A stretch of 64,000 bases of DNA. Source: Treponema parvum (lineage in GTDB: Bacteria; Spirochaetota; Spirochaetia; Treponematales; Treponemataceae). The notes under the pieces were generated by a model that was not told where the DNA came from, searched no databases, and saw only the letters and a program-made list of their open reading frames with translations. Below are positions 1 through 64,000 of this stretch, piece after piece. A program made the translations under genes and the position numbers. The stretch is from contig NZ_CP054257.1 in NCBI RefSeq assembly GCF_017893945.1, forward strand, positions 1,798,001-1,862,000, in the 5' to 3' direction. The first letter of the stretch is position 1. Each line of letters opens with the position of its first letter.

Positions 1-462
1 AAAGCCTCCGTCGCGATGCTGGTAGTTATTGTTATACCCGCCCTGGTTATTCGAATAATTGTTGCGCGGGCCTCTGAATCCGCCGCCTCTGTAATCGTTG
101 GGACGGGGATGATCGGAAAGATTTCCGGCCTTAACGTTCGGGCGGCGCGAACCGAATTCAAAAGAAGACGGCGCCTTTTTTTCTTCAGGCGCTAAAGTTT
201 TATGTTCGGCGGGGGAAGGATGCACGGCGCCTGAACTTGCGGATTCGACCGCCTTTTGTGAAGGGATAGCGGACGGCACAACCTTTTTTACAGCAGAAAT
301 CTGTGCGTCGCGGTTTGATACCCCATTGGCGGGAGGACCCTTTTTTACGATGACCACACGCTTTTTTCCGGGCGTACCGGAAGAAGCCGGTTTTTCAGCG
401 GCGGTATCGGTCTTTTTTTTATTTAATACAAATTCAGGTTTTTTAACAGACTCATCTGCCAT
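1..462 (-). CDS. infB: Translation initiation factor IF-2, N-terminal part (cut by window edge)
   Basis: The frame is open from an ATG at 462 to the window edge, giving about 154 residues. This is the low-complexity N-terminal arm of IF-2: Lys-, Ala- and Pro-rich at first, then a Gly/Asn/Arg-rich stretch (many GG, NN and RG pairs in roughly the last 50 visible residues). The GTPase domain, which delivers initiator tRNA to the ribosome, lies outside the window. The identification rests on composition and on the position directly downstream of nusA and rimP, the conserved bacterial order. A GAGG lies about 12 bases before the ATG, rather far for a Shine-Dalgarno site. A hairpin separates it from nusA. 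Confidence 0.85.
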   Translation of the reverse strand, partial: MADESVKKPEFVLNKKKTDTAAEKPASSGTPGKKRVVIVKKGPPANGVSNRDAQISAVKKVVPSAIPSQKAVESASSGAVHPSPAEHKTLAPEEKKAPSSFEFGSRRPNVKAGNLSDHPRPNDYRGGGFRGPRNNYSNNQGGYNNNYQHRDGGF

Positions 463-494
463 ATAGCTATCTATCCTCGCAAATAAACTTTCAT

Positions 495-513
495 AAAACC
501 GCAACGCGGTTTT
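495..513 (-). terminator. Hairpin between nusA and infB
   Basis: A perfect 8-bp stem (AAAACCGC / GCGGTTTT) with a 3-base loop sits just after the nusA stop. On the minus strand it is followed by four T, on the plus strand by four more T after the stem. It may be a partial terminator that lowers infB relative to nusA, or simply an mRNA stability hairpin. Confidence 0.4.
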
Positions 514-515
514 TT

Positions 516-1985
516 TTATTCAGCATCCTCTTTAAATTCAATCTCAACGCCGCAAGCAGGGCATTTTGTCATGCCGAAGGTTATTTTAGCTCCGCATTCG
601 GGACATGAATATTCCTCTTCGTCTTCTTCTTCATCCGAGTGCTCCTGCGCGCCGCTTTCGGAAGGTGCTTCATCTTCATCTATGAATTCCACGGTATCAT
701 TTATGATTTTATTAACGGCGGCGATGCTTTCATCCGAAAGCCCTTCTACGGATTTTATGGAACCGTCTTCCACCGCGTTCATAAATTTTTCAATATCTTC
801 AATACCCGCCGCATTAAGAATTTCAACGGTACGAGCGTCTATTCCCGGAAGTTCGGCAAGAGTCGTTATTTCATCGTATTCTTCTTCTACTCCGTCGCTG
901 AACAGATTCTGAGCGGCCTTGCGCGTTTCGATTTCCGAAAGATCCATTTCGGCGGCCTGATCGACGGTTTTAACGTCTATGCTCCAATCGCAAAGCCTGT
1001 TAGCAAGGCGCACGTTTTGCCCCTGTTTTCCTATCGCAAGCGAAAACTGGCTGTCCTGAACTATAGCAAGCGCCTGTTTTTTCCCCTCGTCCAAAATAAG
1101 AACCCTGTCGACTTCCGCCGGGGACAGTGCGTTTTTAATAAAAACGGTAGGATCCGCATCGTATTTTAAAATGTCGATTTTTTCGCCGTACAGTTCACGG
1201 ATGACGTTCTGAATACGAACGCCTTTTAGGCCTACGCAGGCGCCTACAGGATCGACGTCTTCCCGGTTTGAATACACCGCAATCTTCGTGCGATAACCCG
1301 CATCGCGCACAACCTTATATATTTCTACAGTCTTATCATAAACTTCGGGAACTTCAAGCTCAACGATGGAACGCACAAATTCAGGATCGCTCCTTGAAAG
1401 TACCAGCTGCAAACCCGTAGCGGTTCTCTTAAGATCGACGATTAGAGCTTTTATGCGGTCGTTTTTTTCATATTTTTCGCGCGGCGACTGATATTTGCCG
1501 GGGAGTATTCCTTCGACTTTGCCAAGATCGACATAGATGTTGCCGTTATGTTCTCTCTGATAATAGCCTATGATTATCTCGCCGATCTTTGTCTTATATT
1601 CGTTGTATAAATTATCCTTAAAACTTTCGCTCAAAGCCTGATGAGCCGTTTGTTTTCCCGTCGCAACGGCGGAGCGGTCAAATTTTTTGGGGTCTTCAAG
1701 GATATCGATTTCGTCTCCCACTTCACACTCGGGACTAAGTTTTAAAGCTTCTTCAAGTTCCATTTCCATGACTGGATCGTAAACGCCGTCTACGATAGTC
1801 TTACGAGAATAGATCGCGACATCCGACATGTCGTCCGCAAATTTGACGACGGCGTTGTCGGATGTTCCGTACGTGCGTTTATAAGCCGCTTTAAGCATGT
1901 TTTCAATGGTTAATTTGACAGATTCTTCGGAAATTCCTTTTTCCTGCGTCAACTGACGGATCGCTTCTGCCATTTCGGATGCCAT
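516..1985 (-). CDS. nusA: Transcription termination/antitermination factor NusA with C-terminal zinc ribbon
   Basis: NusA binds RNA polymerase and modulates pausing, intrinsic termination and antitermination. The 489 residues show the N-terminal polymerase-binding domain (about 1-130), an S1 domain (about 135-199), KH1 with GLKG near 252, KH2 with GKQG near 319 and a helix-hairpin-helix-like segment (about 374-400). Then comes an acidic linker (445-459) and a CPEC...CPAC ribbon (Cys 461, 464, 475, 478). The ribbon is extra compared with E. coli or B. subtilis NusA. The ATG at 1985 has a strong GGGGG site in front. It is the second gene of rimP-nusA-infB, 22 bases after rimP, and probably feeds back on the attenuator in the rimP leader. 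Confidence 0.97.
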   Translation of the reverse strand: MASEMAEAIRQLTQEKGISEESVKLTIENMLKAAYKRTYGTSDNAVVKFADDMSDVAIYSRKTIVDGVYDPVMEMELEEALKLSPECEVGDEIDILEDPKKFDRSAVATGKQTAHQALSESFKDNLYNEYKTKIGEIIIGYYQREHNGNIYVDLGKVEGILPGKYQSPREKYEKNDRIKALIVDLKRTATGLQLVLSRSDPEFVRSIVELEVPEVYDKTVEIYKVVRDAGYRTKIAVYSNREDVDPVGACVGLKGVRIQNVIRELYGEKIDILKYDADPTVFIKNALSPAEVDRVLILDEGKKQALAIVQDSQFSLAIGKQGQNVRLANRLCDWSIDVKTVDQAAEMDLSEIETRKAAQNLFSDGVEEEYDEITTLAELPGIDARTVEILNAAGIEDIEKFMNAVEDGSIKSVEGLSDESIAAVNKIINDTVEFIDEDEAPSESGAQEHSDEEEDEEEYSCPECGAKITFGMTKCPACGVEIEFKEDAE

Positions 1986-2007
1986 ATAAAGCCCCCTTTA
2001 CAAATTT

Positions 2008-2484
2008 TTATAAGTGTATAAATTTAGCTTTCGCAATATCTTCAAACAAAACAGACTTTCGCGATGTTTTTTTTGAATCTTCCTGTTCCGTTTCCAAAGT
2101 TACCGAACGCTCGTCCGATCCTATGATCTTACCGCCTACCCAATCGGAAACGGTCTTGTCCCAGACGCGAACCTGTCTTCCCTTAAAAACGGCAAATTCG
2201 GCAGCGTTACGAATATTGCGCTCCATTCCCGGCGACGTGAGTTCCATGTAAGTGTTGTCGGTTCCCAAAAGCGCTTCCAGCCTCGGCAAAAGCGCATGAT
2301 GCACTTTTGAGCAGTCGTTTATTCCTATGTCGTACTGAGGATCTTTTGCGGCGATTACCGCGACTATGTGAACCGATCCTCTTTGTGGAGTAACCTTGAG
2401 CTCTATGAGCTCATAGCCGAGTCCGTTTACCAAGGGAGCGCAGTCCGAATAATACGGAATAGTATTTAACGCCTTGTATTCCAA
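2008..2484 (-). CDS. rimP: Ribosome maturation factor RimP
   Basis: RimP assists assembly of the 30S subunit. The protein has the two expected parts: an alpha/beta N-terminal domain with the family signature near LTSPGMERNIR, and a C-terminal SH3-like domain. I choose the TTG at 2484 (158 residues) because AGGTG lies five bases upstream. A longer reading frame to 2520 would start inside the leader terminator hairpin and is unlikely. It is the first gene of the rimP-nusA-infB operon, with its own promoter at 2559-2587 and a leader of about 65 bases that contains an intrinsic terminator. Confidence 0.9.
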   Translation of the reverse strand: MEYKALNTIPYYSDCAPLVNGLGYELIELKVTPQRGSVHIVAVIAAKDPQYDIGINDCSKVHHALLPRLEALLGTDNTYMELTSPGMERNIRNAAEFAVFKGRQVRVWDKTVSDWVGGKIIGSDERSVTLETEQEDSKKTSRKSVLFEDIAKAKFIHL

Positions 2485-2500
2485 TTTTTCACCTGAACAT

Positions 2501-2525
2501 AAAAAAAGACCCGTTTGCACGAGTC
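2501..2525 (-). terminator. Intrinsic terminator in the rimP-nusA-infB leader (attenuator)
   Basis: On the minus strand GACTCG pairs with CGGGTC (one G-U pair) around a six-base loop and is followed by seven T. It lies between the promoter at 2559-2587 and the rimP start, so it can only act on the operon's own leader transcript. NusA-dependent attenuation of the rimP-nusA leader is known in Bacillus subtilis; that the same logic holds here is inference. Confidence 0.65.
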
Positions 2526-2558
2526 CAGTTTAAAAGACTATCAAAATGTACGATTAGG

Positions 2559-2587
2559 AGTATAAAATATTTAAAAATAAAAGTCAA
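2559..2587 (-). promoter_or_regulatory. Promoter of rimP-nusA-infB
   Basis: TTGACT (-35, 2587-2582) and TATACT (-10, 2564-2559) are separated by 17 bases. The predicted start near 2552 gives a leader of about 65 bases that holds the attenuator. Confidence 0.65.
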
Positions 2588-2618
2588 ATTTTACACGATT
2601 TCCGTGCGATTTTACACA

Positions 2619-2646
2619 TTGAAATCTGCGGAAAATGACATATACT
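2619..2646 (+). promoter_or_regulatory. Promoter of the 2653 transcript
   Basis: TTGAAA and TATACT are 16 bases apart. The -10 box ends six bases before an ATG at 2653. It diverges from the rimP promoter. Confidence 0.55.
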
Positions 2647-2652
2647 ATAGTA

Positions 2653-2895
2653 ATGACAGAGAAACGCGCATATAAAAGCAGTACACCTTCTCACGAAAAA
2701 ATGTACAAAAGCGCGGTAAAACGCTTGACACGCAGCATCGCGCCCAACACAATTTTTGCGGCAAGCGGCAAGCGACTGTCTGAAGACCGGCCGTCCGCGT
2801 ACGGTTCCCAAGTTCTCCCGTATAAATTTAAACACGATTTTTTCTCAAAACACATTACGCATAAAGGCGCCGCTTGCCCTTATGCGCTTTTTTAA
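2653..2895 (+). ncRNA. Short transcript of about 240 nt: possible small RNA or leaderless 80-residue ORF
   Basis: A good promoter upstream and a strong terminator at 2859-2893 define a stand-alone plus-strand unit. It is open from an ATG at the predicted transcription start (2653) to 2895, encoding 80 basic residues I do not recognise. The frame runs straight through the terminator hairpin and stops in its T run, which is unusual for a real gene and favours a noncoding RNA. GCGCATA near the 5' end (from 2665) is complementary to TATGCGC at 2881-2887, so the ends could close into a long stem that competes with the terminator. A 6S-like RNA is one possibility, but I cannot confirm it. The hallmark sequences of RNase P RNA and tmRNA are absent. 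Confidence 0.35.
2859..2893 (+). terminator. Rho-independent terminator
   Basis: A ten-base stem with one mismatch (2859-2868 with 2876-2885) and a seven-base loop is followed by GC and six T. It is oriented to end the 2653 transcript; rpmB converges on it. Confidence 0.7.
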
Positions 2896-2912
2896 TCATT
2901 TCAGACCGATGA

Positions 2913-3104
2913 TTATACTTTTTTCGTAATGTAGCCGCTTCTGAGGCAGCGCGTGCAAAGTTTTAAAGTTGTGGTTGTACCGTCGATTTCGGTTTTAACT
3001 TCCACAATATTCGGTCTCCACGTGCGGCGCACATGGTTGTATGATTTACTCACTTTGTTTCCGCTCATAGAGCCTTTGCCGCAAATATCGCATCTTCTGG
3101 ACAT
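2913..3104 (-). CDS. rpmB: 50S ribosomal protein L28
   Basis: L28 is a structural protein of the large ribosomal subunit. The 63 residues begin MSRRCDICGKG and carry the typical arrangement of one CxxC near the start and a second Cys pair near LKLCTRCLRSG, as in the zinc-binding L28 forms. The length fits the family. I choose the ATG at 3104, which has AGGTGG six bases before it; an upstream in-frame ATG at 3134 lacks a site. The gene stands alone; TATAAT-like boxes lie upstream at 3135-3140 and 3155-3160 (minus strand). Confidence 0.95.
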   Translation of the reverse strand: MSRRCDICGKGSMSGNKVSKSYNHVRRTWRPNIVEVKTEIDGTTTTLKLCTRCLRSGYITKKV

Positions 3105-3212
3105 AAAAAACCACCTGTTTTCCAAACTCTTCAAATTATAAACTGTGAGTGTTAATTATAACGAAAGAAAAAAAATAAAGTCAATGCAAGACTTTTAATT
3201 TTTGTGCCGCTG

Positions 3213-3221
3213 TGCTACACT
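3213..3221 (+). promoter_or_regulatory. Extended -10 promoter of mscS
   Basis: TG-C-TACACT, with the box ending seven bases before the mscS ATG at 3229. There is no Shine-Dalgarno site, so the mRNA is predicted to be leaderless. Confidence 0.55.
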
Positions 3222-3228
3222 TCGGATT

Positions 3229-4092
3229 ATGAATAAATTGACAACTTCCATAGAAACGCTGCTTTCTTCAATCAGCGGCATTAAAATCGAATTGACGTCC
3301 GAAAAATTGGTAGGTATTTTGCAGTTTATAGGCACGCTCGCACTGATCTACATTTTTTTTAAAATTCTTAAAGCGCTTTCAAAAAAATTTCTTTTTAAAA
3401 AGATGTCGATGCAAACGCAGCACATTATAAAAAAAGCGATCGATTACAGCGCATTCGTTACCATCGTTTTAACCGTTTTTCATCGGCTCGGCATAGACGT
3501 AAGCGGTTTGCTCGGTGCGGCCGGAATCGCCGGTATCGCCATAGGTTTTGCGGCGCAAACATCGGTATCGAACGTTATTTCGGGTTTGTTCGTTATAACG
3601 GAACGCGCTTTTAAAATCGGCGACACTATCGAGATTGCGGACATTATCGGTACCGTGCAGTCGATCAATTTGCTTTCGGTCGCCTTAAAAACCTTCGACA
3701 GCCAATATGTACGCGTTCCGAGCGAAACGATAATCAAAGCAAACCTCATCAATTATTCACACTTCCCGTTTCGCAGGGTTAAAACGGAACTGTCGGTTTC
3801 CTACGACACCGATTTGCGCCGGGTCGAAACAATACTCATCGACACCGCAAAAAAGAACCGCTTTATCGTCGACGACCCTGCGCCTTCCGTTCTTTGGACG
3901 GCCTTTGCCTCTTCGGGTATTTCCTGTGCGCTGCTCGCATGGACTTCCGTTCAGGATTACGGCAGCGCGCGCAATTCAATCTTTATAGATATTGACGAGC
4001 GGTTGAAAAAAGAAGGCATAGAAATCCCGTTCGATCAACTGGTCGTACATACGGAAAACGGTTCGGAAAAGACGGCAGGGAAAAAATCGTAA
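3229..4092 (+). CDS. Small-conductance mechanosensitive channel, MscS family
   Basis: MscS channels open under membrane tension and release solutes during hypo-osmotic shock. This 287-residue protein has the minimal MscS layout: three membrane segments (about residues 23-43, 62-82 and 87-115), the last being the Gly/Ala-rich pore helix with GLLGAAGIAGIAIGFAAQ. A beta domain (about 130-190) and an alpha/beta cytoplasmic domain follow. The usual FKIGD motif occurs after the pore helix. The length matches E. coli MscS. The ATG at 3229 follows an extended -10 box directly and no ribosome binding site is visible. The WYL regulator gene follows after 54 bases with its own promoter. Confidence 0.93.
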   Translation: MNKLTTSIETLLSSISGIKIELTSEKLVGILQFIGTLALIYIFFKILKALSKKFLFKKMSMQTQHIIKKAIDYSAFVTIVLTVFHRLGIDVSGLLGAAGIAGIAIGFAAQTSVSNVISGLFVITERAFKIGDTIEIADIIGTVQSINLLSVALKTFDSQYVRVPSETIIKANLINYSHFPFRRVKTELSVSYDTDLRRVETILIDTAKKNRFIVDDPAPSVLWTAFASSGISCALLAWTSVQDYGSARNSIFIDIDERLKKEGIEIPFDQLVVHTENGSEKTAGKKS

Positions 4093-4131
4093 AAGAATCA
4101 AAATAAAAGCGATGCGCCCGACCGTTTTATG

Positions 4132-4140
4132 TGTTATAAT
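4132..4140 (+). promoter_or_regulatory. Extended -10 promoter of the WYL regulator gene
   Basis: TG-T-TATAAT ends six bases before the ATG at 4147. The -35 position is poor, as is common with extended -10 promoters. The mRNA is predicted to be leaderless. Confidence 0.6.
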
Positions 4141-4146
4141 ATTTTT

Positions 4147-5187
4147 ATGAGTAAGGTCCTTCCGGAAAGAGACAAAAGACAACGGCAGCTGGCGCGCGAT
4201 GAAAAAAAGCTGCAAAAAGAACTCAATCCTGAACTTGACGAGCGTTGTTACGAAATTCTTCGCATATTGCGAGACGCGCCGAATCATCCGGACGTAAAAT
4301 ACAATTCAAAGTATTTTGAAAATCACTTTAAAGTTGCCAACATAACAATACTCAGAGCCATAAAAACACTAAAGGACATGGACTTACTTGAAGAAAAGCA
4401 GGTCCATGGAAGCTATGTAATTAAAAAAGAAGTCGAACAAGTTTACTCAAAAGAAACAAGACAAAACCTCGCTTTAATCGCCGGCCTGAAAGGTTTGCTG
4501 CAGCAATACAAAAACACTCCCCTCTTCGACAGCGTTACGAAATTGATTTATTTTCTTGAACCTAAGGTCGCAAAGGACGATACGGTTTTATCTTCCGGCC
4601 GAGTAAGCGTTCCGCCGCAAATCGAATATGGCGTCAATGTAAAAAATTGGGATAAGGTTTACGAAGCGATTCAAAAAAATCATAAAATCAACTTCCGCTA
4701 TACAAAATCATATACGAACACGAAAGCGCTCAGAACCATACGACCGTACCAGCTTTTGTTGGATAACGGCTCGGTGTATCTTTTCGCTTACAGCGAATAC
4801 GCCGACCTTGTGCTTTTATACGACTTAAACTTTATGGCGGACATCGTCGTTACTGACGAAGCATTCGAACTTCCCGAAAAATACGACTTCTCTTACTATT
4901 GCGGTGGAGGACGGCTCGGCGCATACAAAGGCAATAAGATTGAAAAATATACAATTAAATTTACCGGCTATGCAAAGGACTGGATCAAAGGGCACAAGTG
5001 GGCGGACGATCAAAAATTCACGGAAGACGAGGACTCTACCGTAATCACATTTTCTTCAAGTCAGTACGATAAAATCTTTGAGCTGATCCTAAGCTGGGGA
5101 ACTCAGGCCGAACCGCTCGCTCCCAAGCGCCTTGTCATCCGCTGGAAAAAAGAAATCGTCGCACTGTATGAAAAAATAAATGAGTAA
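4147..5187 (+). CDS. WYL-domain transcriptional regulator
   Basis: WYL proteins are DNA-binding regulators, often of stress or defence genes, whose WYL domain is thought to sense nucleic-acid or nucleotide ligands. The first 20 or so residues are strongly charged. A winged-helix segment (about 30-95) contains a DEEL-type recognition region near NITILRAIKTLKDM. The WYL domain covers about 170-270, with RPYQLLLDNGSVYLFAY matching the family core. A C-terminal WCX-like extension follows (about 270-346). It is 346 residues from the ATG at 4147, which is preceded only by the -10 box. It borders the accessory island to its right, so it is a candidate regulator of the inverted-repeat promoters there; that link is inference. 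Confidence 0.85.
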   Translation: MSKVLPERDKRQRQLARDEKKLQKELNPELDERCYEILRILRDAPNHPDVKYNSKYFENHFKVANITILRAIKTLKDMDLLEEKQVHGSYVIKKEVEQVYSKETRQNLALIAGLKGLLQQYKNTPLFDSVTKLIYFLEPKVAKDDTVLSSGRVSVPPQIEYGVNVKNWDKVYEAIQKNHKINFRYTKSYTNTKALRTIRPYQLLLDNGSVYLFAYSEYADLVLLYDLNFMADIVVTDEAFELPEKYDFSYYCGGGRLGAYKGNKIEKYTIKFTGYAKDWIKGHKWADDQKFTEDEDSTVITFSSSQYDKIFELILSWGTQAEPLAPKRLVIRWKKEIVALYEKINE

Positions 5188-5189
5188 TC

Positions 5190-5453
5190 TCTGTAACCTT
5201 TTCATATCAAGCGAAAGCAGACAGTTCAAACGGCCGAGCGCATGTTTTTCAGGGTTATCGTTTCTGTCGGAAACTTCAAGCGCGTTTTTAAATATGTACG
5301 GAACAAGTCCTGCGCTTTTAACAAGAGCGCGGGCGTATTCGGTTTTACCCGATCCGGGAGCACCGTACAGTAAAATATTCACAGTTGTATTATTTTTTAA
5401 AAGGCGCAGTGCCAATTCGCTTTCGTCTTTTTTTATAAAAATTATTTGGAATA
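5190..5453 (-). pseudogene. Remnant of an AAA-type ATPase
   Basis: On the minus strand this stretch encodes a recognisable Walker A segment (LLYGAPGSGKTEYAR) followed by a segment like those after Walker A in AAA ATPases of the ClpA/FtsH type, ending near RLNCLLSLD. No Walker B, sensor or arginine-finger region follows: the frame then runs into the antisense of the WYL gene. No proper start is visible upstream, where the frame overlaps the end of the next gene. I read it as the surviving piece of a larger ATPase gene lost by deletion, consistent with turnover at the left border of the island. Confidence 0.6.
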
Positions 5454-6245
5454 TAACCGGCCAATTTCATCGGCAATGAGCCGGTCTATTTTTCCGTGAA
5501 GCTTACTCCATTCTTCGCGAGTAAGACGTGCTTGAGGATGATACGTTCGCAAGGCGAAATCAATATTTTTTATATTGAAAATACATAATTGTGTATCGGG
5601 AAACGATTTAACTTTTTCTTTGGAAATTACATCAAAGATATGAATATCGGCAATTTTATCTTGAATTACACAATCATAATTCGGACCGGTCAGGAAAATC
5701 AGAATATTCGGTTTAAAAAAATTCAATTCATCTTTTATCAATAAAGACGATTCCCGTACCGCGCTCAGTTTATTAAAATATTTTTTTCCCGACCCTCCTT
5801 TTAGGGCGGTAAGTTTTATAAGATTGTTCCACATAAAACCTGCGGACTTACCATACTTTTTTGCAGTCTGTTGAATCAAGTTCCGTAAACGGCGGTATTC
5901 CTTGTTAAACAGAGCTTTACGAATACCGCCTTTTTTAAATTCAGCATCATCTCCGTTTAACAATTTCATATAGTCGGAATACAAATCGGAATAATCTTGC
6001 GGTTCGTGTCCGTCTTCATAAAAATTCATACTGTCGTCAGGATTATGCCAACGCAAGGCCTCCTGTCCGAAAATCATAACTTTAAGATCGGCATGTTCGT
6101 ATTCAGGCAGAGGACTTAAAAACTGAGGACATAAGAGTTTTTCATCAGCTTTGTGCTGTTTATTCCATTCTTTTACAGCCTCAAAATTACGATCGTCATA
6201 AGCCACATAATAGTCTGCAAAGAATTTTTCATAATCTTTTCCCAT
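5442..6245 (-). CDS. Uncharacterised protein, possibly UDG-like fold
   Basis: 267 residues from the ATG at 6245, with GGAGG nine bases upstream (a GTG at 6251 is too close to that site). I do not recognise a named family. The pattern KVMIFGQEALRW near residue 55, FMWNNLIKL in the middle and LRTYHPQARL near the C-terminus resembles the motif order of uracil-DNA-glycosylase-like enzymes (a GQ loop near the start and a late His-Pro loop). A nucleic-acid or nucleotide base role is therefore possible, but catalytic function is not shown. It has a promoter with a ten-G spacer (6358-6388), so expression may be phase variable. It lies in the accessory island beside the HNH and RNA-repair genes. Confidence 0.6.
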   Translation of the reverse strand: MGKDYEKFFADYYVAYDDRNFEAVKEWNKQHKADEKLLCPQFLSPLPEYEHADLKVMIFGQEALRWHNPDDSMNFYEDGHEPQDYSDLYSDYMKLLNGDDAEFKKGGIRKALFNKEYRRLRNLIQQTAKKYGKSAGFMWNNLIKLTALKGGSGKKYFNKLSAVRESSLLIKDELNFFKPNILIFLTGPNYDCVIQDKIADIHIFDVISKEKVKSFPDTQLCIFNIKNIDFALRTYHPQARLTREEWSKLHGKIDRLIADEIGRLYSK

Positions 6246-6357
6246 TTTCACAAACCTCCAAAATTTATTTTACGAAACTGTCTAAGATAAATTAAGCACT
6301 TTTTAAAATCTGTAATCCATAGTGCAGTACGCTCTTAACCTAACATATCTTCGGTTG

Positions 6358-6388
6358 ATTTTATTACCCCCCCCCCGATTTTTGTCAA
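6358..6388 (-). promoter_or_regulatory. Promoter with a G10 tract in the -35/-10 spacer
   Basis: Minus strand: TTGACA (6388-6383), a 19-base spacer that contains ten consecutive G (plus strand C at 6367-6376), then TAAAAT (6363-6358). Losing two G would bring the spacer to the optimal 17. It drives the UDG-like gene starting at 6245. Homopolymer G tracts in promoters cause phase variation in Neisseria and have been reported for Treponema pallidum genes; activity here is inference. Confidence 0.6.
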
Positions 6389-6455
6389 GTCTTTTGACAA
6401 ATCCTTTACCGAATAGAAAAAACTTTCACTCATAGTGATGTAGCCTCTTGGACAT

Positions 6456-6479
6456 CTCTAAAAACTGCAGTTTTTAGAG
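6456..6479. repeat. Perfect 24-bp palindrome with AAACTGCAGTTT core (repeat family A, copy 1)
   Basis: Both arms read CTCTAAAAACTG. Related palindromes occur at 10252-10277, 16341-16365 and 44574-44606, all intergenic. There is no T run, so simple termination is doubtful. Confidence 0.7.
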
Positions 6480-6511
6480 GTTACCTCTTGTTATGTAAGT
6501 AACATGCATAG

Positions 6512-6530
6512 ACTATCATTTTGTGATAGT
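6512..6530. promoter_or_regulatory. 19-bp inverted repeat, operator-like (copy 1)
   Basis: ACTATCATTTTGTGATAGT; copies at 8305-8323, 8338-8356 and 10356-10374. Here a weak -10-like TACATA lies on the minus strand at 6497-6492, with spacing similar to the other copies, pointing to the UDG-like gene. Confidence 0.5.
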
Positions 6531-6662
6531 GTGTAGAATTATTTAAGCGAATTCGTTTAGAAATTTTCTTTTGTCGGTATGGATATAACTATTTTAGTAT
6601 ACTTACAGGAAGTATATATGAGAGAAATACCCGCATTCTGAAAAAGCAAATTTTATCTGGTA

Positions 6663-7199
6663 CTATATTTGATTGTGTTCTTTTTTAGTCAGCCAGATTA
6701 GATTTTCAGGACGATTATCATATCCGTTATTATCGATATGGTGAATGACAGATCCATCCCCTTCGTATTCGTCTTTTCCTAAAAAAGCCATAGCTACTAA
6801 CTTATATACGCGAGGATAGCGAGGATAACCTTTTGAAATAAGTTTATGTAATTCAGGGTACTTCTTTTCGGGATCAATTACTAAATATCCGAAATCCGAT
6901 ATGGAAGGATCTTCATCTTGATTTAGAAATTCGAAGTTGCCGTCATCTTTTAAATATTTTATACGCGCTTGATTACTTACAAATATTCTTTCCCAGCCTT
7001 TTTGCGATAATCTGACCCAGATTTCTCCGGGTAAATTTTCCACTTGACTGTTATATCGTTCGGAATGATAGATTTTAAGTCTATGGGTTTCCCGTTCTAT
7101 TTTATTTTGGACTTCTATCTCAGAACTTGACGGGCATAAATCTTTTAATTTTTCCACCGTGTATTTTTTTCCGCCGTAACCATAAATAATTTCTTCCAT
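6663..7199 (-). CDS. HNH endonuclease-like protein with NUMOD4-type domain
   Basis: 178 residues. The C-terminal part carries an HNH-type motif, VIHHIDNNGYDNRPENLIWL, with the paired His, Asp/Asn and second Asn spaced as in HNH homing endonucleases; such enzymes cut DNA using one metal ion. The middle part (E-W-V-R near residue 63, then FVSNQARIKY) resembles the NUMOD4 module that accompanies free-standing HNH nucleases of phages and introns. A good site, AGGGGG, precedes the ATG at 7199, with TATAAT-like sequence just before it. It is downstream of the 320-residue gene (93-base gap). Such nucleases may be mobile; no intron is visible here. Confidence 0.8.
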   Translation of the reverse strand: MEEIIYGYGGKKYTVEKLKDLCPSSSEIEVQNKIERETHRLKIYHSERYNSQVENLPGEIWVRLSQKGWERIFVSNQARIKYLKDDGNFEFLNQDEDPSISDFGYLVIDPEKKYPELHKLISKGYPRYPRVYKLVAMAFLGKDEYEGDGSVIHHIDNNGYDNRPENLIWLTKKEHNQI

Positions 7200-7292
7200 C
7201 GTCTATCCCCCTTGCTAATATTATTATATTCCCGGTCAGCCGATTTCGTCACCGATAAACCGCTTTGTTGCCGACAGTATTTTCGACAGCAT

Positions 7293-8255
7293 TTATAGTT
7301 CATATTTCATAAACCAATAAGTTCCATTCTTCTTTCGATTAGGATCGTATTTTCTCAATAAAGCTTCTTTTTCCGACCTTTCCTGTTCTTTCGTAATTTT
7401 TCCGTTTTTGAATTTTCGGTTTATTTCATCATATTTTATTTTTATCTCAACATTTGCGATAACGCGTTTTAAAATTCTGAGAATGGCTTGTATCCGCATA
7501 TCTATCAAATGCTCCGATATGCAAATATAATTGCGGGCAAACGCAACATATCTTGAAGGTTCTCTATCCCAATTTTCGATTTTGCTTTTAAAAGAATCCC
7601 GAACAGCTCCTTCCGGCGTAAAATACGGAGAAATAAAATTATACCTTTTAAATAATTCCATCGAGTTTACTATATCAAAATAAAATGAATTTGCTTTCAT
7701 CAATTCGGATAAGGTTTTATCTTTATCGGGAGCGTCTTCGTAGCATTTATTCAATTCATAAAGGAAGACATCAAAATAATCCTTATATGTGTTCCAATTG
7801 CCGCGATACAGATTGATCGTTTGCCCGTCTGCATAAAGATTCGGCAGCATGGTAAAGTTTCCCAGCACATAACATTTATTTTTAAACTGTTCAACTTCTT
7901 TTATAAAAGCCGTATCATTGTTTGAATATTTTACAGCTCTTTCCATATTTTCGCCGAATAACGTATTAAATGTATTCAGCGTGTCCCCTTGATATTTTTT
8001 ATGAGTTCCTATATCGGAAAATGAAAAATCCAAATCGGTATCATGTACTTTGTTGCTGAATAACAGATAATAAACGGCTCGCGCTATCTCCGTATCATCG
8101 GGGTCAAAGCCGGTTCCGAACTCACTGCATCGTCCGAATTTTTTATCATTTTCCAAAAGCAAAAAATTATACTGTTTGAAATTTTCTATATCTCCGTCCA
8201 ATTTTTCACTTATAAAATCCTTTAAAAGATTGCAGCATTGAAACAAATCAGTCAT
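7293..8255 (-). CDS. Conserved hypothetical protein, 320 residues
   Basis: I do not assign a function. The sequence is acidic in the first half and basic at the end (KRVIANVEIKIKYDEINRKF and after). The middle part (LGNFTMLPN, NLYRGNW, YKDYFDVFL) is similar in pattern to the DUF6994-type proteins found sporadically in bacteria, a resemblance I hold weakly. No signal peptide or membrane segment is visible. The ATG at 8255 has GAGGAG in front. Its promoter (TATAAT at 8289-8284) has a 19-bp inverted repeat over the -35 position and a second copy just upstream, so it is probably co-regulated with rtcB. The HNH gene follows on the same strand. Confidence 0.65.
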   Translation of the reverse strand: MTDLFQCCNLLKDFISEKLDGDIENFKQYNFLLLENDKKFGRCSEFGTGFDPDDTEIARAVYYLLFSNKVHDTDLDFSFSDIGTHKKYQGDTLNTFNTLFGENMERAVKYSNNDTAFIKEVEQFKNKCYVLGNFTMLPNLYADGQTINLYRGNWNTYKDYFDVFLYELNKCYEDAPDKDKTLSELMKANSFYFDIVNSMELFKRYNFISPYFTPEGAVRDSFKSKIENWDREPSRYVAFARNYICISEHLIDMRIQAILRILKRVIANVEIKIKYDEINRKFKNGKITKEQERSEKEALLRKYDPNRKKNGTYWFMKYEL

Positions 8256-8283
8256 TTTTTCTTCTCCTCGTCATCGCGTAATG

Positions 8284-8323
8284 ATTATACTATAGCGAGG
8301 AAATACTATCATTTTATGATAGT
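8284..8323 (-). promoter_or_regulatory. Promoter with overlapping inverted repeat (copy 2)
   Basis: TATAAT on the minus strand (8289-8284), and 17 bases further the -35 position falls inside the inverted repeat ACTATCATTTTATGATAGT (8305-8323). A protein bound there would compete with or recruit polymerase. Confidence 0.55.
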
Positions 8324-8337
8324 AAAATCTCAAAGAC

Positions 8338-8356
8338 AATATCACAAAATGATAGT
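8338..8356. promoter_or_regulatory. Inverted repeat, operator-like (copy 3, opposite orientation)
   Basis: Reads ACTATCATTTTGTGATAT on the minus strand, one half-site slightly degenerate. It lies 14 bases from copy 2, which suggests cooperative binding upstream of the 320-residue gene. Confidence 0.45.
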
Positions 8357-8450
8357 GTTCAAACTCTTTAATAAGAGCATATAGGAACAAGATTAAAAAT
8401 GAGATTGAAACATTTATCCTGAAAAATACTTTTTCATATATTATTCTCCA

Positions 8451-8780
8451 TCATTTTTTGCCAGCATTTCTCACATAAAATCTGTGCCAGCTGTCCAAGA
8501 GTCCACTGATGTTTTCTTTTCCCACCGGATTTGAACTTTGAATGTCATATTCGGGAATGTCGCAATGATGCTGCCGGCAGTAATTTACAAGAAATTTTGC
8601 GCAGTCATAGCCGGATTTTTCTTCACCGAGATCGTGATCAAAACATATCACATCGGGAATACCGTTGCTATTCAAATATTTGCAGAATTCTTCGTAGTTT
8701 TTTGCTCGAGAAACACTATATTTGCCTGTTATGTAATTCTCAGGATCTCTAAGGTCATCCAACCACAATAAACGCTTCAT
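8451..8780 (-). CDS. Cyclic-phosphate-processing receiver-domain protein (cREC)
   Basis: 109 residues matching the small single-domain cREC family: LWLDDLRDP at the start, CFDHDLGEE in the middle and IQSSNPVGKENI near the end. These proteins share the receiver fold with response regulators. They were proposed by comparative genomics to process 2',3'-cyclic phosphate RNA ends in RNA-repair operons. The acidic residues at DD and DHD would form the metal pocket. It lies 100 bases downstream of rtcB on the same strand, which is exactly the context expected for such a role. The ATG at 8780 has only a weak upstream site (GGGAT). No output domain is present, so a two-component role is unlikely. Confidence 0.8.
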   Translation of the reverse strand: MKRLLWLDDLRDPENYITGKYSVSRAKNYEEFCKYLNSNGIPDVICFDHDLGEEKSGYDCAKFLVNYCRQHHCDIPEYDIQSSNPVGKENISGLLDSWHRFYVRNAGKK

Positions 8781-8880
8781 AGTTATCCCAAATCAAACGT
8801 CCGATACGGACTGCCTGAAAGCGGTCGGTTTCTGCGCCGGTTCCGCCTTCGCCGCGCCGGCTTATGCGCCGGATCTCCGC

Positions 8881-10104
8881 TCACTCCGCCGCCTTAAAAT
8901 TGAAAATCGGCTTTATCACGCTGACAATCTCGGCAGTCGGCTCGATATTCGCGGCGATTTCGCTCATGTCTTTATAGGCCATCGGCGCTTCGTCGATAGT
9001 GTCCCTGCATACGGTGGAACTCCATATTCCCTCCATGGATTTTTTGAACTCGTCCATGTTAAGCTTGTATCGGGCTTCTTTCCGCCCCATTACGCGGCCG
9101 GCGCCGTGGGGAGCGGAATAGTTCCAGTCCTCGTTGCCCTTGCCGATGCACACAAGGCTTCCGTCCCGCATATTGATCGGTATCAAAAGCTTTTCCCCCT
9201 TCAGCGCCCGCACGCTGCCCTTTCGCAAAATCATCGCATCGGTGTCTATATAATTGTGGATCGTAGTGAACTGATCAACGACGTCGTGCTTGTCCAAGCG
9301 AAGACCGACGCTGATCGTATCTATCATAGCCTTTCGGTTAAACATGGCAAACTTTTGAAGGATCTTCATGTCATTGATGTAATCTTCAAAGAGAGCGCCT
9401 TCGGCATAGGCCAAAGGCTTAGGAATGTCGGTGATAACGGAGTCTTTGATTTCGGGAAGCAGCCTTGCAATTTCCTCCTGTCTGCCTTCTTCTTTCATCT
9501 TTTTAATGGCATCGCGGATATCCGCTTCTTCAGTGTGATTCAGCTGCTTCCACGCCGCCTCCTGATAATAAGTCGCAACTTCAAGACCGAGGTGACGGCT
9601 TCCCGAATGCACAACGATGTACAAATTTCCGACTTCGTCGCGGCCAGCTTCTATAAAATGGTTCCCGCCGCCGAGCGAACCGAGCGATTTTCTTGCGGTA
9701 TAGATGTTCGCCTTTTTGCAGCGGATTTTATCGAATTCGATCTCTTCCGCAAATTTGTGCTCACGCTTTCGTATATTCCGCCCGAAAGGAATATTTTTTC
9801 TGATACATGCGTCAAGGCGTTCCGGATCGAATTTTTCACTGACCGGCGAATCGGCCTTTATCACAAGAGTTTCCATGCCGCAGCCGATATCAATTCCGAC
9901 AAGGTTCGGACAAATTTTGTCGATGATCGTCATCGTAGTTCCGATCGTACAGCCCGCGCCTGCGTGGACGTCAGGCATCATGCGGATTCTGCTGTCTTTT
10001 GCATACGGCTGATCGCAGAGTCGTTCGATCTGGACGCGGCCGCTTTCATCCAAATTATCCGTAAAGACTTTTGCAGTGTTGTACTTTCCTTTTACTTCTA
10101 TCAT
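8881..10104 (-). CDS. rtcB: RNA ligase RtcB (3'-phosphate / 5'-OH RNA ligase)
   Basis: RtcB joins RNA ends bearing 3'-phosphate or 2',3'-cyclic phosphate to 5'-hydroxyl ends, using GTP and Mn2+. It serves RNA repair after nuclease damage in bacteria. The 407 residues contain the signature segments in order: GIDIGCGM (metal-binding Asp and Cys), GGGNHFIE, VHSGSRHLG (metal His) and APHGAGRVMGR, whose His is guanylylated. The length equals E. coli RtcB. No RtcA cyclase or RtcR activator is nearby; instead a cREC gene follows. The ATG at 10104 has an AAGGA site. The leader exceeds 200 bases and contains two hairpins; the promoter has an inverted repeat at the -35 region. Confidence 0.97.
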   Translation of the reverse strand: MIEVKGKYNTAKVFTDNLDESGRVQIERLCDQPYAKDSRIRMMPDVHAGAGCTIGTTMTIIDKICPNLVGIDIGCGMETLVIKADSPVSEKFDPERLDACIRKNIPFGRNIRKREHKFAEEIEFDKIRCKKANIYTARKSLGSLGGGNHFIEAGRDEVGNLYIVVHSGSRHLGLEVATYYQEAAWKQLNHTEEADIRDAIKKMKEEGRQEEIARLLPEIKDSVITDIPKPLAYAEGALFEDYINDMKILQKFAMFNRKAMIDTISVGLRLDKHDVVDQFTTIHNYIDTDAMILRKGSVRALKGEKLLIPINMRDGSLVCIGKGNEDWNYSAPHGAGRVMGRKEARYKLNMDEFKKSMEGIWSSTVCRDTIDEAPMAYKDMSEIAANIEPTAEIVSVIKPIFNFKAAE

Positions 10105-10138
10105 TTTTTCCTTTTCCCGCCAGCATAACGGCTATAGA

Positions 10139-10180
10139 GCATTTTGAAAAAACCGACCTTGATCGACTTTTTCAAGATGC
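10139..10180. repeat. Hairpin with ATCTTGAAAAA arms (repeat family B, copy 1)
   Basis: A 42-base hairpin in the rtcB leader, 35 bases before the ATG. Similar hairpins occur at 25955-25997 and 29270-29309, with a degenerate piece at 61669. Confidence 0.5.
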
Positions 10181-10251
10181 TGATGAATTGTAACTCGCTG
10201 TATTATCAAAAGTTACAACATCGCGTTTTAACGGCTCACGAGCCGCAGTTA

Positions 10252-10277
10252 CCTCTAAAAACTGCAATTTTTAGAGG
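10252..10277. repeat. AAACTGCA-core palindrome (repeat family A, copy 2)
   Basis: 26-bp palindrome CCTCTAAAAA...TTTTTAGAGG with one mismatch near the centre, in the rtcB leader between promoter and start. Like copy 1 it is followed by GGTT. Confidence 0.65.
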
Positions 10278-10328
10278 TTTCCTATAGTATCGCACAAGGG
10301 TTGTACTGCGTTTTAAAAGACAATTCAT

Positions 10329-10374
10329 ATTATAATGGTATTATAATGCGAAAACACTATCATCTGATGATAGC
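10329..10374 (-). promoter_or_regulatory. rtcB promoter region with inverted repeat (copy 4)
   Basis: Two minus-strand TATAAT boxes (10345-10340 and 10334-10329). The inverted repeat at 10356-10374 (CTATCATC-T-GATGATAG) covers the matching -35 position. The rest of the 10105-10449 gap holds the two hairpins listed separately and no convincing gene. Confidence 0.5.
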
Positions 10375-10449
10375 AAGTAAATAATTTGCGCTTTTCTGCG
10401 CTTTTTTTCAGATTTTTTACAATTTCGTGCAATTTTTCCGCCATTTTTC

Positions 10450-10566
10450 AAGCCCCCTTGCGCTTTTCCGTTTTCCCGCCGGATATGAACGGGGAACGGC
10501 CGAGGCGGATGCGGCAGGTTGACATGAAAAGCCGGGACAGCGACTGCATTCAGGCGCTAAAAGCCG
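10450..10566. repeat. Left 117-bp direct repeat flanking higBA
   Basis: This stretch is repeated at 11242-11358 in the same orientation with only a few mismatches. It contains one copy of a 38-bp unit at 10511-10548. The pair brackets the toxin-antitoxin genes exactly. Confidence 0.85.
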
Positions 10567-10574
10567 AACCGGCT

Positions 10575-10612
10575 GCGGCAGGTTGACATGAAAAACCGGG
10601 ACAGCGACTGCA
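10575..10612. repeat. Extra 38-bp unit of the higBA flanking repeat
   Basis: Begins GCGGCAGGTTGACATGAAAA; nearly identical to 10511-10548 (64 bases earlier) and 11303-11340. Confidence 0.8.
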
Positions 10613-10637
10613 ACGTAAAATTCAGCCCAACTGAAAC

Positions 10638-10666
10638 TTGACACGTTACACGTTACTATGTAAAAT
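10638..10666 (+). promoter_or_regulatory. higBA promoter
   Basis: TTGACA and TAAAAT are separated by 17 bases. The spacer holds the direct repeat ACGTTAC ACGTTAC, a possible HigA site. The -10 ends five bases before the higB ATG, so higB is predicted to be leaderless. Confidence 0.65.
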
Positions 10667-10671
10667 TGACC

Positions 10672-10950
10672 ATGATTAAGTCGTGGAGGCATAAAGGCCT
10701 TAAAGATTTTTTCGAGACGGGAAGCAAAGCGGGAATCATCCCTGAACATTCTTCCAAACTCGGACGGATCTTAGACCGTCTGGCTGCAAGTGTAAACCCG
10801 CAGGATATGAACTTACCGGGATATAGGCTTCACCGATTGCAAGGACGGGAAAAAGAAATGTGGTCTGTAACAGTAAGCGGAAACTGGCGCGTTACTTTTT
10901 ATTTTGAAGGGCAAGATGCGATTCTTGTCGATTATCTGGATTATCATTAA
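10672..10950 (+). CDS. higB: Toxin HigB, RelE/ParE superfamily
   Basis: HigB toxins are ribosome-dependent mRNA interferases. The 92 residues match the RelE-like HigB (plasmid maintenance killer) family: MIKSWRHKGLKDFF at the start, GYRLHRLQG in the middle, then WSVTVSGNWRVTFYF and a short C-terminal beta strand. The basic residues expected to contact mRNA are present. I choose the ATG at 10672, directly after the -10 box; an in-frame TTG at 10666 would overlap it. The toxin precedes the antitoxin, the order typical of higBA. The module lies between 117-bp direct repeats, which suggests acquisition as a cassette. Confidence 0.92.
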   Translation: MIKSWRHKGLKDFFETGSKAGIIPEHSSKLGRILDRLAASVNPQDMNLPGYRLHRLQGREKEMWSVTVSGNWRVTFYFEGQDAILVDYLDYH

Positions 10951-10959
10951 GAGGATATT

Positions 10960-11241
10960 ATGATTAGACAACCGACTCACCCGGGAGAAGTATTCTTAAA
11001 AGATGTTCTTGGACCGCTCGGAATAAACATTACGGACGCTGCCAAAATGCTTGGCATTACAAGAAAAACTCTCTCTGAATTTGTAAACGGAAAATCCGCT
11101 TTAAGTCCGGAAATGGCAATTAGAATCGCTAAAGCAACGGCTACTACGCCTGAAAGCTGGATGGCGATGCAAATGAAACTTACTTTATTTTTGGCTTCTC
11201 AGCACGAACCTGAAAATGTAAAGGTCGCTTGCTTAGCTTAA
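10960..11241 (+). CDS. higA: Antitoxin HigA, XRE-family
   Basis: HigA binds and neutralises HigB and represses the shared promoter. The 93 residues start MIRQPTHPGEVFLKDVL, the HigA family signature. A helix-turn-helix follows at about 24-45 (ITDAAKMLGITRKTLSEFV), then the SPEMAIRIAKA segment. GAGG precedes the ATG at 10960 with suitable spacing, nine bases after the higB stop, so the two genes are co-transcribed. The stop codon touches the right-hand direct repeat, as expected if the cassette ends there. Confidence 0.93.
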   Translation: MIRQPTHPGEVFLKDVLGPLGINITDAAKMLGITRKTLSEFVNGKSALSPEMAIRIAKATATTPESWMAMQMKLTLFLASQHEPENVKVACLA

Positions 11242-11358
11242 AAGCCCCCTTGCGCTTTTCCGTTTTCCCGCCGGATATGAACGGGGAACGGCCGAGGCGG
11301 ATGCGGCAGGTTGACATGAAAAACCGGGGCAGCGACTTCATTCAGGCGCTAAAAACCG
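11242..11358. repeat. Right 117-bp direct repeat flanking higBA
   Basis: Second copy of 10450-10566, starting right at the higA stop; contains the 38-bp unit at 11303-11340. Confidence 0.85.
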
Positions 11359-11390
11359 ATGCGGCTATAAGGGGGGAAGGCGTTCCGTCG

Positions 11391-11430
11391 ATTGATTGAT
11401 TGATTGATTGATCGATCGATCGATCAATCG
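11391..11430. repeat. Tetranucleotide microsatellite (ATTG)5(ATCG)4
   Basis: A short simple repeat running into the stop codon of the pseudouridine synthase gene. The stop lies at its edge, so slippage would change only the 3' untranslated region. Confidence 0.85.
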
Positions 11431-12131
11431 GTAGAGCCTGATCTTTGGACGCACATGTTTAAAAATTCGTCAAAATAGGGCGGTACAGGTATTTCAAATT
11501 TCTTTTGCTTTCCTGCTATCGGCAAGGTAAGGCGAACGCAAGCGAGCATAAGGCGGCGGACGCCCGCCGCTTTTTTTAGGTACTTATTAAGCTTGAAATC
11601 GCCGTATTTGTCGTCTCCCGCAATCGGACAGCCGATCTTTGCCAAGTGAATCCTAATCTGGTGCATGCGTCCCGTCCCGAGTTTCAAATGCAAAAGCGAT
11701 ATTTCCGTGTTAAAATCGCGCAGACCTTCGGCAAAGGCCTTATCCTCCCACTGAAAAGTAAAAATTCTTTCTACGCTATAGCTTGTTACGGCAGGCTTTT
11801 CAACTCCGCCCTTGCTTACCGGCTCGGTTATGATCCCCGACGGTTTGCCGTCAGGCGCTCCGATACAGACCGCTTTATATTCTTTTTGTACCTGTTTTCC
11901 GCCTATAAGCTTGATCCAGCGGGCGGCTGCGGCGCCGGACTTCGCCACGACCATAAGGCCAGCAGTATCCCGATCAAGGCGGTGCACAAGATGAACCTTA
12001 TAACCAACCTGCTTTGAAAGTTCTTCATCCAGAGGATGAAAAATCTTATGTCCGCCCTGGGAACTCATGCCGGAAGGCTTTTCAATCACCAGAATATCTT
12101 CATTTTCATATAGGATCGGAACAAAATTCAT
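11424..12131 (-). CDS. RluA-family pseudouridine synthase
   Basis: Enzymes of this family convert uridine to pseudouridine in rRNA or tRNA. The 235 residues contain the catalytic segment HLVHRLDRDTAGLMVVAK, whose Asp (in RLDRDT) attacks the base, and the later RMHQIRIHLAKIGCPIAGDDKYG motif region. There is no N-terminal S4 domain, so it resembles the short RluA/TruC-like members; the exact target cannot be read from the sequence. I choose the ATG at 12131, which lies seven bases after a TATATT box. It diverges from the transglutaminase-like gene at 12161. Confidence 0.93.
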   Translation of the reverse strand: MNFVPILYENEDILVIEKPSGMSSQGGHKIFHPLDEELSKQVGYKVHLVHRLDRDTAGLMVVAKSGAAAARWIKLIGGKQVQKEYKAVCIGAPDGKPSGIITEPVSKGGVEKPAVTSYSVERIFTFQWEDKAFAEGLRDFNTEISLLHLKLGTGRMHQIRIHLAKIGCPIAGDDKYGDFKLNKYLKKAAGVRRLMLACVRLTLPIAGKQKKFEIPVPPYFDEFLNMCVQRSGSTD

Positions 12132-12138
12132 CCGAAAA

Positions 12139-12167
12139 AATATACAGGAGGCAAAAAAAAATGACAA
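12139..12167 (-). promoter_or_regulatory. Promoter of the pseudouridine synthase gene
   Basis: Minus strand TTGTCA (12167-12162), 17-base spacer, TATATT (12144-12139). The box ends seven bases before the ATG at 12131: leaderless. The -35 overlaps the start of the divergent gene. Confidence 0.6.
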
Positions 12168-13381
12168 CCCGGCAGGCACGCTCAAAATCCGAACAAGGCA
12201 AAACAAAAAACATAGGCCGCACTTTTATCTCATACGCCGTTTTTTTCATCGTATTTTTATTTTTTCCGCACGTAGCTTCTGCGGATTTTTTTTACTCTGA
12301 AAAATACGGATACTATCTTGATCTGCCTGAAGCGTATAAAATCGAAGATCAGGCTGAAGACGAAAGTTCGATCTTTTTTGCACATTCATTGCTTCCCGTT
12401 TATTTTGCAATAAAGATCTATGACGCCGACGCGGGCAAAGCTCCGGTTTCAGTGCTGCAAGACGCGCTGGATCGGCTTAAATCCAAAAATGAAATATCTG
12501 AAGTAAAATGGAACGGAAGCGATTGCGCTCTTGCGGATTTTTCGTTTGCTATGCCGGATAAAACTCAGCACAAGGGCTGGGCTGCGTGCGTTCCCGTCGG
12601 AAAAGAAAATGCCGCCGCCTGCCTTCTATGCTATGCGCCTTTACAAAGAAACGCTCAATGCTCCGGGCTAATAATTTCGACGATAGACTCTTTTGTTCCG
12701 AGCAGGGCGGGATTTTTAAACCAAGGACTCATTGAAACATTCGCCTTTCCTTACGGTAAGAAAAAAGAATTGACTTTAAATATAGGCGGAAAAACTATAG
12801 CGACAAGAGTGGACGAACAGGATGCCGAAGCAGCGAAATTCGTCGTTGAAAGAGAATATGCGGTTCTTACCCTATACGCAAGGCACAATCTATGGAAAGA
12901 AGCATGGCAAAGATATTACAGATTTGTTTTCAGGGACAGTTTTTCAAGACTTTCGGCAGTTTCGGCGGATATTTACAAAGGAATATTTTCCGACGCGTTA
13001 AAAGCTGACATAAATTCGCCTGAACGCGCTTACGCGCAAACTCTGCTCAGCTGGCTGCAGGATTTTACATATTCACGGAATCATAAAACTTCGGATTTTA
13101 CGGATCTTATTTCCGCATTGAGCGGCACAGGTTCCGACTGCGACAGCCGCTCTTTGCTTTTATGCGTGCTGATGAAGCACATAGGCGTAAATTCCGCCCT
13201 TTTTATTTCAAGGGAATACAGCCATGCCGTCGCGGGGCTCAATATTACCGGAGACGGAGCAAAGATCAAAGTCGGCCAAACGGATTTTTTGATTGCGGAA
13301 ACTACCGCCCATGTAGACATAGGAAAGATAGCAAAAGATATGAGCGACAAAAACAAATGGATAGCGGTGGAATTCCCTTAA
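12161..13381 (+). CDS. Exported protein with transglutaminase-like domain
   Basis: 406 residues. Residues 1-42 form a signal peptide (charged start, hydrophobic core, ASA cut site before DFFYSEKYGYYLDLP). The C-terminal third resembles a transglutaminase/cysteine-protease-like fold: a Cys at GSDCDSRSLLLCVLM, a His at SREYSHAVAGLNI and an Asp at AHVDIGKI would form the triad. Such domains in exported proteins are often peptidases or peptide cross-linkers, but substrate and activity are unknown. AGGAGG precedes the ATG at 12161. An upstream open stretch in the same frame is antisense to the neighbouring gene and not part of it. Confidence 0.75.
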   Translation: MTTRQARSKSEQGKTKNIGRTFISYAVFFIVFLFFPHVASADFFYSEKYGYYLDLPEAYKIEDQAEDESSIFFAHSLLPVYFAIKIYDADAGKAPVSVLQDALDRLKSKNEISEVKWNGSDCALADFSFAMPDKTQHKGWAACVPVGKENAAACLLCYAPLQRNAQCSGLIISTIDSFVPSRAGFLNQGLIETFAFPYGKKKELTLNIGGKTIATRVDEQDAEAAKFVVEREYAVLTLYARHNLWKEAWQRYYRFVFRDSFSRLSAVSADIYKGIFSDALKADINSPERAYAQTLLSWLQDFTYSRNHKTSDFTDLISALSGTGSDCDSRSLLLCVLMKHIGVNSALFISREYSHAVAGLNITGDGAKIKVGQTDFLIAETTAHVDIGKIAKDMSDKNKWIAVEFP

Positions 13382-13447
13382 AAATGAAAAAAGCCGGAAC
13401 TCTTGAGACATCGTCTTTCCGAGTCGAGCTAAAAACGTCCTTAAGTT

Positions 13448-14092
13448 CTAATTCAAAAGCTTGTACACTTCTTCCGCAGACGAAGCGTTCATAAGAGCGC
13501 CGCGCAATTCCTTATCCTTTAATTTGGAGCTGAAAAACGACAAAGTCTGAAGATAATACGAATGCTGATTATAAGCTGCCGCTATCATAATAAGAATGCT
13601 TACGGGAAATTCGTCAAGCGGCTGAAAATCCGTTATGGGATTTTTACAAATACCCACGGCCATCACAAGGTCGGTAACGGACGAAAGACGCACGTGCGGA
13701 ATGGCAATGCCGCGGCCGATCGCCGTAGACATAAGTTCTTCCCGCTTTAAGATTTCTGACGCCAATTCCCCGGAATTTTTTACCTGCGGAGCTCTGCCTA
13801 AAACGTCGGCAAGTTCCAAAAGCGCATCGTGTTTTGCGGAATGTTCAATGAAAACTATACGATCCGGCGATAATATGTTTTTTACTTGTACCGCCGCAAC
13901 GGGCATCGAAAATCTTGAGCTTGACGACAGATGAGCGTTTACCCAATTTTCTATTTCCGATTTTTTAAAACGCCAAACCGTCCCGATCTTTCCGGCGGGA
14001 ATTTCGCCTTTTTGCGCCCAATCGTAAACAGTACGCTCAGACACGCGTAGGTATTTTGCAACTTCTTCAATGGTAAGTATGTCGTCTTCCAC
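13448..14092 (-). CDS. Fusion of excisionase-type HTH and PTS EIIA (PtsN-like)
   Basis: 214 residues in two parts. Residues 4-55 are a MerR-like excisionase-family HTH (LTIEEVAKYLRVSERTVYDWAQKGEIPAGKIG, then VWRFKKSEIENWV). Residues about 70-214 are a type 2 EIIA domain with the phospho-accepting His in IAIPHVR. EIIA-Ntr proteins sense phosphorylation state and regulate partner proteins; a DNA-binding domain on the same chain suggests a direct phosphate-controlled regulator. Related fusions occur in treponemes. The start is GTG at 14092. The intergenic space to mnmA is shared by divergent promoters. Confidence 0.88.
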   Translation of the reverse strand: MEDDILTIEEVAKYLRVSERTVYDWAQKGEIPAGKIGTVWRFKKSEIENWVNAHLSSSSRFSMPVAAVQVKNILSPDRIVFIEHSAKHDALLELADVLGRAPQVKNSGELASEILKREELMSTAIGRGIAIPHVRLSSVTDLVMAVGICKNPITDFQPLDEFPVSILIMIAAAYNQHSYYLQTLSFFSSKLKDKELRGALMNASSAEEVYKLLN

Positions 14093-14214
14093 TCCGAACT
14101 CCGGTCATTTTGAAACTTATTATTTATAGTGTATTATTTTGCATTGTTCACGGTATTTTGTCAAGTTTTACCGTTTTACCGTTTTGCCCGCTTTTCATAT
14201 TCCGCTTTTTTAAC

Positions 14215-14220
14215 TATATT
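14215..14220 (+). promoter_or_regulatory. -10 box of mnmA
   Basis: TATATT ends seven bases before the mnmA ATG at 14228; a TTTTCA lies 17 bases upstream. Leaderless. Confidence 0.5.
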
Positions 14221-14227
14221 TTATAAA

Positions 14228-15433
14228 ATGCTTTATAAAGACTTGGAACTGCCCAAAAAGGGCGACAGGGTCGCAGTTGGAATGTCGGGCGGAGTTGATT
14301 CCACGCTAACAGCTCTTCTTTTAAAAGAAAGGGGCTGCCGTGTCATAGGAGTTACAATGTCGCTGTGGAAGGGAGACCTTCCCGTAATCGCCGCGGGGAA
14401 AACCCTGCACAATTCGTGCTACGGCCCTGATGAAATTAAAAATATTGCCGAATGCACAGAATTCTGCCGCGGCAACAATATAGAATATCACGTGATAGAC
14501 GTAAAAGACGCCTATCAAAAAGAAGTTCTCGACTATTTTAAAAGTGAATACCGTTCAGGAAGAACCCCTAACCCATGCATAAGATGTAACCGTTTTATAA
14601 AATTCGGAGCGCTCCTTGCAGGCCTTTCAAATATCAACGTCGACTATGATTACTTTTGCACTGGGCATTACGCAAAAATAGTCCGGCCTGAAGAAGGCCT
14701 TTGGGGAACAGTTCGGCGGCCTGCCATGATATCGTGCGCGGAAGACGCCGCAAAAGACCAGGCATATTTTTTATACCGCATTCCGTCGGAAGTATTGGAA
14801 AAGGTGCGCTTTCCTCTTTGCGGTATGAAAAAAAGCGAAGTTGTCGAGCTTGCAAGAAAAAAACGTCTTTCTTCCGCAGAAAGAAAGGAAAGCCAGGATT
14901 TTATTCCCGAAGAATTCTTCGATATGATATTTTCGGACAGACCTTCGCTTCCCGGAGACATAATAGATTCGGACGGCAGAGTACTCGGCCGCCACAGAGG
15001 AATCGAGCACTATACGGTCGGGCAAAGGCGAGGACTGGGAGTTTCGGCTAACAGACCGCTTTACGTCCAATCCATAGATGCGAAAAGGAACCTTGTGGTA
15101 TTGGCCGACAACGGCGAACTGGATTCCACGGCGCTGATAGCCGACGATTTTGTGTGGCCTGCAAACATAGAACCTGGCGGAGCTTTTGAAGCGGAGGTAA
15201 AAATAAGGCTTGCTTCAAGACCGGTTGCGGCAAAAATCGAGCCGTACGATCCGCATGAAGAAGAGGAAACGGAAGCGGCTTTAAAAAAATCCGCATTCAA
15301 AGGAAGGCCGTACAAAATCACCTTCGAGCAGCCGCAAAGGGCGGTTGCGCCCGGACAGTCGGTTGTGATTTATAAAGATAACGTAATTTTAGGCGGCGGA
15401 TGCATATTTAAATCAATTCCCACTGTACAATGA
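14228..15433 (+). CDS. mnmA: tRNA-specific 2-thiouridylase MnmA
   Basis: MnmA adenylates and thiolates U34 of tRNA-Lys, Glu and Gln, receiving sulfur as a persulfide. The 401 residues contain the PP-loop (VAVGMSGGVDSTLTA), the first catalytic Cys in NPCIRCNRFIKF, FCTGHYAKI and the KDQAYFLYRI segment. The second catalytic Cys normally lies in an ICFIG-like motif; here the aligned segment is KESQDFIPEEFF, with no Cys. Extra cysteines occur earlier (NSCYGPDEI, ECTEFC) and may take part. A further irregularity is a charged run (HEEEETEAA) near 370. The start at 14228 follows a -10 box directly. Confidence 0.92.
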   Translation: MLYKDLELPKKGDRVAVGMSGGVDSTLTALLLKERGCRVIGVTMSLWKGDLPVIAAGKTLHNSCYGPDEIKNIAECTEFCRGNNIEYHVIDVKDAYQKEVLDYFKSEYRSGRTPNPCIRCNRFIKFGALLAGLSNINVDYDYFCTGHYAKIVRPEEGLWGTVRRPAMISCAEDAAKDQAYFLYRIPSEVLEKVRFPLCGMKKSEVVELARKKRLSSAERKESQDFIPEEFFDMIFSDRPSLPGDIIDSDGRVLGRHRGIEHYTVGQRRGLGVSANRPLYVQSIDAKRNLVVLADNGELDSTALIADDFVWPANIEPGGAFEAEVKIRLASRPVAAKIEPYDPHEEEETEAALKKSAFKGRPYKITFEQPQRAVAPGQSVVIYKDNVILGGGCIFKSIPTVQ

Positions 15434-15460
15434 TTTCAAAAAATGATATTTTGCTGCTTA

Positions 15461-15505
15461 TTGGAAAACAGTTGTGCATAAATCGCAATAATTCAGGTTT
15501 TCCAA
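15461..15505 (+). promoter_or_regulatory. Leader hairpin that touches the metQ ribosome binding site
   Basis: TTGGAAAAC (15461-15469) pairs perfectly with GTTTTCCAA (15497-15505); the last two bases of the stem are the first of the AAGGAGG site. This could gate translation of the metQ-like gene. It does not match a SAM riboswitch that I recognise. Confidence 0.5.
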
Positions 15506-15514
15506 GGAGGTTTT

Positions 15515-16327
15515 ATGAAAAAAGCTATCACAAAAGCAGCGGTTATCGCGCTTGTAGCTATATTGACTTCACCGCTTTTTGCAGGCGGTTCAAAAGAAAA
15601 GGACGGCAAGGTTATCACCGTAGGGGCAACGCCCGAGCCGCACGCAGCTATTCTCAATCTTTTAATCGACGATATGGCGGCGGAAGGCTATACGCTTAAA
15701 GTGGTTGAATTCACCGATTACGTAACGCCGAACGACGCCGTCGAGTCGGGCGAAATCGACGCTAATTTTTTTCAGCATGTTCCCTACATGGAAACATTCA
15801 ACAAAGAAAAAAACTATCATCTGGTGAACGTAGCCGGTATCCATGTGGAACCGCTTGCGCTGTATTCAAAAAAATATTCCAAAGCGGCGGATATTCCGAA
15901 CGGCGCGACAATAGCCATTCCTAACGATCCGACGAACGAAGGAAGAGCATTGCTTCTGCTTCAGTCCGCAGGATATATAACCATTGACGCAAAGGCAGGC
16001 TTGACCGCCGTACCGGCAGATATTACGTCCAACAAAAAGAATTTTAAATTCAGAGAAATAGAAGCGGCGTCGCTGCCGAGAGTTCTATCAGATGTGGACG
16101 CGGCGGTAATAAACGGTAATTACGCGATTCCCGCAGGGCTTACGGCCGCAAAGGACGGACTGATCGTAGAAGGTAAAGATTCTCCGTATGTCAATATTTT
16201 GACAGTAAAAGTGGGCAATGAAAATTCTCCCGCAATCAAGGCGCTTGCAAAAGCGATGAAAAGTCAAAAAGTAAAAGATTACATCAAAAAAACATATCCG
16301 AACGGAGACGTCATAGCCGTATTCTAA
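15515..16327 (+). CDS. metQ: MetQ/NlpA-family substrate-binding protein (D-methionine type)
   Basis: 270 residues. A signal peptide of about 23 residues (KKAITKAAVIALVAILTSPLFA) is followed by the mature protein. It has the NlpA-fold landmarks: VGATPEPHAAIL, DANFFQHVPYM, IAIPNDPTNEGRALLLLQ and INGNYAIPAGL near the end. The family binds methionine and feeds the MetNI importer; T. pallidum Tp32 is a homologue. Two oddities: no lipobox Cys at the cleavage site (FAGGSKEKD), and no metN or metI next to it. A strong AAGGAGG site precedes the ATG at 15515. It follows mnmA by 81 bases. Confidence 0.9.
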   Translation: MKKAITKAAVIALVAILTSPLFAGGSKEKDGKVITVGATPEPHAAILNLLIDDMAAEGYTLKVVEFTDYVTPNDAVESGEIDANFFQHVPYMETFNKEKNYHLVNVAGIHVEPLALYSKKYSKAADIPNGATIAIPNDPTNEGRALLLLQSAGYITIDAKAGLTAVPADITSNKKNFKFREIEAASLPRVLSDVDAAVINGNYAIPAGLTAAKDGLIVEGKDSPYVNILTVKVGNENSPAIKALAKAMKSQKVKDYIKKTYPNGDVIAVF

Positions 16328-16340
16328 AAAACATAGAGGT

Positions 16341-16365
16341 TGTCCGAAACTTCAGTTTTCGGACA
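16341..16365 (+). terminator. Hairpin after metQ (repeat family A, copy 3)
   Basis: TGTCCGAAACT pairs with AGTTTTCGGACA (one bulge), followed by GTTTCCTTGATTTT. It shares the AAACT-CAGTTT core with 6456, 10252 and 44574. A terminator role is likely from position only. Confidence 0.5.
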
Positions 16366-16389
16366 GTTTCCTTGATTTTATATGCGGCG

Positions 16390-16430
16390 TTTAAAATTAA
16401 GTCATTACTTTACAAAGACTTAATTTTAAA
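16390..16430. repeat. Perfect 14-bp inverted repeat, 13-base loop
   Basis: TTTAAAATTAAGTC and its exact complement enclose ATTACTTTACAAA, in the gap between metQ and the next operon. The rest of this gap (16431-16677) shows only a weak GC-rich hairpin near 16510 and no gene. Confidence 0.7.
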
Positions 16431-16677
16431 CCCGTCAGGGATGGCGAAAAAGTAACAAACTTTTGAGACATTCCCTTGCACTCCGGCATGCGGGCCGGCG
16501 GATTTCCCAGTTGCCGATTAACCGGCAAACGGCGGGATTTCCAATCACTAAAACCGAAAATCAAAAATGTAAGTTTAAAAGACGCTGCGAGAAACATCGC
16601 TTAGAATTTGCGGAGGCATCAACACCTCAAAACTGCTTGAAGTTTCGCGGCAAATCCGCAGCGGTGCTGTCTATTAT

Positions 16678-17046
16678 TTATTTTTTTATCTGTTCGGAAA
16701 CGGTTCTTGCGTTAAAAAGATTGTAGCACACCGTCACGGCCGAGTTCGGAAGCCAGCCGCCTTCAAAGCGGAGCCAAACCGCCGCGGTACCGTCAGGGCT
16801 GAAAACGGTCTTATTGCCCGTGATTCGGTGAATTTCACCGCGGCGGCTGTATGCGCTTACAGGAAATTCCCAGCCGGCGTTTGTGCGTAATGCCGAATAC
16901 GGCTCAGTAACGACAGCCCAGCGGACGTCCGGAACAAGGGCCAACGGTTCGGAATTGTCAAATTCTATGCGTTCAGCTTCTTTTTCAGGCAGACATCCTG
17001 AAAAAAATACAAAAACAAACATAAAAAGAGCGATAAATCTTTTCAT
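16678..17046 (-). CDS. Small lipoprotein of unknown function
   Basis: 122 residues. The start [22 protein letters not shown] is a lipoprotein signal peptide with lipobox FSGC; the mature part is short. The segment with [17 protein letters not shown] near the end suggests a small beta fold of the SH3-like type, but I do not recognise a family. The ATG at 17046 overlaps the stop of the Nudix gene by four bases (ATGA), so translation is coupled. It is the last gene of the five-gene operon that starts at 19768. Confidence 0.7.
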
Positions 17047-17474
17047 GATTGCTTCCGCGTCCCGTTTTTGCTCATAATATAATCTTTTACTGAAGGATAA
17101 AGCTTCATATCGGAATCGACAAAGTTCAATTTTTCTATTTCGGCAAGATCCGCCCATTTATATTCCAAATGCTCCGAGAGCGCATAAGATTTTTCTATAC
17201 CGTCGTGCGGAACAAAAACTTCATAAGCGCGTAAAACGCTTTTTTTACCGCCGTGCTCAAATTCCGTTTCACAAATATATCCGCCGATCTTTACGTCAAT
17301 TCCGAATTCTTCTTTGAATTCACGAACGGCGGCGCATAAGTCGGTTTCGTCAGGTTCTACTTTTCCGCCGGGAAATTCCCACCTTCCGCCCATATCGCCG
17401 CCGAATTTTCGCCGTGCGATCAAAACTTTTTCGCCCGAATAAGCTATGCAGGCTACGGAAGAATTCCGGAGCAT
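17043..17474 (-). CDS. Nudix hydrolase, MutT-like
   Basis: 143 residues. The Nudix box is complete: [18 protein letters not shown] then KEEFGI, with the metal-binding REF-KEE core. The N-terminal segment ([31 protein letters not shown]) is like MutT, which hydrolyses 8-oxo-dGTP, so nucleotide pool cleaning is the likely role. Substrate assignment from sequence alone is uncertain. Its start is three bases after the end of the membrane-protein gene upstream, and its end overlaps the small lipoprotein gene. Confidence 0.88.
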
Positions 17475-17477
17475 AGA

Positions 17478-17933
17478 TTAAAAGAACAAAACGCCGGGGA
17501 ATATAAAGTGAAGAAGCCCGGCCGTAATGCAAAACACGCCTATGTATTTATGCCCGTCTACAAACACTTTTTCAACAATATCGGGAAGTGAAATTTTTTC
17601 CGCGGAAGTCATGCGGTAATAAGCGAGGATCACGGAAAATCCGCCTAAAAGCCCTGCAAGAGACGGAAGCAAGTCGCCTATTACGGGAATATCGTTTCGC
17701 ACTACGGAAAGAAGTTTCATCACGCCCGTAAACGCCGAAAGAATTCCCACTACGAGTAAAAACGTTTTATTTGAAAAAAAAGCCGTACCTGAAACGAGAT
17801 CTTTTATTTTACCGCCGCTTTTTTCGGAAGTTTTTTCGCTTTTTCCGGCGTCATCGGCAAAAATATCCGCATAAATAAGAACGAGTCCGGTAATTAGATT
17901 TAACAATATGGACAAAAAATAAAATTGAAGCAT
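17478..17933 (-). CDS. Small membrane protein of unknown function
   Basis: 151 residues with four hydrophobic segments (about 3-24, 56-76, 84-104 and 129-148) and a charged, Ser/Lys-rich loop at 27-48. No motif for transport or catalysis is visible. It is the third gene of the operon starting at 19768, between a membrane-anchored protein and the Nudix gene. An envelope role is likely but unproven. Confidence 0.65.
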   Translation of the reverse strand: MLQFYFLSILLNLITGLVLIYADIFADDAGKSEKTSEKSGGKIKDLVSGTAFFSNKTFLLVVGILSAFTGVMKLLSVVRNDIPVIGDLLPSLAGLLGGFSVILAYYRMTSAEKISLPDIVEKVFVDGHKYIGVFCITAGLLHFIFPGVLFF

Positions 17934-17948
17934 TTTTCCTCCGCATTT

Positions 17949-18530
17949 TTATTTTCTTTGTACAGATGCAAAAAGTTTGCGCGATTCGCCCAAAGCGGCG
18001 ACATCGGCACGCACATACAGTATATCATAATCGGAAAATTTTGTCCGTAAAAACAGCTCGTCTCCTGTAAAAACGCCTTCGATTTTTTGGAGCATGGACG
18101 GCTGTTTGTCCGCGTCGTAGCAAACGACATCCATCTCTACGGGAACGGCAAGTTTTTTTTTGGACTTTTTTCCTGAGTTTTTGCCGGACGAGTTTATTTT
18201 AAGGCTAACGTAAATTTCGTCTTCAAAGGCAAAAGAAGAAAGCTGCATATCGATGTTGCCTATGCGCGCCGTATTTTCCGAAGTTAAAACCGTGGTGAAC
18301 AGGACAAAGACAAGGCAAACGATAAGGATGATAAGAACAAAACGGTTGGCCTTATTGGCCACAAGAACTTTAAATCCCTTATTGAGTTTGAATTTGCCCG
18401 AATAATAATCCTTTACCGACTGGGGCGCATTTTTAAGGCGTTCTTCACGGTTGTAATAAAAGTGTAAAACTTCTTCGCCGTCGGCGCGGATTTCGTCGGC
18501 GCCGTCACTGGAAATATCGTCAAAAGCCAT
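17949..18530 (-). CDS. Membrane-anchored protein of unknown function
   Basis: 193 residues. A charged N-terminal region (1-62) is followed by one membrane segment (about 66-86, FVLIILIVCLVFVLFTTVL). A predicted extracytoplasmic beta-rich domain follows, with a Ser/Lys-rich loop (GKNSGKKSKKK) in it. I do not recognise the family. The ATG at 18530 lies two bases after the stop of the lipoprotein gene; the longer upstream reading frame would overlap that gene and is not favoured. Second gene of the operon. Confidence 0.65.
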   Translation of the reverse strand: MAFDDISSDGADEIRADGEEVLHFYYNREERLKNAPQSVKDYYSGKFKLNKGFKVLVANKANRFVLIILIVCLVFVLFTTVLTSENTARIGNIDMQLSSFAFEDEIYVSLKINSSGKNSGKKSKKKLAVPVEMDVVCYDADKQPSMLQKIEGVFTGDELFLRTKFSDYDILYVRADVAALGESRKLFASVQRK

Positions 18531-18532
18531 TT

Positions 18533-19768
18533 TCAGCCTTCCGACAAATTTTCTATCAGCGAATCGATGCGCCACCATTCTATCGCGGCGTTTTCAGGAT
18601 AAGCGAAAAGCCCCGAAAGAATTCCCGTTTGAGAAAGAGAAAACGTATAATACAAAAGTCTCGCACTGTCCACCTTGATCTTTCTGTTAAGCACCCTGTG
18701 ACCGCCGGGCTGAATTATCTGGAGCATGTAGCCGTCGCTGACGGGCAAAGAAAAAAACATCCAGCCTGAATCGGTAACTCCGATAAACTCATACGGCGTC
18801 ATGTAAACTACCTTGCCGAAACCGTCCGACACAGTCTCTTCGTAAGCAGGAATTTTCAAAGGTTCCGAATATGATCCCGTAGATGCGTTGATCGGATAAA
18901 GAAGCGTGTTGGTATAATCGATTCCCGACTGCACTTTAGAATCCTGATCGAAGTGCGTAAGAAAATAATCGATTTTTATGTACAAAATATCGTTATCGGC
19001 CGCAGGAATTATATTTCCGGCCGCCATATAATAATCTTCCGTAGAATTTTCGGCAAACGGATTGGGAAGATCCGAATTGTTTATCGGAACGACGTATAAA
19101 AGCTGCCCCGAAGAATTAAACCAATAAACCGTGAGGCCGGTATTTGTTACGCACACAACAACAAGTTCGTCCTGCCTTGTGATATAAATATTCTTTATAT
19201 AAGGGAAAGGCGTTCCCCCTACCCCTTGCCGGCCTATATAATCGAGCGCCTTTCCGCTGCTGGCAAATCTGAGCACCACCTGCCTGTAGACAAGATTTTC
19301 ATCGGTATTTAAAATCTGCTGTTCCTGAGGCAAAGAATCCACTACATAAATGCATTTGCGCGAATCTACGGTAATTACGCCAGGAGAATTAAACGGATAG
19401 GAAACGGCCTTTTTAGTGCTGTCAACGGTATCCGTGGACAATACAAAATCCGGGCGCACATTATTTTCTTCATTATAAAACAAGGTCAAAAGATCGCCGT
19501 AGGAATTCATTTCCATTATTTTTTTTGATTCGCCGTTGGAAATGTAAAAAAAACCGTCCTTCATGGATATGAAAGTGCTCATGGGGCCTACGGACGAAAT
19601 ATTAAACAGATCTATTTGATTGTCGAATTTTCCGTACTCCAATACGAAAAGTTTTTCACTGTCAACTATGTTTGAAACGCCGGAGTCCGTGCACGACGAA
19701 AAAAACACGGCACAAAAAAGCGCTGAAAAAAACAAAATATATAGCGGCAATTTTTTTTTCTTTATCAT
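18533..19768 (-). CDS. Large lipoprotein with beta-propeller-like repeats
   Basis: 411 residues. MIKKKKLPLYILFFSALFCA is the start of a lipoprotein signal with lipobox SSC; the mature chain starts CTDSG. The body consists of beta-rich repeats with aromatic and Gly/Asp turns (for example PGVITVDSRKCIYVVDS, IKNIYITRQDELVVV), in the manner of NHL-type propellers. It resembles a spirochete-wide lipoprotein family but I give no function. The ATG at 19768 lies seven bases after a -10 box, so the upstream in-frame start at 19804, inside the promoter, is rejected. First gene of a five-gene operon (to 16678). Confidence 0.75.
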   Translation of the reverse strand: MIKKKKLPLYILFFSALFCAVFFSSCTDSGVSNIVDSEKLFVLEYGKFDNQIDLFNISSVGPMSTFISMKDGFFYISNGESKKIMEMNSYGDLLTLFYNEENNVRPDFVLSTDTVDSTKKAVSYPFNSPGVITVDSRKCIYVVDSLPQEQQILNTDENLVYRQVVLRFASSGKALDYIGRQGVGGTPFPYIKNIYITRQDELVVVCVTNTGLTVYWFNSSGQLLYVVPINNSDLPNPFAENSTEDYYMAAGNIIPAADNDILYIKIDYFLTHFDQDSKVQSGIDYTNTLLYPINASTGSYSEPLKIPAYEETVSDGFGKVVYMTPYEFIGVTDSGWMFFSLPVSDGYMLQIIQPGGHRVLNRKIKVDSARLLYYTFSLSQTGILSGLFAYPENAAIEWWRIDSLIENLSEG

Positions 19769-19775
19769 CACAAAA

Positions 19776-19804
19776 AGAATAAAGATTAGCGTATGATGTG
19801 TCAA
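19776..19804 (-). promoter_or_regulatory. Promoter of the five-gene lipoprotein/Nudix operon
   Basis: Minus strand TTGACA (19804-19799), 17 bases, TATTCT (19781-19776), ending seven bases before the ATG at 19768. A consensus -35 with no room for a ribosome binding site: the clearest leaderless case here. Confidence 0.7.
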
Positions 19805-19977
19805 TTATTTTAAGCGGTATGTGCCGCTGCGCCTTTCAGCGACCGGCCGGCTGTACGAGCACGGAGATAGAATTTTCAGGCCTAAACGGCAGGGCGCCGC
19901 CGGGAATGCAGCCGTTTTCCGCAGAAGTCGTCCCGTATCTTTAAATGTTAAATCTTTACTCATAAGGGCTTTTTAAG

Positions 19978-19983
19978 TATATT
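19978..19983 (+). promoter_or_regulatory. -10 box of secA
   Basis: TATATT ends seven bases before the secA ATG at 19991; TTTACT lies 17 bases upstream at 19955-19960. Leaderless. Confidence 0.55.
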
Positions 19984-19990
19984 AGACGAT

Positions 19991-22747
19991 ATGATAGATA
20001 AGATTATGACCTTCCTGTTCGGATCTCAATCCGAACGTGATATCAAAACGCTGAAACCGATCGTTGAAAAAGTCAACGCAAAAGAAAGCTGGGCGGAAAG
20101 CCTTCCGGCCGAAGAATTTCCCAAACAGACGCAGATATTAAAAGACCGCATAAAAAACGGCGAAACACTCGAAAGCATTCTGCCTGAAGCCTTCGCTCTT
20201 GCCAGAGAAGCTTCAAAACGGGTTCTAGGCGAACGCCCCTACGACGTTCAGATAATGGGCGCGATAGTCCTGAATTCCGGAAGAATAACCGAAATGAAAA
20301 CCGGCGAAGGTAAAACCCTCATGTGCGTCGCCGCAGCTTATCTTAACAGCCTTTCAGGAAAGGGTGTTCACATAGTCACCGTAAACGACTATCTTGCCGA
20401 ACGCGACGCAGACTGGATGCGCCCCGTGTACGCATACCTAGGCCAGACCGTAGGCAGCATTCTATCGAATATGGATAATGAAGCGCGCAAAGCCGCGTAT
20501 AACTGCGACATAACTTACGGAACGAACAACGAGCTGGGTTTTGATTATTTGCGGGATAACATGCAGATAGAGCTGAATCGTAAGGTGCAGCGCGGATTTA
20601 ATTTTGCAGTCGTCGATGAAATAGACTCCATCTTAATAGACGAAGCAAGAACTCCTCTGATCATAAGCGGAGCGGGCGAAGACGATACTTTTAAATACTA
20701 TGAAGTTGAAAAGTACGTAAACCAGCTTACGGAAGTTGAAAAAGATCCCGTAACGGGTTTATATCCGGACGAAGTGCAGATGGAAGCCGAAGAAAGGAAG
20801 AACCTGAAAGGCGACTACACGCTCGATGAAAAATCGCGCAGAGTTTCGTTTACCGACGCAGGGATGAACCACATCGACGAAATTCTTCACAAGCACAACC
20901 TTATAAAAGGCACCGTATTTGACGAAGAAAATTTTGAATACGTTCATTACTTTACACAGGCCGTACGCGCTCACAGACTTTATAAAAACGAAGTCGACTA
21001 TCTCGTACGCGACGGACAAGTCCAGATCGTGGACGAATTTACCGGCCGCGTACTTGAAGGGCGCCGTTACGGAGACGGACTGCATCAGGCGATAGAAGCG
21101 AAAGAACACATACGAATCGCGCAGCGCAACCGTACTATGGCGACGATCACATTCCAGAATTTTTTCCGCATGTACAAAAAACTGTCCGGCATGACAGGAA
21201 CGGCAGCGACGGAAGCCGTGGAATTTAACAAGATCTACAAGCTGGACGTGGTGGTGATTCCCACGAACAAACCGGTCATACGTAAAGATGAAAACGACGA
21301 AGTCTATCTTAACGAAGAAGACAAATGGAACGCTATCTGTAATGAGATTTCCGCCGCACATGACAAGGGACAGCCCATTCTCGTAGGAACCATATCCGTT
21401 GAAAAGTCCGAATATTTGTCATCCCTGCTGACACGAAAAGGAGTGCGCCACGAAGTTCTCAACGCAAAAAATCATGCCCGAGAAGCTATGATAATTGCGG
21501 AAGCGGGCGCAAAGGGCTCCGTTACGATAGCGACTAACATGGCCGGACGCGGAACCGACATAAAACTCGGAGGAAATCCGGAATTCAGAGCGCGCAAGCG
21601 CGCCGGTACAAATGCGACGCCGGAACAATATTCGGCAGCATACGCCGTTGAAAAAGAAAAATGGCTTAAGGACTGCGATGAAGTGCGTTCGTTGGGAGGC
21701 CTTTACGTAATAGGAACGGAACGGCATGAAAGCCGACGCATCGACAATCAGCTCCGCGGACGTTCGGGCCGTCAGGGTGATCCGGGAAGAAGTAAATTCT
21801 TTATTTCCATGGACGACGATCTTATGAGACTGTTCGGCGGAGAGCGCATGAAAAATATAATGCGCCGGATAGGAATGGAACCGGGAGAACCGATCTATCA
21901 TCCGTGGCTCAACAAGGGAATAGAAAACGCTCAGCGGAAGGTTGAAGAGCGAAACTTTGAAATCCGCAAACACCTGCTTGAATACGACGACGTTTTGAAC
22001 GAGCAAAGAAATGTTATATATCAGCAGCGCGATTCCATACTCGAAGACGACGGCCTTGCCGACAGGGTTATGAACAACGCCAAGGATATTGTAAACGATA
22101 TCTTTGACGATTACGGAAAAACTTCCAAAAACGCAAAAGACAACTCTGCTCAAATTCTTTCGGATCGCCTTAGACAGTCTTTCGGCATGCTGTTTTCACC
22201 CGATCAATTGAACAGAGAAACCGTCCTCGCCGCCTTGCAAAACGATCTTACAGAAAAAACGACTCTCGCCGGAAAAGAAAACCTGAACATGTTCATCAGA
22301 TACCAGTACATACAATCCATAGATAAAAAATGGCTGGATCAGCTTGAGACGCTCGAGTCGCTGCGCGAAGGCGTAAGTTTACGCTCCTACGGTTCAAAAA
22401 ATCCTCTTACGGAATACAAAATCGACGGTTTCAACATTTTTTACGACATGCTGGATGCTATCCGCGAAGAAATCGTTTCTAAAGTATTTAAAGTGCGCAT
22501 ACAGGTGAATCCTTCGGTTCCGCGAGAAGTAAAACCGCAGAGACAGATGGAAGCCAAACATTCACAAGCGGCTTCATCGTTCAGCGGAGACCAGGCAAGG
22601 CGGCAGGCCTCGGGAGGCGAGATGCAAAAATCTTCCACCGGCGCAGGCGTAACCGTGCGCAGAACCGTTCCCAAGGTGGGAAGAAACGATCCTTGCCCCT
22701 GCGGAAGCGGCAAAAAATATAAAAATTGCTGCGGAAGAAACGCTTGA
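19991..22747 (+). CDS. secA: Preprotein translocase ATPase SecA
   Basis: SecA drives proteins through SecYEG using ATP. The 918 residues show the whole family layout: Walker A at [10 protein letters not shown] near residue 103, [20 protein letters not shown] (Walker B region), the preprotein cross-linking domain and [12 protein letters not shown]. These are followed by [34 protein letters not shown] and the helical scaffold. The C-terminus carries the zinc motif [16 protein letters not shown] that binds SecB or ribosomes. The ATG at 19991 directly follows a -10 box. It converges with lepB; a short GC-rich hairpin (about 22771-22792) lies between the two stops. Confidence 0.98.
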
Positions 22748-22794
22748 ATCCTAAACTGTGCGGCAGATACGGTTTGCGGCAATGCCGCCGCAAG

Positions 22795-24546
22795 TCAGAG
22801 TCTGCCTATTCTGCCCGGCGGCCAAAACCTTAACGCCGTAGTTCCTAAAATATAGCGCCTGTTTACATATTGCGGCGACATATTCGAATAATAAGTAACA
22901 GAAAAATCGTCAAAGTCCGTAAGACGCACGAGTTTTTCATTGTACGAATGTCTCATGTCAAGGGAATTAAAGCGATTATCTCCCATCATAAAATAGCAGT
23001 TTTCAGGAATGTATTGAGCTTTTCCTGAAGCGTCGTTCGCAGGAAAGACGGGCATGTTGCGCCGGTCGTGCAAAAGTATGTAAAAATTAAGCATTTGTGC
23101 CGTTTTAAAATACGAAAGCCGTTTTTCATCGGAATTCTTTTCGCTTGCGGACGCGTTTGAAAACATAAGCTCGGCGTTTCTAAGTATGATTCGGCCGAGC
23201 GTCAGTTTTATCATAAGATTAAGGCGGAAAGCTGCGTCGGTATAAATGTCGCCTCCGACATACCCTGATTTCAAGTCGGAGCGGGCAGTCCAATCCGTCA
23301 TAAACATGGTAAACCATTCGCTTCCGCCTGAGGCGCTTAAAAGTTTTTGCGTTACCGATATGTTTTGGTCAAAAAGGTTGTATTCAAACATGTCTGAAGC
23401 GGTAAAAAGATCTTTCAAAGAATTTTGCTTTGCAGACGGATCTTTAACCGTTCTTCGCGAAAGGCGTTCAAAAGAAGCGGCAATGTCCTTACACTCTTGG
23501 GCAGAGACGGTAAGATCGAGGGAATTGCGCTGCCTTTCACATTCGATCATCAGCTCATATTCTTCGTGCGTAAGAGGAAAATAGCTTATATTCCGCTTTA
23601 TTTTTTCAGGAAGAGAATTAAGATCCCACGCGGCTTTTTTTGCGTCATATTCCACCTGTTTGAAATCGGCGGAGTCCTTTGTGCGCGCATATAAAATTCC
23701 GTCCTGCATAACAAGCTGTTCTCCGGGAACTCCTGCCACGCGCTTTACCAGCGGATCGGCTTTGGGGTCTCCCTTTTCATCGACGTTCAGATTTACGGTC
23801 GTAAACGAAAGCATGTACACAAGCTGCGACACAAACGTTTTTATTTCCGATTTTCTGTCTATTATGTAATGGGGATTTCTGAATACGACTATGTTTCCCC
23901 TTCTGTATGTCTTTAAATACGGAAGTCCGATCTCCGAAAGAGGGAATTTGGGGCCGCTGGCCGTTTTGCCTACTACGACGCGGTCTTTTATAAGAAATTC
24001 AGGAACCATGGATTCCGAAGGAATTTGATAAAGCTGAAAAAAGAAAATTTGGATGAGCAGCACCATAAAAACGGCCTGCAAAAGAGCGTCGATCCATTCC
24101 GCAGCTTCGGTTAATGCACGGAATACAAAACCGCGTTTGGACTTTACAAGGCTCTTACGGGCGCTTTTCCACGAAGGATCATAAGAATAAACGCGTTTTT
24201 CGCTCATATAATACTGCAGGGCGAACGAACATACGGCGATAAAAAGCCAAAATATTACGCACGCAAGATCAAAAATGTAAGAAGTTTCGTGTTCTCCGGC
24301 GCGGCGCAAAATAAAGACGGCCATATAAACATAAGGTTCGTACTGTATGAATTTTCTCACTACGGGAATCAAGCGCATATCGTTTTTTTTAAATAAAACG
24401 AATGAAAAATATGACCGTGCAAATGCAAACAAAATCGAAAGCGGAAAAGCTAAAAACGAAACGTCGGCATGAAAATTTATATTTAAAACAGAAAAAACGA
24501 GCGCGGTAAAAACGGCGCACAAATTCAAAATCCGTATTTTATTCAT
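22795..24546 (-). CDS. lepB: Signal peptidase I, enlarged form
   Basis: LepB removes signal peptides from secreted proteins at the outer face of the inner membrane. At 583 residues it is about twice the common size. Several hydrophobic segments precede the catalytic domain. The catalytic Ser is in IPSESMVPEF (about 178) and the Lys in PLVKRVAGVPGE (about 270). The late box GDNRFNSLDMRH follows only after an insert of about 220 residues (helical, charged) that common LepB lacks. The function of the insert is unknown. The ATG at 24546 lies six bases after an extended -10 box and the gene diverges from the HPt gene across only 45 bases. Confidence 0.93.
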   Translation of the reverse strand: MNKIRILNLCAVFTALVFSVLNINFHADVSFLAFPLSILFAFARSYFSFVLFKKNDMRLIPVVRKFIQYEPYVYMAVFILRRAGEHETSYIFDLACVIFWLFIAVCSFALQYYMSEKRVYSYDPSWKSARKSLVKSKRGFVFRALTEAAEWIDALLQAVFMVLLIQIFFFQLYQIPSESMVPEFLIKDRVVVGKTASGPKFPLSEIGLPYLKTYRRGNIVVFRNPHYIIDRKSEIKTFVSQLVYMLSFTTVNLNVDEKGDPKADPLVKRVAGVPGEQLVMQDGILYARTKDSADFKQVEYDAKKAAWDLNSLPEKIKRNISYFPLTHEEYELMIECERQRNSLDLTVSAQECKDIAASFERLSRRTVKDPSAKQNSLKDLFTASDMFEYNLFDQNISVTQKLLSASGGSEWFTMFMTDWTARSDLKSGYVGGDIYTDAAFRLNLMIKLTLGRIILRNAELMFSNASASEKNSDEKRLSYFKTAQMLNFYILLHDRRNMPVFPANDASGKAQYIPENCYFMMGDNRFNSLDMRHSYNEKLVRLTDFDDFSVTYYSNMSPQYVNRRYILGTTALRFWPPGRIGRL

Positions 24547-24552
24547 AAAAAA

Positions 24553-24561
24553 AGTATAGCA
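24553..24561 (-). promoter_or_regulatory. Extended -10 promoter of lepB
   Basis: Minus strand TG-C-TATACT, ending six bases before the ATG at 24546. Leaderless. Confidence 0.55.
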
Positions 24562-24579
24562 GAAACCGGCATAAAAAAC

Positions 24580-24585
24580 TATATT
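24580..24585 (+). promoter_or_regulatory. -10 box of the HPt gene
   Basis: TATATT ends six bases before the ATG at 24592. No ribosome binding site. Back to back with the lepB promoter. Confidence 0.5.
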
Positions 24586-24591
24586 TTATAC

Positions 24592-24942
24592 ATGGACTTA
24601 CAAATACTTGACGTCAAGCAGGCTATGGATATGATCGATAACGATGAGTCTCTTTTTGCGATCCTGCTTGAAGGATTTTTGAACGACGCACAATTTGACA
24701 AAGCTCGCCTTACACAACTGATAAAACAAAAAAAATTTGAAGAAGCCGCCAGTTCTGTCCATCGCGTAAAAGGGGCTGCAAGACAGCTGTGCGCACAGCA
24801 GCTTGCATCTAAGGGCCAGGAACTTGAAGATATTCTGCGCGGAAAGACTGACGGGAACGCGGCTTTAAAGGCAAAGGAGTTTTTTTCCCTTTACGATAAA
24901 ACCTGCAAAGTTATGTCGGACGAATGCCGAAGGCTGAAATAA
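24592..24942 (+). CDS. Histidine phosphotransfer (HPt) domain protein
   Basis: 116 residues, almost all one HPt four-helix domain. The phospho-accepting His is in SSVHRVKGAARQL (about residue 58), which fits the HxxKG pattern of HPt proteins. Such proteins carry phosphate between a hybrid histidine kinase and a response regulator. No kinase or regulator is adjacent, so the partner is elsewhere. The gene converges on tatD and its end overlaps that gene's end by 32 bases. Confidence 0.85.
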   Translation: MDLQILDVKQAMDMIDNDESLFAILLEGFLNDAQFDKARLTQLIKQKKFEEAASSVHRVKGAARQLCAQQLASKGQELEDILRGKTDGNAALKAKEFFSLYDKTCKVMSDECRRLK

Positions 24943-25753
24943 AATTGCTTTCCAGCCGGCTGCAAAAATTCAAGTACGAATAACTTTCTGCCGCCTGACG
25001 CAAATTAAACGCTTCCTTGTAAACGCGAAGTATTTCCACGGGATGGGTAAACTTTTCGCCCTTTAAAGTTTGAAAAGGAGAATCGGTTTCCAACAATAAA
25101 TTTTGAAGCGGAAGAGAGGAAACGCACGCTACGGCGCGTTTGTTATTGTTTAAAATCTGTTTTCCAAAACTGAAAAAAGCATTTACGCCGCGTTTCAAAA
25201 ACGAAAGCGCTTCCACAGGGCTTCCCGGAAACGAGTGAAATATTACTGCCGGAAGTTTTTTAAGCCGCCTGCCGTCCTCAAAGATCAAATGCATCGCTTT
25301 TCGGCAATGTATGACTACAGGCTTTTTGTATTTTTCAGCAAGGGATATCTGTATGTCCCAAGCTTGCTTTTGCCGCTCTACAGTCCGCTTGAATTCGCCG
25401 TTAAACAGATCGAATCCCGTCTCTCCTACGGCGCATATAAGATCTCTTTGCAGTAAGGATTCCAAAAAATCCGCATTTTCAACGAGAGGATCTTGGGGAT
25501 GCATTCCGAACGCTTCGTGTAAACTAAGCGACTTTGAAATTTCAGGGTCGTCTTTAACGGCTTTAACGATTTGACGCTGTTTTTCAAATTCTTCTTTGTC
25601 GTGAGCGCAAGTGCACGCCCGTAAAAAAAGCCCCTGCGGGATTTTGAATGCCGCGCATAAATCGAAAGGCGGATTTTCCCCTTCCGGCAAATGCAGATTT
25701 TCCGGGCAAGATTCTAAAAACGGTATAAGATGAAAATGCGCATCACAGATCAT
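24911..25753 (-). CDS. TatD-family metal-dependent hydrolase
   Basis: TatD enzymes are metal-dependent DNases. The 280 residues start MICDAHFHLIPFL (metal-binding HxH), followed by GETGFDLFNG (Glu), KKPVVIHCRKA (His) and VIFHSFPGSP. LLLETDSPF follows near the C-terminus with the catalytic Asp, in the family order. I choose the ATG at 25753, six bases after a TATATT box. An in-frame extension to 25927 consists of degenerate Cys/Thr-rich repeats and lacks a start signal. It is slightly divergent from standard TatD (several insertions), so a neighbouring amidohydrolase function cannot be excluded. Confidence 0.85.
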   Translation of the reverse strand: MICDAHFHLIPFLESCPENLHLPEGENPPFDLCAAFKIPQGLFLRACTCAHDKEEFEKQRQIVKAVKDDPEISKSLSLHEAFGMHPQDPLVENADFLESLLQRDLICAVGETGFDLFNGEFKRTVERQKQAWDIQISLAEKYKKPVVIHCRKAMHLIFEDGRRLKKLPAVIFHSFPGSPVEALSFLKRGVNAFFSFGKQILNNNKRAVACVSSLPLQNLLLETDSPFQTLKGEKFTHPVEILRVYKEAFNLRQAAESYSYLNFCSRLESNFISAFGIRPT

Positions 25754-25759
25754 GGCTAA

Positions 25760-25765
25760 AATATA
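25760..25765 (-). promoter_or_regulatory. -10 box of the TatD gene
   Basis: Minus strand TATATT, ending six bases before the ATG at 25753. Leaderless. Confidence 0.5.
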
Positions 25766-25791
25766 TACAAAAAAAATTAAAAAAGACAGAC

Positions 25792-25870
25792 CGCCGCAAG
25801 TTTGAGCGCCGCAAGTTTGGGTGCGATAAATTTGAGCGCGACAGACTGAAGCCCGACACGGCGCACCTAG
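25792..25870. repeat. Degenerate 15-bp tandem repeats
   Basis: About four imperfect units like GAGCGCCGCAAGTTT follow one another upstream of the TatD gene. They account for the low-complexity in-frame extension there. Confidence 0.5.
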
Positions 25871-25947
25871 GACAACCGCACACAGGGTACCGCAAGTTGT
25901 GCATTTAGCATAAAAAAAGCTAAACATGAATATTTATATACCGAAAA

Positions 25948-25997
25948 TATAATAGAACATCTTGAAAACTATTCCTTTCATGGTTTTTCGAGATTGG
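25948..25997 (+). promoter_or_regulatory. Promoter -10 and leader hairpin of the 26008 gene (repeat family B, copy 2)
   Basis: TATAAT at 25948-25953 is followed at the transcript start by a hairpin with ATCTTGAAAAC / GTTTTTCGAGAT arms, then by GGGAGG. The hairpin is related to those at 10139 and 29270. Confidence 0.5.
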
Positions 25998-26007
25998 GAG
26001 GTACTGT

Positions 26008-26226
26008 ATGGGAGCTTACACATTAAAGAGTATAGGAAGTTCAAACGATTATATGACCATTGAACGTGAAATGGACGACGGTTATGTAGTCCGCATAGTG
26101 CGCGACCGCGACGGCTATGACGAAGTTACGACGGATTTTATAAGCAAATCCTTATTTGAAAGCTGTGTAAGAACCGGATACATCACAAAAATCGAAAAAC
26201 CGGTAAAAATCGCCGTAAACACATAA
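26008..26226 (+). CDS. Small conserved hypothetical protein
   Basis: 72 residues, acidic and basic residues alternating (MTIEREMDDGYVVRIVRDRDG), with no Cys pair, membrane segment or signal peptide. GGGAGG lies at good distance before the ATG at 26008 and a promoter with leader hairpin precedes it, so I consider it a real gene. The fold is probably a small beta barrel or sheet; function unknown. About 97 bases of featureless sequence follow before miaA ends. Confidence 0.65.
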   Translation: MGAYTLKSIGSSNDYMTIEREMDDGYVVRIVRDRDGYDEVTTDFISKSLFESCVRTGYITKIEKPVKIAVNT

Positions 26227-26323
26227 AATATCGGGCGGCATTTCATCGATTATGGCGATTACGCTTACCGATTGAGAACTTTTAGCGATCTTAAGCAAAC
26301 CGCATAGTCGGCCGGCGGTAAAA

Positions 26324-27346
26324 TCATAAAAACGCCCCTAAGATCATATCAACGGCGGAAGTAAATTTTACTTTTGCGTCGGGAACTGAAGGCAGCCAGT
26401 TTATACGGATGCCTTTTTTTTCCATACCGCGAAACCACGTTTCCTGCCGTTTTGCAAATTGCGCTATTGCATGATTGAGAGCTTCGTACATGCTTTCTTT
26501 CGCCGCGTATTTTCCTTCAAGGAACTCCGAAATAAATTTGTACTCAAGTCCCAAACTTTCAAGTCTTTGCCAAGAAACGCCGTTTTTATGAAGATCAAAA
26601 ACTTCATCCAGCATTCCGGCGTTAAACCTTTCCCGCAGGCGTCTTTCAATATTTTCCCGCAATACGGGGCGCAAAAGAGTTGTACCTATTATAAACGGGC
26701 GGATTTCGGGTTTAGGCGGCTGGGTTTTTCGGAATTCGATGAGATCGTTTCCGCTCATAAAAGTCTTTATTTCTATGTGACGGATCACGCGTTCGCGGTC
26801 TTTTAAATGCGACGAAGTGTGAAAATCGGGACACATTTTTAAAAGGATTGCGCCGAGTTCTTCAAGCGTCTTTTTTTCAAGATCCTTCCGGAGCGAAGGA
26901 TTTTCCGGCACTGGAACAAGGTCATAATTCCTTACGACCGAATCGATATACATCCCCGTTCCGCCCACAAGGAAAGACATTTTCCCCCTTTCTGAAATCT
27001 GCGAAAACGCCTTATAAAAATCACACTGGTAATCGAAAACGTTGTATTCATAACTCAGATCCGTGATATCGATCAAGTGATAGGGAATTTTCTTTCCGTC
27101 CGGAAGCGTATATTCGTCAATATCCTTGCCGCTCCCCAAGTTAAGTTCCTTATACACCTGCCTCGAATCTGCCGAGATAATCTCTCCGCAGAATTTATCC
27201 GCAAGGCGCACGCCCAGAGCCGTTTTCCCCACGGCCGTGGGACCTAAGAGCACTATCAGGTTGTATTTTTCAAGCGGCAGTTTAACAAAAGAATCTGCGG
27301 CTTTTTCAACTCCGGACACCGCTAGATGATCCTCGCTATTGCGCAT
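26324..27346 (-). CDS. miaA: tRNA dimethylallyltransferase MiaA
   Basis: MiaA adds a dimethylallyl group to A37 of tRNAs reading U-starting codons. The protein shows the P-loop LLGPTAVGKTALG, ISADSRQVYKELNLGSGK, FLVGGTGMY and the late RQETWFR motif. I give the longest start, ATG at 27346 (340 residues), which overlaps the upstream gene by 25 bases. A GTG at 27319, two bases after the upstream stop and behind a GAGG, is an equally plausible start and would remove nine residues. It is the second gene of the RlmI-like/miaA operon, so both products modify RNA of the translation system. Confidence 0.94.
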   Translation of the reverse strand: MRNSEDHLAVSGVEKAADSFVKLPLEKYNLIVLLGPTAVGKTALGVRLADKFCGEIISADSRQVYKELNLGSGKDIDEYTLPDGKKIPYHLIDITDLSYEYNVFDYQCDFYKAFSQISERGKMSFLVGGTGMYIDSVVRNYDLVPVPENPSLRKDLEKKTLEELGAILLKMCPDFHTSSHLKDRERVIRHIEIKTFMSGNDLIEFRKTQPPKPEIRPFIIGTTLLRPVLRENIERRLRERFNAGMLDEVFDLHKNGVSWQRLESLGLEYKFISEFLEGKYAAKESMYEALNHAIAQFAKRQETWFRGMEKKGIRINWLPSVPDAKVKFTSAVDMILGAFL

Positions 27347-28572
27347 TTCAAATATTCGGATTTGGGATCTCCCAATAAGACCGGATGATCGTAAGCCGCT
27401 CCCCGTTTTTCGATTATCTGAACGCGCTTATGACTGTCGGTCGCCGCATGCATGAGCATGCTGTAAAACGTAACCGAATCAAAAAAGTACGAACAGGAAC
27501 AGGTGACCAAAAAACCGCCTTCATTTAAAAGGCGCATTGCACGCAAATTTATTTCCTTATATCCCCCGTAGGCCTTTTTGATCATCTTTGCGCTCTTTGT
27601 AAATGCCGGAGGATCAAGTATTATAACGTCGAATTTTTCACCGCCGGCTTCGTATTTTTTTAAAAGATCGAAAACGTCGGCGCATTCGGTTCTTATGATT
27701 TTTTCAAAACCGTTTATTTTTATGTTTTCACGCACGGTTTCCATCGCTTCGGGTGAAATATCGGCACAGATCACTTCTTTTGCGCCGGCCTTTGCGGCGT
27801 TCAGTCCGAAGGCGCCCGTGTGGCAAAACGCATCAAGAACTTTTTTTCCGCGGCAATAGTGCGCCGCCGCCCTGCGGTTAAATTTTTGATCCAAAAAATA
27901 TCCCGTTTTTTGGCCGCGAGCCAGATCAACTTTCAGTTTTATTCCATTTTCAACGATGGTTATCGTCTCTTCCCGAGCGGCGCCTATCCAGCCGGCAGTC
28001 CGCGCCAATCCTTCTTTTTCGCGCACGTCGGCGTCGCTTCGCTCATAAATTCCGTACGGCGAGCATATTTTTTTCAACGCTTCAAGAATTTCATCTCTAA
28101 AAACTTCGCACGAAAGCGCTAAAAACTGAACGACCAGATACACCTTATGCGCTTCCGTACAGTAGCGTTCCACGATCAGCCCGGGAATAAGATCGGCTTC
28201 GCCGAAGATCAGGCGGTAAGAATCTTCATCGGAATAATTCAGGCGCCGGACGTTAAAAGCGTTGTGAATTCTTTTAGACCAGTATCCGCTCAAATCTTCA
28301 TATATTTTATCTGCATGTTCGTTTCCGATCATACGGACGGTGATTTTCGACGTGCGGTTTATGATTCCCGTTCCTAAAAAACCTCCCGCCTTAGTAAAGA
28401 CTTCAACTCCGCTCCCGTCTTTTACATTGCACCCTGAAAGCGGCGCCTGCGTCTTCTTTCCGTTTTCCTGATATTTTACAAAGTCTATCTCGTTGTCAAA
28501 CACCCACGGAAAGCCCTGCTCGATTTCCTTTTCTTCACGGGGTTTTAAAAATATTCGCGCAAAATCACTCAT
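27322..28572 (-). CDS. Class I SAM-dependent rRNA methyltransferase, RlmI-like
   Basis: 416 residues: an N-terminal PUA-like domain (about 1-90) and a C-terminal Rossmann methyltransferase domain. The SAM motif VLDAFCHTGAFGLNAAKAGA, the acidic loop CADISPEAM and the catalytic-region motif VIILDPPAFTKS, with a later Cys in LVTCSCSYFF, match RlmI/YccW enzymes. Those make m5C in 23S rRNA. The GQKTGYFLDQKFNR segment is typical. The exact target is not provable from sequence. The ATG at 28572 follows a -10 box by seven bases. Confidence 0.92.
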   Translation of the reverse strand: MSDFARIFLKPREEKEIEQGFPWVFDNEIDFVKYQENGKKTQAPLSGCNVKDGSGVEVFTKAGGFLGTGIINRTSKITVRMIGNEHADKIYEDLSGYWSKRIHNAFNVRRLNYSDEDSYRLIFGEADLIPGLIVERYCTEAHKVYLVVQFLALSCEVFRDEILEALKKICSPYGIYERSDADVREKEGLARTAGWIGAAREETITIVENGIKLKVDLARGQKTGYFLDQKFNRRAAAHYCRGKKVLDAFCHTGAFGLNAAKAGAKEVICADISPEAMETVRENIKINGFEKIIRTECADVFDLLKKYEAGGEKFDVIILDPPAFTKSAKMIKKAYGGYKEINLRAMRLLNEGGFLVTCSCSYFFDSVTFYSMLMHAATDSHKRVQIIEKRGAAYDHPVLLGDPKSEYLKCAIARII

Positions 28573-28579
28573 AAAAGCG

Positions 28580-28608
28580 AGTATACACTCAAACCGCTAA
28601 CCTGTACA
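28580..28608 (-). promoter_or_regulatory. Promoter of the RlmI-like/miaA operon
   Basis: Minus strand TGTACA (28608-28603), 17 bases, TATACT (28585-28580), ending seven bases before the ATG at 28572. Leaderless. Confidence 0.55.
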
Positions 28609-28665
28609 ATGAAGACGCTTTTTAATATAATTAATCAAATTAAAAATTCACTTTAAGAGGATCCT

Positions 28666-29250
28666 ATGCTTTTTATTTTCGATATGGGGGGAGTTTGTAT
28701 AACGTCCGCCTCGCTTGAAGAACAGATTTCAGCCAGCCTGAACATCAGCGTGGAACAGGCAAAAGAGTACGCCGTCGACGACAAGGGGCGGGACATGATG
28801 CAGCTTTTAAGCGACGGAGTGATCACGGTTGAACATTATTGGAAGGAATTTTCAAAAAAATTAGGAAGACCGATAACCGCCGACTATTGGCGGCTGGCTT
28901 TGCGCCCCAACCGCATTCCCGAAGTTTATGAAATCATAGGTAAATTGATTAAAAACAAGCACCGCGTAGTCTGCGGAACAAACACAATATCCAGCCACTA
29001 TGACTGTCACCTGGCAAGAAACGACTACGGAATATTCGACATGACGTACGCTTCGCATCAGATGGGAGTTTCAAAACCCGACCCGCGTTTTTGGCAGTTA
29101 ATTTTAAAATTTGAAAAAACTGAGGCGCAAGATACTTTTTTTATAGACGACAGACAGGAAAACGTTGAGGCGGCCGCAAAACTGGGTATACAAACACACA
29201 GATTTACAACCGCCTCAAACTTGGAAGACGCTTTAAAAAACTGGCTTTAA
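28666..29250 (+). CDS. HAD-superfamily hydrolase, subfamily IA
   Basis: 194 residues. Motif I is MLFIFDMGGVC (the nucleophile Asp followed by Met-Gly-Gly in the common DxGGV form), motif II is CGTNT, motif III is the Lys in VSKPDPRFW and motif IV is FFIDDRQENVEAA. These proteins are phosphatases with varied small substrates; the substrate is unknown. GAGG lies well before the ATG at 28666. The gene is followed by a family B hairpin and then the convergent flagellar operon. Confidence 0.88.
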   Translation: MLFIFDMGGVCITSASLEEQISASLNISVEQAKEYAVDDKGRDMMQLLSDGVITVEHYWKEFSKKLGRPITADYWRLALRPNRIPEVYEIIGKLIKNKHRVVCGTNTISSHYDCHLARNDYGIFDMTYASHQMGVSKPDPRFWQLILKFEKTEAQDTFFIDDRQENVEAAAKLGIQTHRFTTASNLEDALKNWL

Positions 29251-29269
29251 CGCTGCCGTTTTAACTAGA

Positions 29270-29309
29270 GAATCTTGAAAAACTCGCCTTAAGCGGTTTT
29301 TCAAGATTC
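29270..29309. repeat. Hairpin between HAD gene and flgE (repeat family B, copy 3)
   Basis: GAATCTTGAAAAAC and GTTTTTCAAGATTC are exact complements around a short loop. It lies between two converging genes and may act as a bidirectional terminator, although T runs are short. Confidence 0.55.
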
Positions 29310-29328
29310 AGTCAATATAGGCCGCTCG

Positions 29329-30720
29329 TTACCGCTTCAAGCTCAAAACAGTTTCAAGCAGCGTATCGGCCGTTTGAATTGTCTTTGCGTTGGACTGAAA
29401 ACCGCGCTGGGTTACAATCATGTCGGTAAACTGATCCGTAAGATCCACGTTTGACATTTCCAAGGCGCCTGCCAAAAGGCTTCCGTTTCCCGCGATGCCG
29501 CTTTCGCCTATTCTTGCAATGCCTGAGTTGTTAGACTGAACATAGGTGTTATCCCCGGCTTTTTCAAGACCGTTTTGGTTTGCAAACGATGCGAGCGCTA
29601 CCTGTCCGATCGTGCGGTTGGTTCCGTTGCTGTAAACGCCTGTAATAACGCCCGAAGAATCGATCTTGAAATTGTCAAGGTAACCCATAGTGTACCCGTC
29701 CTGTGCAAAGGCCTTCGTAGTGCTCTTGGACGCCGATTGTGTAACCGTATTTCTCTGGCTTCCGATCGTGCCGAGATTTATGTTCATAGTCTGACGGTAA
29801 GGAGTTCCGTCGGCGTATGCGTTGGAATCGGGAACGGTAAACGAAGCCTGCAAAACAATTTCTCCCGCCGGATTTGAAACGTTATTAGCCGTGTCTACTG
29901 CGGACTGCAGAGTTCCGGTATTGTCAAAATTCACTAGGAAAGTATTTCCTACACCGTCCGTCGTTCCGATGCCTATGCGGGTCTGCGTAACTTCAGAATT
30001 TTCAGGATCGACTAGCACCGTCGCCAGCCACTGATTAGGATTGCCGGGCACTCGTTCAAAGGAAACCGCCAGATTGTGAGTGTTGCCGAAACTGTCGTAT
30101 ATTTTAAATTCCGTATTCCAAGTACCGCGGGCAACGTCGGCATCGCTTGCGCCTTCAAGAATTTCAGGCGTGTTTTTATCAAGGTTGCAGGCAAAATTCA
30201 CGTTCTGAGTAGCGCGGGCGGGATCCTTAGATCCTACGGGTATCGTGAGATCGGTGGGGCTCGCCGCCGTAGTCAAAACCTGCTCGCCGTTAAGATCACG
30301 CGCCATCCAGCCTTGCACACGCATACCGTTCGCAGGGTTTACGAGAGTTCCGTCCACGTCCAAACTGAAAGCTCCCGCGCGCGAATAAAACGATTCTTCC
30401 CCGTTTTTCAGAATAAAAAATCCGTTACCCTGAATGGCAAGATCCGTAGAAACGCCGGTTGTTTGAAGGTTTCCCTGAGTGAAAACCGTATCTATCGCAG
30501 CGACGGTCATTCCCAGTCCCACTTCCTTAGGATTTACGCCGCCCACTTCGGTCGTAGGCGCGGCGGCTCCTGACATCTGCTGTGAAATCATGTCCTGAAA
30601 ATTAACGCGGCCGCGTTTGAAACCTGTGGTGTTCACATTTGAAATATTGTTACCGATAACGTCCATCCGTGTCTGGTGATTTTGCAGACCGGAAACCCCG
30701 GAATAAAGCGATCTCATCAT
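29329..30720 (-). CDS. flgE: Flagellar hook protein FlgE
   Basis: FlgE builds the hook of the periplasmic flagella. The 463 residues begin [31 protein letters not shown] (in part), the flagellar rod/hook N-terminal motif, and end with the matching C-terminal helix ([19 protein letters not shown]). Lys165 (VGSKDP) and Cys178 (NFACNL) are present at the positions that form the lysinoalanine cross-link between hook subunits in T. denticola. It is the last gene of the flbB-fliK-flgD-flgE unit. In other spirochetes flbD, motA and motB often follow; here a convergent HAD gene does. Confidence 0.97.
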
Positions 30721-30735
30721 ATAGCTACCCTCTTT

Positions 30736-31179
30736 TTAATTACCATACACGGCGTTGATTTTTTCCATATCGTACAGAACGCCGTTTATCTGCACTTTCG
30801 GATTTTCACCGCGGGTCGCGCCTTCCACAATCCCCTGTATAGTAGCGTCGCCCGTATTTATTTCAACGGTTTTTCCTATAGTGTTTACGGCGTCGGAAGA
30901 ACCGAGCATTGTCGCCAGCTTTGCAAAGGAATTGCTCATATTGTTTATCTGCTCAAGCGACGAAAACTGCGCCATCTGTGCAATAAACTCGTTATTGTCC
31001 ATAGGATTTGTAGGATCCTGATGGGAAAGCTGTGTCAGCAGCAATTTTAAAAAATCATCCTTGCCTAATTGCTGACTTGCCGTACGTCCGTTTACCGCAA
31101 GTTTTTTGTTAAAATTGTCGGCGGTCATCTGCACCTGCGCTTTTTCCGCCGCGCTCATGGTTGGACTGAAATCCATCAT
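30736..31179 (-). CDS. flgD: Flagellar hook capping protein FlgD
   Basis: FlgD caps the growing hook and guides FlgE assembly. The 147 residues contain the conserved N-terminal half (LGKDDFLKLLLTQLSHQDPTNPMDNNEFIAQMAQFSSLEQI) with only a short C-terminal part. The protein therefore lacks the Tudor/FnIII-like domain of the longer enterobacterial FlgD, as in other spirochetes. Two adjacent ATG codons (31179, 31176) follow AGGAG; the second has the better spacing. It lies 15 bases before flgE. Confidence 0.94.
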   Translation of the reverse strand: MMDFSPTMSAAEKAQVQMTADNFNKKLAVNGRTASQQLGKDDFLKLLLTQLSHQDPTNPMDNNEFIAQMAQFSSLEQINNMSNSFAKLATMLGSSDAVNTIGKTVEINTGDATIQGIVEGATRGENPKVQINGVLYDMEKINAVYGN

Positions 31180-31206
31180 ATTCTCCTAAAAATTTCCGTA
31201 TAAATC

Positions 31207-32910
31207 CTAAGCTACTATATTTACCGAATAGTCAATACCGTATTCCCGCTGCACTTCGGGCGCCGCCGAAGAAACTTCCGCATAGTCGCCGTATATCTTA
31301 TCCGAAATATCCTGCATATGCTTTTGGCCGCCCTGCCCTCCGCCCGAATTTCCTCCGGCGTTATGATTTGCCATTGAAAGATCGAACGAAGCCGATTCAA
31401 ACCCGCTCTGCATAAAGGCGTTTTTTAACGCTTGGATATTGCCTTCAAACGCCGCCATCGCTTCGCGTGAATTCACGGTTATGTGACCCGTAATTATCTT
31501 ATCGGCCAATTCAAGATTTATCTTAACGTTTCCTAAAGATTCCGGATGAAGGACCATGGAGATATTTCCGAAGTTATTGTCTTTTAAAACTATGGAACCT
31601 GCGCGGGCAAATTCAGCCGCCTTATCCTGAATAAGATTTGAAAGCATCGATTGGAAATTCGAATTTACGCTTCCGGCCGGCGAGCTTCTATCAGTTAACA
31701 TGTTCGGGTTTATTTGATTTTGATTAAGATCGAACGTAAACTGCATATTACTGCCGTCAAAACGCGTTTGAGTTTTAAAAGCGGCGGCGAAGGAATTTTT
31801 ATCCGAGGCCGATCTTCCCTCGGACACATCCTGCGTTTCCGCCAAAGAGCGCAAATCCGTAACTTCAAAGGCAAGTTTATCGCCCAAGACGATCGTCTTT
31901 TTGCGGGAATTGCCTTTGACGTCCGTAACGTCGTCAGACGCGTCTTTTCCGGCGAGTCGCGCCTTTGAGGCATTTTTCAAAGCCGCTCCCGAAGCCTTTA
32001 CAGCGTCCAGTCCGATTCCTATAAGAGCGGATTCATTATCCGAAATTTCTTTTGATTTTTTTCCTAGGCCGAACGAATCTTTTTCGCCGATTTTTTTACC
32101 CGAAGTTCCCGTTTTTTTAGGCGCCGCGCCTTCGGCCAAGGACATTTCATCCGCATCTTCAGTTTGAAAAGGTATTTTAGCGCTTGCATCTTCGGCGGCA
32201 AGTTCTACGGATTTAGAACCTTTAAGACGTGAATAAACGGCTCCTTCCTTTGTGCGTCCGGCATCCGCCGCGCCGGAGTCTTCGACGGCACCGGCTTCTT
32301 CGCCTGCGGCACCGCCTTTTTTTAGAGCCGTTCTTTCTGAAATTTCAGCCTTATCGGTGGCTTTCTGCATTTCCGTGTCTTTGCCGGCAGCGTCTTCCCG
32401 CTCGGCGGCTGCAGCTTTCTCGGCTTTAGCATCGCTCGAAATGTTCGAACTTCTTGAAACGCTTGAGCCGCCCGCACTGTTCCCACCGTCTTCCGCCGCC
32501 GCATTTTTTACGCCGATTGAATTTTCCGCCGCATTTTTTACGCCGATTGAATTTTCCGCCGCACTGCCTGCCGCCGAAACTCCGCCAGTCAAAGTCCTTC
32601 CCGAAACAAATTCCATCTGACTGCCCGAAAAGCCGCCTCTGCCGGCAGGGTCGGAAGAAATTGCGGAATTACTCATACCGGCAAGAAATACGGCTCCGGC
32701 CGACTTTATCATTCCCTGAGCGCTTTCTTTTTGATTGAGTAAAGAACCGGAAAAACCGCCCTGAGAAGAAGACCCGACAAAGCTCGATCCGGACGTTTCC
32801 GCTTTAAGTAAATTTAAAAAAGAAGACGGCGAATGGGAAGGGGCGTGAGACTGTTTTGCAAACGGATTTTGCAGGTTTTGATTGTCAAACGAAACGTTGA
32901 CAGTCTGCAT
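31207..32910 (-). CDS. fliK: Flagellar hook-length control protein FliK-like
   Basis: FliK measures hook length and triggers the export switch. The 567 residues have a long Ser/Gly/Ala/Lys-rich disordered first half, which includes two copies of the repeat AAENSIGVKN near residue 130. The C-terminal FliK domain (about 420-520) has the segment ISMVLHPESLGNVKINLEL. This layout is that of spirochete FliK (called Tap1 in T. pallidum). The ATG at 32910 is preceded by GGAGGTGG; an in-frame ATG at 32925 overlaps that site and is rejected. It lies between flbB and flgD. Confidence 0.9.
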   Translation of the reverse strand: MQTVNVSFDNQNLQNPFAKQSHAPSHSPSSFLNLLKAETSGSSFVGSSSQGGFSGSLLNQKESAQGMIKSAGAVFLAGMSNSAISSDPAGRGGFSGSQMEFVSGRTLTGGVSAAGSAAENSIGVKNAAENSIGVKNAAAEDGGNSAGGSSVSRSSNISSDAKAEKAAAAEREDAAGKDTEMQKATDKAEISERTALKKGGAAGEEAGAVEDSGAADAGRTKEGAVYSRLKGSKSVELAAEDASAKIPFQTEDADEMSLAEGAAPKKTGTSGKKIGEKDSFGLGKKSKEISDNESALIGIGLDAVKASGAALKNASKARLAGKDASDDVTDVKGNSRKKTIVLGDKLAFEVTDLRSLAETQDVSEGRSASDKNSFAAAFKTQTRFDGSNMQFTFDLNQNQINPNMLTDRSSPAGSVNSNFQSMLSNLIQDKAAEFARAGSIVLKDNNFGNISMVLHPESLGNVKINLELADKIITGHITVNSREAMAAFEGNIQALKNAFMQSGFESASFDLSMANHNAGGNSGGGQGGQKHMQDISDKIYGDYAEVSSAAPEVQREYGIDYSVNIVA

Positions 32911-32960
32911 AAGTTCCACCTCCAATGTTAAAACATCGGAAATACGGCAGAACCTGTCGC

Positions 32961-33593
32961 CTAGTTCAACGATTCGGGTTTATTGACCATCTTACGCTGG
33001 ATCTCGGCCGCACGCGCCGCCGGCATAAGGGAAAGCCAATAAGAAACCATAGAACTTGAACCGCTCGCTCTGGCCTGCTCTTCGACTTTGCGAAGAACGT
33101 CTATGACTGTTTGGTCGTCCATTGCAAGCAAAATGTTCACCGCGTTTTGCGGCGCCATTCCGGTCAAATTCTGCGAAATTTGCACGATGTTTACATTCTT
33201 ATCATCGTACTTTTTTACAACATTGTTGAATGTTTTTTCCCTTTCTTCTTGAGTTTTTATTCTTTCTTCGAGTTCCTGGGCTATTTGGCGGTTGTGCTGT
33301 TCCGCCGCCGCAAGATCCTCGTCGCGTTTATCAAGTTCCTGCTTGTAAATATTCAGAGCTTCGCGCTGCCTGTCGAGTCTGTCCTGATCGAGATCCGCAG
33401 TTAAAGGATGCGATGATGTTGAAGAAAGCGAAGTTTGAGGCTCTCTTCCCAAAAGTCGGTACACAGGCGAAAAAAAGGTTTTTGCGTGAATTACGCCCAG
33501 GTAATCGAACCACAAAAGGCCGCCCAAAATAAGTATGATGATTAAAAATAAAAGTACTATGGATTTTCCCAAGCCGGAACCGTGTCGTGCCAC
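32961..33593 (-). CDS. flbB: Flagellar collar protein FlbB
   Basis: FlbB is the base protein of the spirochete-specific flagellar collar and is needed for assembly and orientation of periplasmic flagella. The 210 residues have one N-terminal membrane segment (about 12-30), a coiled coil (about 75-125, many Gln/Glu/Arg heptads) and a C-terminal MgtE-N-like domain (NLTGMAPQNAVNILLAMDDQ). This is the FlbB domain order. GTG start at 33593 with GGGGAG in front. First gene of the four-gene operon; it is separated from fliJ and the rest of the fla cluster, which is not in the window. Confidence 0.85.
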   Translation of the reverse strand: MARHGSGLGKSIVLLFLIIILILGGLLWFDYLGVIHAKTFFSPVYRLLGREPQTSLSSTSSHPLTADLDQDRLDRQREALNIYKQELDKRDEDLAAAEQHNRQIAQELEERIKTQEEREKTFNNVVKKYDDKNVNIVQISQNLTGMAPQNAVNILLAMDDQTVIDVLRKVEEQARASGSSSMVSYWLSLMPAARAAEIQRKMVNKPESLN

Positions 33594-33793
33594 GTTTTCT
33601 CCCCGTATTATCGATTAATGTTTAAATAATATACCATAATTGAAGCATGCGCAATAATAGGATCAAAAAGGCACAAAAAGTATTCAAGAAAAGCGAACCG
33701 ACGATGTTCTCGGCGCAAGATGCACGGGCACGGGGAATGCTTTTAAAAAAGTAAAACGGCGGAACGCAGGACGGCAAAAGCGACGCGGAGCCG

Positions 33794-33822
33794 TTGTCAC
33801 GCACTCTCATTGTATATATAAT
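33794..33822 (+). promoter_or_regulatory. Promoter of thiBPQ
   Basis: TTGTCA and TATAAT are exactly 17 bases apart; the predicted start near 33829 lies just before the TPP riboswitch. Confidence 0.7.
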
Positions 33823-33830
33823 AACAAGCA

Positions 33831-33937
33831 TATCGGGGTGTGATCCTTGCGGAAAATCTTTTCGCGGATCTCTGAGATTATACCCGAGGGCGCCGTACGG
33901 CTGCCCCAACCTGATCCGGATAATACCGGCGGAGGTA
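33831..33937 (+). promoter_or_regulatory. TPP riboswitch (THI element)
   Basis: Contains the conserved CGGGGTG, CTGAGATTATACCCG, AACCTGATC and GGATAATACCGGCGGAGGTA segments of the thiamine pyrophosphate aptamer in the right order. The GGAGGT at its 3' end is also the ribosome binding site of thiB four bases before the ATG. TPP binding would therefore hide it directly (translational control). No terminator follows. Confidence 0.95.
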
Positions 33938-33940
33938 GAT

Positions 33941-34972
33941 ATGAAGAAAATTCTTTATACCTTTATCCTTTTATCTTTAATCAACTTATCACTTACGGCA
34001 GGCGGAAGATCCGAAACGGATCAAACCAAGAGCGGCTCTTCTCAAAGGCAAAAAGAGGTCGTAGTCTATACATACGACTCCTTTGTTTCCGACTGGGGAG
34101 CGGGGCCTGAAATCACAAAAAGGTTCGAGCAAAAAACGGGACTTAAACTTTCGCTTGTTTCAGTCGGCGACGGGGCGCAGATTCTCTCGCGCGCAATTCT
34201 CGAAAAGAACGATCCGCAGGCGGACGTTCTGCTTGGAATAGACAATAACCAAACCGATGCGGCGCGAAAGGCTAAAATCTTAAGCGCGTACAAGCCTTCG
34301 GGCGCGGAAGAAATTCCTTCGGAGCTTCTTTTGACGAGCGACTATATTTTGACCCCGTTCGATTGGAGCTATTTTGCCCTGATTTACGACACACAGTCAA
34401 AAGTCCCCGCGCCAAAATCTCTTGAAGATCTTACTAGGCCTGAATACTCTAAAAAACTCATCCTGATGGATCCGAGAATGTCCACTCCGGGGCTCGGCTT
34501 TGCGGCGTGGACCATAGCCGTTTTTAAAGACAAGTATCTTGACTTCTGGAAGCAGCTCAAGCCTTCGATTTTGACAATGGCTCCCGGATGGGATGCGGGA
34601 TACGGACTTTTTACGCACGGAGAAGCTCCTCTCGTAGTGAGCTACACGACAAGCCCCGCTTATCACGTTGAATATGACAAGACAGACCGATACAAGGCAC
34701 TGATATTTAGCGAAGGCCACATAATGCAGATAGAAGGAGCGGGCGTCGTAAAAGGGGCGCAAAACGAGCAGGGCGCAAAAGCCTTTATGGATTTTTTGAT
34801 CTCTAAAGACGCCCAAAGCATAATCCCTCTCACCCAGTGGATGTATCCGGTAAACAAAAATACGGTTCTTCCGGATTGCTATAAGGCGGCTCCGCAAGCG
34901 GATAAAAAACTTTCCGTAGACAGCGCAAGCCTCGGCGCGGCCGTCGAAAAAATAATGGCCGCCGTTCAATGA
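33941..34972 (+). CDS. thiB: Thiamine ABC transporter substrate-binding protein
   Basis: ThiB (TbpA) binds thiamine and its phosphates in the periplasm. The 343 residues have a signal peptide (about 1-22), then VVVYTYDSFVSDWGAGPEI, the family signature. ADVLLGIDNNQT, FDWSYFALIYD, MDPRMSTPGLGF and the late TQWMYPVNKN segment complete the pattern. The cleavage region TAGG lacks a lipobox Cys, so it may be soluble or anchored otherwise. The ATG at 33941 is chosen because the riboswitch and GGAGG lie just before it. First gene of thiBPQ, as in T. pallidum. Confidence 0.96.
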   Translation: MKKILYTFILLSLINLSLTAGGRSETDQTKSGSSQRQKEVVVYTYDSFVSDWGAGPEITKRFEQKTGLKLSLVSVGDGAQILSRAILEKNDPQADVLLGIDNNQTDAARKAKILSAYKPSGAEEIPSELLLTSDYILTPFDWSYFALIYDTQSKVPAPKSLEDLTRPEYSKKLILMDPRMSTPGLGFAAWTIAVFKDKYLDFWKQLKPSILTMAPGWDAGYGLFTHGEAPLVVSYTTSPAYHVEYDKTDRYKALIFSEGHIMQIEGAGVVKGAQNEQGAKAFMDFLISKDAQSIIPLTQWMYPVNKNTVLPDCYKAAPQADKKLSVDSASLGAAVEKIMAAVQ

Positions 34973-34993
34973 TGATCCAGCGATGATTCAGTG

Positions 34994-36679
34994 ATGAAAA
35001 AAACAGCAGGGCCTAAGTATTTGCCGGCAAAAACTGTTTTATACACGGCGTGCGCATGTACGGCCTTGCTTTGCACTGCAATTTTGACAGCGGCGTTCGT
35101 CATTCCTTTTATTGCTGCAATCGCGCCCGCTTTCACAAGCGTTCATGAAGAAGAATCTCAATACGCTTTTTTTTCGGTGATAAAACCGGCTTTTTTTACC
35201 GTGCGTTTGGCTTTTTTTTCAACGGCGCTTGCAGTTGCGGTCGGGCTTCCGGCCGCATATCTTATTGCAAACAAAAAATTTTTAGGGCGCAGCTTTTTAG
35301 AATCGCTTTCGGCAATCCCGCTGTGTTTTCCTCCTCTGTTGGTAGCGCTGGGCTATGTGAGCGCGTTCGGAATGCAGGGATCTGTAAATAAGGCTTTAAT
35401 GAAAATATTCAATTTAGAGCTGCCGCCCATAACTTTTTTGTATTCCTTTGCCGGCATCATACTGGTTCAGGGATTTTACAATTTTCCGATCGTAATGAAG
35501 ACCGTGGGAGATTCTTGGAAAAGGATCCCCAAGGAAATGCAGGAAGCCGCAAAAATGCTGGGCGCAAAAAAATTCTGCATTTTCAGAACGGTAACGATAT
35601 TTCAATTGCTGCCGTCCCTTGCCGCTTCTTCGCTGATCGTATTTTTATTTTGCTTTTTCAGCTTTATCATAGTTTTACTGTTCGGTACCGTAGGAAGCGC
35701 TACGCTCGAAGTGGAAATCTATCAGGCCGCCCGCTCCACCCTTAATTTTCACAAGGCGTCCGTGCTTTCTCTTTTGGAAACGGCTATCGCAGTGTCGGTT
35801 ATCGCGCTCCATGCAAAGGCTGAAAAACTTTCGCAAAAAAACACGGGAATAAGTTTTTCAAACGATGAGAGCGGCAAAGACGACAAAAACGGCGAAAGTT
35901 TTTTAAAAAATTCGCCTCTTTCGGAAAAAATACCGGCCGCTTTTGTGATTTCGCTGATCGCAGTCTTTTTTCTTTTGCCTCTTTTTATGCTTGCGGTCAA
36001 CGCTTTTTCCGGCAACGCGGAACAACGCGCCGTAAGGTATATGAATTTCACTTTTGCGAATTTTATAAAAATATTCTCGCAAAAATCGTTTTATGTTTCG
36101 GTAACTCACACGTTTCAAACGGCTTTTTCTACGGCCGTTTTGTGTACGGCGGCGGGAACGGCATATTCCTTTGCCTTAAAAAGATTTTCAAATCCAAAAA
36201 CGATATTTCGTATCGTTCCGCTGCTCCCCATGGCGGTTTCGTCGATCGTAACCGGATTCGGAATGACGCAATTTATAAGGCGGGGTTCCCCGCTGACGCT
36301 GATCCTTGCCCAGTCCGCGTTATACTGGCCGTTCGCCTTCAGACAGATAATGCACGGAGCCGACAGAATCCCAAAAGAAATTCAAGAAGCGTCGGTTCTT
36401 TTGACTTCAAGGCGGTTTGACAGGTGTTTTTCCGTAATGCTGCCGTTGTGTAAAACAAATATGATAGGCGCGTTCGGTTTTTGTTTTGCAATGAGCGCGG
36501 GAGACGCCTCCCTGCCGCTTATCTTGGCGATTCCGCGTTATGATACGCTTTCGCTTTTTACATACAGGCTTGCAAGCTCGTACCGCTTTGACGACGCCTG
36601 CGCATGCGGATGCATTCTGGCTCTTCTTACGGCCGGAGTCTTTTATTTAAGTTCAAAATTTTCGGAAAAAAACCTATGA
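34994..36679 (+). CDS. thiP: Thiamine ABC transporter permease
   Basis: ThiP forms the membrane channel of the thiamine importer. The 561 residues contain two copies of the binding-protein-dependent permease domain. The EAA loops are KEMQEAAKMLGAKKF (about 180) and KEIQEASVLLTSRRF (about 460), each followed by hydrophobic helices. About 12 membrane segments are visible. I favour the ATG at 34994 (a GTG at 34991 is in frame). There is no strong site upstream; the start lies 21 bases after thiB and coupling is likely. The stop overlaps thiQ by four bases. Confidence 0.95.
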   Translation: MKKTAGPKYLPAKTVLYTACACTALLCTAILTAAFVIPFIAAIAPAFTSVHEEESQYAFFSVIKPAFFTVRLAFFSTALAVAVGLPAAYLIANKKFLGRSFLESLSAIPLCFPPLLVALGYVSAFGMQGSVNKALMKIFNLELPPITFLYSFAGIILVQGFYNFPIVMKTVGDSWKRIPKEMQEAAKMLGAKKFCIFRTVTIFQLLPSLAASSLIVFLFCFFSFIIVLLFGTVGSATLEVEIYQAARSTLNFHKASVLSLLETAIAVSVIALHAKAEKLSQKNTGISFSNDESGKDDKNGESFLKNSPLSEKIPAAFVISLIAVFFLLPLFMLAVNAFSGNAEQRAVRYMNFTFANFIKIFSQKSFYVSVTHTFQTAFSTAVLCTAAGTAYSFALKRFSNPKTIFRIVPLLPMAVSSIVTGFGMTQFIRRGSPLTLILAQSALYWPFAFRQIMHGADRIPKEIQEASVLLTSRRFDRCFSVMLPLCKTNMIGAFGFCFAMSAGDASLPLILAIPRYDTLSLFTYRLASSYRFDDACACGCILALLTAGVFYLSSKFSEKNL

Positions 36680-37491
36680 GCTATCTTGAAATTTCTCATC
36701 TTGTAAAAACTTGGAACGACGGTAAAAAAAATAAGTTTTTTCTGAAGCGGCCGCATGAAAGCGGAGCGGGACAAAAGGAGCGTCAAGATTTTTCGATAGA
36801 TTTTTCATGTTCGCTTGAAAAAGGCTTGATTTTGGGAATTGCAGGGCAATCGGGCAGCGGAAAGTCTACTGTGCTGCGGCTCATAAGCGGACTTTTGGAA
36901 AGCGACGACAGCCGCATACGGGTGGACGGCGGCAAAGAGTTTACCGAAAAACCCAAGATTTTACTTGACGGCAAGGACATTTCAAAACTTCCGCCTGCCA
37001 AACGCGGAATAGGCATGGTCTTTCAAACTCCCGCGCTTTTTCCTCACCTGAGAGTGGACGATAACGTCGCATACGGGTTACGCTACGGGGAGGTCTCATC
37101 CGAAGTTCGACTTTCAAAAAAAGAAGCAAGAAAATACGCCGCCGAATACCTCGACAAATTCAACATGAAAGACCTGGCCGAACGCTTTCCCGATTCTCTT
37201 TCGGGCGGAGAAGCCCAGCGCGTAAGCCTCGCCCGCACGCTTATCATGAACCCTTCTCTCATCCTGTTTGACGAGCCGTTTTCCGCCTTGGACGCGCCCC
37301 TTCGCAAAAAACTGGCAAAAGAGATAAAGCAGCTTCAAAACAAGACAGGCTTTACCGGCATTCTTGTAACCCACGATATAAACGAAATAAAAGCTATGTG
37401 CGACGCAGTTACGGTGCTTTACAGGGGAAGGCAAATTTGGACGGGAGATCCTAAAGATTTTTGCGAAGAACTCTTGCTCGGCGGTTCATAA
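36676..37491 (+). CDS. thiQ: Thiamine ABC transporter ATP-binding protein
   Basis: ThiQ hydrolyses ATP to power ThiBP. The 271 residues show Walker A GQSGSGKST, the Q-loop GMVFQTPALFPHL, the signature LSGGEAQRVSLAR, Walker B LILFDEPFSALD and the switch His in VTHDINE. An insertion of about 20 basic residues near 20-35 (KNKFFLKRPHESG) precedes Walker A. The ATG at 36676 overlaps the thiP stop as ATGA, so translation is coupled. Last gene of the riboswitch operon. Confidence 0.96.
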   Translation: MSYLEISHLVKTWNDGKKNKFFLKRPHESGAGQKERQDFSIDFSCSLEKGLILGIAGQSGSGKSTVLRLISGLLESDDSRIRVDGGKEFTEKPKILLDGKDISKLPPAKRGIGMVFQTPALFPHLRVDDNVAYGLRYGEVSSEVRLSKKEARKYAAEYLDKFNMKDLAERFPDSLSGGEAQRVSLARTLIMNPSLILFDEPFSALDAPLRKKLAKEIKQLQNKTGFTGILVTHDINEIKAMCDAVTVLYRGRQIWTGDPKDFCEELLLGGS

Positions 37492-37571
37492 AGTTTATAA
37501 GGCTCACAGGGCCGCCCACAGTTTCAGCTTTGGGAGATTCCGCAATTTTCCGCCGCCGCAGGGAAACGCTA

Positions 37572-37898
37572 TCACGGCTTGCCGCAATCATTCGCCCATC
37601 CGTCGATCTTCCTGCCGATTTTTTCGATCAGGGCGATAATCTCATCTTTTTTGCTTTCGGTATAAAACGAAGCCTTGGCGTTTAATTTTGCCGCGAGCGG
37701 AACAAGCGATGAAATTTTTTCCATATCGACGCTTTCCGCGTCATATTCCAAAAGCACGCTGCCCGTCCTTTCATTGTATGAAACGGAGAGGATCTTCCCC
37801 AGCTTTGCGGCAACGTCCACAGCCGCTTGCCTTATGTCGTCATCGCGCAATATACGGTCGCGAAGCCGTATTCGGCCGGGGAAATAATTGATCTGCAT
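37572..37898 (-). CDS. HMA2-like small protein linked to the P-type ATPase
   Basis: 108 residues. The pattern resembles the HMA_2-type domain: MQINYFPGRIRLRDRIL at the start, a ferredoxin-like beta-alpha-beta layout and SVSYNERTGSVLLEYD. It lacks the CxxC metal site of classical HMA domains. The opening IxYFPGRIRLR matches the HSLPGRIRVGY start of the adjacent ATPase, so the two share a domain. It is the third gene of the triad, starting four bases after the ATPase stop. A role in metal handling by the ATPase is inference. Confidence 0.75.
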   Translation of the reverse strand: MQINYFPGRIRLRDRILRDDDIRQAAVDVAAKLGKILSVSYNERTGSVLLEYDAESVDMEKISSLVPLAAKLNAKASFYTESKKDEIIALIEKIGRKIDGWANDCGKP

Positions 37899-37902
37899 AG
37901 CT

Positions 37903-39999
37903 TTAGCGGTTACCGAGCAGCGATTTTGCCGCAACCGCGCTGAACAAAACCGTTGAAAGATTGTGAAGCACTGCGGCAAGGGCGGGACTTAAAATTCCTG
38001 CCAATCCGGCCATAATCAAAACGGAATTCACCGCAACGATGCCGCGGTTATTGCGGTCGATCTTTTCAAGAAGCCTTTGCCCCAAAACACGCGTAGTCAG
38101 CAGATCCGAAAGTCCGTTTTCCGAAGATAAAACTATGTCGGCCGTCGCGCTTGTAATATCGGCGCAGTCGCCCATAGCGACTCCTATATCGGCAGTTGCA
38201 AGTGCGGGAGCGTCGTTTATTCCGTCCCCTATCATAAGAACCTTGTGCCCAGCCTCTTTTTGCTTTTTTATGTATGAAACCTTATCTTCAGGCAGAGCCC
38301 TAAAAATATAAAAGTCGATTTTTGCGGCTTTCGCGGCGGTTTTTGCGGCTCCCTCGTCGTCTCCGGTTATCATCGCGCACGTAGTAACCCCGTTTTCATG
38401 CAAAAGCTCTATTATGCGTTCGGCGTCCTTACGCACAGGATCCGTAACGGCCAAAACACCAAGCAGCTGTCCGTCTTCCGCAAGATACAAAAGAGACTCT
38501 CCCCTGTCGACGGCCTCTTTTTGAATACGCTCCATATTCTCAGGTACGGCTACGCGCTCGTCTTCAAAGACAAAATGTCTGCTTCCTATGATAAGTTTTT
38601 TTCCGTCCATAGTCGTAGCGATGCCGTGGGCAACCACGTATTCCACCTTGGCGTGCCTTTCACGGTGCTTGAGTTTCCTGTCGGCGGCAGCCTGAACTAT
38701 AGCGCGCGAAACAGGATGAATAAAATGCTCTTCAAGGCAAGCCGCAATCGTGAGCACCTGACTTTCAGTAAGATTTCCGAACGGAATTACTCGGGACAAC
38801 TTAGGTACGGCCGCGGTCAAAGTTCCGGTTTTGTCGAATACTACGGTATCGGCGTGCGACGCTTCTTCAAGAAATTTGCCGCCTTTTACCAAAATACCGT
38901 GTTCGGAAGCCTCCTTCATGGCGCTTAAAACGGCGATCGGAGAAGCAAGTTTCATCGCGCATGAATAGTCCACCATAAGAGTGGCCATAACCTTTGTAAT
39001 ATCGCGCGTCGCAACAAATACCAGCAGCGAAAGCAAAAAATTATACTTTACAAGAGTGTTCGCAAGATTCTCGGAGCGAATCTGAGAAGATACTTTAAGC
39101 GATTGCGACGAATCGATCATCGCGAGTATGTTTTGAACCTTTGTTTGACTTCCGACTGCGCGTACTCGGATAAAAAGTTCCCCTTCCTGAACTATAGTTC
39201 CTGCAAAAACCGATTGTCTTTCTCTTTTTTCCACCGCTAAGGGTTCGCCGGTGATTGAAGCCTGATTTATCAACGCTTCACCTTTTATAACATCGCCGTC
39301 GGCGGGAATAACCGCGCCCGTGCGCACTGCAACCGTATCTCCCGTTTTAAGCATATAAAGCGGGACGGATCTTTCCGTATCCCCTTCTACGAGCCGGACT
39401 TGCTCGTGTTCGTTAAGCATAGTATGGGCAAGATTATCGTACGATCTTTTTTTTGTAAAAGTTTCAATGGCTTCCCCTACGTTAAGAAGAAAATTGATAT
39501 TGGAAGCGGTATTCATGTCACCGTTTACGGCCGCCATAGTGATGGCCGTTGCGTCAAGAACAGAGGTGTTAAAAATATCGCCGCGCGCAACATGGCTCAT
39601 GCCTTTAAATATTCTGGGTAAAAAGGCTGCGACGTTTAAAATAAGCCGTATTGAAGGAGGAAAAAGCCTGCGTATATAATGGTTTGCCGTCATTGCAAAA
39701 AGCGCGCCCCAAAGGCCGTGATCTTTAACGGGCTCTTCCACAGAAGAAAGCATTTCTTCGTCACAGAGATATTTGTCCGAAAGCGCCGCAAAAAGAGCTT
39801 CTATTTTCTTTTGGGACAAAACCGATTCGTCATAATAAATAAGGAACGCGGCGGTAACACAATTGACCGTCACCTTTATCATTCCTTCCTGCACGCAGAG
39901 CAGCTGCCGAGCCAAAGCCGCCTGATGCGAAGAAATTTCATCCTTGTTGTATCCTACCCTGATACGTCCCGGAAGAGAATGTTTAATATAAAAATTCAT
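37903..39999 (-). CDS. P1B-type heavy-metal ATPase with SCxxK membrane motif
   Basis: P-type ATPases of this group pump transition metals across the inner membrane. The 698 residues carry an N-terminal HMA2-like domain without CxxC, the phosphorylation motif FDKTGTLT, GEPLAVEKR (actuator TGEP), the HP dipeptide (EEHFIHPVSR) and MIGDGINDAPALATADIG. In the metal-path helix the usual CPC is replaced by DYSCAMKLASP. This form is seen in a clade whose substrate I do not know (Mn, Fe or Zn export have been suggested for relatives). It is flanked by the DUF6110-like gene upstream and the HMA2-like gene downstream. Confidence 0.9.
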   Translation of the reverse strand: MNFYIKHSLPGRIRVGYNKDEISSHQAALARQLLCVQEGMIKVTVNCVTAAFLIYYDESVLSQKKIEALFAALSDKYLCDEEMLSSVEEPVKDHGLWGALFAMTANHYIRRLFPPSIRLILNVAAFLPRIFKGMSHVARGDIFNTSVLDATAITMAAVNGDMNTASNINFLLNVGEAIETFTKKRSYDNLAHTMLNEHEQVRLVEGDTERSVPLYMLKTGDTVAVRTGAVIPADGDVIKGEALINQASITGEPLAVEKRERQSVFAGTIVQEGELFIRVRAVGSQTKVQNILAMIDSSQSLKVSSQIRSENLANTLVKYNFLLSLLVFVATRDITKVMATLMVDYSCAMKLASPIAVLSAMKEASEHGILVKGGKFLEEASHADTVVFDKTGTLTAAVPKLSRVIPFGNLTESQVLTIAACLEEHFIHPVSRAIVQAAADRKLKHRERHAKVEYVVAHGIATTMDGKKLIIGSRHFVFEDERVAVPENMERIQKEAVDRGESLLYLAEDGQLLGVLAVTDPVRKDAERIIELLHENGVTTCAMITGDDEGAAKTAAKAAKIDFYIFRALPEDKVSYIKKQKEAGHKVLMIGDGINDAPALATADIGVAMGDCADITSATADIVLSSENGLSDLLTTRVLGQRLLEKIDRNNRGIVAVNSVLIMAGLAGILSPALAAVLHNLSTVLFSAVAAKSLLGNR

Positions 40000-40005
40000 G
40001 AAGGA

Positions 40006-40224
40006 TCAGTTCTTTTTTGCAGCGGTCTTTTTTGAAACTTTTTCGGCCGCTACATCTTCGGCGTCTTCTTTTACGGATTCAAGAAACTCAAAGGCTTCCT
40101 CTTTTAACTGAAGACCTGCCGCAGCAACTTTTGCAACTCCCTTTCTAAAAGTGCTTGTTTTAATGAGAGACGCAGCAGCGGCCCCTACCAAAACTCCGAT
40201 CAAAAAATTTTTTCCTATTGTCAT
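40006..40224 (-). CDS. DUF6110-like small membrane protein
   Basis: 72 residues from the ATG at 40224, with GGGAG five bases upstream. An N-terminal hydrophobic segment (KNFLIGVLVGAAAASLI) is followed by a helix (KVAAAGLQLKEEAFEFLESVKEDAEDV) and a Lys-rich tail. It resembles the small DUF6110 proteins that accompany P-type ATPases of this class; I hold the family name moderately. It ends six bases before the ATPase gene starts and is probably a regulatory or stability partner. Confidence 0.7.
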   Translation of the reverse strand: MTIGKNFLIGVLVGAAAASLIKTSTFRKGVAKVAAAGLQLKEEAFEFLESVKEDAEDVAAEKVSKKTAAKKN

Positions 40225-40274
40225 AATAACTCCCATAAAAAGCAACGGCCGTTCAGACCTTGTTTTTTTATAAT

Positions 40275-40310
40275 TTCAGGGCGGCTTTTGCCGCACACGG
40301 ATGTGCGACC
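40275..40310. repeat. GGGCGGC / GGATGTGCG intergenic repeat (copy 1)
   Basis: A double hairpin: GCGGC-TTTT-GCCGC next to CGCACA / TGTGCG on the minus strand. A related copy lies at 42306-42340. Both sit upstream of minus-strand genes. It occupies the 315-base gap 40225-40539, which also holds a hairpin at 40324-40345 and no gene. Confidence 0.55.
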
Positions 40311-40323
40311 CACAATCAAGGCT

Positions 40324-40345
40324 GACAGTTTTTGAAAAAAACTGT
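40324..40345. other. A/T-rich hairpin in the GH3-ATPase gap
   Basis: ACAGTTTTT pairs with AAAAACTGT around a short loop. Possibly a terminator for GH3 (minus strand), but about 200 bases downstream of its stop. Confidence 0.35.
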
Positions 40346-40539
40346 TCGTTAAAGAAAAACAAGGATGTTTTTCTTAAACTATAATAAAGAACTTACATGA
40401 ATTTATCAACTGCGCGCCCAAGACGCCAAAAACGTGTGCGCCCAAAATGCGCGAATGCCGCATTTTAAAGAAATGTGCACTTTCCGCGTACGAAAGGTCA
40501 TCGCACGAAGATCGGCGCCCAAAGCGCGCACGAATATTT

Positions 40540-42249
40540 CTAAAAACGAGTGTCCCACCTGCCGCAAAAAACGTTTTCTCGAAACTTACCCGTAAACGGC
40601 GCCTTGCCGGTCATCTTGTCCACGGTAGCTTCTATGGCCTCGCTATGCGACATGTACGAGTTTATGTAGCAGCGCGCCATAGGAACGTCGATGAGCATAT
40701 TCGTAAACGAAAGCGAAACCGCAAACGTCGGAACTTCGGAAAAATACCACGGCTGCTTTGCGGGCATGTCCCATTTTACGCGCATGGTGTTGAATTGAGC
40801 AAAACCAGAAACATTTAGAACAAGCAGAACGGCGTCGTATTTCTTTTTGAATTCTTCACACTTTCCTTTAACTTTCATAGGTTCAAAATCTACGGCAAAG
40901 CCCCTGGACTCAAGCGCTTTCACAATGTTTTTTATGACGTCTTCGTTGTTTGAAGGCAGTTTGGTTCCTGCTATAACCATATCGTCGGCGCCTATGTATA
41001 TGAGCTTTATGTTCTTATATTTTTCAGGCGTCATAGGCAGATAATGATCCCTGTCTTTTACAAGCGTCACAAATTCGGCCGCCAAATCCCTTGCAATTTT
41101 TTTGTGTTCGGCGCATCCCACTACGGAAAGATTTTTTTCAGAAGGAACGAGAGATCCTGCCCTTTGTTTTTTGGGAAGCCCGATAGCGGCCTTAAGTCCT
41201 ATTATCCTGTGAAGCGCGTCGGAAAGCCTTTCTTCGGATATTATTCCTTTTTTATAGCCGTCCATCATGTATTGAAAGTCTTCGTCCTTATCGTTAAAAA
41301 ACAAAAACATATCGCAGCCGGCGGCAATGGCCGAAGGAACCTGCTGCGAACGCGGTACTGTCGCGCCGAACATTCCTATCATATGAGAGGCGTCCGTAAC
41401 GACGAGTCCGTTATAGCCCAGCTTTTCGCGCAGCAATTTTTGGATTAATTCCGGAGCCAAGGTTGCCGGACGAATATCCTCGTCTTTTAGTGAAGGATCA
41501 AGCTTTTTCGAATATTTAGGAAGCGCTATATGCCCCGCCATAATCGTCATAACGCCTTCATCTATAAGCGCTTTATAAACCTTGCCGAACGTTTTGTCCC
41601 ATTCTTCCGGCGAAAGATCGTTTACCCCCATTATAAGGTGCTGATCGTTTTCTTCAGTGCCGTCGCCCGGAAAATGCTTTATACACGTGGCGATACCGAA
41701 TTCCCTCATCGCTTTAAAAAACGATTTTGCAAAACGGATAACGTCGTTCGGATCTTCGTTATATGCCCGCAGATTGACTATGGTATTGCGCCAATTATAG
41801 GGCAAGTCCACAATGGGAGCAAAATTCCAGTTGCAGCCGACCGCATCGGCTTCGGCGGCGCAAACTTTTGCCATCTTATATACAGATTCTTCCTTTCCTA
41901 TGGCAGAAAGCGCCGCTCCGCACGCAACGGCAGTGCCGCCCGTCATTCCTCCGTTTCCTCCGGCCTCACAGTTTGACGCAATCAATAAAGGAATACGGCT
42001 TGTTTTTTGCAGACATTCTGCCATGTCGCGGATATCTGCAGGGGGCGCGTTGTGATAGCGGACGCCGCCCACGTGATATTTTTCCAATAATTTTGAAATG
42101 TTTTCAGGCTTACGGTCATCCGCCGATGCCAAAAGCGTAATAAAAAGCTGCCCGATTTTTTCTTCAACGCTCATGGAAGAAATTGTCTTTTCTACCCAAT
42201 CAATCTGAGCGTCGTTTAAGTAAAACGGTTTTGCCCTTAAGTCTACCAT
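40540..42249 (-). CDS. Glycoside hydrolase family 3 protein
   Basis: 569 residues. The N-terminal GH3 barrel shows SMSVEEKIGQLF, GCNWNFAPIVDL, CIKHFPGDGTEENDQH (the His-containing loop) and the nucleophile-region GYNGLVVTDASHMIGM with Asp. This resembles beta-N-acetylhexosaminidase or beta-glucosidase members that lack an FnIII tail. The C-terminal 200 residues form a GH3-C-like domain. No signal peptide is visible, so it probably acts in the cytoplasm, for example in sugar or cell-wall recycling. CGGAGG precedes the ATG at 42249. Substrate unknown. Confidence 0.9.
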   Translation of the reverse strand: MVDLRAKPFYLNDAQIDWVEKTISSMSVEEKIGQLFITLLASADDRKPENISKLLEKYHVGGVRYHNAPPADIRDMAECLQKTSRIPLLIASNCEAGGNGGMTGGTAVACGAALSAIGKEESVYKMAKVCAAEADAVGCNWNFAPIVDLPYNWRNTIVNLRAYNEDPNDVIRFAKSFFKAMREFGIATCIKHFPGDGTEENDQHLIMGVNDLSPEEWDKTFGKVYKALIDEGVMTIMAGHIALPKYSKKLDPSLKDEDIRPATLAPELIQKLLREKLGYNGLVVTDASHMIGMFGATVPRSQQVPSAIAAGCDMFLFFNDKDEDFQYMMDGYKKGIISEERLSDALHRIIGLKAAIGLPKKQRAGSLVPSEKNLSVVGCAEHKKIARDLAAEFVTLVKDRDHYLPMTPEKYKNIKLIYIGADDMVIAGTKLPSNNEDVIKNIVKALESRGFAVDFEPMKVKGKCEEFKKKYDAVLLVLNVSGFAQFNTMRVKWDMPAKQPWYFSEVPTFAVSLSFTNMLIDVPMARCYINSYMSHSEAIEATVDKMTGKAPFTGKFRENVFCGRWDTRF

Positions 42250-42305
42250 CGTGGTCCTCCGGAATAATCAATAAATTTAATCAATAGCATAAATTTCGAA
42301 TTTCA

Positions 42306-42340
42306 TTTTAGGGCGGCGGTTGCGCACGGATGTGCGGCAC
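42306..42340. repeat. GGGCGGC / GGATGTGCG intergenic repeat (copy 2)
   Basis: Related to 40275-40310; ends in GCGCACGGATGTGCG. Upstream of the GH3 gene. Confidence 0.5.
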
Positions 42341-42378
42341 GGCCTTTTGCCGCGCTTCACACCACGACGCGTCGTTTT

Positions 42379-43245
42379 TCAGACGCCGGCGCCAAGGTTT
42401 TTCCAAAACGCGGCGAGCATTTTCTTTTCATGAGGTTCGTAACTGTGTTTTAAAAGGCGATCCACAGCCGCCGCTGCATTCAACCAGCTTTCCTTTTCTT
42501 TTTTTACCAGGATAGGATAACAGTGCACGCCGTTTTGTTCTGCGGCTTTTACGTCGCCGGGAGCGTCTCCTATCATCAAGACATTGCCGGCCTCATAGCC
42601 TTTTTTCAAAAGAGCCGCTATGCACGCGTCTTTTGGTCCGTCTTCCTGACATAACAGAATATCGACGTGCTCCGCTATTCCAGTGCGCGTCCATTCTTCC
42701 TTAACCGCAGACCGGTTTGCGCTTGAAACGCCTGCAACGTCACATGTTTTGTGTATTTGTTTAAGAGAATCGCGCACTCCCTCAAACGGCAAAAGTTCGG
42801 ATTCATCAAGAGAGGCAATTTTAGAATTTACTTTTTTTGACCAAGAGAGAGCCTTTTTTAAGCAGAAATCATTCATTTTGCCTTGTGCGGCATCCAAGAC
42901 GGCTTTTTCCAAAACGGAATTTGAAAGCGCTTCGGCGTTTTCAGTCCACGCGACAAATTCATCAAGCCCTTCGATCTTCCTTATTTTGGAATCTATGTAT
43001 GAAAGAACTGTCGCAAGCGCCTTATAACGGTTTATGCCGCGCGTCAATGAAAACAGGTTTACCTCGTTCCACTTGTCCAGAACTTCTTTGCGGTAATCGT
43101 CAAGCTCCCATTCTTTTACCAGCTCCGGGCCGAAGCATTTGAAATGCTTTACATTCATCGTGTCCATTGCGCAGCCGTCGCTGTCCACACAGACAAGAAA
43201 ATCCTTTTTCTTTTTATAATCTTCGATCGAAACGGAAATATTCAT
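42379..43245 (-). CDS. HAD-superfamily hydrolase
   Basis: 288 residues. Motif I DFLVCVDSDGCAMDTMN has the nucleophile Asp; motif II VSSANR; the Lys of motif III is in EDGPKDACI; motif IV is VLMIGDAPGDVKAAEQNG. A large helical cap lies between motifs I and II, so this is a subfamily I enzyme, phosphoglycolate-phosphatase-like in layout. The substrate is unknown. The ATG at 43245 lies seven bases after an extended -10 box; the longer upstream frame runs across the promoter and is rejected. Confidence 0.87.
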   Translation of the reverse strand: MNISVSIEDYKKKKDFLVCVDSDGCAMDTMNVKHFKCFGPELVKEWELDDYRKEVLDKWNEVNLFSLTRGINRYKALATVLSYIDSKIRKIEGLDEFVAWTENAEALSNSVLEKAVLDAAQGKMNDFCLKKALSWSKKVNSKIASLDESELLPFEGVRDSLKQIHKTCDVAGVSSANRSAVKEEWTRTGIAEHVDILLCQEDGPKDACIAALLKKGYEAGNVLMIGDAPGDVKAAEQNGVHCYPILVKKEKESWLNAAAAVDRLLKHSYEPHEKKMLAAFWKNLGAGV

Positions 43246-43252
43246 AATCTTT

Positions 43253-43261
43253 ATTATAGCA
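43253..43261 (-). promoter_or_regulatory. Extended -10 promoter of the HAD gene
   Basis: Minus strand TG-C-TATAAT, ending seven bases before the ATG at 43245. Leaderless. Confidence 0.6.
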
Positions 43262-43402
43262 CGGCAGCGATAAAAAATGAAACCGGGCTCGTACATGTTG
43301 CATAGTACTCGGAAGACTTAAGTTTTAAAATAAACGCTATAAATTAAAAATAATCTTATTACAGTTTTCGGCTGCATTGGCTTTTGCCGGCGCGAATATC
43401 GA

Positions 43403-44551
43403 TTACTTAGCCGCCTTGTCTTTTCTGTCTATGTGCTCAAATACCTGTGCGACGTCTTTTAAAAGATCGCTTATGGGAAGTTTTTGCGGGCATATTTTTT
43501 CACACCTTTTACAGACTATGCATTGCGAAGCCTTGGCCGTACCTGACGCCAAATTTGTATAATATATCTGCTGTCGGGCGTATTTTTTTCGATTTATTTG
43601 GCGGTCCTTGTTGTACAGCATAAAAAAATCCGGAATAGGGATGTGTTTGGGACAACCGTCCACACAATACCTGCATGCGGTGCACGGAATGGAAATTTCC
43701 TTTTTTATCTTTTGAACCGCAAGATCTATAAGCGCCTTTTCCGCATCTGAAAGCGGTTGAAAATTTTTCATATACGAAACATTGTCTTCCACTTGCGAAG
43801 CGTCGGACATTCCCGAAAGCACCGTGACCACATTAGGCAGACTTGCGGCAAAACGTATCGCCCATGATGCAAGCGACATATCGGGAGCGGCTTTTTTGAA
43901 AATACCCGCCACATCGTCTGAAAGATTTACCAAAGTTCCGCCTTTTACCGGTTCCATGACTATGACGGGTTTGGAATGTTTTATGCAAACTTCATAATTT
44001 TTTCTGGAACAAACGCTTTCGCTTTCCCAATCCAAATAGTTTATTTGAAGCTGCACAAATTCCGTTTCAGGGTGTTCCGAAAGAATCCTGTCGAGAAGTT
44101 CGGGTTTGTCGTGATAAGAAAAACCGAGACGTCGTATTCTTCCTTCTTTTTTTAGTTCGGATAAAAACTCAAAGGTTTCATATTTAACGGCACGCTCGTA
44201 ATTTGCTTCGTTCAGGCAATGCAGTAAATAATAGTCGAAATAGTCCGCGCCCGTTTTTTCCGTTTGCTTTTCGAAAACCTGTTTTTGCTCTTCTTTGGAG
44301 CCGATCATCATAACGGGCATCTTAGTTGCAACGGTAAAAGAATTTCTTGAGTGTCGTTTAACAAGGGCTTCCCGTAAAACTTCTTCGCTCTTAAAAGAAT
44401 GATACATCCACGCAGTGTCAAAATAAGTGAAACCGTTTTCCAAAAAGCGGTCTACCATAATTTTTACCTGCTCTCTGTCCACGCTTGTAGGATCGTCAGG
44501 ATTTTTTAGAGGAAGGCGCATAAAGCCGAACCCGAGTTTTTTTGTTTCCAT
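43403..44551 (-). CDS. Aldo/keto reductase with C-terminal ferredoxin-like domain
   Basis: 382 residues. The first 270 form an aldo/keto reductase barrel: FGFMRLP, FDTAWMYHS (Asp, Tyr), VATKM (Lys) and YYLLHCLNE (His). The C-terminal part carries CTACRYCVDGCPKHIPIP and, later, CIVCKRCEKICPQ, two cysteine clusters of a 4Fe-4S ferredoxin type. This fusion is common in anaerobes, where electrons may come from ferredoxin rather than only NAD(P)H. Substrate unknown. GGGGGC precedes the ATG at 44551. A family A palindrome lies just upstream. Confidence 0.93.
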   Translation of the reverse strand: METKKLGFGFMRLPLKNPDDPTSVDREQVKIMVDRFLENGFTYFDTAWMYHSFKSEEVLREALVKRHSRNSFTVATKMPVMMIGSKEEQKQVFEKQTEKTGADYFDYYLLHCLNEANYERAVKYETFEFLSELKKEGRIRRLGFSYHDKPELLDRILSEHPETEFVQLQINYLDWESESVCSRKNYEVCIKHSKPVIVMEPVKGGTLVNLSDDVAGIFKKAAPDMSLASWAIRFAASLPNVVTVLSGMSDASQVEDNVSYMKNFQPLSDAEKALIDLAVQKIKKEISIPCTACRYCVDGCPKHIPIPDFFMLYNKDRQINRKKYARQQIYYTNLASGTAKASQCIVCKRCEKICPQKLPISDLLKDVAQVFEHIDRKDKAAK

Positions 44552-44573
44552 AAGTTTGCCCCCGCACTTTACG

Positions 44574-44606
44574 GGAATCTCTAAAACTGCAATTTCTAGA
44601 GATTCC
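44574..44606. repeat. AAACTGCA-core palindrome (repeat family A, copy 4)
   Basis: GGAATCTCTA pairs with TAGAGATTCC around an AAACTGCAATTT centre with a one-base bulge. Lies between gntR and the aldo/keto reductase gene. Confidence 0.6.
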
Positions 44607-44620
44607 TTGGAAATATTATA

Positions 44621-45289
44621 TCACAGGCGGTGTGCTTTTTTATACAGCGCTATAGTAGTATCGATGTGTTCGCCAATAGCTTTTTGCAGACGCAGCAGAT
44701 CTGCGCTGAAAAGCGCATCCACAATCTCATCGTGCTGTTGTATGGTGAGCCTCAAAGATTTTGCGTTATGGATGTGAAAACCTACGAACATGCATTGATG
44801 TGTGTGAAGATTTTCATATTCCGTTATTATGACGGGATTACCGCAAGTATTTACCAATTCCTTATGAAGAGCATAATCGTGTTCCGAAAGTTTTCCGAAC
44901 GTTTCTTGAGTAAAATATTCGGCGCATTTTTCATATTCGGAATCGGTTTGTGCGAGCAGATGTTTTATTTTATCCCGTATCTTATCGCTTTTTTTTACGG
45001 CTTCTATTGCATACGCCGCGCAATACTGTTCTATCATCTGGCGGGCATGCCAGATATGCCGCATCTCTTCAAAATCAAAAGATTTTACCTTTATACCGCA
45101 TTTCGGAATCGCAACTACAAGTCCTACTGCAACAAGTTGATTCAACGCCTGTTTAACGGGAGTTTCGCTTACTTTAAAGTCCTCGCAAAGCCTGCGCACG
45201 GTCAGCCGTTCGTTTTGAACATAAAGCCCCCGCTTGATGCGGCTTTTGATCTTGTCGGCCAATTCGTCGGCAAGCAGCGTCGATTCCAT
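44621..45289 (-). CDS. GntR-family transcriptional regulator (FadR/FCD subfamily)
   Basis: 222 residues. A winged helix (about 7-70, LTVRRLCEDFKVSETPVKQALNQLVAVGLV) is followed by an all-helical FCD domain. Its metal/ligand His residues are visible in HDYALHKELVNTCG, QQHDEIVDAL and IGEHIDTT. Such regulators sense sugar acids or other organic acids. The ATG at 45289 has GGAGAAG upstream. It borders the sugar-type ABC cluster; a 24-base block in front of it (45377-45400) is identical to one in the ABC promoter, so it may regulate both (inference). Confidence 0.88.
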   Translation of the reverse strand: MESTLLADELADKIKSRIKRGLYVQNERLTVRRLCEDFKVSETPVKQALNQLVAVGLVVAIPKCGIKVKSFDFEEMRHIWHARQMIEQYCAAYAIEAVKKSDKIRDKIKHLLAQTDSEYEKCAEYFTQETFGKLSEHDYALHKELVNTCGNPVIITEYENLHTHQCMFVGFHIHNAKSLRLTIQQHDEIVDALFSADLLRLQKAIGEHIDTTIALYKKAHRL

Positions 45290-45376
45290 ATCACTTCTCC
45301 TATTTTCGGTATGAATAATATAAAGAAAATATGAATGTGTACAGAACAAAAGTTGAAAAACGGAATGCGTCGGCGT

Positions 45377-45449
45377 CTGTAAAGTTAAAAATTGAAAGCT
45401 AAATGTCGATGCTGACGACGGAAAACTTTTTTACCGGCAAATAAACCAC
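45377..45449. repeat. Intergenic repeat R0 (two blocks)
   Basis: Block 2 (45377-45400) is identical over 24 bases to 52230-52253; block 1 (45424-45449) matches 52346-52371 with three mismatches. The blocks are 23 bases apart here and 92 in the other copy. Confidence 0.85.
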
Positions 45450-45455
45450 CGCTCC

Positions 45456-45484
45456 TTGCACGCGGCGACGACGCATAGTATACT
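45456..45484 (+). promoter_or_regulatory. Promoter of the 45492 gene
   Basis: TTGCAC, 17 bases, TATACT (45479-45484), ending seven bases before the ATG at 45492. Leaderless. Confidence 0.55.
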
Positions 45485-45491
45485 TTAGCGC

Positions 45492-46655
45492 ATGGAAAAA
45501 GGCATGTACGTCTATCCGTGGGAAATTAAAGACATAGGCGACTTTGAAAACGAATACGCCGAAACAGGCTGTAACGCCGTGGCGCCGGCGCTGAGCTATC
45601 ACCATGCTGCGACCTTTGCCGCTTCTACGGGACGCTGTAAAAACCTTCGAGAATCGGCCGTGAGCTTTACGCCCGGAACAGGGCGATACGGAAAAATCGT
45701 TCCCTGCGTCAACGAAGAGTGCGCCCGTGCCGGTACTGTGCAAAAGCTCCGGTCTTGGGCAAAAAAGACGGATATTCACTTTGCCGCTTGGACGGTGCTG
45801 CTTCATAATTCAAGCCAAGGAGAGCGGCACGAAGCGTTCACTACGGAAAACATCTTCGGCGACCGCTATCCGCACGCGCTTTGCCCGTCTAATGCGGAAA
45901 TACAAGAATATGCCCTATCGCTCATTAACGACATTCTCGACCAGTTTTGTCCCGACAGCCTCATGCTGGAATCGGTAACCACTCTGCCCGCCTTTCACGG
46001 CGCGCATCATGAAATCGCAAACATTACCGTAACTCCCGCCCTGCGGTGGCTTTATTCTTTGTGCTTTTGTCCTTCGTGCCGCAAAAACGCGGCGCGAAGA
46101 TACCCCGGTATAGACCCCGACGCGCTCAGAAGCAGTCTTAAAGAAATCGCTCTTCGTCTTGCTGCAGAAGACACTCTGATTCAGGGTAACGGCGACGCAC
46201 AGACAATGCAACTACTCTTGGAAATTCCCGGTCTTTTTGAGTACCAAAAGGCGCGGGAAGAAGGAGTAGCCGACTTTATTGCGCTTGCTACGGCGCCGGC
46301 ACGAGAACGCGGCGTACGATCCACAGTGATCCCCAGCGCTACTCCGTTTGACGCGAACCATGTTTTTATGGAAGGAATGAATTTTTTGCTGAACCGCACA
46401 AAGGCGGATCTTCTTTTGCCCCTTGTTTACGGGCAGGGTGAAACCTATGCCTCGGTCAAACGAACCGTACGGCTCTTTGACGCAAAAACGCCCGTAGGCA
46501 TGGCAATGAGTCTAAATCCGGCGCAGTCCCCGACAAAGACAGCCTTTCTGGCTGCTTGTAACGATGCAAAAGAAGCAGGCTGCGAACATTTTTACTTCTA
46601 TAATTTTTCGCTGGCCTCAGCGGAACGCCGCAGCTGGGTGCGGCAGGTAGTCTAG
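45492..46655 (+). CDS. Hypothetical protein, probably TIM-barrel glycosidase-like
   Basis: 387 residues. I do not recognise a named family. The opening GMYVYPWEIKDIG, the middle HFAAWTVLLHNSSQG and FGDRYPHALCPSN, and the late KADLLLPLVYGQGE resemble bacterial putative glycoside hydrolases with a barrel fold. In these, a long N-terminal barrel is followed by a conserved CxxC (CFCPSCRKNAARR near 195). No signal peptide. It diverges from gntR and converges with the ABC/lactonase operon, so a part in handling the imported sugar is likely. The start follows the -10 box directly. Confidence 0.6.
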   Translation: MEKGMYVYPWEIKDIGDFENEYAETGCNAVAPALSYHHAATFAASTGRCKNLRESAVSFTPGTGRYGKIVPCVNEECARAGTVQKLRSWAKKTDIHFAAWTVLLHNSSQGERHEAFTTENIFGDRYPHALCPSNAEIQEYALSLINDILDQFCPDSLMLESVTTLPAFHGAHHEIANITVTPALRWLYSLCFCPSCRKNAARRYPGIDPDALRSSLKEIALRLAAEDTLIQGNGDAQTMQLLLEIPGLFEYQKAREEGVADFIALATAPARERGVRSTVIPSATPFDANHVFMEGMNFLLNRTKADLLLPLVYGQGETYASVKRTVRLFDAKTPVGMAMSLNPAQSPTKTAFLAACNDAKEAGCEHFYFYNFSLASAERRSWVRQVV

Positions 46656-46729
46656 GAGCCGGCGGCGTAAAAATCCCTCCACAGTCCGATTCGGAAAGCA
46701 ATAGGAGCGGCGCCGGCTCCATGTGAGAA

Positions 46730-47572
46730 CTACGCTTGAATTACGGCGGTATGCAGGCCGCAGGATTCCACCTTGGTTTTAAACATTTTCCACAGCGCAG
46801 GTTCGTGCGTCACTATTATACGATCCAACCGCCCCTGTGCTTTTTCGTACATCGACTTTAAGGCAAAAACCATATTCGTATTGCTTCCTACTCCGTAACC
46901 GAGCGGAAAGAACGGTCCCTTGCCGTCTTTGCCGAAGCTTTCCAACGAGCCGCAGGCATCTCCCGTAAACACCCACATATCGGCTGGATCTTCAGGCGAT
47001 ACCTGGATTGTGATAAATTGAGATCCGTAAGTATGAGTATTGAAAGCCGGAACCACGGAAATTCCGGGCAGAAGGTCGCACACGAATCCGTCCAACAGCG
47101 TCATCCTGCCTTTTAGGATCATGTCCAAAGCGTCCCGCATATCGTCAGGATTGATGCCTGCACGGATATAATCGAAAACGGACGGCAAAGAAAAAACTTC
47201 AACCCAGTCCAACATCTCTTTCTTCTGAAGATAAAAATGCGCGTTAGGGAAAGCCCTTATTCCGCCCATATGATCCCAGTGAGCATGAGTCAAAATCACC
47301 GTGTCAAAGTCCTCTCCGCGAAGACCTATTCGGGCCAGAGTTTCCTCCAGCGACTGAACGTTTCGCACGTGATTCATAGCCTCCAGTTTAAGAGTGTGTT
47401 CCTCTCTAATATGACCGCAGTCCAGAGCAACAGTGTGACCGTTTCCTTGCAAAACGAGGAACCCGAAGGGTACGTACATATAGCCTTCATTATGTCTGCC
47501 GTAAACCATGGCAGACACTGCGCTGTCCGCCATAGCGTACTCCAAAAACCAGATTTTATATGATTCTCTCAT
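46730..47572 (-). CDS. Metallo-beta-lactamase-fold hydrolase, lactonase-like
   Basis: 280 residues. The metal motif is TVILTHAHWDHMGG (HxHxDH), with further ligands His in PAFNTHTYGSQ, Asp in VFTGDACGS and His in IIVTHEP. The layout matches the N-acyl-homoserine-lactonase-like subfamily, whose members open lactones; in this operon a sugar lactone is more likely than a signal molecule. ATG at 47572 with AAGGAG six bases before it. It follows the second permease gene by about 34 bases and is the last gene of the ABC operon. Confidence 0.85.
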   Translation of the reverse strand: MRESYKIWFLEYAMADSAVSAMVYGRHNEGYMYVPFGFLVLQGNGHTVALDCGHIREEHTLKLEAMNHVRNVQSLEETLARIGLRGEDFDTVILTHAHWDHMGGIRAFPNAHFYLQKKEMLDWVEVFSLPSVFDYIRAGINPDDMRDALDMILKGRMTLLDGFVCDLLPGISVVPAFNTHTYGSQFITIQVSPEDPADMWVFTGDACGSLESFGKDGKGPFFPLGYGVGSNTNMVFALKSMYEKAQGRLDRIIVTHEPALWKMFKTKVESCGLHTAVIQA

Positions 47573-47606
47573 AAACAACTCCTTGCGAGACGCCCGGCGT
47601 TTACAG

Positions 47607-48557
47607 CTAGCGCTGTCTCTTTTCTCGTCCGTACAATAGTATCATCAGCAGAATCAACAGTCCCTGCGCCAATTCGCGGCCGGCCTGAGGCATCTGTATG
47701 ACTTGCAAAATATCCTTAATTATGATGAATAAAAAAGTACCCGCTATAACGCCGGCGAAGTTACCCTTACCGCCGGTTATGGCTATACCTCCCATTACCG
47801 TAGCCGCAACGGTAAACATCATATAAGGAGCCCCGATCGTAAGATAGGTGCTGCCGATGTAACCCGTCAGCAGAATGCCCGAAATACCGCCGCAAAGCGA
47901 CGAAATGACGTAAATAAGGAATTTCATCGGGAATATTCTCACGCCTGAAAGCCAAGCGGCTCTCTCGTTGGTTCCCATAGCATATATCCGTCTGCCCCAT
48001 TTTGCGCTTAGCATAAAAGTTACGGCAACGCACATAAACACGGCGTATATTAAAAGGACGTTCGGAATGCCCGGAATAAATTGCCCCTTTGCCAAAAACG
48101 TGACCAAAGGCGGAACCCCGAAAGGCGGCGTCCCGTCCGTAGCCAAAAGCAAGCTGCCGTCAATAATGGTCATCGTGGCCAGCGTCATAATCATAGGCGG
48201 AATACGCAGGAATGTGACACCCGCGCCGTTAAACACGCCCACAACGATCGCTAAAAGCAGCGCCGCTCCGATGGCAAATCCGGCGCTGTGGCCGCCCTGT
48301 GTCATAGCGCTGGTAACAACCGAAGCCATAGTGACTACATTGGCTATGGACAAATCAAAACCGCCTGAAATTACAACGATGGCCTGACCTACGGCCATAA
48401 AGCCCAGATACACCGCCGCCTGTGCAAAAGTTATATTATGCGACCAGGTATTAAAGCCGCTGATCGACAAACTGGAGCCTATCCACAGCGCGACCGTCAA
48501 CACGGACACAAGGAAAACGGGCTCTGACACGACTTTTTTTAGCGTAGCTTTAGACAT
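47607..48557 (-). CDS. Sugar-type ABC transporter permease (RbsC-like), second
   Basis: 316 residues with about nine or ten membrane segments. It belongs to the branched-chain/ribose permease family: VVISGGFDLSIANVVTMASV, MTLATMTIIDGSL, AAWLSGVRIFPMKFLIY and the late GGIAITGGKGNFAGVIAGT are characteristic. It would form the channel with the first permease. ATG at 48557, with GAGG seven bases upstream, two bases after the stop of the preceding gene. Confidence 0.9.
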   Translation of the reverse strand: MSKATLKKVVSEPVFLVSVLTVALWIGSSLSISGFNTWSHNITFAQAAVYLGFMAVGQAIVVISGGFDLSIANVVTMASVVTSAMTQGGHSAGFAIGAALLLAIVVGVFNGAGVTFLRIPPMIMTLATMTIIDGSLLLATDGTPPFGVPPLVTFLAKGQFIPGIPNVLLIYAVFMCVAVTFMLSAKWGRRIYAMGTNERAAWLSGVRIFPMKFLIYVISSLCGGISGILLTGYIGSTYLTIGAPYMMFTVAATVMGGIAITGGKGNFAGVIAGTFLFIIIKDILQVIQMPQAGRELAQGLLILLMILLYGREKRQR

Positions 48558-48559
48558 AA

Positions 48560-49510
48560 TCATTCCTCATCCCCCTTGCGATAATACTCGATAGCCTTAA
48601 CGCCGATTACAGCTATAAGTATAAATCCCTGTACTACCTTTTGAAAATAAGGCGACGCACCGGCAAAAAACAGAATATTTAGAAGACTTGTATTTATGAA
48701 AGCGCCGATAAGAGCCCCTCTCATCATGCCCACACCGCCGGTAAAGGCGACGCCTCCCAGTACCGCAGCTGCGATGGAATTCATCTGAAAAGGAGGGCCT
48801 ATGGTAGGATCTCCGCATCCGATCTGTCCAACCAAAAGCAGAGCGCTTACGGCTACAAACATACCGGACAAAGCGTAGGCGGCTAAACGCGAACGATTTA
48901 CATTTATACCGTTGGCATAGGCGACCTTAGGATTGTCGCCCACAGCGTAAATGGCGACTCCGAGCCGGGAATTCTTTATAAATTTCCATACAACTACGGC
49001 AACGATCAATACCAGCGCAGCTCCGGGGATCATTGCCCTGCCTGAAAAAAAGCGGGTAAAAACCTTAGGAATGTAACCGCCCGGTCGCGGCAAAATGAAT
49101 AAGGTAACTCCTTTCCATACATAAGAAAATGCCAACGTAACTATGATGGCCGGAATGCGGGCAAAAGTAACTACGCTTCCCATGATAAGCCCGACCGCCG
49201 CTCCTGAAAGCAGCGTTACGACCACTCCGAAAGCGATGCCAAGGGGGCCGTCCCCCATTGTAGTTGCTAAAATCGTCGTCATCATCGAAACGGTCATGCC
49301 GATCGACAGATCTATACCGCCGGTAAGAAGAATACAAGCCTGTGCCATCGCGCAAGCCATAAGCGGTGCGAATTGCAGAAAAAAGGCGCAAGTCGATCGC
49401 CAGTTGCGAAGCACAGACGGATCGAGTATCAAGTTCACTACCACAAACACGGCTCCCACCGCGTACATGGGCAACATTTTCCGGGTTTGTTCGGAGAATT
49501 TGTATTTCAT
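48560..49510 (-). CDS. Sugar-type ABC transporter permease (RbsC-like), first
   Basis: 316 residues, about ten membrane segments. ILLTGGIDLSIGMTVSMMTT, GNVNR-type loop (AYANGINVNRSRLAAYALSG) and AAAVLGGVAFTGGVGMMRGALIG match the ribose-type permease family. It overlaps the ATPase gene by four bases. Paired with the second permease, it suggests a heterodimeric channel, as in several sugar and autoinducer-type importers. Confidence 0.91.
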   Translation of the reverse strand: MKYKFSEQTRKMLPMYAVGAVFVVVNLILDPSVLRNWRSTCAFFLQFAPLMACAMAQACILLTGGIDLSIGMTVSMMTTILATTMGDGPLGIAFGVVVTLLSGAAVGLIMGSVVTFARIPAIIVTLAFSYVWKGVTLFILPRPGGYIPKVFTRFFSGRAMIPGAALVLIVAVVVWKFIKNSRLGVAIYAVGDNPKVAYANGINVNRSRLAAYALSGMFVAVSALLLVGQIGCGDPTIGPPFQMNSIAAAVLGGVAFTGGVGMMRGALIGAFINTSLLNILFFAGASPYFQKVVQGFILIAVIGVKAIEYYRKGDEE

Positions 49511-51024
49511 GCTTTTTCCTCCCGGCTGAATACCGACGCTGCAACGAGGCTTTCTTCACTCAGATCTTGCCCGTCAATTTCGGAATTAAGTTTGTTTTCG
49601 TAAAAAACCACTACGCGGTCGCTTAAACCCACAAGTTCAAGCGTATCTGACGAGAGAATCAGTATAGTCACTCCGTTCCGTGACAGATCGTGAAGCAATT
49701 CATAAATCTGCTTTTTGGTACCCACGTCGATACCTCTGGTAGGATCGTTGAGCAAAAGAAATTCAGGAGAACGCAGAAGCCATTTACCCACGACAACCTT
49801 CTGCTGATTGCCGCCGGAAAGTTCTTCTACCAATTGATCCATTCCCCTCATTCTTACCTGCATATCCTTTTGAATTTTCCCGTTTTCTTCCATTTCCTTA
49901 GCTCTGCGAATCAATCCGAGCGAGTTGGAAATTTCATCGAGACGGGCAAAAGACATATTGAAACCTATGGAATGCCAGAGAAAAAGTCCCTCGGTTTTGC
50001 GCTCGGCGGGAAGATAAGCTATGCCCAGACGCATGGCCGACTGCGGTCCTGAAAGGAGTACAGGTTGTCCCTTGATCGTGATGCGGCCTTCGCTGACACG
50101 CTCTATTCCAAAAAGGCATTCAAGCACGTGCTGCTGACCTTGACCTGCCAAGCCGCCTATGCCTAAAATTTCGCCCTTTCGAACGCTAAAACTCACGTCG
50201 CGTAAGTGACGCGTGGATACATGCTCCAATCGAATCACTTCTTCGGCGCCTTTAAGGCGCTCGGGGCGTTTGGCAGGATACAAGTCGCTTGCTTCCCGGC
50301 CGGTCATCAACGATACCAAACGGTTCTCATCGAAAGCGGCGATTTTTTCGGTAACAATTTGCTGGCCGTCTTTAAGTACGGTCATTATGTCGCAAATTTG
50401 ATACAATTCATTGAGACGGTGAGAGATAAAAATTACCGCCAGTCCCGTACTCTTAAGAGCCCTCAGTTTGCCGAACATCAATTCCACCTGCTCGTTGTTA
50501 AGGGCGCTCGTAACTTCGTCCAAAATGAGAAGGCGGGGCTTTTTTCTTAAAGCCTTGGCAAACTCCAGAAGCTGTTGCTCGGGCAGACTCAAACCCGACA
50601 CATAGGCGTCAGGATCAATAAAACCAAGATCCATATCGGCTAAAAGGACACGGGCTGCCTCCCGCATCTTTTTTTTATCGCGCAAAAAACCGCCGTAGAG
50701 AAGTTCGTCGCCGAGAAAGATATTTTCGGTAACTGTAAGATGATGATGTAAACTCAATTCCTGACGCACGGCTTGAATGTCAAGAAGTTGCGCTTCTCGC
50801 GGGGAGAGTTTTTTATAAGATTGACCGGCGATGATCAAATTGCCGCCGTCCGGCTCGTATACACCTGAAACCAGATTTATAAGCGTAGATTTACCGGCGC
50901 CGTTTTCACCGATCAGAGCATGAAACTCTCCCGGTTTAATCTCCAGAGAAAAAGGCTGAAGAACGACGTTGCCGGAAAAGGACTTACTCACCTTATCAAT
51001 AACAAGAAATGACTGTGTCTCCAT
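49507..51024 (-). CDS. Sugar-type ABC transporter ATP-binding protein (RbsA-like)
   Basis: 505 residues with two ABC domains in tandem, as in RbsA/MglA. The first has Walker A GENGAGKST, signature LSLPEQQLLEFAKAL and Walker B LILDEVTSAL. The second has the degenerate GLAGQGQQHVLE loop, signature ELSGGNQQKVVVGKWL and LLLNDPTRGIDVGTK. The ATG at 51024 lies 86 bases after the binding-protein gene stop, behind a strong terminator-like hairpin. It provides energy for uptake together with the two permeases. Confidence 0.94.
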   Translation of the reverse strand: METQSFLVIDKVSKSFSGNVVLQPFSLEIKPGEFHALIGENGAGKSTLINLVSGVYEPDGGNLIIAGQSYKKLSPREAQLLDIQAVRQELSLHHHLTVTENIFLGDELLYGGFLRDKKKMREAARVLLADMDLGFIDPDAYVSGLSLPEQQLLEFAKALRKKPRLLILDEVTSALNNEQVELMFGKLRALKSTGLAVIFISHRLNELYQICDIMTVLKDGQQIVTEKIAAFDENRLVSLMTGREASDLYPAKRPERLKGAEEVIRLEHVSTRHLRDVSFSVRKGEILGIGGLAGQGQQHVLECLFGIERVSEGRITIKGQPVLLSGPQSAMRLGIAYLPAERKTEGLFLWHSIGFNMSFARLDEISNSLGLIRRAKEMEENGKIQKDMQVRMRGMDQLVEELSGGNQQKVVVGKWLLRSPEFLLLNDPTRGIDVGTKKQIYELLHDLSRNGVTILILSSDTLELVGLSDRVVVFYENKLNSEIDGQDLSEESLVAASVFSREEKA

Positions 51025-51074
51025 GTGAACCCCATAGAAAGGAAACTGGCTGAAGCTTTTGGACAGAATCCATA

Positions 51075-51105
51075 GAAAAAGCCGCCCCTTGCGGTGCGGC
51101 TTTTC
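51075..51105 (-). terminator. Hairpin between binding-protein and ATPase genes
   Basis: AAAAGCCGC pairs with GCGGCTTTTTC around a GC-rich loop, with a short T run on the minus strand. It would let more binding protein than transporter be made, as usual in sugar ABC operons. Confidence 0.65.
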
Positions 51106-51110
51106 CGCTG

Positions 51111-52139
51111 TTACTTTAACAGTTCGTTGATCTGCTCGTCGGTTATCGTAAATAAATAACCGTCATCGGCAAGACCGGACAGATCGAGTTTTTCGATCAT
51201 TGCGTCGTCAATGACCGTAGAAGAAATGGGAAGAATTACTTCCTTTTTAATCTTCTGTCCCTTGAGAGCCCGCACGGCCTGCTCTACGCCGAGCGCACCG
51301 AGCCAGTTGGGTTGACCTACGCACATCGACGAAAAACCCTGCTTGCGAAGTTTTTGCCAGTTTTTAAGATAGGCGCCGTAGTTCTCGGATCCGATCGGAA
51401 CAAGTTTACGCCCCATAGCCTGAAGAGTCTTGAGAGCTGCAGAGCCCTGAGAGCCGCCGAGTGTTATTATACCGTCGATATTGGGGTTTGCATCCAGAAC
51501 CGGGCGAATCGCATCTATCGCCGGACCTTCATTGTAGTCGGAATAGGTTTCGGCTACGATCTTGATTCCGGGATATTTGGCCAATACGTTAAGCGCGCCT
51601 TTTCGTCTGTCTTCCGAAACGGAAACTCCCTGAGGCCCGTTACAAACGATGACGTTTCCCTTGCCGCCTATCTGATTTACAACCCACTGGGCTACGGTCG
51701 CTCCGAAGTCCAGCCCGTCGGTGCCGATTTTACTGGTTACGTCCTTGCTTGTAACCAAAGAGTCGATATTTATTATACGAACGCCCTGTTCTTCAGCTTC
51801 TTCAATGACATCGTTTAAAGCCTCGGCGTCGTTAGCGATCAGAATAATAGCGTCATAGCCCTGTTTGACAAGATTACGAATGTCGTTGATCTGCTGATTT
51901 GTGTCGCCCGCAGCATCAACTACGCGATACTCGCCGGCAACGGTACCGTCGGTTTTATGCTTGGCAAACTGTTTCTCCGCCCACTGCAGAGTAAGCTTTT
52001 GCCACGTGGGAGTAAGAAAACAAGTAGATTCAGCGATTTTAAAACCGCTGGTCTTCTTTACCTTTTCTTCGCCGCCCTTAGCAAAGGCCGTGCCAATTGC
52101 CAGTGTAAGCGCCAATACCGCAAACAGAGTTTTCTTCAT
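51111..52139 (-). CDS. Sugar-type ABC transporter substrate-binding protein
   Basis: 342 residues. A signal peptide (KKTLFAVLALTLAIGTAFA) is followed by a periplasmic-binding-protein type 1 (PBP1) fold of the Peripla_BP_4 kind: QGYDAIILIANDAEALND, IINIDSLV, NVIVCNGPQG, NIDGIITLGGSQG and a late ISSTVID. The cleavage region FAKGGEE has no lipobox Cys, as in the other binding proteins of the window. Substrate unknown; ribose-like sugars or polyols are typical. GGAGG precedes the ATG at 52139 by eight bases. Confidence 0.92.
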   Translation of the reverse strand: MKKTLFAVLALTLAIGTAFAKGGEEKVKKTSGFKIAESTCFLTPTWQKLTLQWAEKQFAKHKTDGTVAGEYRVVDAAGDTNQQINDIRNLVKQGYDAIILIANDAEALNDVIEEAEEQGVRIINIDSLVTSKDVTSKIGTDGLDFGATVAQWVVNQIGGKGNVIVCNGPQGVSVSEDRRKGALNVLAKYPGIKIVAETYSDYNEGPAIDAIRPVLDANPNIDGIITLGGSQGSAALKTLQAMGRKLVPIGSENYGAYLKNWQKLRKQGFSSMCVGQPNWLGALGVEQAVRALKGQKIKKEVILPISSTVIDDAMIEKLDLSGLADDGYLFTITDEQINELLK

Positions 52140-52207
52140 AACAACTTCCTCCAAAAAAAGCAAAATTCAGGCTGCAAAAGCGTGACCTGTAAAAATACGA
52201 ATAATAT

Positions 52208-52236
52208 ATTATATACGTACAATCGCCGCCTGTAAA
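52208..52236 (-). promoter_or_regulatory. Promoter of the sugar-type ABC operon
   Basis: Minus strand TTTACA (52236-52231), 17 bases, TATAAT (52213-52208). The -35 lies inside repeat block 2 (52230-52253), shared with the gntR upstream region. Confidence 0.65.
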
Positions 52237-52371
52237 GTTAAAAATTGAAAGCTGAATACTGCGCTGGCCTGGGGATAAAAAAGCGGCAAAAGTGCGAACG
52301 AAAGTGTAAAAGAGAGAAAGAGCCGCTGCCGGAAAAGCAGAAAACAACTTTTTTAACGGTAAGTAAACCAC
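52230..52371. repeat. Intergenic repeat R1
   Basis: Carries block 2 (52230-52253) and block 1 (52346-52371) of R0 with the 56-bp element (52277-52332) between them. It fills most of the 290-base gap between the ABC operon and vapBC. Confidence 0.85.
52277..52332. repeat. 56-bp element flanking vapBC (left copy)
   Basis: Repeated at 53127-53182 in direct orientation with about five differences. The AGCGGC and GCCGCT ends pair, and on the minus strand a T run follows, so it may also terminate transcripts. Confidence 0.85.
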
Positions 52372-52407
52372 GAAACGTTGTCAAGCGGTTTTCATTCGTG
52401 GTAAAAT
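52367..52407 (+). promoter_or_regulatory. vapBC promoter and operator
   Basis: TTGTCA (52378-52383), 18 bases, TAAAAT (52402-52407). ACCACGAA (52367-52374) and TTCGTGGT (52395-52402) form a perfect 8-bp inverted repeat around the -35, a likely autoregulatory operator of the VapBC complex. Confidence 0.6.
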
Positions 52408-52429
52408 AACGATAGAGGAGGAATTTACT

Positions 52430-52657
52430 ATGTCCGACACAACCTTTAATACGTTGCTTACCGAAGTTGATAATTTTTCTTACGAACAATGTGCAACGCT
52501 TTATGCACGGTTATCCGAAATTTTTACCGAAAAAAAACTTATACAACAAGCCCCCTCTCCTATAGATCTTTTTTTAGGCGTCATAGATGAAAACGACAGC
52601 AATAAAATGCTGACAGCGGTGCAAGAATGCCGAAAGACGGAACCGAATGAATGGTAA
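52430..52657 (+). CDS. Antitoxin of a VapBC-type module
   Basis: 75 residues, acidic, with a helical body (VDNFSYEQCATLYARLSEIF) and an extended tail (SPIDLFLGVIDENDSNKML) that could wrap the toxin. No classical DNA-binding motif is evident, so the family is not certain. The position directly upstream of a PIN toxin and the overlap of 11 bases with it identify it as the antitoxin. GGAGG lies before the ATG at 52430. The whole module is bounded by 56-bp direct repeats. Confidence 0.75.
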   Translation: MSDTTFNTLLTEVDNFSYEQCATLYARLSEIFTEKKLIQQAPSPIDLFLGVIDENDSNKMLTAVQECRKTEPNEW

Positions 52658-53033
52658 TATCCTTGATACGAATATAATAATCCATATCCTCAAAGGTGAT
52701 TCAATCGTTGCTGGCGAAGCTAAAAAAGCGGGGCTAATATACATTCCCGTAATTGTATTGGGTGAATTGATGTTCGGCGCTGAAAAATCAAATTTGAAGC
52801 AGAGCAATAAAGAAAAGTATTTGCGTTTTTGCCTTTCATACCCATTGTTGGACGTTACAAGAGATGTTGCACAGAAATACGGGAAATTGAAAAACATATT
52901 ACAAACAAACGGAGATATTTTACCGGAAAACGACATATGGATCTCCGCTATAGCAATAACAAATGAAATGACAATCATAACAAAAGACAAACATTTTGAA
53001 AGAATTCCGGATTTAAGAATAATAAAGCTATAA
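52647..53033 (+). CDS. vapC: VapC-type PIN-domain toxin
   Basis: PIN-domain toxins are Mg2+-dependent RNases that cut tRNA or rRNA. The 128 residues have the four acidic residues in place: Asp in ILDTNIIIH, Glu in VLGELMFGA, Asp in ENDIWISA and Asp in ITKDKHFE. The length fits VapC. The ATG at 52647 lies inside the end of the antitoxin gene, so translation is coupled. The antitoxin controls both activity and, through the inverted repeat at 52367, transcription. Confidence 0.92.
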   Translation: MNGNILDTNIIIHILKGDSIVAGEAKKAGLIYIPVIVLGELMFGAEKSNLKQSNKEKYLRFCLSYPLLDVTRDVAQKYGKLKNILQTNGDILPENDIWISAIAITNEMTIITKDKHFERIPDLRIIKL

Positions 53034-53126
53034 TTATCTACATAATACCCTCTCCTTGTGCACTGTATTTGCGATCTTTTCTAGTTAAGTAAAACATACG
53101 CATTGACAGCTAAAATCGAAAAGCCG

Positions 53127-53182
53127 AAAAAAGCGGCAAAAGTGCGAACGAAAGTGTAAAAGATAGAAGCTGCCGCTGCCGG
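53127..53182. repeat. 56-bp element flanking vapBC (right copy)
   Basis: Direct repeat of 52277-52332. It is followed by GGAACGGTAAGACAG, a weak echo of block 1, so the right flank is a diverged copy of the left. Confidence 0.85.
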
Positions 53183-53226
53183 CGAGATTCTTCGGAACGG
53201 TAAGACAGAAAGCCGAAAAAAAAAGA

Positions 53227-53284
53227 TTGACAACCCGGAAAAATGGTATATCATGAAATTAGGTCTAAAAATTAGATCTAATTT
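53227..53284 (+). promoter_or_regulatory. Promoter and operator of the TRAP operon
   Basis: TTGACA (53227-53232), 16 bases, TATCAT (53249-53254). Immediately downstream AAATTAGGTCTA (53256-53267) and TAGATCTAATTT (53273-53284) form an inverted repeat, 11 of 12 matched, across the transcription start: a repressor site. Confidence 0.65.
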
Positions 53285-53296
53285 AGGAGGATCGAA

Positions 53297-54304
53297 ATGT
53301 TAAAGAAAATTGCCGTATTTGCTCTTGCTCTCACCGCAGCAGGATCTTTTGCCTTTGCCGGCGGAGCTCAAGAAACGGGAGCCGGTCAGGCCGATAAGAA
53401 ATTCGACATTGACCTTGCCACATCTTATGCGGCAGAAGGGCCGGCGGGCAAGGCTCTGGTAAAATTCGTCGCCGACGTAAAAGAAAAATCCGGCGGTTCC
53501 GTCAATATCAATCTGTTTACGGACGGAACACTGGGTAATCCTAAAGACAACTATACGTCCGTAGCCAGCGGCGACTTGGATATGGCCGTAACGGGCCTTG
53601 AAGGTCTTGACTTATACGCGCCGGAATACACATTCCTTGACTGCCCGTTTTTAATAAAAGACTGGAACCATTCCATGGCCTTATTAAACAGCGGAATAGG
53701 CGACAAACTTAAAGCGAGATACGAAGAAAACGGAATCACAACTCTTGCCTGGCACAAAAGAGATATCCGCGTACTGGCTTCCAACAGGCAAGTTAAAACT
53801 CCGTCCGACGTTACCGGTATGAAGCTGAGACTTCCCGGTATGAAAGTGTACGTTGACGCATGGGGAAATTTAAAAGTTACCACTACGACAGTAGCTATGA
53901 GCGAACTGTACACCGCGTTGCAGACAAACGTAGCCGAAGCATGCGAAGGCGGTTATGAGCAGATGAAAACGCTTAAACTTTATGAAGTTCAAAAATACAT
54001 TGCGGATACGGATCACGTATTTGAATTTGTAGGTCTTTTTATAAACCGCGACCTGTTTAAGTCTATGAGCGACGCTCAGAAAAAAGTTCTGAAGGATTGC
54101 GCCGCCGAATCCATGAAGTATGCGGACAGTCTCGCCGAAAAAAACCGTGAAAATTACAAAAACGAATGTATAAAAGGCGGCATGAAATCTGTGCAAGTGG
54201 ACAAAGACGCGTTCCGCAACGCTATGACGGCCTATTACAAAGATAAATTTGCAAAAGTTTGGACCGTCACTACCTATGACGAAGTGATGAGCTACGCAAA
54301 GTAA
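53297..54304 (+). CDS. dctP: TRAP transporter substrate-binding protein DctP
   Basis: 335 residues. A signal peptide (LKKIAVFALALTAAGSFAFA) with no lipobox Cys is followed by a DctP-type binding fold: KIKVFADGTLG-like NINLFTDGTLGNPKDNY, DLDMAVTG, LAWHKRDIRVLASNRQ and SELYTALQTNVAEACEG. The arginine in RLPGMKVYVDAW and its neighbours form the usual carboxylate site, so an organic or sugar acid is the ligand. AGGAGG precedes the ATG at 53297. First gene of dctPQM plus the enolase-family gene. Confidence 0.95.
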   Translation: MLKKIAVFALALTAAGSFAFAGGAQETGAGQADKKFDIDLATSYAAEGPAGKALVKFVADVKEKSGGSVNINLFTDGTLGNPKDNYTSVASGDLDMAVTGLEGLDLYAPEYTFLDCPFLIKDWNHSMALLNSGIGDKLKARYEENGITTLAWHKRDIRVLASNRQVKTPSDVTGMKLRLPGMKVYVDAWGNLKVTTTTVAMSELYTALQTNVAEACEGGYEQMKTLKLYEVQKYIADTDHVFEFVGLFINRDLFKSMSDAQKKVLKDCAAESMKYADSLAEKNRENYKNECIKGGMKSVQVDKDAFRNAMTAYYKDKFAKVWTVTTYDEVMSYAK

Positions 54305-54318
54305 TTAAAGGGAAAGTT

Positions 54319-54894
54319 ATGAATTTAATGAATAAGATTTATTCCCTTTATCTAAGGATTTTGGAATGGATCTGCATAGCTTTGCTGGTAATCATACTTG
54401 CATGCATGCTCTTCCAGATAATTTGCAGAATCTTTGTCATAAGCCAAAGCTTTACGGAAGAACTGGCGCGTATTTGTTTTTGCGTAATGGCGTTTATGGG
54501 TTCTCCCCTTGCCCTCGCCGAAGGGATTCACATTGCAGTAGACATGGTAGTGCGCCGTTTTTCGAACACGGGAAAAAGAATTTTCGGAGTTCTTGACGCT
54601 GTTCTCATTGACGTTTTTTCCGTATTCGGGATCATCGGTCTACAAACAATGATGAAGGCGAACACAAAAACGACCGCCGTATCTATTTCATGGATAATGA
54701 TGAACTGGATCTACGGTCTTGTCTATCTGTCGCTCTTTTTTTTATTCTTCGTCTCTACCGTGCAGCTGATACTGATTTTAAAAGGAAAGTCTGAAATAAC
54801 TTTGATAAACATGAAAGAAATGGAGCTTGAAAGAAATTCGGAACAGAGCTCGCTCGCACAAGCTATAGAATCCGAACTGGGAGAAAAAAAATGA
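54319..54894 (+). CDS. dctQ: TRAP transporter small permease DctQ
   Basis: 191 residues with four membrane segments (about 16-38, 51-70, 92-112 and 132-155). The segment SQSFTEELARICFCVMAFMGSPLALAEGIHIAVDM is the family signature. It links the binding protein with the large permease. AAGGG before the ATG at 54319; its stop overlaps dctM by four bases (ATGA). Confidence 0.93.
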   Translation: MNLMNKIYSLYLRILEWICIALLVIILACMLFQIICRIFVISQSFTEELARICFCVMAFMGSPLALAEGIHIAVDMVVRRFSNTGKRIFGVLDAVLIDVFSVFGIIGLQTMMKANTKTTAVSISWIMMNWIYGLVYLSLFFLFFVSTVQLILILKGKSEITLINMKEMELERNSEQSSLAQAIESELGEKK

Positions 54895-56183
54895 ATCTTG
54901 TTATCACCCTAATTCTTGTGAGCATGCTGCTCTTATTTCTTTGCAAGGTTCCAATATACATAAGCATGACCTTAGCCGGCTGCGTTCTTATGGCGGTTAC
55001 GAAAGGAATGAAATGGGGAATTCTCGCCCAGTACTTGTACACGGGAGTGGATTCTTTTACATTGCTTGCGATTCCTCTGTTTTTGCTTGCCGCAAAGATA
55101 ATGAACACGGGCGGAATCACAAAAAAACTTTTTGCCTTCTGCATGAAAATGGTAGGCTGGCTTCCCGGCGGATTGGGACACGTAAACGTACTGACAAGCC
55201 TTGTATTTGCCGGCATGTCCGGCACGGCCGTTTCGGACGCTTCCGGACTCGGGACAATCGAAATTCAGGCCATGAACGATAACGGCTTTGACAATGAATT
55301 CAGCTGCTGCGTTACCGCCGCTTCTTCAACACTGGGTCCCATAATTCCTCCAAGCATTCCTATGGTTATCTACGCTACGGTTTCGGGAGCATCTGTCGGA
55401 GCCTTGTTTATGGCAGGAATTTTCCCCGGAATAATAATGGCACTCATAATGATGGGAGTTGTCGCAGTATATTCGATAAAGCGAAAATATCCCCGTACAA
55501 AATTCCCCTCCGTAAAAGAATTCTTCGTTGCATTTAAAGAAGGGCTTCCTCCGATGATGGCGCCGGTGATTCTGCTCGTAGGTATTTACGGCGGAGTTTT
55601 TACCCCCACGGAAAGCGCGGCCGTAGTCGTAGCGTACAGCATCGCTCTTGACCTTTTGCTTTACCATGAACTCACATGGAAGCATTTTTTAAATATCCTC
55701 AGGGATACCGTCCGAGACTCGGTTACTATCGCAATGATAATCGCAGGGGCAACCTTTTTCGGCTATGTAGCTACAAGGGCGAAAATTCCGCAAATGATAT
55801 TAACGGCAATGACGGGAACGATAAACAACAAATACGTTTTGCTCTTAGTCATAAACATTTTCCTTCTTATTATGGGATGCTTTTTGGAAACCGCTTCGGC
55901 CATAACCATAGTAGTGCCGCTGCTCTTGCCGCTTTTAAATCAATACGGAATAAGCCTAACTCAATTCGGCGTTATCATAGTTCTTAATCTTATGATAGGA
56001 CTTTTAACGCCGCCTTTCGGACTCGTGCTGTTTGTGGTAAGCAAGATAGGACGAATATCAATAGGGCAGTTCAGCAAGGCTCTGCTTCCGTGGCTGACAG
56101 CCTTGCTTGCGGCGTTGCTGCTCGTTACGTTTATTCCTCAGATAAGCCTTTGGTTCCCTTCTTTCCTTGGGATGAGCGTTTAA
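54891..56183 (+). CDS. dctM: TRAP transporter large permease DctM
   Basis: 430 residues, about 12 membrane segments. LASLVFAGMSGTAVSDASGLG, IPPSIPMVIYATVSGASVG and the NLMIGLLTPPFGLVLFV segment are typical. DctM moves the substrate using the Na+ gradient. It overlaps dctQ, so translation is coupled, and the enolase-family gene follows after 29 bases. Confidence 0.95.
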   Translation: MNLVITLILVSMLLLFLCKVPIYISMTLAGCVLMAVTKGMKWGILAQYLYTGVDSFTLLAIPLFLLAAKIMNTGGITKKLFAFCMKMVGWLPGGLGHVNVLTSLVFAGMSGTAVSDASGLGTIEIQAMNDNGFDNEFSCCVTAASSTLGPIIPPSIPMVIYATVSGASVGALFMAGIFPGIIMALIMMGVVAVYSIKRKYPRTKFPSVKEFFVAFKEGLPPMMAPVILLVGIYGGVFTPTESAAVVVAYSIALDLLLYHELTWKHFLNILRDTVRDSVTIAMIIAGATFFGYVATRAKIPQMILTAMTGTINNKYVLLLVINIFLLIMGCFLETASAITIVVPLLLPLLNQYGISLTQFGVIIVLNLMIGLLTPPFGLVLFVVSKIGRISIGQFSKALLPWLTALLAALLLVTFIPQISLWFPSFLGMSV

Positions 56184-56212
56184 ATAGGACATAGGAATCA
56201 GAGGAGACTTTT

Positions 56213-57406
56213 ATGAAAATTTCAGCCGTTGAAGCGATACCGCTCGCGCACGAATGCAAAATTCCGATCGCGGACGCCGTAGGAGTAAACAGGCTTCGTA
56301 AGGCTCTGCTCATTAAAATAAATACCGACAACGGCCTTTGGGGAATAGGCGAAGCGTTTTTGTACGGCTGCTCGCTGCAAGGGGCAAAAAAAATACTGGA
56401 AGATCAGTTTGTTTCTCTCCTTATAGGGAAAAATCCCTGCAGTGCAAAAGAAAACTACGAACTTCTTTGCTGGAATTCCATGGCCTTCGGCCGCTCTGGA
56501 ATTGTAAAAGCCTTGATCAGCGGTATCGACGTTGCCCTATGGGACATTACGGCAAAGGCTGAAGGTTTGCCTGTAGGAAAACTGCTCTGCAAGGAAACCT
56601 CATGCTTACATTTGGATAAAATTCCTTCATACGCAAGCGGAGGCTTCTACGCCGAAGGTAAAGACAAAGCTGCTCTCGAAAAAGAAGCCGAAGCATATTT
56701 AAAAAAGGGATATTCCGCCGTAAAAATAAAAATAGGACGAAATCCTTCAAGGAGCGACAGTCCTCTTAAATATCTTCCGTCTTCCTGCTGGGGCGAGAGC
56801 GTCGAAAAAGATATAGAGCGGATTGCGGCCGTCCGGTCCGTATTGGGAAATGAGAGAATCTTAATGGTGGATTCAAACGCTTCTTTTTCCGCCCAAGGCG
56901 CAATGCAGATTCTTCCTTCATTAATAGAACAAGGCGTAGCGTGGTTTGAAGAGCCCATCCGCTTTGAAGACGAAGACGGCCTTAAGGAATTGCGTGCCGC
57001 CATGAAAGGAAGAATGCAAATCGCGGGATTTGAAACCGCACAGGGAGATGCGGTTTTTAAAAACCTCATAGACGGCGGCGGCGTAGACATCGTCCAAGCC
57101 GACATCGGCTGGGCTGGAGGTTTTACGGGCTGTCTTAAGATCGCGGAACTTGCAAAAAAAGCCGGAAAAAAGTTCTCACTGCATTCATTCGGTTCGGCTG
57201 TACATTTTGCTTCAAGTCTGCACCTGGCGTCCTGTTTATCCAACACGGATATGATAGAATCGGAAGAAAATACAAACGCGCTGCGTTCGGCCATAGTTAA
57301 ATCTCCGTTTCAGACAGACTCAAAAATGGCGTTTTACGTTCCTGAAAAAGAAGGGCTCGGCATAGAAATGGACTGGGACGCCGTACATTCAATGCGCGTC
57401 TTGTAG
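56213..57406 (+). CDS. Enolase-superfamily enzyme, mandelate racemase/muconate lactonizing type
   Basis: 397 residues. The capping domain (1-130) is followed by the barrel with the catalytic residues: KIKIG (Lys pair), MVDSNASF (metal Asp), FEEPI (metal Glu), AGFETAQG (metal Glu) and LHSFGSAVH (His). Together with the TRAP genes this suggests an acid-sugar dehydratase or a related enzyme acting on the imported acid. The exact substrate is not determined. An insert with Cys (SSCWGESVEKD, about 190) is unusual. A GAGGAGA site precedes the ATG at 56213. The end lies 19 bases from the convergent aroA. Confidence 0.88.
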   Translation: MKISAVEAIPLAHECKIPIADAVGVNRLRKALLIKINTDNGLWGIGEAFLYGCSLQGAKKILEDQFVSLLIGKNPCSAKENYELLCWNSMAFGRSGIVKALISGIDVALWDITAKAEGLPVGKLLCKETSCLHLDKIPSYASGGFYAEGKDKAALEKEAEAYLKKGYSAVKIKIGRNPSRSDSPLKYLPSSCWGESVEKDIERIAAVRSVLGNERILMVDSNASFSAQGAMQILPSLIEQGVAWFEEPIRFEDEDGLKELRAAMKGRMQIAGFETAQGDAVFKNLIDGGGVDIVQADIGWAGGFTGCLKIAELAKKAGKKFSLHSFGSAVHFASSLHLASCLSNTDMIESEENTNALRSAIVKSPFQTDSKMAFYVPEKEGLGIEMDWDAVHSMRVL

Positions 57407-57425
57407 TCCGGGAAAGCCGCTGCTC

Positions 57426-58721
57426 TTATTCCGTAAGCTCGATGCCGGCGCCTGCCTTGTTCATCGATTCAAAAAAGCCGGGAAACGAAACACAAGCGCA
57501 CTCCGCGTCTTTTACTTTCATTTTGCCGCAGGAAAAAAGTCCTGCGACCATGAGCGACATGGCGATGCGATGGTCGCCGTAACTTTCAACTTCCGCGCCT
57601 GTAAGCGCTCTGCCGCCGTAAACCGTCATAGTGTCCGCAGTTGTTTCTATCTTGGCGCCCAGCTTTGTCAGCTCTTTTTCCATGACCGCTACCCTATCCG
57701 TCTCTTTTATGCGCACGTGCGAAAGCCCAGTAAAAGTCACAGGATTTTCCGCATAACACGCCGCAACGGAAAACGCCGGAAACGAATCGGGAATATCATT
57801 TAAATTTATCGTAAGCCCGCCTTTGAGCGGCTTTCCGCCTTTTATTATAAGGCGCCCTCCGTCCGTATCTTTATTTATGTCGGCTCCCATAGCTATAAGA
57901 TGATCGGCAATTATCTTATCGCCTTGCGCGTCGTAAAAATCCACGCCGGAAACAGTCAATTGCGAAGGCGTGCATACCGCAGCGACAAGAGGAAACGCCA
58001 CTCCCGACCAATCGCCTGGAATGACCGAATCGCATGCGATATAAGACTGATTTCCTTCGACGGAAAGTCGCTTATAATCTTTGGAATTTAAAGAAAGCTC
58101 CACCCCGTACCGGCGCATCCAATCTATAGTCATCTGTAAATACGGTTTTTCAAGAGGATTTTTAATTTCAATATCTACCCTGCCCTCTCCCAGTGCGGAA
58201 GCCATAAGAATTGCCGAAACCGCTTGAGAATTGAACCCTGAAAAATGCGCCGTTCCGCCTTTTATTTTGCCTTTCACGATTACAGGCGGAGCTTCCTGCC
58301 CCGGACGCGTTAAAAACGCATTTGCGCCTATTTCGTTTAAAGCGGACACTAGGTGCGATACCGGCCGGCGGCGTATCTGATCGTCTCCTGTTATCACCGT
58401 ATACCCCTCGCAAAGCGCCGCCATTCCCATTGCAAAAAGCATCGTAGTGCCGGAATTCCCTGAGTCGATCACGTCGTCGGGAACTTTAAGATTACCGCCT
58501 GTGCCGTAAACCGTCCATGCGCCGTCATCTTCTTCAACCTTAGCCCCGAAAGCCCGCGCAGCAGAAAGCGCGCTTTTGCCGTCGCTTCCCGTCAAAGGAT
58601 TTGTGATTCGGGAGTGGCCCTCCGCCATTGCAGCCAAAAGGACAGCCCGTATGGTGTGACTCTTCGATCCGGGAACGGTGATTTCTCCGCAAAGCGAACT
58701 TTTACGGCTGATAGCAAACAT
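57426..58721 (-). CDS. aroA: 3-phosphoshikimate 1-carboxyvinyltransferase (EPSP synthase)
   Basis: AroA makes EPSP from shikimate-3-phosphate and phosphoenolpyruvate in aromatic amino acid synthesis. The 431 residues show VPGSKSHTIRAVLLAA at the start, DSGNSGTTMLF, RRRPVSHLV, SAILMASAL and the late ESYGDHRIAMSLMVAGL with the catalytic-region residues (IKETDR also present). AGGAG precedes the ATG at 58721. It stands alone here; no other shikimate gene is adjacent. T. pallidum lacks the pathway, so this points to a treponeme with larger metabolism. Confidence 0.96.
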   Translation of the reverse strand: MFAISRKSSLCGEITVPGSKSHTIRAVLLAAMAEGHSRITNPLTGSDGKSALSAARAFGAKVEEDDGAWTVYGTGGNLKVPDDVIDSGNSGTTMLFAMGMAALCEGYTVITGDDQIRRRPVSHLVSALNEIGANAFLTRPGQEAPPVIVKGKIKGGTAHFSGFNSQAVSAILMASALGEGRVDIEIKNPLEKPYLQMTIDWMRRYGVELSLNSKDYKRLSVEGNQSYIACDSVIPGDWSGVAFPLVAAVCTPSQLTVSGVDFYDAQGDKIIADHLIAMGADINKDTDGGRLIIKGGKPLKGGLTINLNDIPDSFPAFSVAACYAENPVTFTGLSHVRIKETDRVAVMEKELTKLGAKIETTADTMTVYGGRALTGAEVESYGDHRIAMSLMVAGLFSCGKMKVKDAECACVSFPGFFESMNKAGAGIELTE

Positions 58722-58805
58722 AACTTTCTCCTAAAAACGCCTTGCACTCGGCGCGAATGCCCGTATGCGCGCACAAAGACAAAATGTATTTCCCCCTATA
58801 TCGTC

Positions 58806-59423
58806 TTAACGTATAAAATTCGTCCTTTTCCATTTTTCTTTTACAGGTAAACCGAATTTTTCTTTTCCCAGCGCAATGCTTTTTATAAGGAAGGACATAT
58901 TTCTGGCAAGAACGCGCACCGTCTGCAATCCTTCTTCGTCCTGAGAAGCTTCTCCGGGCATCCTTCCGAAAACATTGTTCCAGTACTGGCTTGAAGCTAC
59001 CGGCATTCCCGATATGGTAAAATATTTGTTAAGCTCGTCAAAAGCCGAAGACGTTCCCGCCCTTCGCGCTACCACTACGCTCGCTCCTACCTTCATTGTT
59101 TTGTCAAAGCGGGTGCTGTAAAACAGCCGGTCAAGAAACGCCGCCAGCGTAGCGTTTGGAGCCGCATAGTAGACGGGACTCGCCACAACAAGGCCGTCGG
59201 CCTTTTCAAAATATAAAGCGGTTTCGTTTACATCATCTTCAAAAACGCATTTGCCCGTCTTGCTGCAAGAATAGCAGGCCACACATCCGCGTATGTCCTT
59301 ATTTCCTATCTGCAGAGTTTTTGTTTCAATGCCTTGCTCTAAAAAGATTTTTTCCATCTCACGTACGGCGACCGAAGTGTTCCCGTCACGGTGCGGACTT
59401 CCGTTTAACAACAATACATTCAT
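58806..59423 (-). CDS. Flavodoxin-like NAD(P)H-dependent oxidoreductase
   Basis: 205 residues. The FMN-binding phosphate loop is LLNGSPHRDGNTSVAV; a second FMN segment is VASPVYYAAPNATLAAFLDR. The Cys-rich segment CVACYSCSKTGKCVF (about 48-62) is found in iron-sulfur flavoproteins of the NADPH-dependent FMN reductase superfamily; here four Cys are present. A redox role in an anaerobe is likely; the partner is unknown. AAGGAG precedes the ATG at 59423. Confidence 0.88.
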   Translation of the reverse strand: MNVLLLNGSPHRDGNTSVAVREMEKIFLEQGIETKTLQIGNKDIRGCVACYSCSKTGKCVFEDDVNETALYFEKADGLVVASPVYYAAPNATLAAFLDRLFYSTRFDKTMKVGASVVVARRAGTSSAFDELNKYFTISGMPVASSQYWNNVFGRMPGEASQDEEGLQTVRVLARNMSFLIKSIALGKEKFGLPVKEKWKRTNFIR

Positions 59424-59826
59424 AAATGCGCTCCTTAAGGTTCAAGTTTAGATTGAACGCGCTTATTTCAGACGCTCAATTTAACCGTTCCTGTATTTTA
59501 CCTGTTCCCCGTTCAGTCTGTTTTGTCCCGCTCAGTATACGGCAAAGCAAAAAAAAAATCATTGTTTTTTGCGAAAACACCGATCTTTACGCGAAAGGCG
59601 CGGCGTCGAAGATAATATTTTGCAACGTTGAATACAATATTTTGACAACCTTTTGCAACACAGAGTTACTCACGTAAGAATCCAACCAAAATGCGCAACA
59701 TTGAAAAAAAAAATTATCTTCTGTATACTCTTTCAAATTGTGGAAGCCGCAAGTGCAAAATTTTTAAATGCAAGGACGGCGACACAACGCCTAAGCGCCT
59801 AAAAAAACGTTGATCCAGGAGCCGTT
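59424..59826. other. Intergenic region of about 400 bases
   Basis: I see no gene in it. It holds the antiporter promoter at 59701-59729 and two short repeats of the type TTTGCAAC. Plus-strand open stretches here have no start signal and no recognisable protein pattern. Confidence 0.6.
59701..59729 (+). promoter_or_regulatory. Promoter of the antiporter gene
   Basis: TTGAAA and TATACT are 17 bases apart; the leader is about 90 bases, with AGGAG before the ATG. Confidence 0.6.
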
Positions 59827-61473
59827 ATGCCGCTTTTTCTTCTGATAACCGCCGCAGTAATTTTTTTGTGCGTTCTGCTTAATAAAATTTCTTCAAAACT
59901 CGGCGTCCCCATGCTTTTAGCGTTTATTATTTTGGGAATGGTGTTCGGTTCCGACGGAATTTTTAAAATCCCGTTCAGCGATTTCGCCGTTTCCGAAAAA
60001 TTATGCACCGTAGCTCTTATTTTTATCATGTTTTACGGAGGATTCGGAACAAAATGGAGCGCAGCAAAGCCTGTCGCCGTTCAGTCGTTTTTACTGGCTA
60101 CAGTGGGCGTAGTTTTAACCGCCGTTTTTACAGCTTTTTTTTGCTACTTCGTACTCCGTTTTTCTTTTAACGAGAGTTTTCTCTTGGGAGCGGTTATAAG
60201 CTCGACGGACGCGGCTTCCGTGTTTTACATTCTTCGCTCAAAAAAACTGAACTTAAGGTACAATACCGCTTCATTGCTCGAAGCGGAAAGCGGAAGCAAC
60301 GACCCGCTTTCATACATGCTGACGATAATAGCTTTATCGTTTTTAGGAGCTTCCGGCGGAGGCAAGGGGATGAGCGTTCCTTCCCTTGCGTATTTAATCG
60401 TATCCCAGCTTGTATACGGTGCCGCATTCGGACTTATAGCCGGAAAATTGGCAGCCGTCACATTAAGAAAATTTAAATTTGCCGACGCCGGTTTTGACGC
60501 GGCGTTTGTCATAGCTCTGGCAGTCTTGTCGTATTCGCTTCCCTCGCTCATAGGAGGTAACGGCTATCTTTCAGCCTATATAGCGGGCTTATTTTTGGGT
60601 AACAGCAACATCCCGAACAAAAAATCTCTGGTTCATTTTTTTGACGGAATAACCGGGCTCATGCAGATGCTTGTTTTCTTTTTGTTAGGTCTTCTTGCTT
60701 TCCCGTCCAGGATTGCCGGAGTAGTGACTGTCGCGATGGCGGTCGCTCTTTTTTTAACCTTTGTTTCGCGCCCGCTCGCAGTCTTTTTTCTTTTGACGCC
60801 TTCAAGATATCCGCTTCGCCAGCAGCTTCTTATCTCATTGGCAGGGCTTCGCGGAGCGGCATCAATCGTATTTGCCGTGATGGCGTTAAATTCAATAAAT
60901 GCAAATTCCCCCGGCATACTGCAGCATGATCTTTTTCACATCGTGTTTTTTATAGTTTTATTTTCAATTACGGTACAGGGGAGCCTTTTGCCGCTCGCAT
61001 CGAAAAAACTCAAGATGATCGATAACAACACAAACGTTCTTTACACGTTCAACGACTATCCCGATGAAATCCCCGTGCGCTTTATTCAAGTAACTCAGCC
61101 GGAAGATCATCCGTGGAACGGAAAAGAGATAAGATCGCTTATTTTGCCTCCCGAAACTCTTTTGGTTCTAATATTAAGAGAAAAGGAACGTCTCATTCCG
61201 CGCGGCGCAACGGTCATAAAAAGCGGCGACACATTGGTTTTAGCGGCAAAGGTGTTCAACAAAAACGTCCATAATACCGAAAACGACGAAGGCCTCATGG
61301 AAATTCCCGTAGGAAAGGATCACGAATGGGTTGAAAAGACATTAGCCGAAATCGCTTCGGAGAAAGCTTTTATAGTGCTGATAAAACGAGGCGGCAGGCT
61401 TATAATTCCTAAAGGAAGCACCAAAATTGCCGTTGGGGATATCCTCGTCGCGGAACAAGGCCTGGATAGATAA
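59827..61473 (+). CDS. Cation/proton antiporter, CPA1 family, with C-terminal TrkA-C domain
   Basis: 548 residues. About 12 membrane segments with the CPA1 landmarks ISSTDAASVFYILRSKKLN and LLEAESGSNDPLSYML. The soluble C-terminal part (from about 400) contains a TrkA-C-like domain (LVLILREKERLIPRGATVIKSGDTLVLAA) and a second, weaker repeat of it near the end. This layout matches K+/H+ antiporters of the CvrA/NhaP2 type, where the domain senses nucleotides. AGGAG lies five bases before the ATG at 59827. Confidence 0.93.
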   Translation: MPLFLLITAAVIFLCVLLNKISSKLGVPMLLAFIILGMVFGSDGIFKIPFSDFAVSEKLCTVALIFIMFYGGFGTKWSAAKPVAVQSFLLATVGVVLTAVFTAFFCYFVLRFSFNESFLLGAVISSTDAASVFYILRSKKLNLRYNTASLLEAESGSNDPLSYMLTIIALSFLGASGGGKGMSVPSLAYLIVSQLVYGAAFGLIAGKLAAVTLRKFKFADAGFDAAFVIALAVLSYSLPSLIGGNGYLSAYIAGLFLGNSNIPNKKSLVHFFDGITGLMQMLVFFLLGLLAFPSRIAGVVTVAMAVALFLTFVSRPLAVFFLLTPSRYPLRQQLLISLAGLRGAASIVFAVMALNSINANSPGILQHDLFHIVFFIVLFSITVQGSLLPLASKKLKMIDNNTNVLYTFNDYPDEIPVRFIQVTQPEDHPWNGKEIRSLILPPETLLVLILREKERLIPRGATVIKSGDTLVLAAKVFNKNVHNTENDEGLMEIPVGKDHEWVEKTLAEIASEKAFIVLIKRGGRLIIPKGSTKIAVGDILVAEQGLDR

Positions 61474-61816
61474 ACAGGGATAAAATTTTTCCGCAGAGCC
61501 GTATCAGAACGGCGCTGTGAGTGCTCTGCAGCGAACGCCGGCGGCGGATCCTCTCTAGCTGCGGCCCTGCGCGGTTCGCCAACCGAGGTTTCCTAACACA
61601 CGGTTTCCGAGAAGTATTTAATCTTTTAAAATAATAGATTATAATCAGTCGGACAATTAAAAAGGGCATCCAGAAAACTCGCCTTTAGCGATTTTTCGCC
61701 GCCGCACTCGCTATTGGATTGGCAAAGCTGAAATATCGCTTTTACATATTTTGCCGCCGTCCATAGCTGTACTTAAACTTCGAGTTTGCCCTTAGGCAAA
61801 CGCCGCTTATTGAACT
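61474..61816. other. Intergenic region
   Basis: No convincing gene. A TATAAT at 61640-61645 may be the promoter of the TIGR03546 gene. Near 61669 lies a degenerate copy of repeat family B (AGAAAACTCGCCTTTAGCGATTTT). A short repeat of TTGAACTGTGCG type precedes the hairpins listed next. Confidence 0.45.
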
Positions 61817-61879
61817 GTGCGCAAAAAGCGCACTAATTCAACAGTCTCCAAAATTGATATTTTGTTCGACTGTTGAATT
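61817..61879 (+). promoter_or_regulatory. Two hairpins in the leader of the TIGR03546 gene
   Basis: GTGCGC-AAAAA-GCGCAC (61817-61833) is directly followed by a 12-bp perfect stem, AATTCAACAGTC / GACTGTTGAATT (61835-61879), with an inner CAAAAT / ATTTTG stem. The second ends 13 bases before the GGGGAGGA site. Possible leader control of translation. Confidence 0.6.
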
Positions 61880-61905
61880 TTAAGGAACATCAGGGGAGGA
61901 TCACA

Positions 61906-62421
61906 GTGATTCGCTATATAATAAAACTTTTTAAAGCCTTAAATGCAAATACAAATCCTAATGAGATAGCTCATGCGTTCGGAATAGGATTTATGCTAGG
62001 ACTTATGCCCAAAACCAACCTTTTGTGGTATCTGCTTTTTATCTTTTTTTTACTGCTGCGCATAAACAAAGGCGCATATTTTCTTATACTGCTGCTGTTT
62101 TCATTTGCAGCTCCGGTCTTTGATCCTTTGCTGAATTCTCTAGGCTATGCGGTTTTAAAATTTGCGCCGCTCGAGGGCCTGTTCGCAACGCTGCTCGACA
62201 TTCCCTTCGTAGGCTTTACGCGTTTTAACAATACGATCGTAATGGGCTCTTTGGTTTTGGGAATAATCGCATACGTCCCGATGTTTATACTCGGGCGGCT
62301 CTTTATCGTATTCTGGCGCAAGGTAATCACCCCGAAGATAAAACAAAATCCTATTATGAAAGCATTTTACAAAATTCCCCTTGTAGGAAAGATCAAATCG
62401 CTTGTTACGGAGATCAACTGA
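61906..62421 (+). CDS. TIGR03546-family membrane protein
   Basis: 171 residues from a GTG at 61906 (GGGGAGGA five bases upstream). Four hydrophobic segments (about 42-62, 65-82, 89-105 and 120-140) follow a short N-terminal amphipathic helix with NPNEIAHAFGIGFMLGLMP, a pattern like DUF2062/TIGR03546 proteins. The family almost always sits directly before TIGR03545, as here, with a two-base gap. Function is not known; the pair is typical of spirochetes and some proteobacteria. Confidence 0.75.
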   Translation: MIRYIIKLFKALNANTNPNEIAHAFGIGFMLGLMPKTNLLWYLLFIFFLLLRINKGAYFLILLLFSFAAPVFDPLLNSLGYAVLKFAPLEGLFATLLDIPFVGFTRFNNTIVMGSLVLGIIAYVPMFILGRLFIVFWRKVITPKIKQNPIMKAFYKIPLVGKIKSLVTEIN

Positions 62422-62422
62422 T

Positions 62423-64000
62423 ATGGCTGAAAAAAAAGATCCCAAAAAGAATATAACTGAAAAAGATGGCAAAAAAAAGGCGGCTGGTAAGGCTCCTGTG
62501 CAAAAAAAAACGGCAAAGGCCTTGAGCGCAAAAAAACTTCCGGCGCTGTTAAAAAAGGCGTATACGCAAAAAAAGATCGAAAAAAAACTGTTCGATAAGG
62601 TCTACATTGACGACGACAAAAAATTTCTTGCTTCCTTTTTTAAAGATCAAAAAGGAAGCGTCCGAATTCCGCCTGAAACGCTCATTCCCGCCGCCGATTT
62701 TAAGCGATTAAAGCTTATTGCAAAAGAAGTCAAAAAACAAAAGAGCGGTATAAATCCCGTTCCGTTTGCAGCGATAGTGATCATGTGCGCCGCAATATGC
62801 CTTACCGTAACGATATTCAAAAACATAATAGTCAAACGCGCAATTACGGCCGGTATGCAGCAAGTCTTCGGCGCGAAAACCGACATACAGAACGTCGACG
62901 TAAGGATTTTTCAGTCTTCGCTCACCGTAACGGGACTTGCCCAAGCGAATAAGAACGAGCCGATGAAGAACATATTCGAAGTCGGCAGCATAAAGGTTGA
63001 TTTTAATCTTACGCAGCTTCTTCGCGGAAAATTCGACGCGGAAGACATTTCCGCTATGGATATCTTATTCGGAACGGATCGAAAAACGTCAGGTGAGCTT
63101 CCTTTAAAAACCGCAACAGCCAAAGAAAAAAAAGTTTCAAAACAGTCGGGAGAAAAATCCGCCGCTAAGATGGAAGCCGTAAAAGAGAGCATAAAATCGA
63201 TCTTTGCCGACTATAATCCTAAGGCCATTATTGCAGGGCTTGAAAACAACCTTAAGTCCCCTGCCCTCGCCGAAAGCATAAAAACCGAAACCGAAGCTCT
63301 GACAGTAAAATGGAAGGACAAACCCGAGCAGATACGCTCCGACGTTGAAAAACTAAAAGCGGATGTACAAACCATAACCGGCACGGACTGGAGCAAAATC
63401 TCAAACGCTGCGGAATTGGCCGCAGCCCTTAAAAACACACAATCTGCAATTGAAAACGCCAAAAGGCTCAAACAGACGACGCAAGAAGCTGCGGCAGACA
63501 TAAAGGCGGATTCGAACACCGTAAGGCGGCTTGCGTCTTCCCTTCAAGACGCAATAAAAAACGACAGAGCTCTCATACAAAAGGAAGTCGATAAAATAAC
63601 TTCTTTTTCTTTGGACAAAGCCAAGTCGCTGATGTCGGACTCCATGACGGCCATAGCTTACGATATTTTCGGCAAGTATTATACCTATGTCCAAAAAGGA
63701 ATCGACGTTGCGCTCCGTTTAAAAAGTCAGTCAAAGGCGAGCGCTGCAGGAAAAGCGAAAAAGGCGGTAAAAACTAAAAAAAGAATGCCGGGAACGGACA
63801 TATATTATAAAAAAGACACCGTTCCGAAGTTTTTGATAGAAAAGGCGGCCGCCTCCGGAAAAAACTTTAAAGCGCAAGTAAAGGAAATTTCAAGCGATCC
63901 CGACTTACGGGGAACGCCCGCAGTATTTGACGGAACGCTTTCTCTTGCCAAACAGACGCACAAACTTTCAGGCGCGGTAGACGGTCGCACACAGACAAAA
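62423..64000 (+). CDS. TIGR03545-family protein (cut by window edge)
   Basis: The frame is open from ATG 62423 to the edge, giving 526 residues. A Lys-rich N-terminal region (1-60) is followed by one membrane segment (about 110-130, FAAIVIMCAAICLTVTIF). Then comes a long periplasmic part with AsmA-like beta sections (DVRIFQSSLTVTGLAQANK) and a coiled coil (about 275-400). AsmA-like proteins act in envelope lipid or membrane homeostasis; the role of this family is not known. It probably forms a unit with the preceding gene. The C-terminus lies outside the window. Confidence 0.75.
   Translation, partial: MAEKKDPKKNITEKDGKKKAAGKAPVQKKTAKALSAKKLPALLKKAYTQKKIEKKLFDKVYIDDDKKFLASFFKDQKGSVRIPPETLIPAADFKRLKLIAKEVKKQKSGINPVPFAAIVIMCAAICLTVTIFKNIIVKRAITAGMQQVFGAKTDIQNVDVRIFQSSLTVTGLAQANKNEPMKNIFEVGSIKVDFNLTQLLRGKFDAEDISAMDILFGTDRKTSGELPLKTATAKEKKVSKQSGEKSAAKMEAVKESIKSIFADYNPKAIIAGLENNLKSPALAESIKTETEALTVKWKDKPEQIRSDVEKLKADVQTITGTDWSKISNAAELAAALKNTQSAIENAKRLKQTTQEAAADIKADSNTVRRLASSLQDAIKNDRALIQKEVDKITSFSLDKAKSLMSDSMTAIAYDIFGKYYTYVQKGIDVALRLKSQSKASAAGKAKKAVKTKKRMPGTDIYYKKDTVPKFLIEKAAASGKNFKAQVKEISSDPDLRGTPAVFDGTLSLAKQTHKLSGAVDGRTQTK

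What the first reader, a model, noticed from the sequence alone, without database searches (positions are those of the whole stretch)
6358..6388. Possible phase-variable promoter: G10 in the -35/-10 spacer
TTGACA and TAAAAT lie 19 bases apart with ten G in the spacer. Slippage by one or two G gives 18 or 17, near or at the optimum, so expression of the UDG-like gene could switch on and off. Poly-G tracts of this kind alter promoter strength in Neisseria and have been reported in T. pallidum promoters.
Basis: partly seen in the sequence, partly recalled or inferred. Interest (0 to 1): 0.7.

Follow-up and report, generated by a model that had tools for sequence, protein, structure and literature searches.

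The report
Slippage-prone poly-G promoter in Treponema
A run of ten Gs sits between the two halves of a near-perfect bacterial promoter in a Treponema-group genome; the same design recurs in about half of the related species, mostly in front of surface-lipoprotein genes and with run lengths that differ between close relatives, so it is probably a known kind of random expression dial, here placed before a uracil-DNA-glycosylase-like gene instead of a surface gene.

Summary
On the minus strand, TTGACA (6388-6383) and TAAAAT (6363-6358) lie 19 bp apart with G10 (6376-6367) in the spacer, upstream of a UDG-like ORF (ATG at 6245). It is unlikely to be chance: of 14 G>=8 tracts in this 2.63-Mb genome, only this one has a good promoter context (11/12 hexamer match).

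No strain or read data exist here for this locus, so switching itself is untested. The design, however, recurs across the genus. TTGACA-...G8+...-TAnnnT occurs 309 times in 91 of 200 species genomes, against 5 hits to the reversed control pattern. In 8 of 12 homologous promoter pairs between genomes the G tract differs in length, although flanks are 90-99.6% identical. Downstream genes are mostly lipoproteins (57/86 with a lipobox, against 1/29 for ordinary promoters).

T. pallidum tp0126 and Neisseria porA are published precedents, so this is a new member of a known kind. It departs from the class in cargo (a cytosolic UDG-like protein), a longer leader, and a tract 3 bp off the -10. Three related species carry the same kind of promoter before cas12a.

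The parts
6383..6388 (-). -35 hexamer TTGACA (6/6 consensus)
6367..6376 (-). G10 tract inside the 19-bp spacer (6364-6382)
   Evidence: the only one of 14 G>=8 tracts in the genome with a good promoter context
6358..6363 (-). -10 hexamer TAAAAT (5/6 consensus), 3 bp after the tract
6246..6351 (-). expected 5' leader of about 105 nt (transcription start inferred about 7 nt after the -10, not mapped); no notable RNA fold
   Evidence: position inferred; fold z-score 0.65
6255..6259 (-). ribosome-binding site GGAGG
   Evidence: read from sequence
5442..6245 (-). UDG-superfamily-like ORF, 267 aa from ATG (269 aa from GTG at 6251)
   Evidence: relatives match PF03167; no direct family hit
6381..6401 (.). 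perfect inverted repeat TTTGTCAA-N5-TTGACAAA overlapping the -35; possible operator, or chance
   Evidence: 4 of 100 shuffles have at least one; seen at only one other site of the class
6277..6316 (.). 40-bp decayed dispersed repeat in the leader, shared with two other species; looks like an insertion-sequence end
   Evidence: the IS assignment is inference
6267..6295 (-). weak alternative proximal promoter TTAATT-17-TAAAAT
   Evidence: consensus match only

Best explanation
This is a sigma-70-type promoter whose spacer contains a slippage-prone G tract, like the poly-G promoter of T. pallidum tp0126. Replication slippage adds or removes Gs, changing the -35/-10 spacing (G8 = 17, G9 = 18, G10 = 19 bp) and so the transcription of the gene about 105 nt downstream. 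In the sequenced state (19 bp) the promoter should be weak; loss of one or two Gs should strengthen it. The downstream gene encodes a UDG-superfamily-like cytosolic protein in an AT-rich, probably acquired segment. Shown here: the architecture, its genus-wide recurrence and enrichment, and tract-length hypervariability in homologous promoters. Inferred: slippage at this locus, the effect on expression, and that the UDG-like gene is the gene controlled.
For: Anatomy and rarity by chance. 309 matches in 91/200 genus genomes against 5 for the reversed pattern, and about 42 for poly-C. 8 of 12 between-genome homologous promoter pairs differ in tract length with 90-99.6% identical flanks (one pair shown in full). 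Downstream genes are a coherent class, lipoproteins (57/86 against 1/29). Ordinary TTGACA-17-TATAAT promoters are enriched in the genus, so these hexamers are meaningful there. Published work: tp0126 optimal at 17 bp, tprE/G/J need 8 or fewer Gs, tprL tracts vary in vivo (PMC7864442).
Against: No length variation could be examined at this locus: no homologue was found. The cargo is not a surface protein, the leader is long (median 32.5 nt in the class, 106 here), and the tract is 3 bp off the -10, whereas 78/89 abut it. A repeat remnant lies in the leader and a weak proximal promoter exists. The tract length rests on one assembly, and homopolymer length is error-prone.
Confidence: 0.62

Rival explanations
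1. The poly-G promoter is a relic of a lost or displaced surface-protein gene. The UDG-like gene arrived with the AT-rich segment and is driven mainly by its own proximal promoter (6295-6267) or by the repeat end in its leader, so slippage barely affects it.
For: Most promoters of the class precede lipoprotein genes at about 30 nt; here the gene is cytosolic, 106 nt away, and a decayed dispersed repeat lies in between. The segment is AT-rich.
Against: No terminator-like site lies between promoter and gene on this strand. The hexamers are intact (11/12), and the proximal pair matches poorly. Three cas12a loci show that the class can serve cytosolic genes through long leaders.
Confidence: 0.22
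2. An ordinary promoter with a stable G tract: weak at 19 bp, with no biologically relevant switching.
For: No variation data at this locus; three species share G9 at the cas12a promoter, so some tracts may be stable.
Against: Homologous tracts in the genus vary in 8 of 12 pairs. In T. pallidum most tracts of 8 or more vary (PMC7864442).
Confidence: 0.1
3. Chance: a G tract that happens to lie between two promoter-like hexamers, or an assembly error in tract length.
For: Promoter-like matches alone are common in AT-rich DNA.
Against: About 0.003 such cases are expected among the genome's 14 tracts, and the same arrangement is strongly enriched across the genus.
Confidence: 0.06

Closest known systems
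T. pallidum tp0126 (OmpW homologue) promoter, as described in PMC7864442
   Same: Poly-G between -35 and -10; spacing set by tract length; best at 17 bp; same bacterial group.
   Different: tp0126 encodes an outer-membrane protein and its variation and length-dependent activity were measured; here the gene is UDG-like and neither was measured.
Neisseria meningitidis porA promoter, as described in PMC7864442
   Same: Poly-G in the -35/-10 spacer tunes transcription through spacing.
   Different: A surface porin in an unrelated phylum, experimentally established.
T. pallidum tprE/tprG/tprJ/tprL poly-G promoters (PMC7864442)
   Same: Poly-G length affects promoter activity; 8 or fewer Gs permissive for tprE/G/J.
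   Different: [quoted passage not shown] the window tract is clean spacer.
Poly-G spacer promoters of other Treponema-group genomes (this work)
   Same: TTGACA...G8-14...TAnnnT, spacer mostly 15-19 bp.
   Different: Most abut the -10 and precede lipoprotein genes at about 30 nt; the window promoter does neither.

Membership tests
Phase-variable spacer-homopolymer promoter (tp0126/porA type) | Homopolymer of about 8 or more lying wholly between -35 and -10 | tested here: met
Phase-variable spacer-homopolymer promoter (tp0126/porA type) | Good sigma-70 hexamers, with optimal 17-bp spacing reachable by gain or loss of a few bases | tested here: met
   11/12 match; G8 gives 17 bp
Phase-variable spacer-homopolymer promoter (tp0126/porA type) | Tract length varies within or between strains at the locus | not testable with these tools
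   No reads, strains or homologues of this locus; homologous promoters elsewhere in the group vary in 8 of 12 pairs
Phase-variable spacer-homopolymer promoter (tp0126/porA type) | Transcription depends on tract length | not testable with these tools
   needs a reporter or transcript measurement
Treponema-group poly-G lipoprotein promoters (class described here) | Tract abuts the -10 and the downstream gene encodes a lipoprotein or secreted protein | tested here: not met
   3-bp gap and a UDG-like cytosolic ORF. The window promoter works like the class but is an outlier in it; 11/89 sites also have a gap, and 9/89 lack a secreted product
tprL type (tract spans part of the -10) | Tract overlaps the -10 region, so spacing does not change | tested here: not met
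   Tract ends 3 bp upstream of the -10
UDG superfamily (PF03167), for the downstream gene | Profile match | tested here: inconclusive
   No direct hit; three relatives at 24-27% identity hit PF03167, the best with 25.1 bits against a cut-off of 24.3; single-sequence structure model failed (pLDDT 35)

The most novel reading that the evidence does not exclude
Poly-G spacer promoters are a genus-wide regulatory class in the Treponema group that gives each species an independently switching repertoire of lipoproteins. The class has also been taken up by DNA-acting intracellular genes: this UDG-like gene and, in three related species, the CRISPR effector cas12a. That would put genome defence or DNA processing under random phase variation.
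Probability: 0.4. Interest if true: 0.68.

Novelty: new member of a known kind. Interest (0 to 1): 0.47.

Why it matters
Phase variation through poly-G promoters has been documented in T. pallidum for a handful of outer-membrane genes. The census here suggests the same design is common across the wider Treponema group (91 of 200 species genomes), mostly before lipoprotein genes. Several of those genomes are gut or rumen assemblies, judging by the titles of matched records. The window case and the cas12a cases suggest that the switch is not confined to surface antigens. Each site can be tested by counting Gs in sequencing reads.

Tried and rejected
Homologues of the locus for tract-length comparison: none found. 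A DNA search of 98 genus genomes found only dispersed repeats; protein searches found only distant relatives or nothing.

Structure of the UDG-like protein: the single-sequence model was unusable (pLDDT 35), so no fold search was made.

RNA-leader switch: the leader folds no better than shuffles.

Operator reading of the inverted repeat over the -35: expected in about 4% of shuffled windows and not shared by the class; left open.

'Spacing 17 is avoided': an apparent dip at 17 bp in the first 89 sites shrank in a broader set without the two richest genomes; dropped.

Signal/TM class as a discriminator: also common downstream of ordinary promoters (16/30); only the lipobox class was used for the comparison.

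Full report
OBSERVATION. The minus strand reads TTGACA (6388-6383), AAAATC, G10 (6376-6367), TAA, TAAAAT (6363-6358): a 19-bp spacer, exactly as described. The tract is intergenic, between an HNH-endonuclease ORF (7199-6663, PF13392) and the UDG-like ORF (ATG 6245, GGAGG at 6259-6255). A random position in the window is flanked by an exact TTGACA and a >=5/6 -10 at promoter spacing at a rate of 2.3e-4. The own genome (2,626,237 bp, one contig) has 14 G>=8 tracts. Scored the same way, this tract has 11/12 hexamer matches; the next best has 9/12 and lies inside a coding frame. The feature is real and unlikely to be chance.

THE DOWNSTREAM GENE. The 267-269 aa product has no direct family hit. 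Relatives at 24-27% identity in other spirochaetes share GQE, [FL][TS]GxxYD and RxYHP motifs and match the UDG superfamily PF03167, one of them above the curated cut-off. 'UDG-like' is therefore a fair name; glycosylase activity is untested. The gene lies in a 33-36% GC stretch (about 5.5-8.5 kb) of a 45% GC window, probably acquired. No counterpart turned up in the plasmid, phage, viral or species-genome collections, and only distant relatives among 393 spirochaete genomes.

THE ARCHITECTURE RECURS. The pattern TTGACA-N0-10-G8-N0-9-TAnnnT has 309 matches in 91 of 200 genomes of the same genus, against 5 matches of the reversed pattern. Overlapping matches are counted separately in both. With C8 instead of G8 there are about 42 matches in 17 genomes, so G on the non-template strand is preferred. 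In 11 rich genomes about a fifth of all G>=8 tracts lie in this context (130 matches for 598 tracts). In a phylum sample the matches concentrate in the same family. The genus is Treponema in the broad sense: two matched contigs coincide in position and strand with records named Treponema sp. RGIG3210 and UBA3819 (L092, L149). The species of the window was not determined. Ordinary TTGACA-17-TATAAT promoters are also enriched over their control, so these hexamers are meaningful in this group.

WHAT THE CLASS DRIVES. Of 89 sites examined, 86 have a downstream ORF. 57 of those 86 encode a protein with a lipobox, against 1 of 29 for ordinary TTGACA-17-TATAAT promoters (Fisher p about 7e-10; with one site per genome 22/32, p about 5e-8). 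The lipobox call is a simple pattern, not SignalP. Most ORFs start 20-60 nt after the -10. The tract abuts the -10 in 78/89 sites.

THE TRACTS VARY. With tracts removed and flanks aligned, 12 between-genome pairs of homologous promoters were found. In 8 the tract length differs (G13/G9, G12/G9, G10/G9, G10/G8 twice, G9/G8 three times), although flanks are 90-99.6% identical. The G161/G141 pair is shown in full. Paralogous copies within one genome also differ (G14/G11, G11/G10, G9/G8). These are species-level comparisons of assemblies, several of them metagenomic, so small length errors are possible.

LITERATURE. In T. pallidum the tp0126 poly-G lies between -35 and -10 and is best when spacing is 17; tprE/G/J need 8 or fewer Gs; tprL tracts vary from 7 to 11 within isolates; 76% of 17 further poly-G tracts were clearly variable; porA of Neisseria is the mechanistic parallel (PMC7864442). 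Searches of the held library found no genus-wide survey of such promoters and no phase-variable Cas12a. The library is incomplete, so this is not proof of novelty.

MECHANISM. Most likely slippage changes the spacer: 19 bp now, 18 or 17 after loss of one or two Gs, with strength rising towards 17. Shown here: anatomy, recurrence, and variability of homologous sites. Inferred: variability at this site, the effect on RNA, and the link to the UDG-like gene. Points against the last step are the long leader (106 nt), a 40-bp decayed repeat within it that looks like an insertion-sequence end, and a weak proximal promoter.

EXCEPTIONS TO THE SURFACE-GENE RULE. Three related species have the same kind of promoter (TTGACA, 19-bp spacer with G9 set 2-3 bp off a perfect TATAAT) ahead of cas12a. 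Two of these loci were read at length and include cas4-, cas1- and cas2-like ORFs (named by recall and position) and a CRISPR array; Cas12a itself was confirmed by profile. About 22 cas12a loci in the genus have enough upstream sequence to judge, and 3 carry the poly-G promoter, all with G9. The window promoter resembles these in spacing, in tract offset and in a long leader before a cytosolic, nucleic-acid-related gene.

VERDICT. It is a new member of a known kind of promoter, with unusual cargo.

Noticed in passing
L287 7658-7628 (-), L289 (G586), L288 8541-8511 (-) / L313: Poly-G spacer promoters (TTGACA, 19 bp with G9, TATAAT) about 100-135 nt upstream of cas12a in three species of the genus; two loci read at length have CRISPR arrays and neighbouring cas-like ORFs. 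Potentially phase-variable Cas12a.
   Followed up: partly
window 6456-6479 and 10253-10276: Perfect 24-bp palindrome CTCTAAAAACTGCAGTTTTTAGAG, a second near-copy in the window, and many copies dispersed through own and about 30 other genomes of the genus. Function unknown.
   Followed up: no
window 6277-6316: 40-bp stretch 85-90% identical to sequences in two other species, where it sits beside what looks like the start of a decayed transposase; probably an insertion-sequence end. A shorter match occurs elsewhere in the own genome.
   Followed up: partly
own genome C1 704950-704961 (L012) and 726637-726645 (L014): G12 and G9 tracts inside reading frames of two Acyl_transf_3 acyltransferase genes 22 kb apart: likely coding-type contingency loci, perhaps for surface polysaccharide.
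   Followed up: partly
own genome C1 2023355-2023369 (L020) and 2345883-2345897 (L022): Two 15-base G/C tracts, longer than the promoter tract; one follows a T run, the other lies near the end of a short frame on the opposite strand.
   Followed up: no
genomes G088, G586, G061 and others: A smaller set of promoters with poly-C instead of poly-G in the spacer, often TTGACATAC8-9...TATAAT.
   Followed up: no
window 8451-10104 (-): A cREC_REC (cyclic-phosphate processing receiver, PF20274) ORF lies next to an ORF that resembles the RNA ligase RtcB (by recall, not tested): possibly an RNA-repair pair.
   Followed up: no
L082-L161: The poly-G spacer promoter pattern also appears in gut Clostridia, Bacilli, Saccharibacteria and Alphaproteobacteria genomes; downstream genes not examined.
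   Followed up: no
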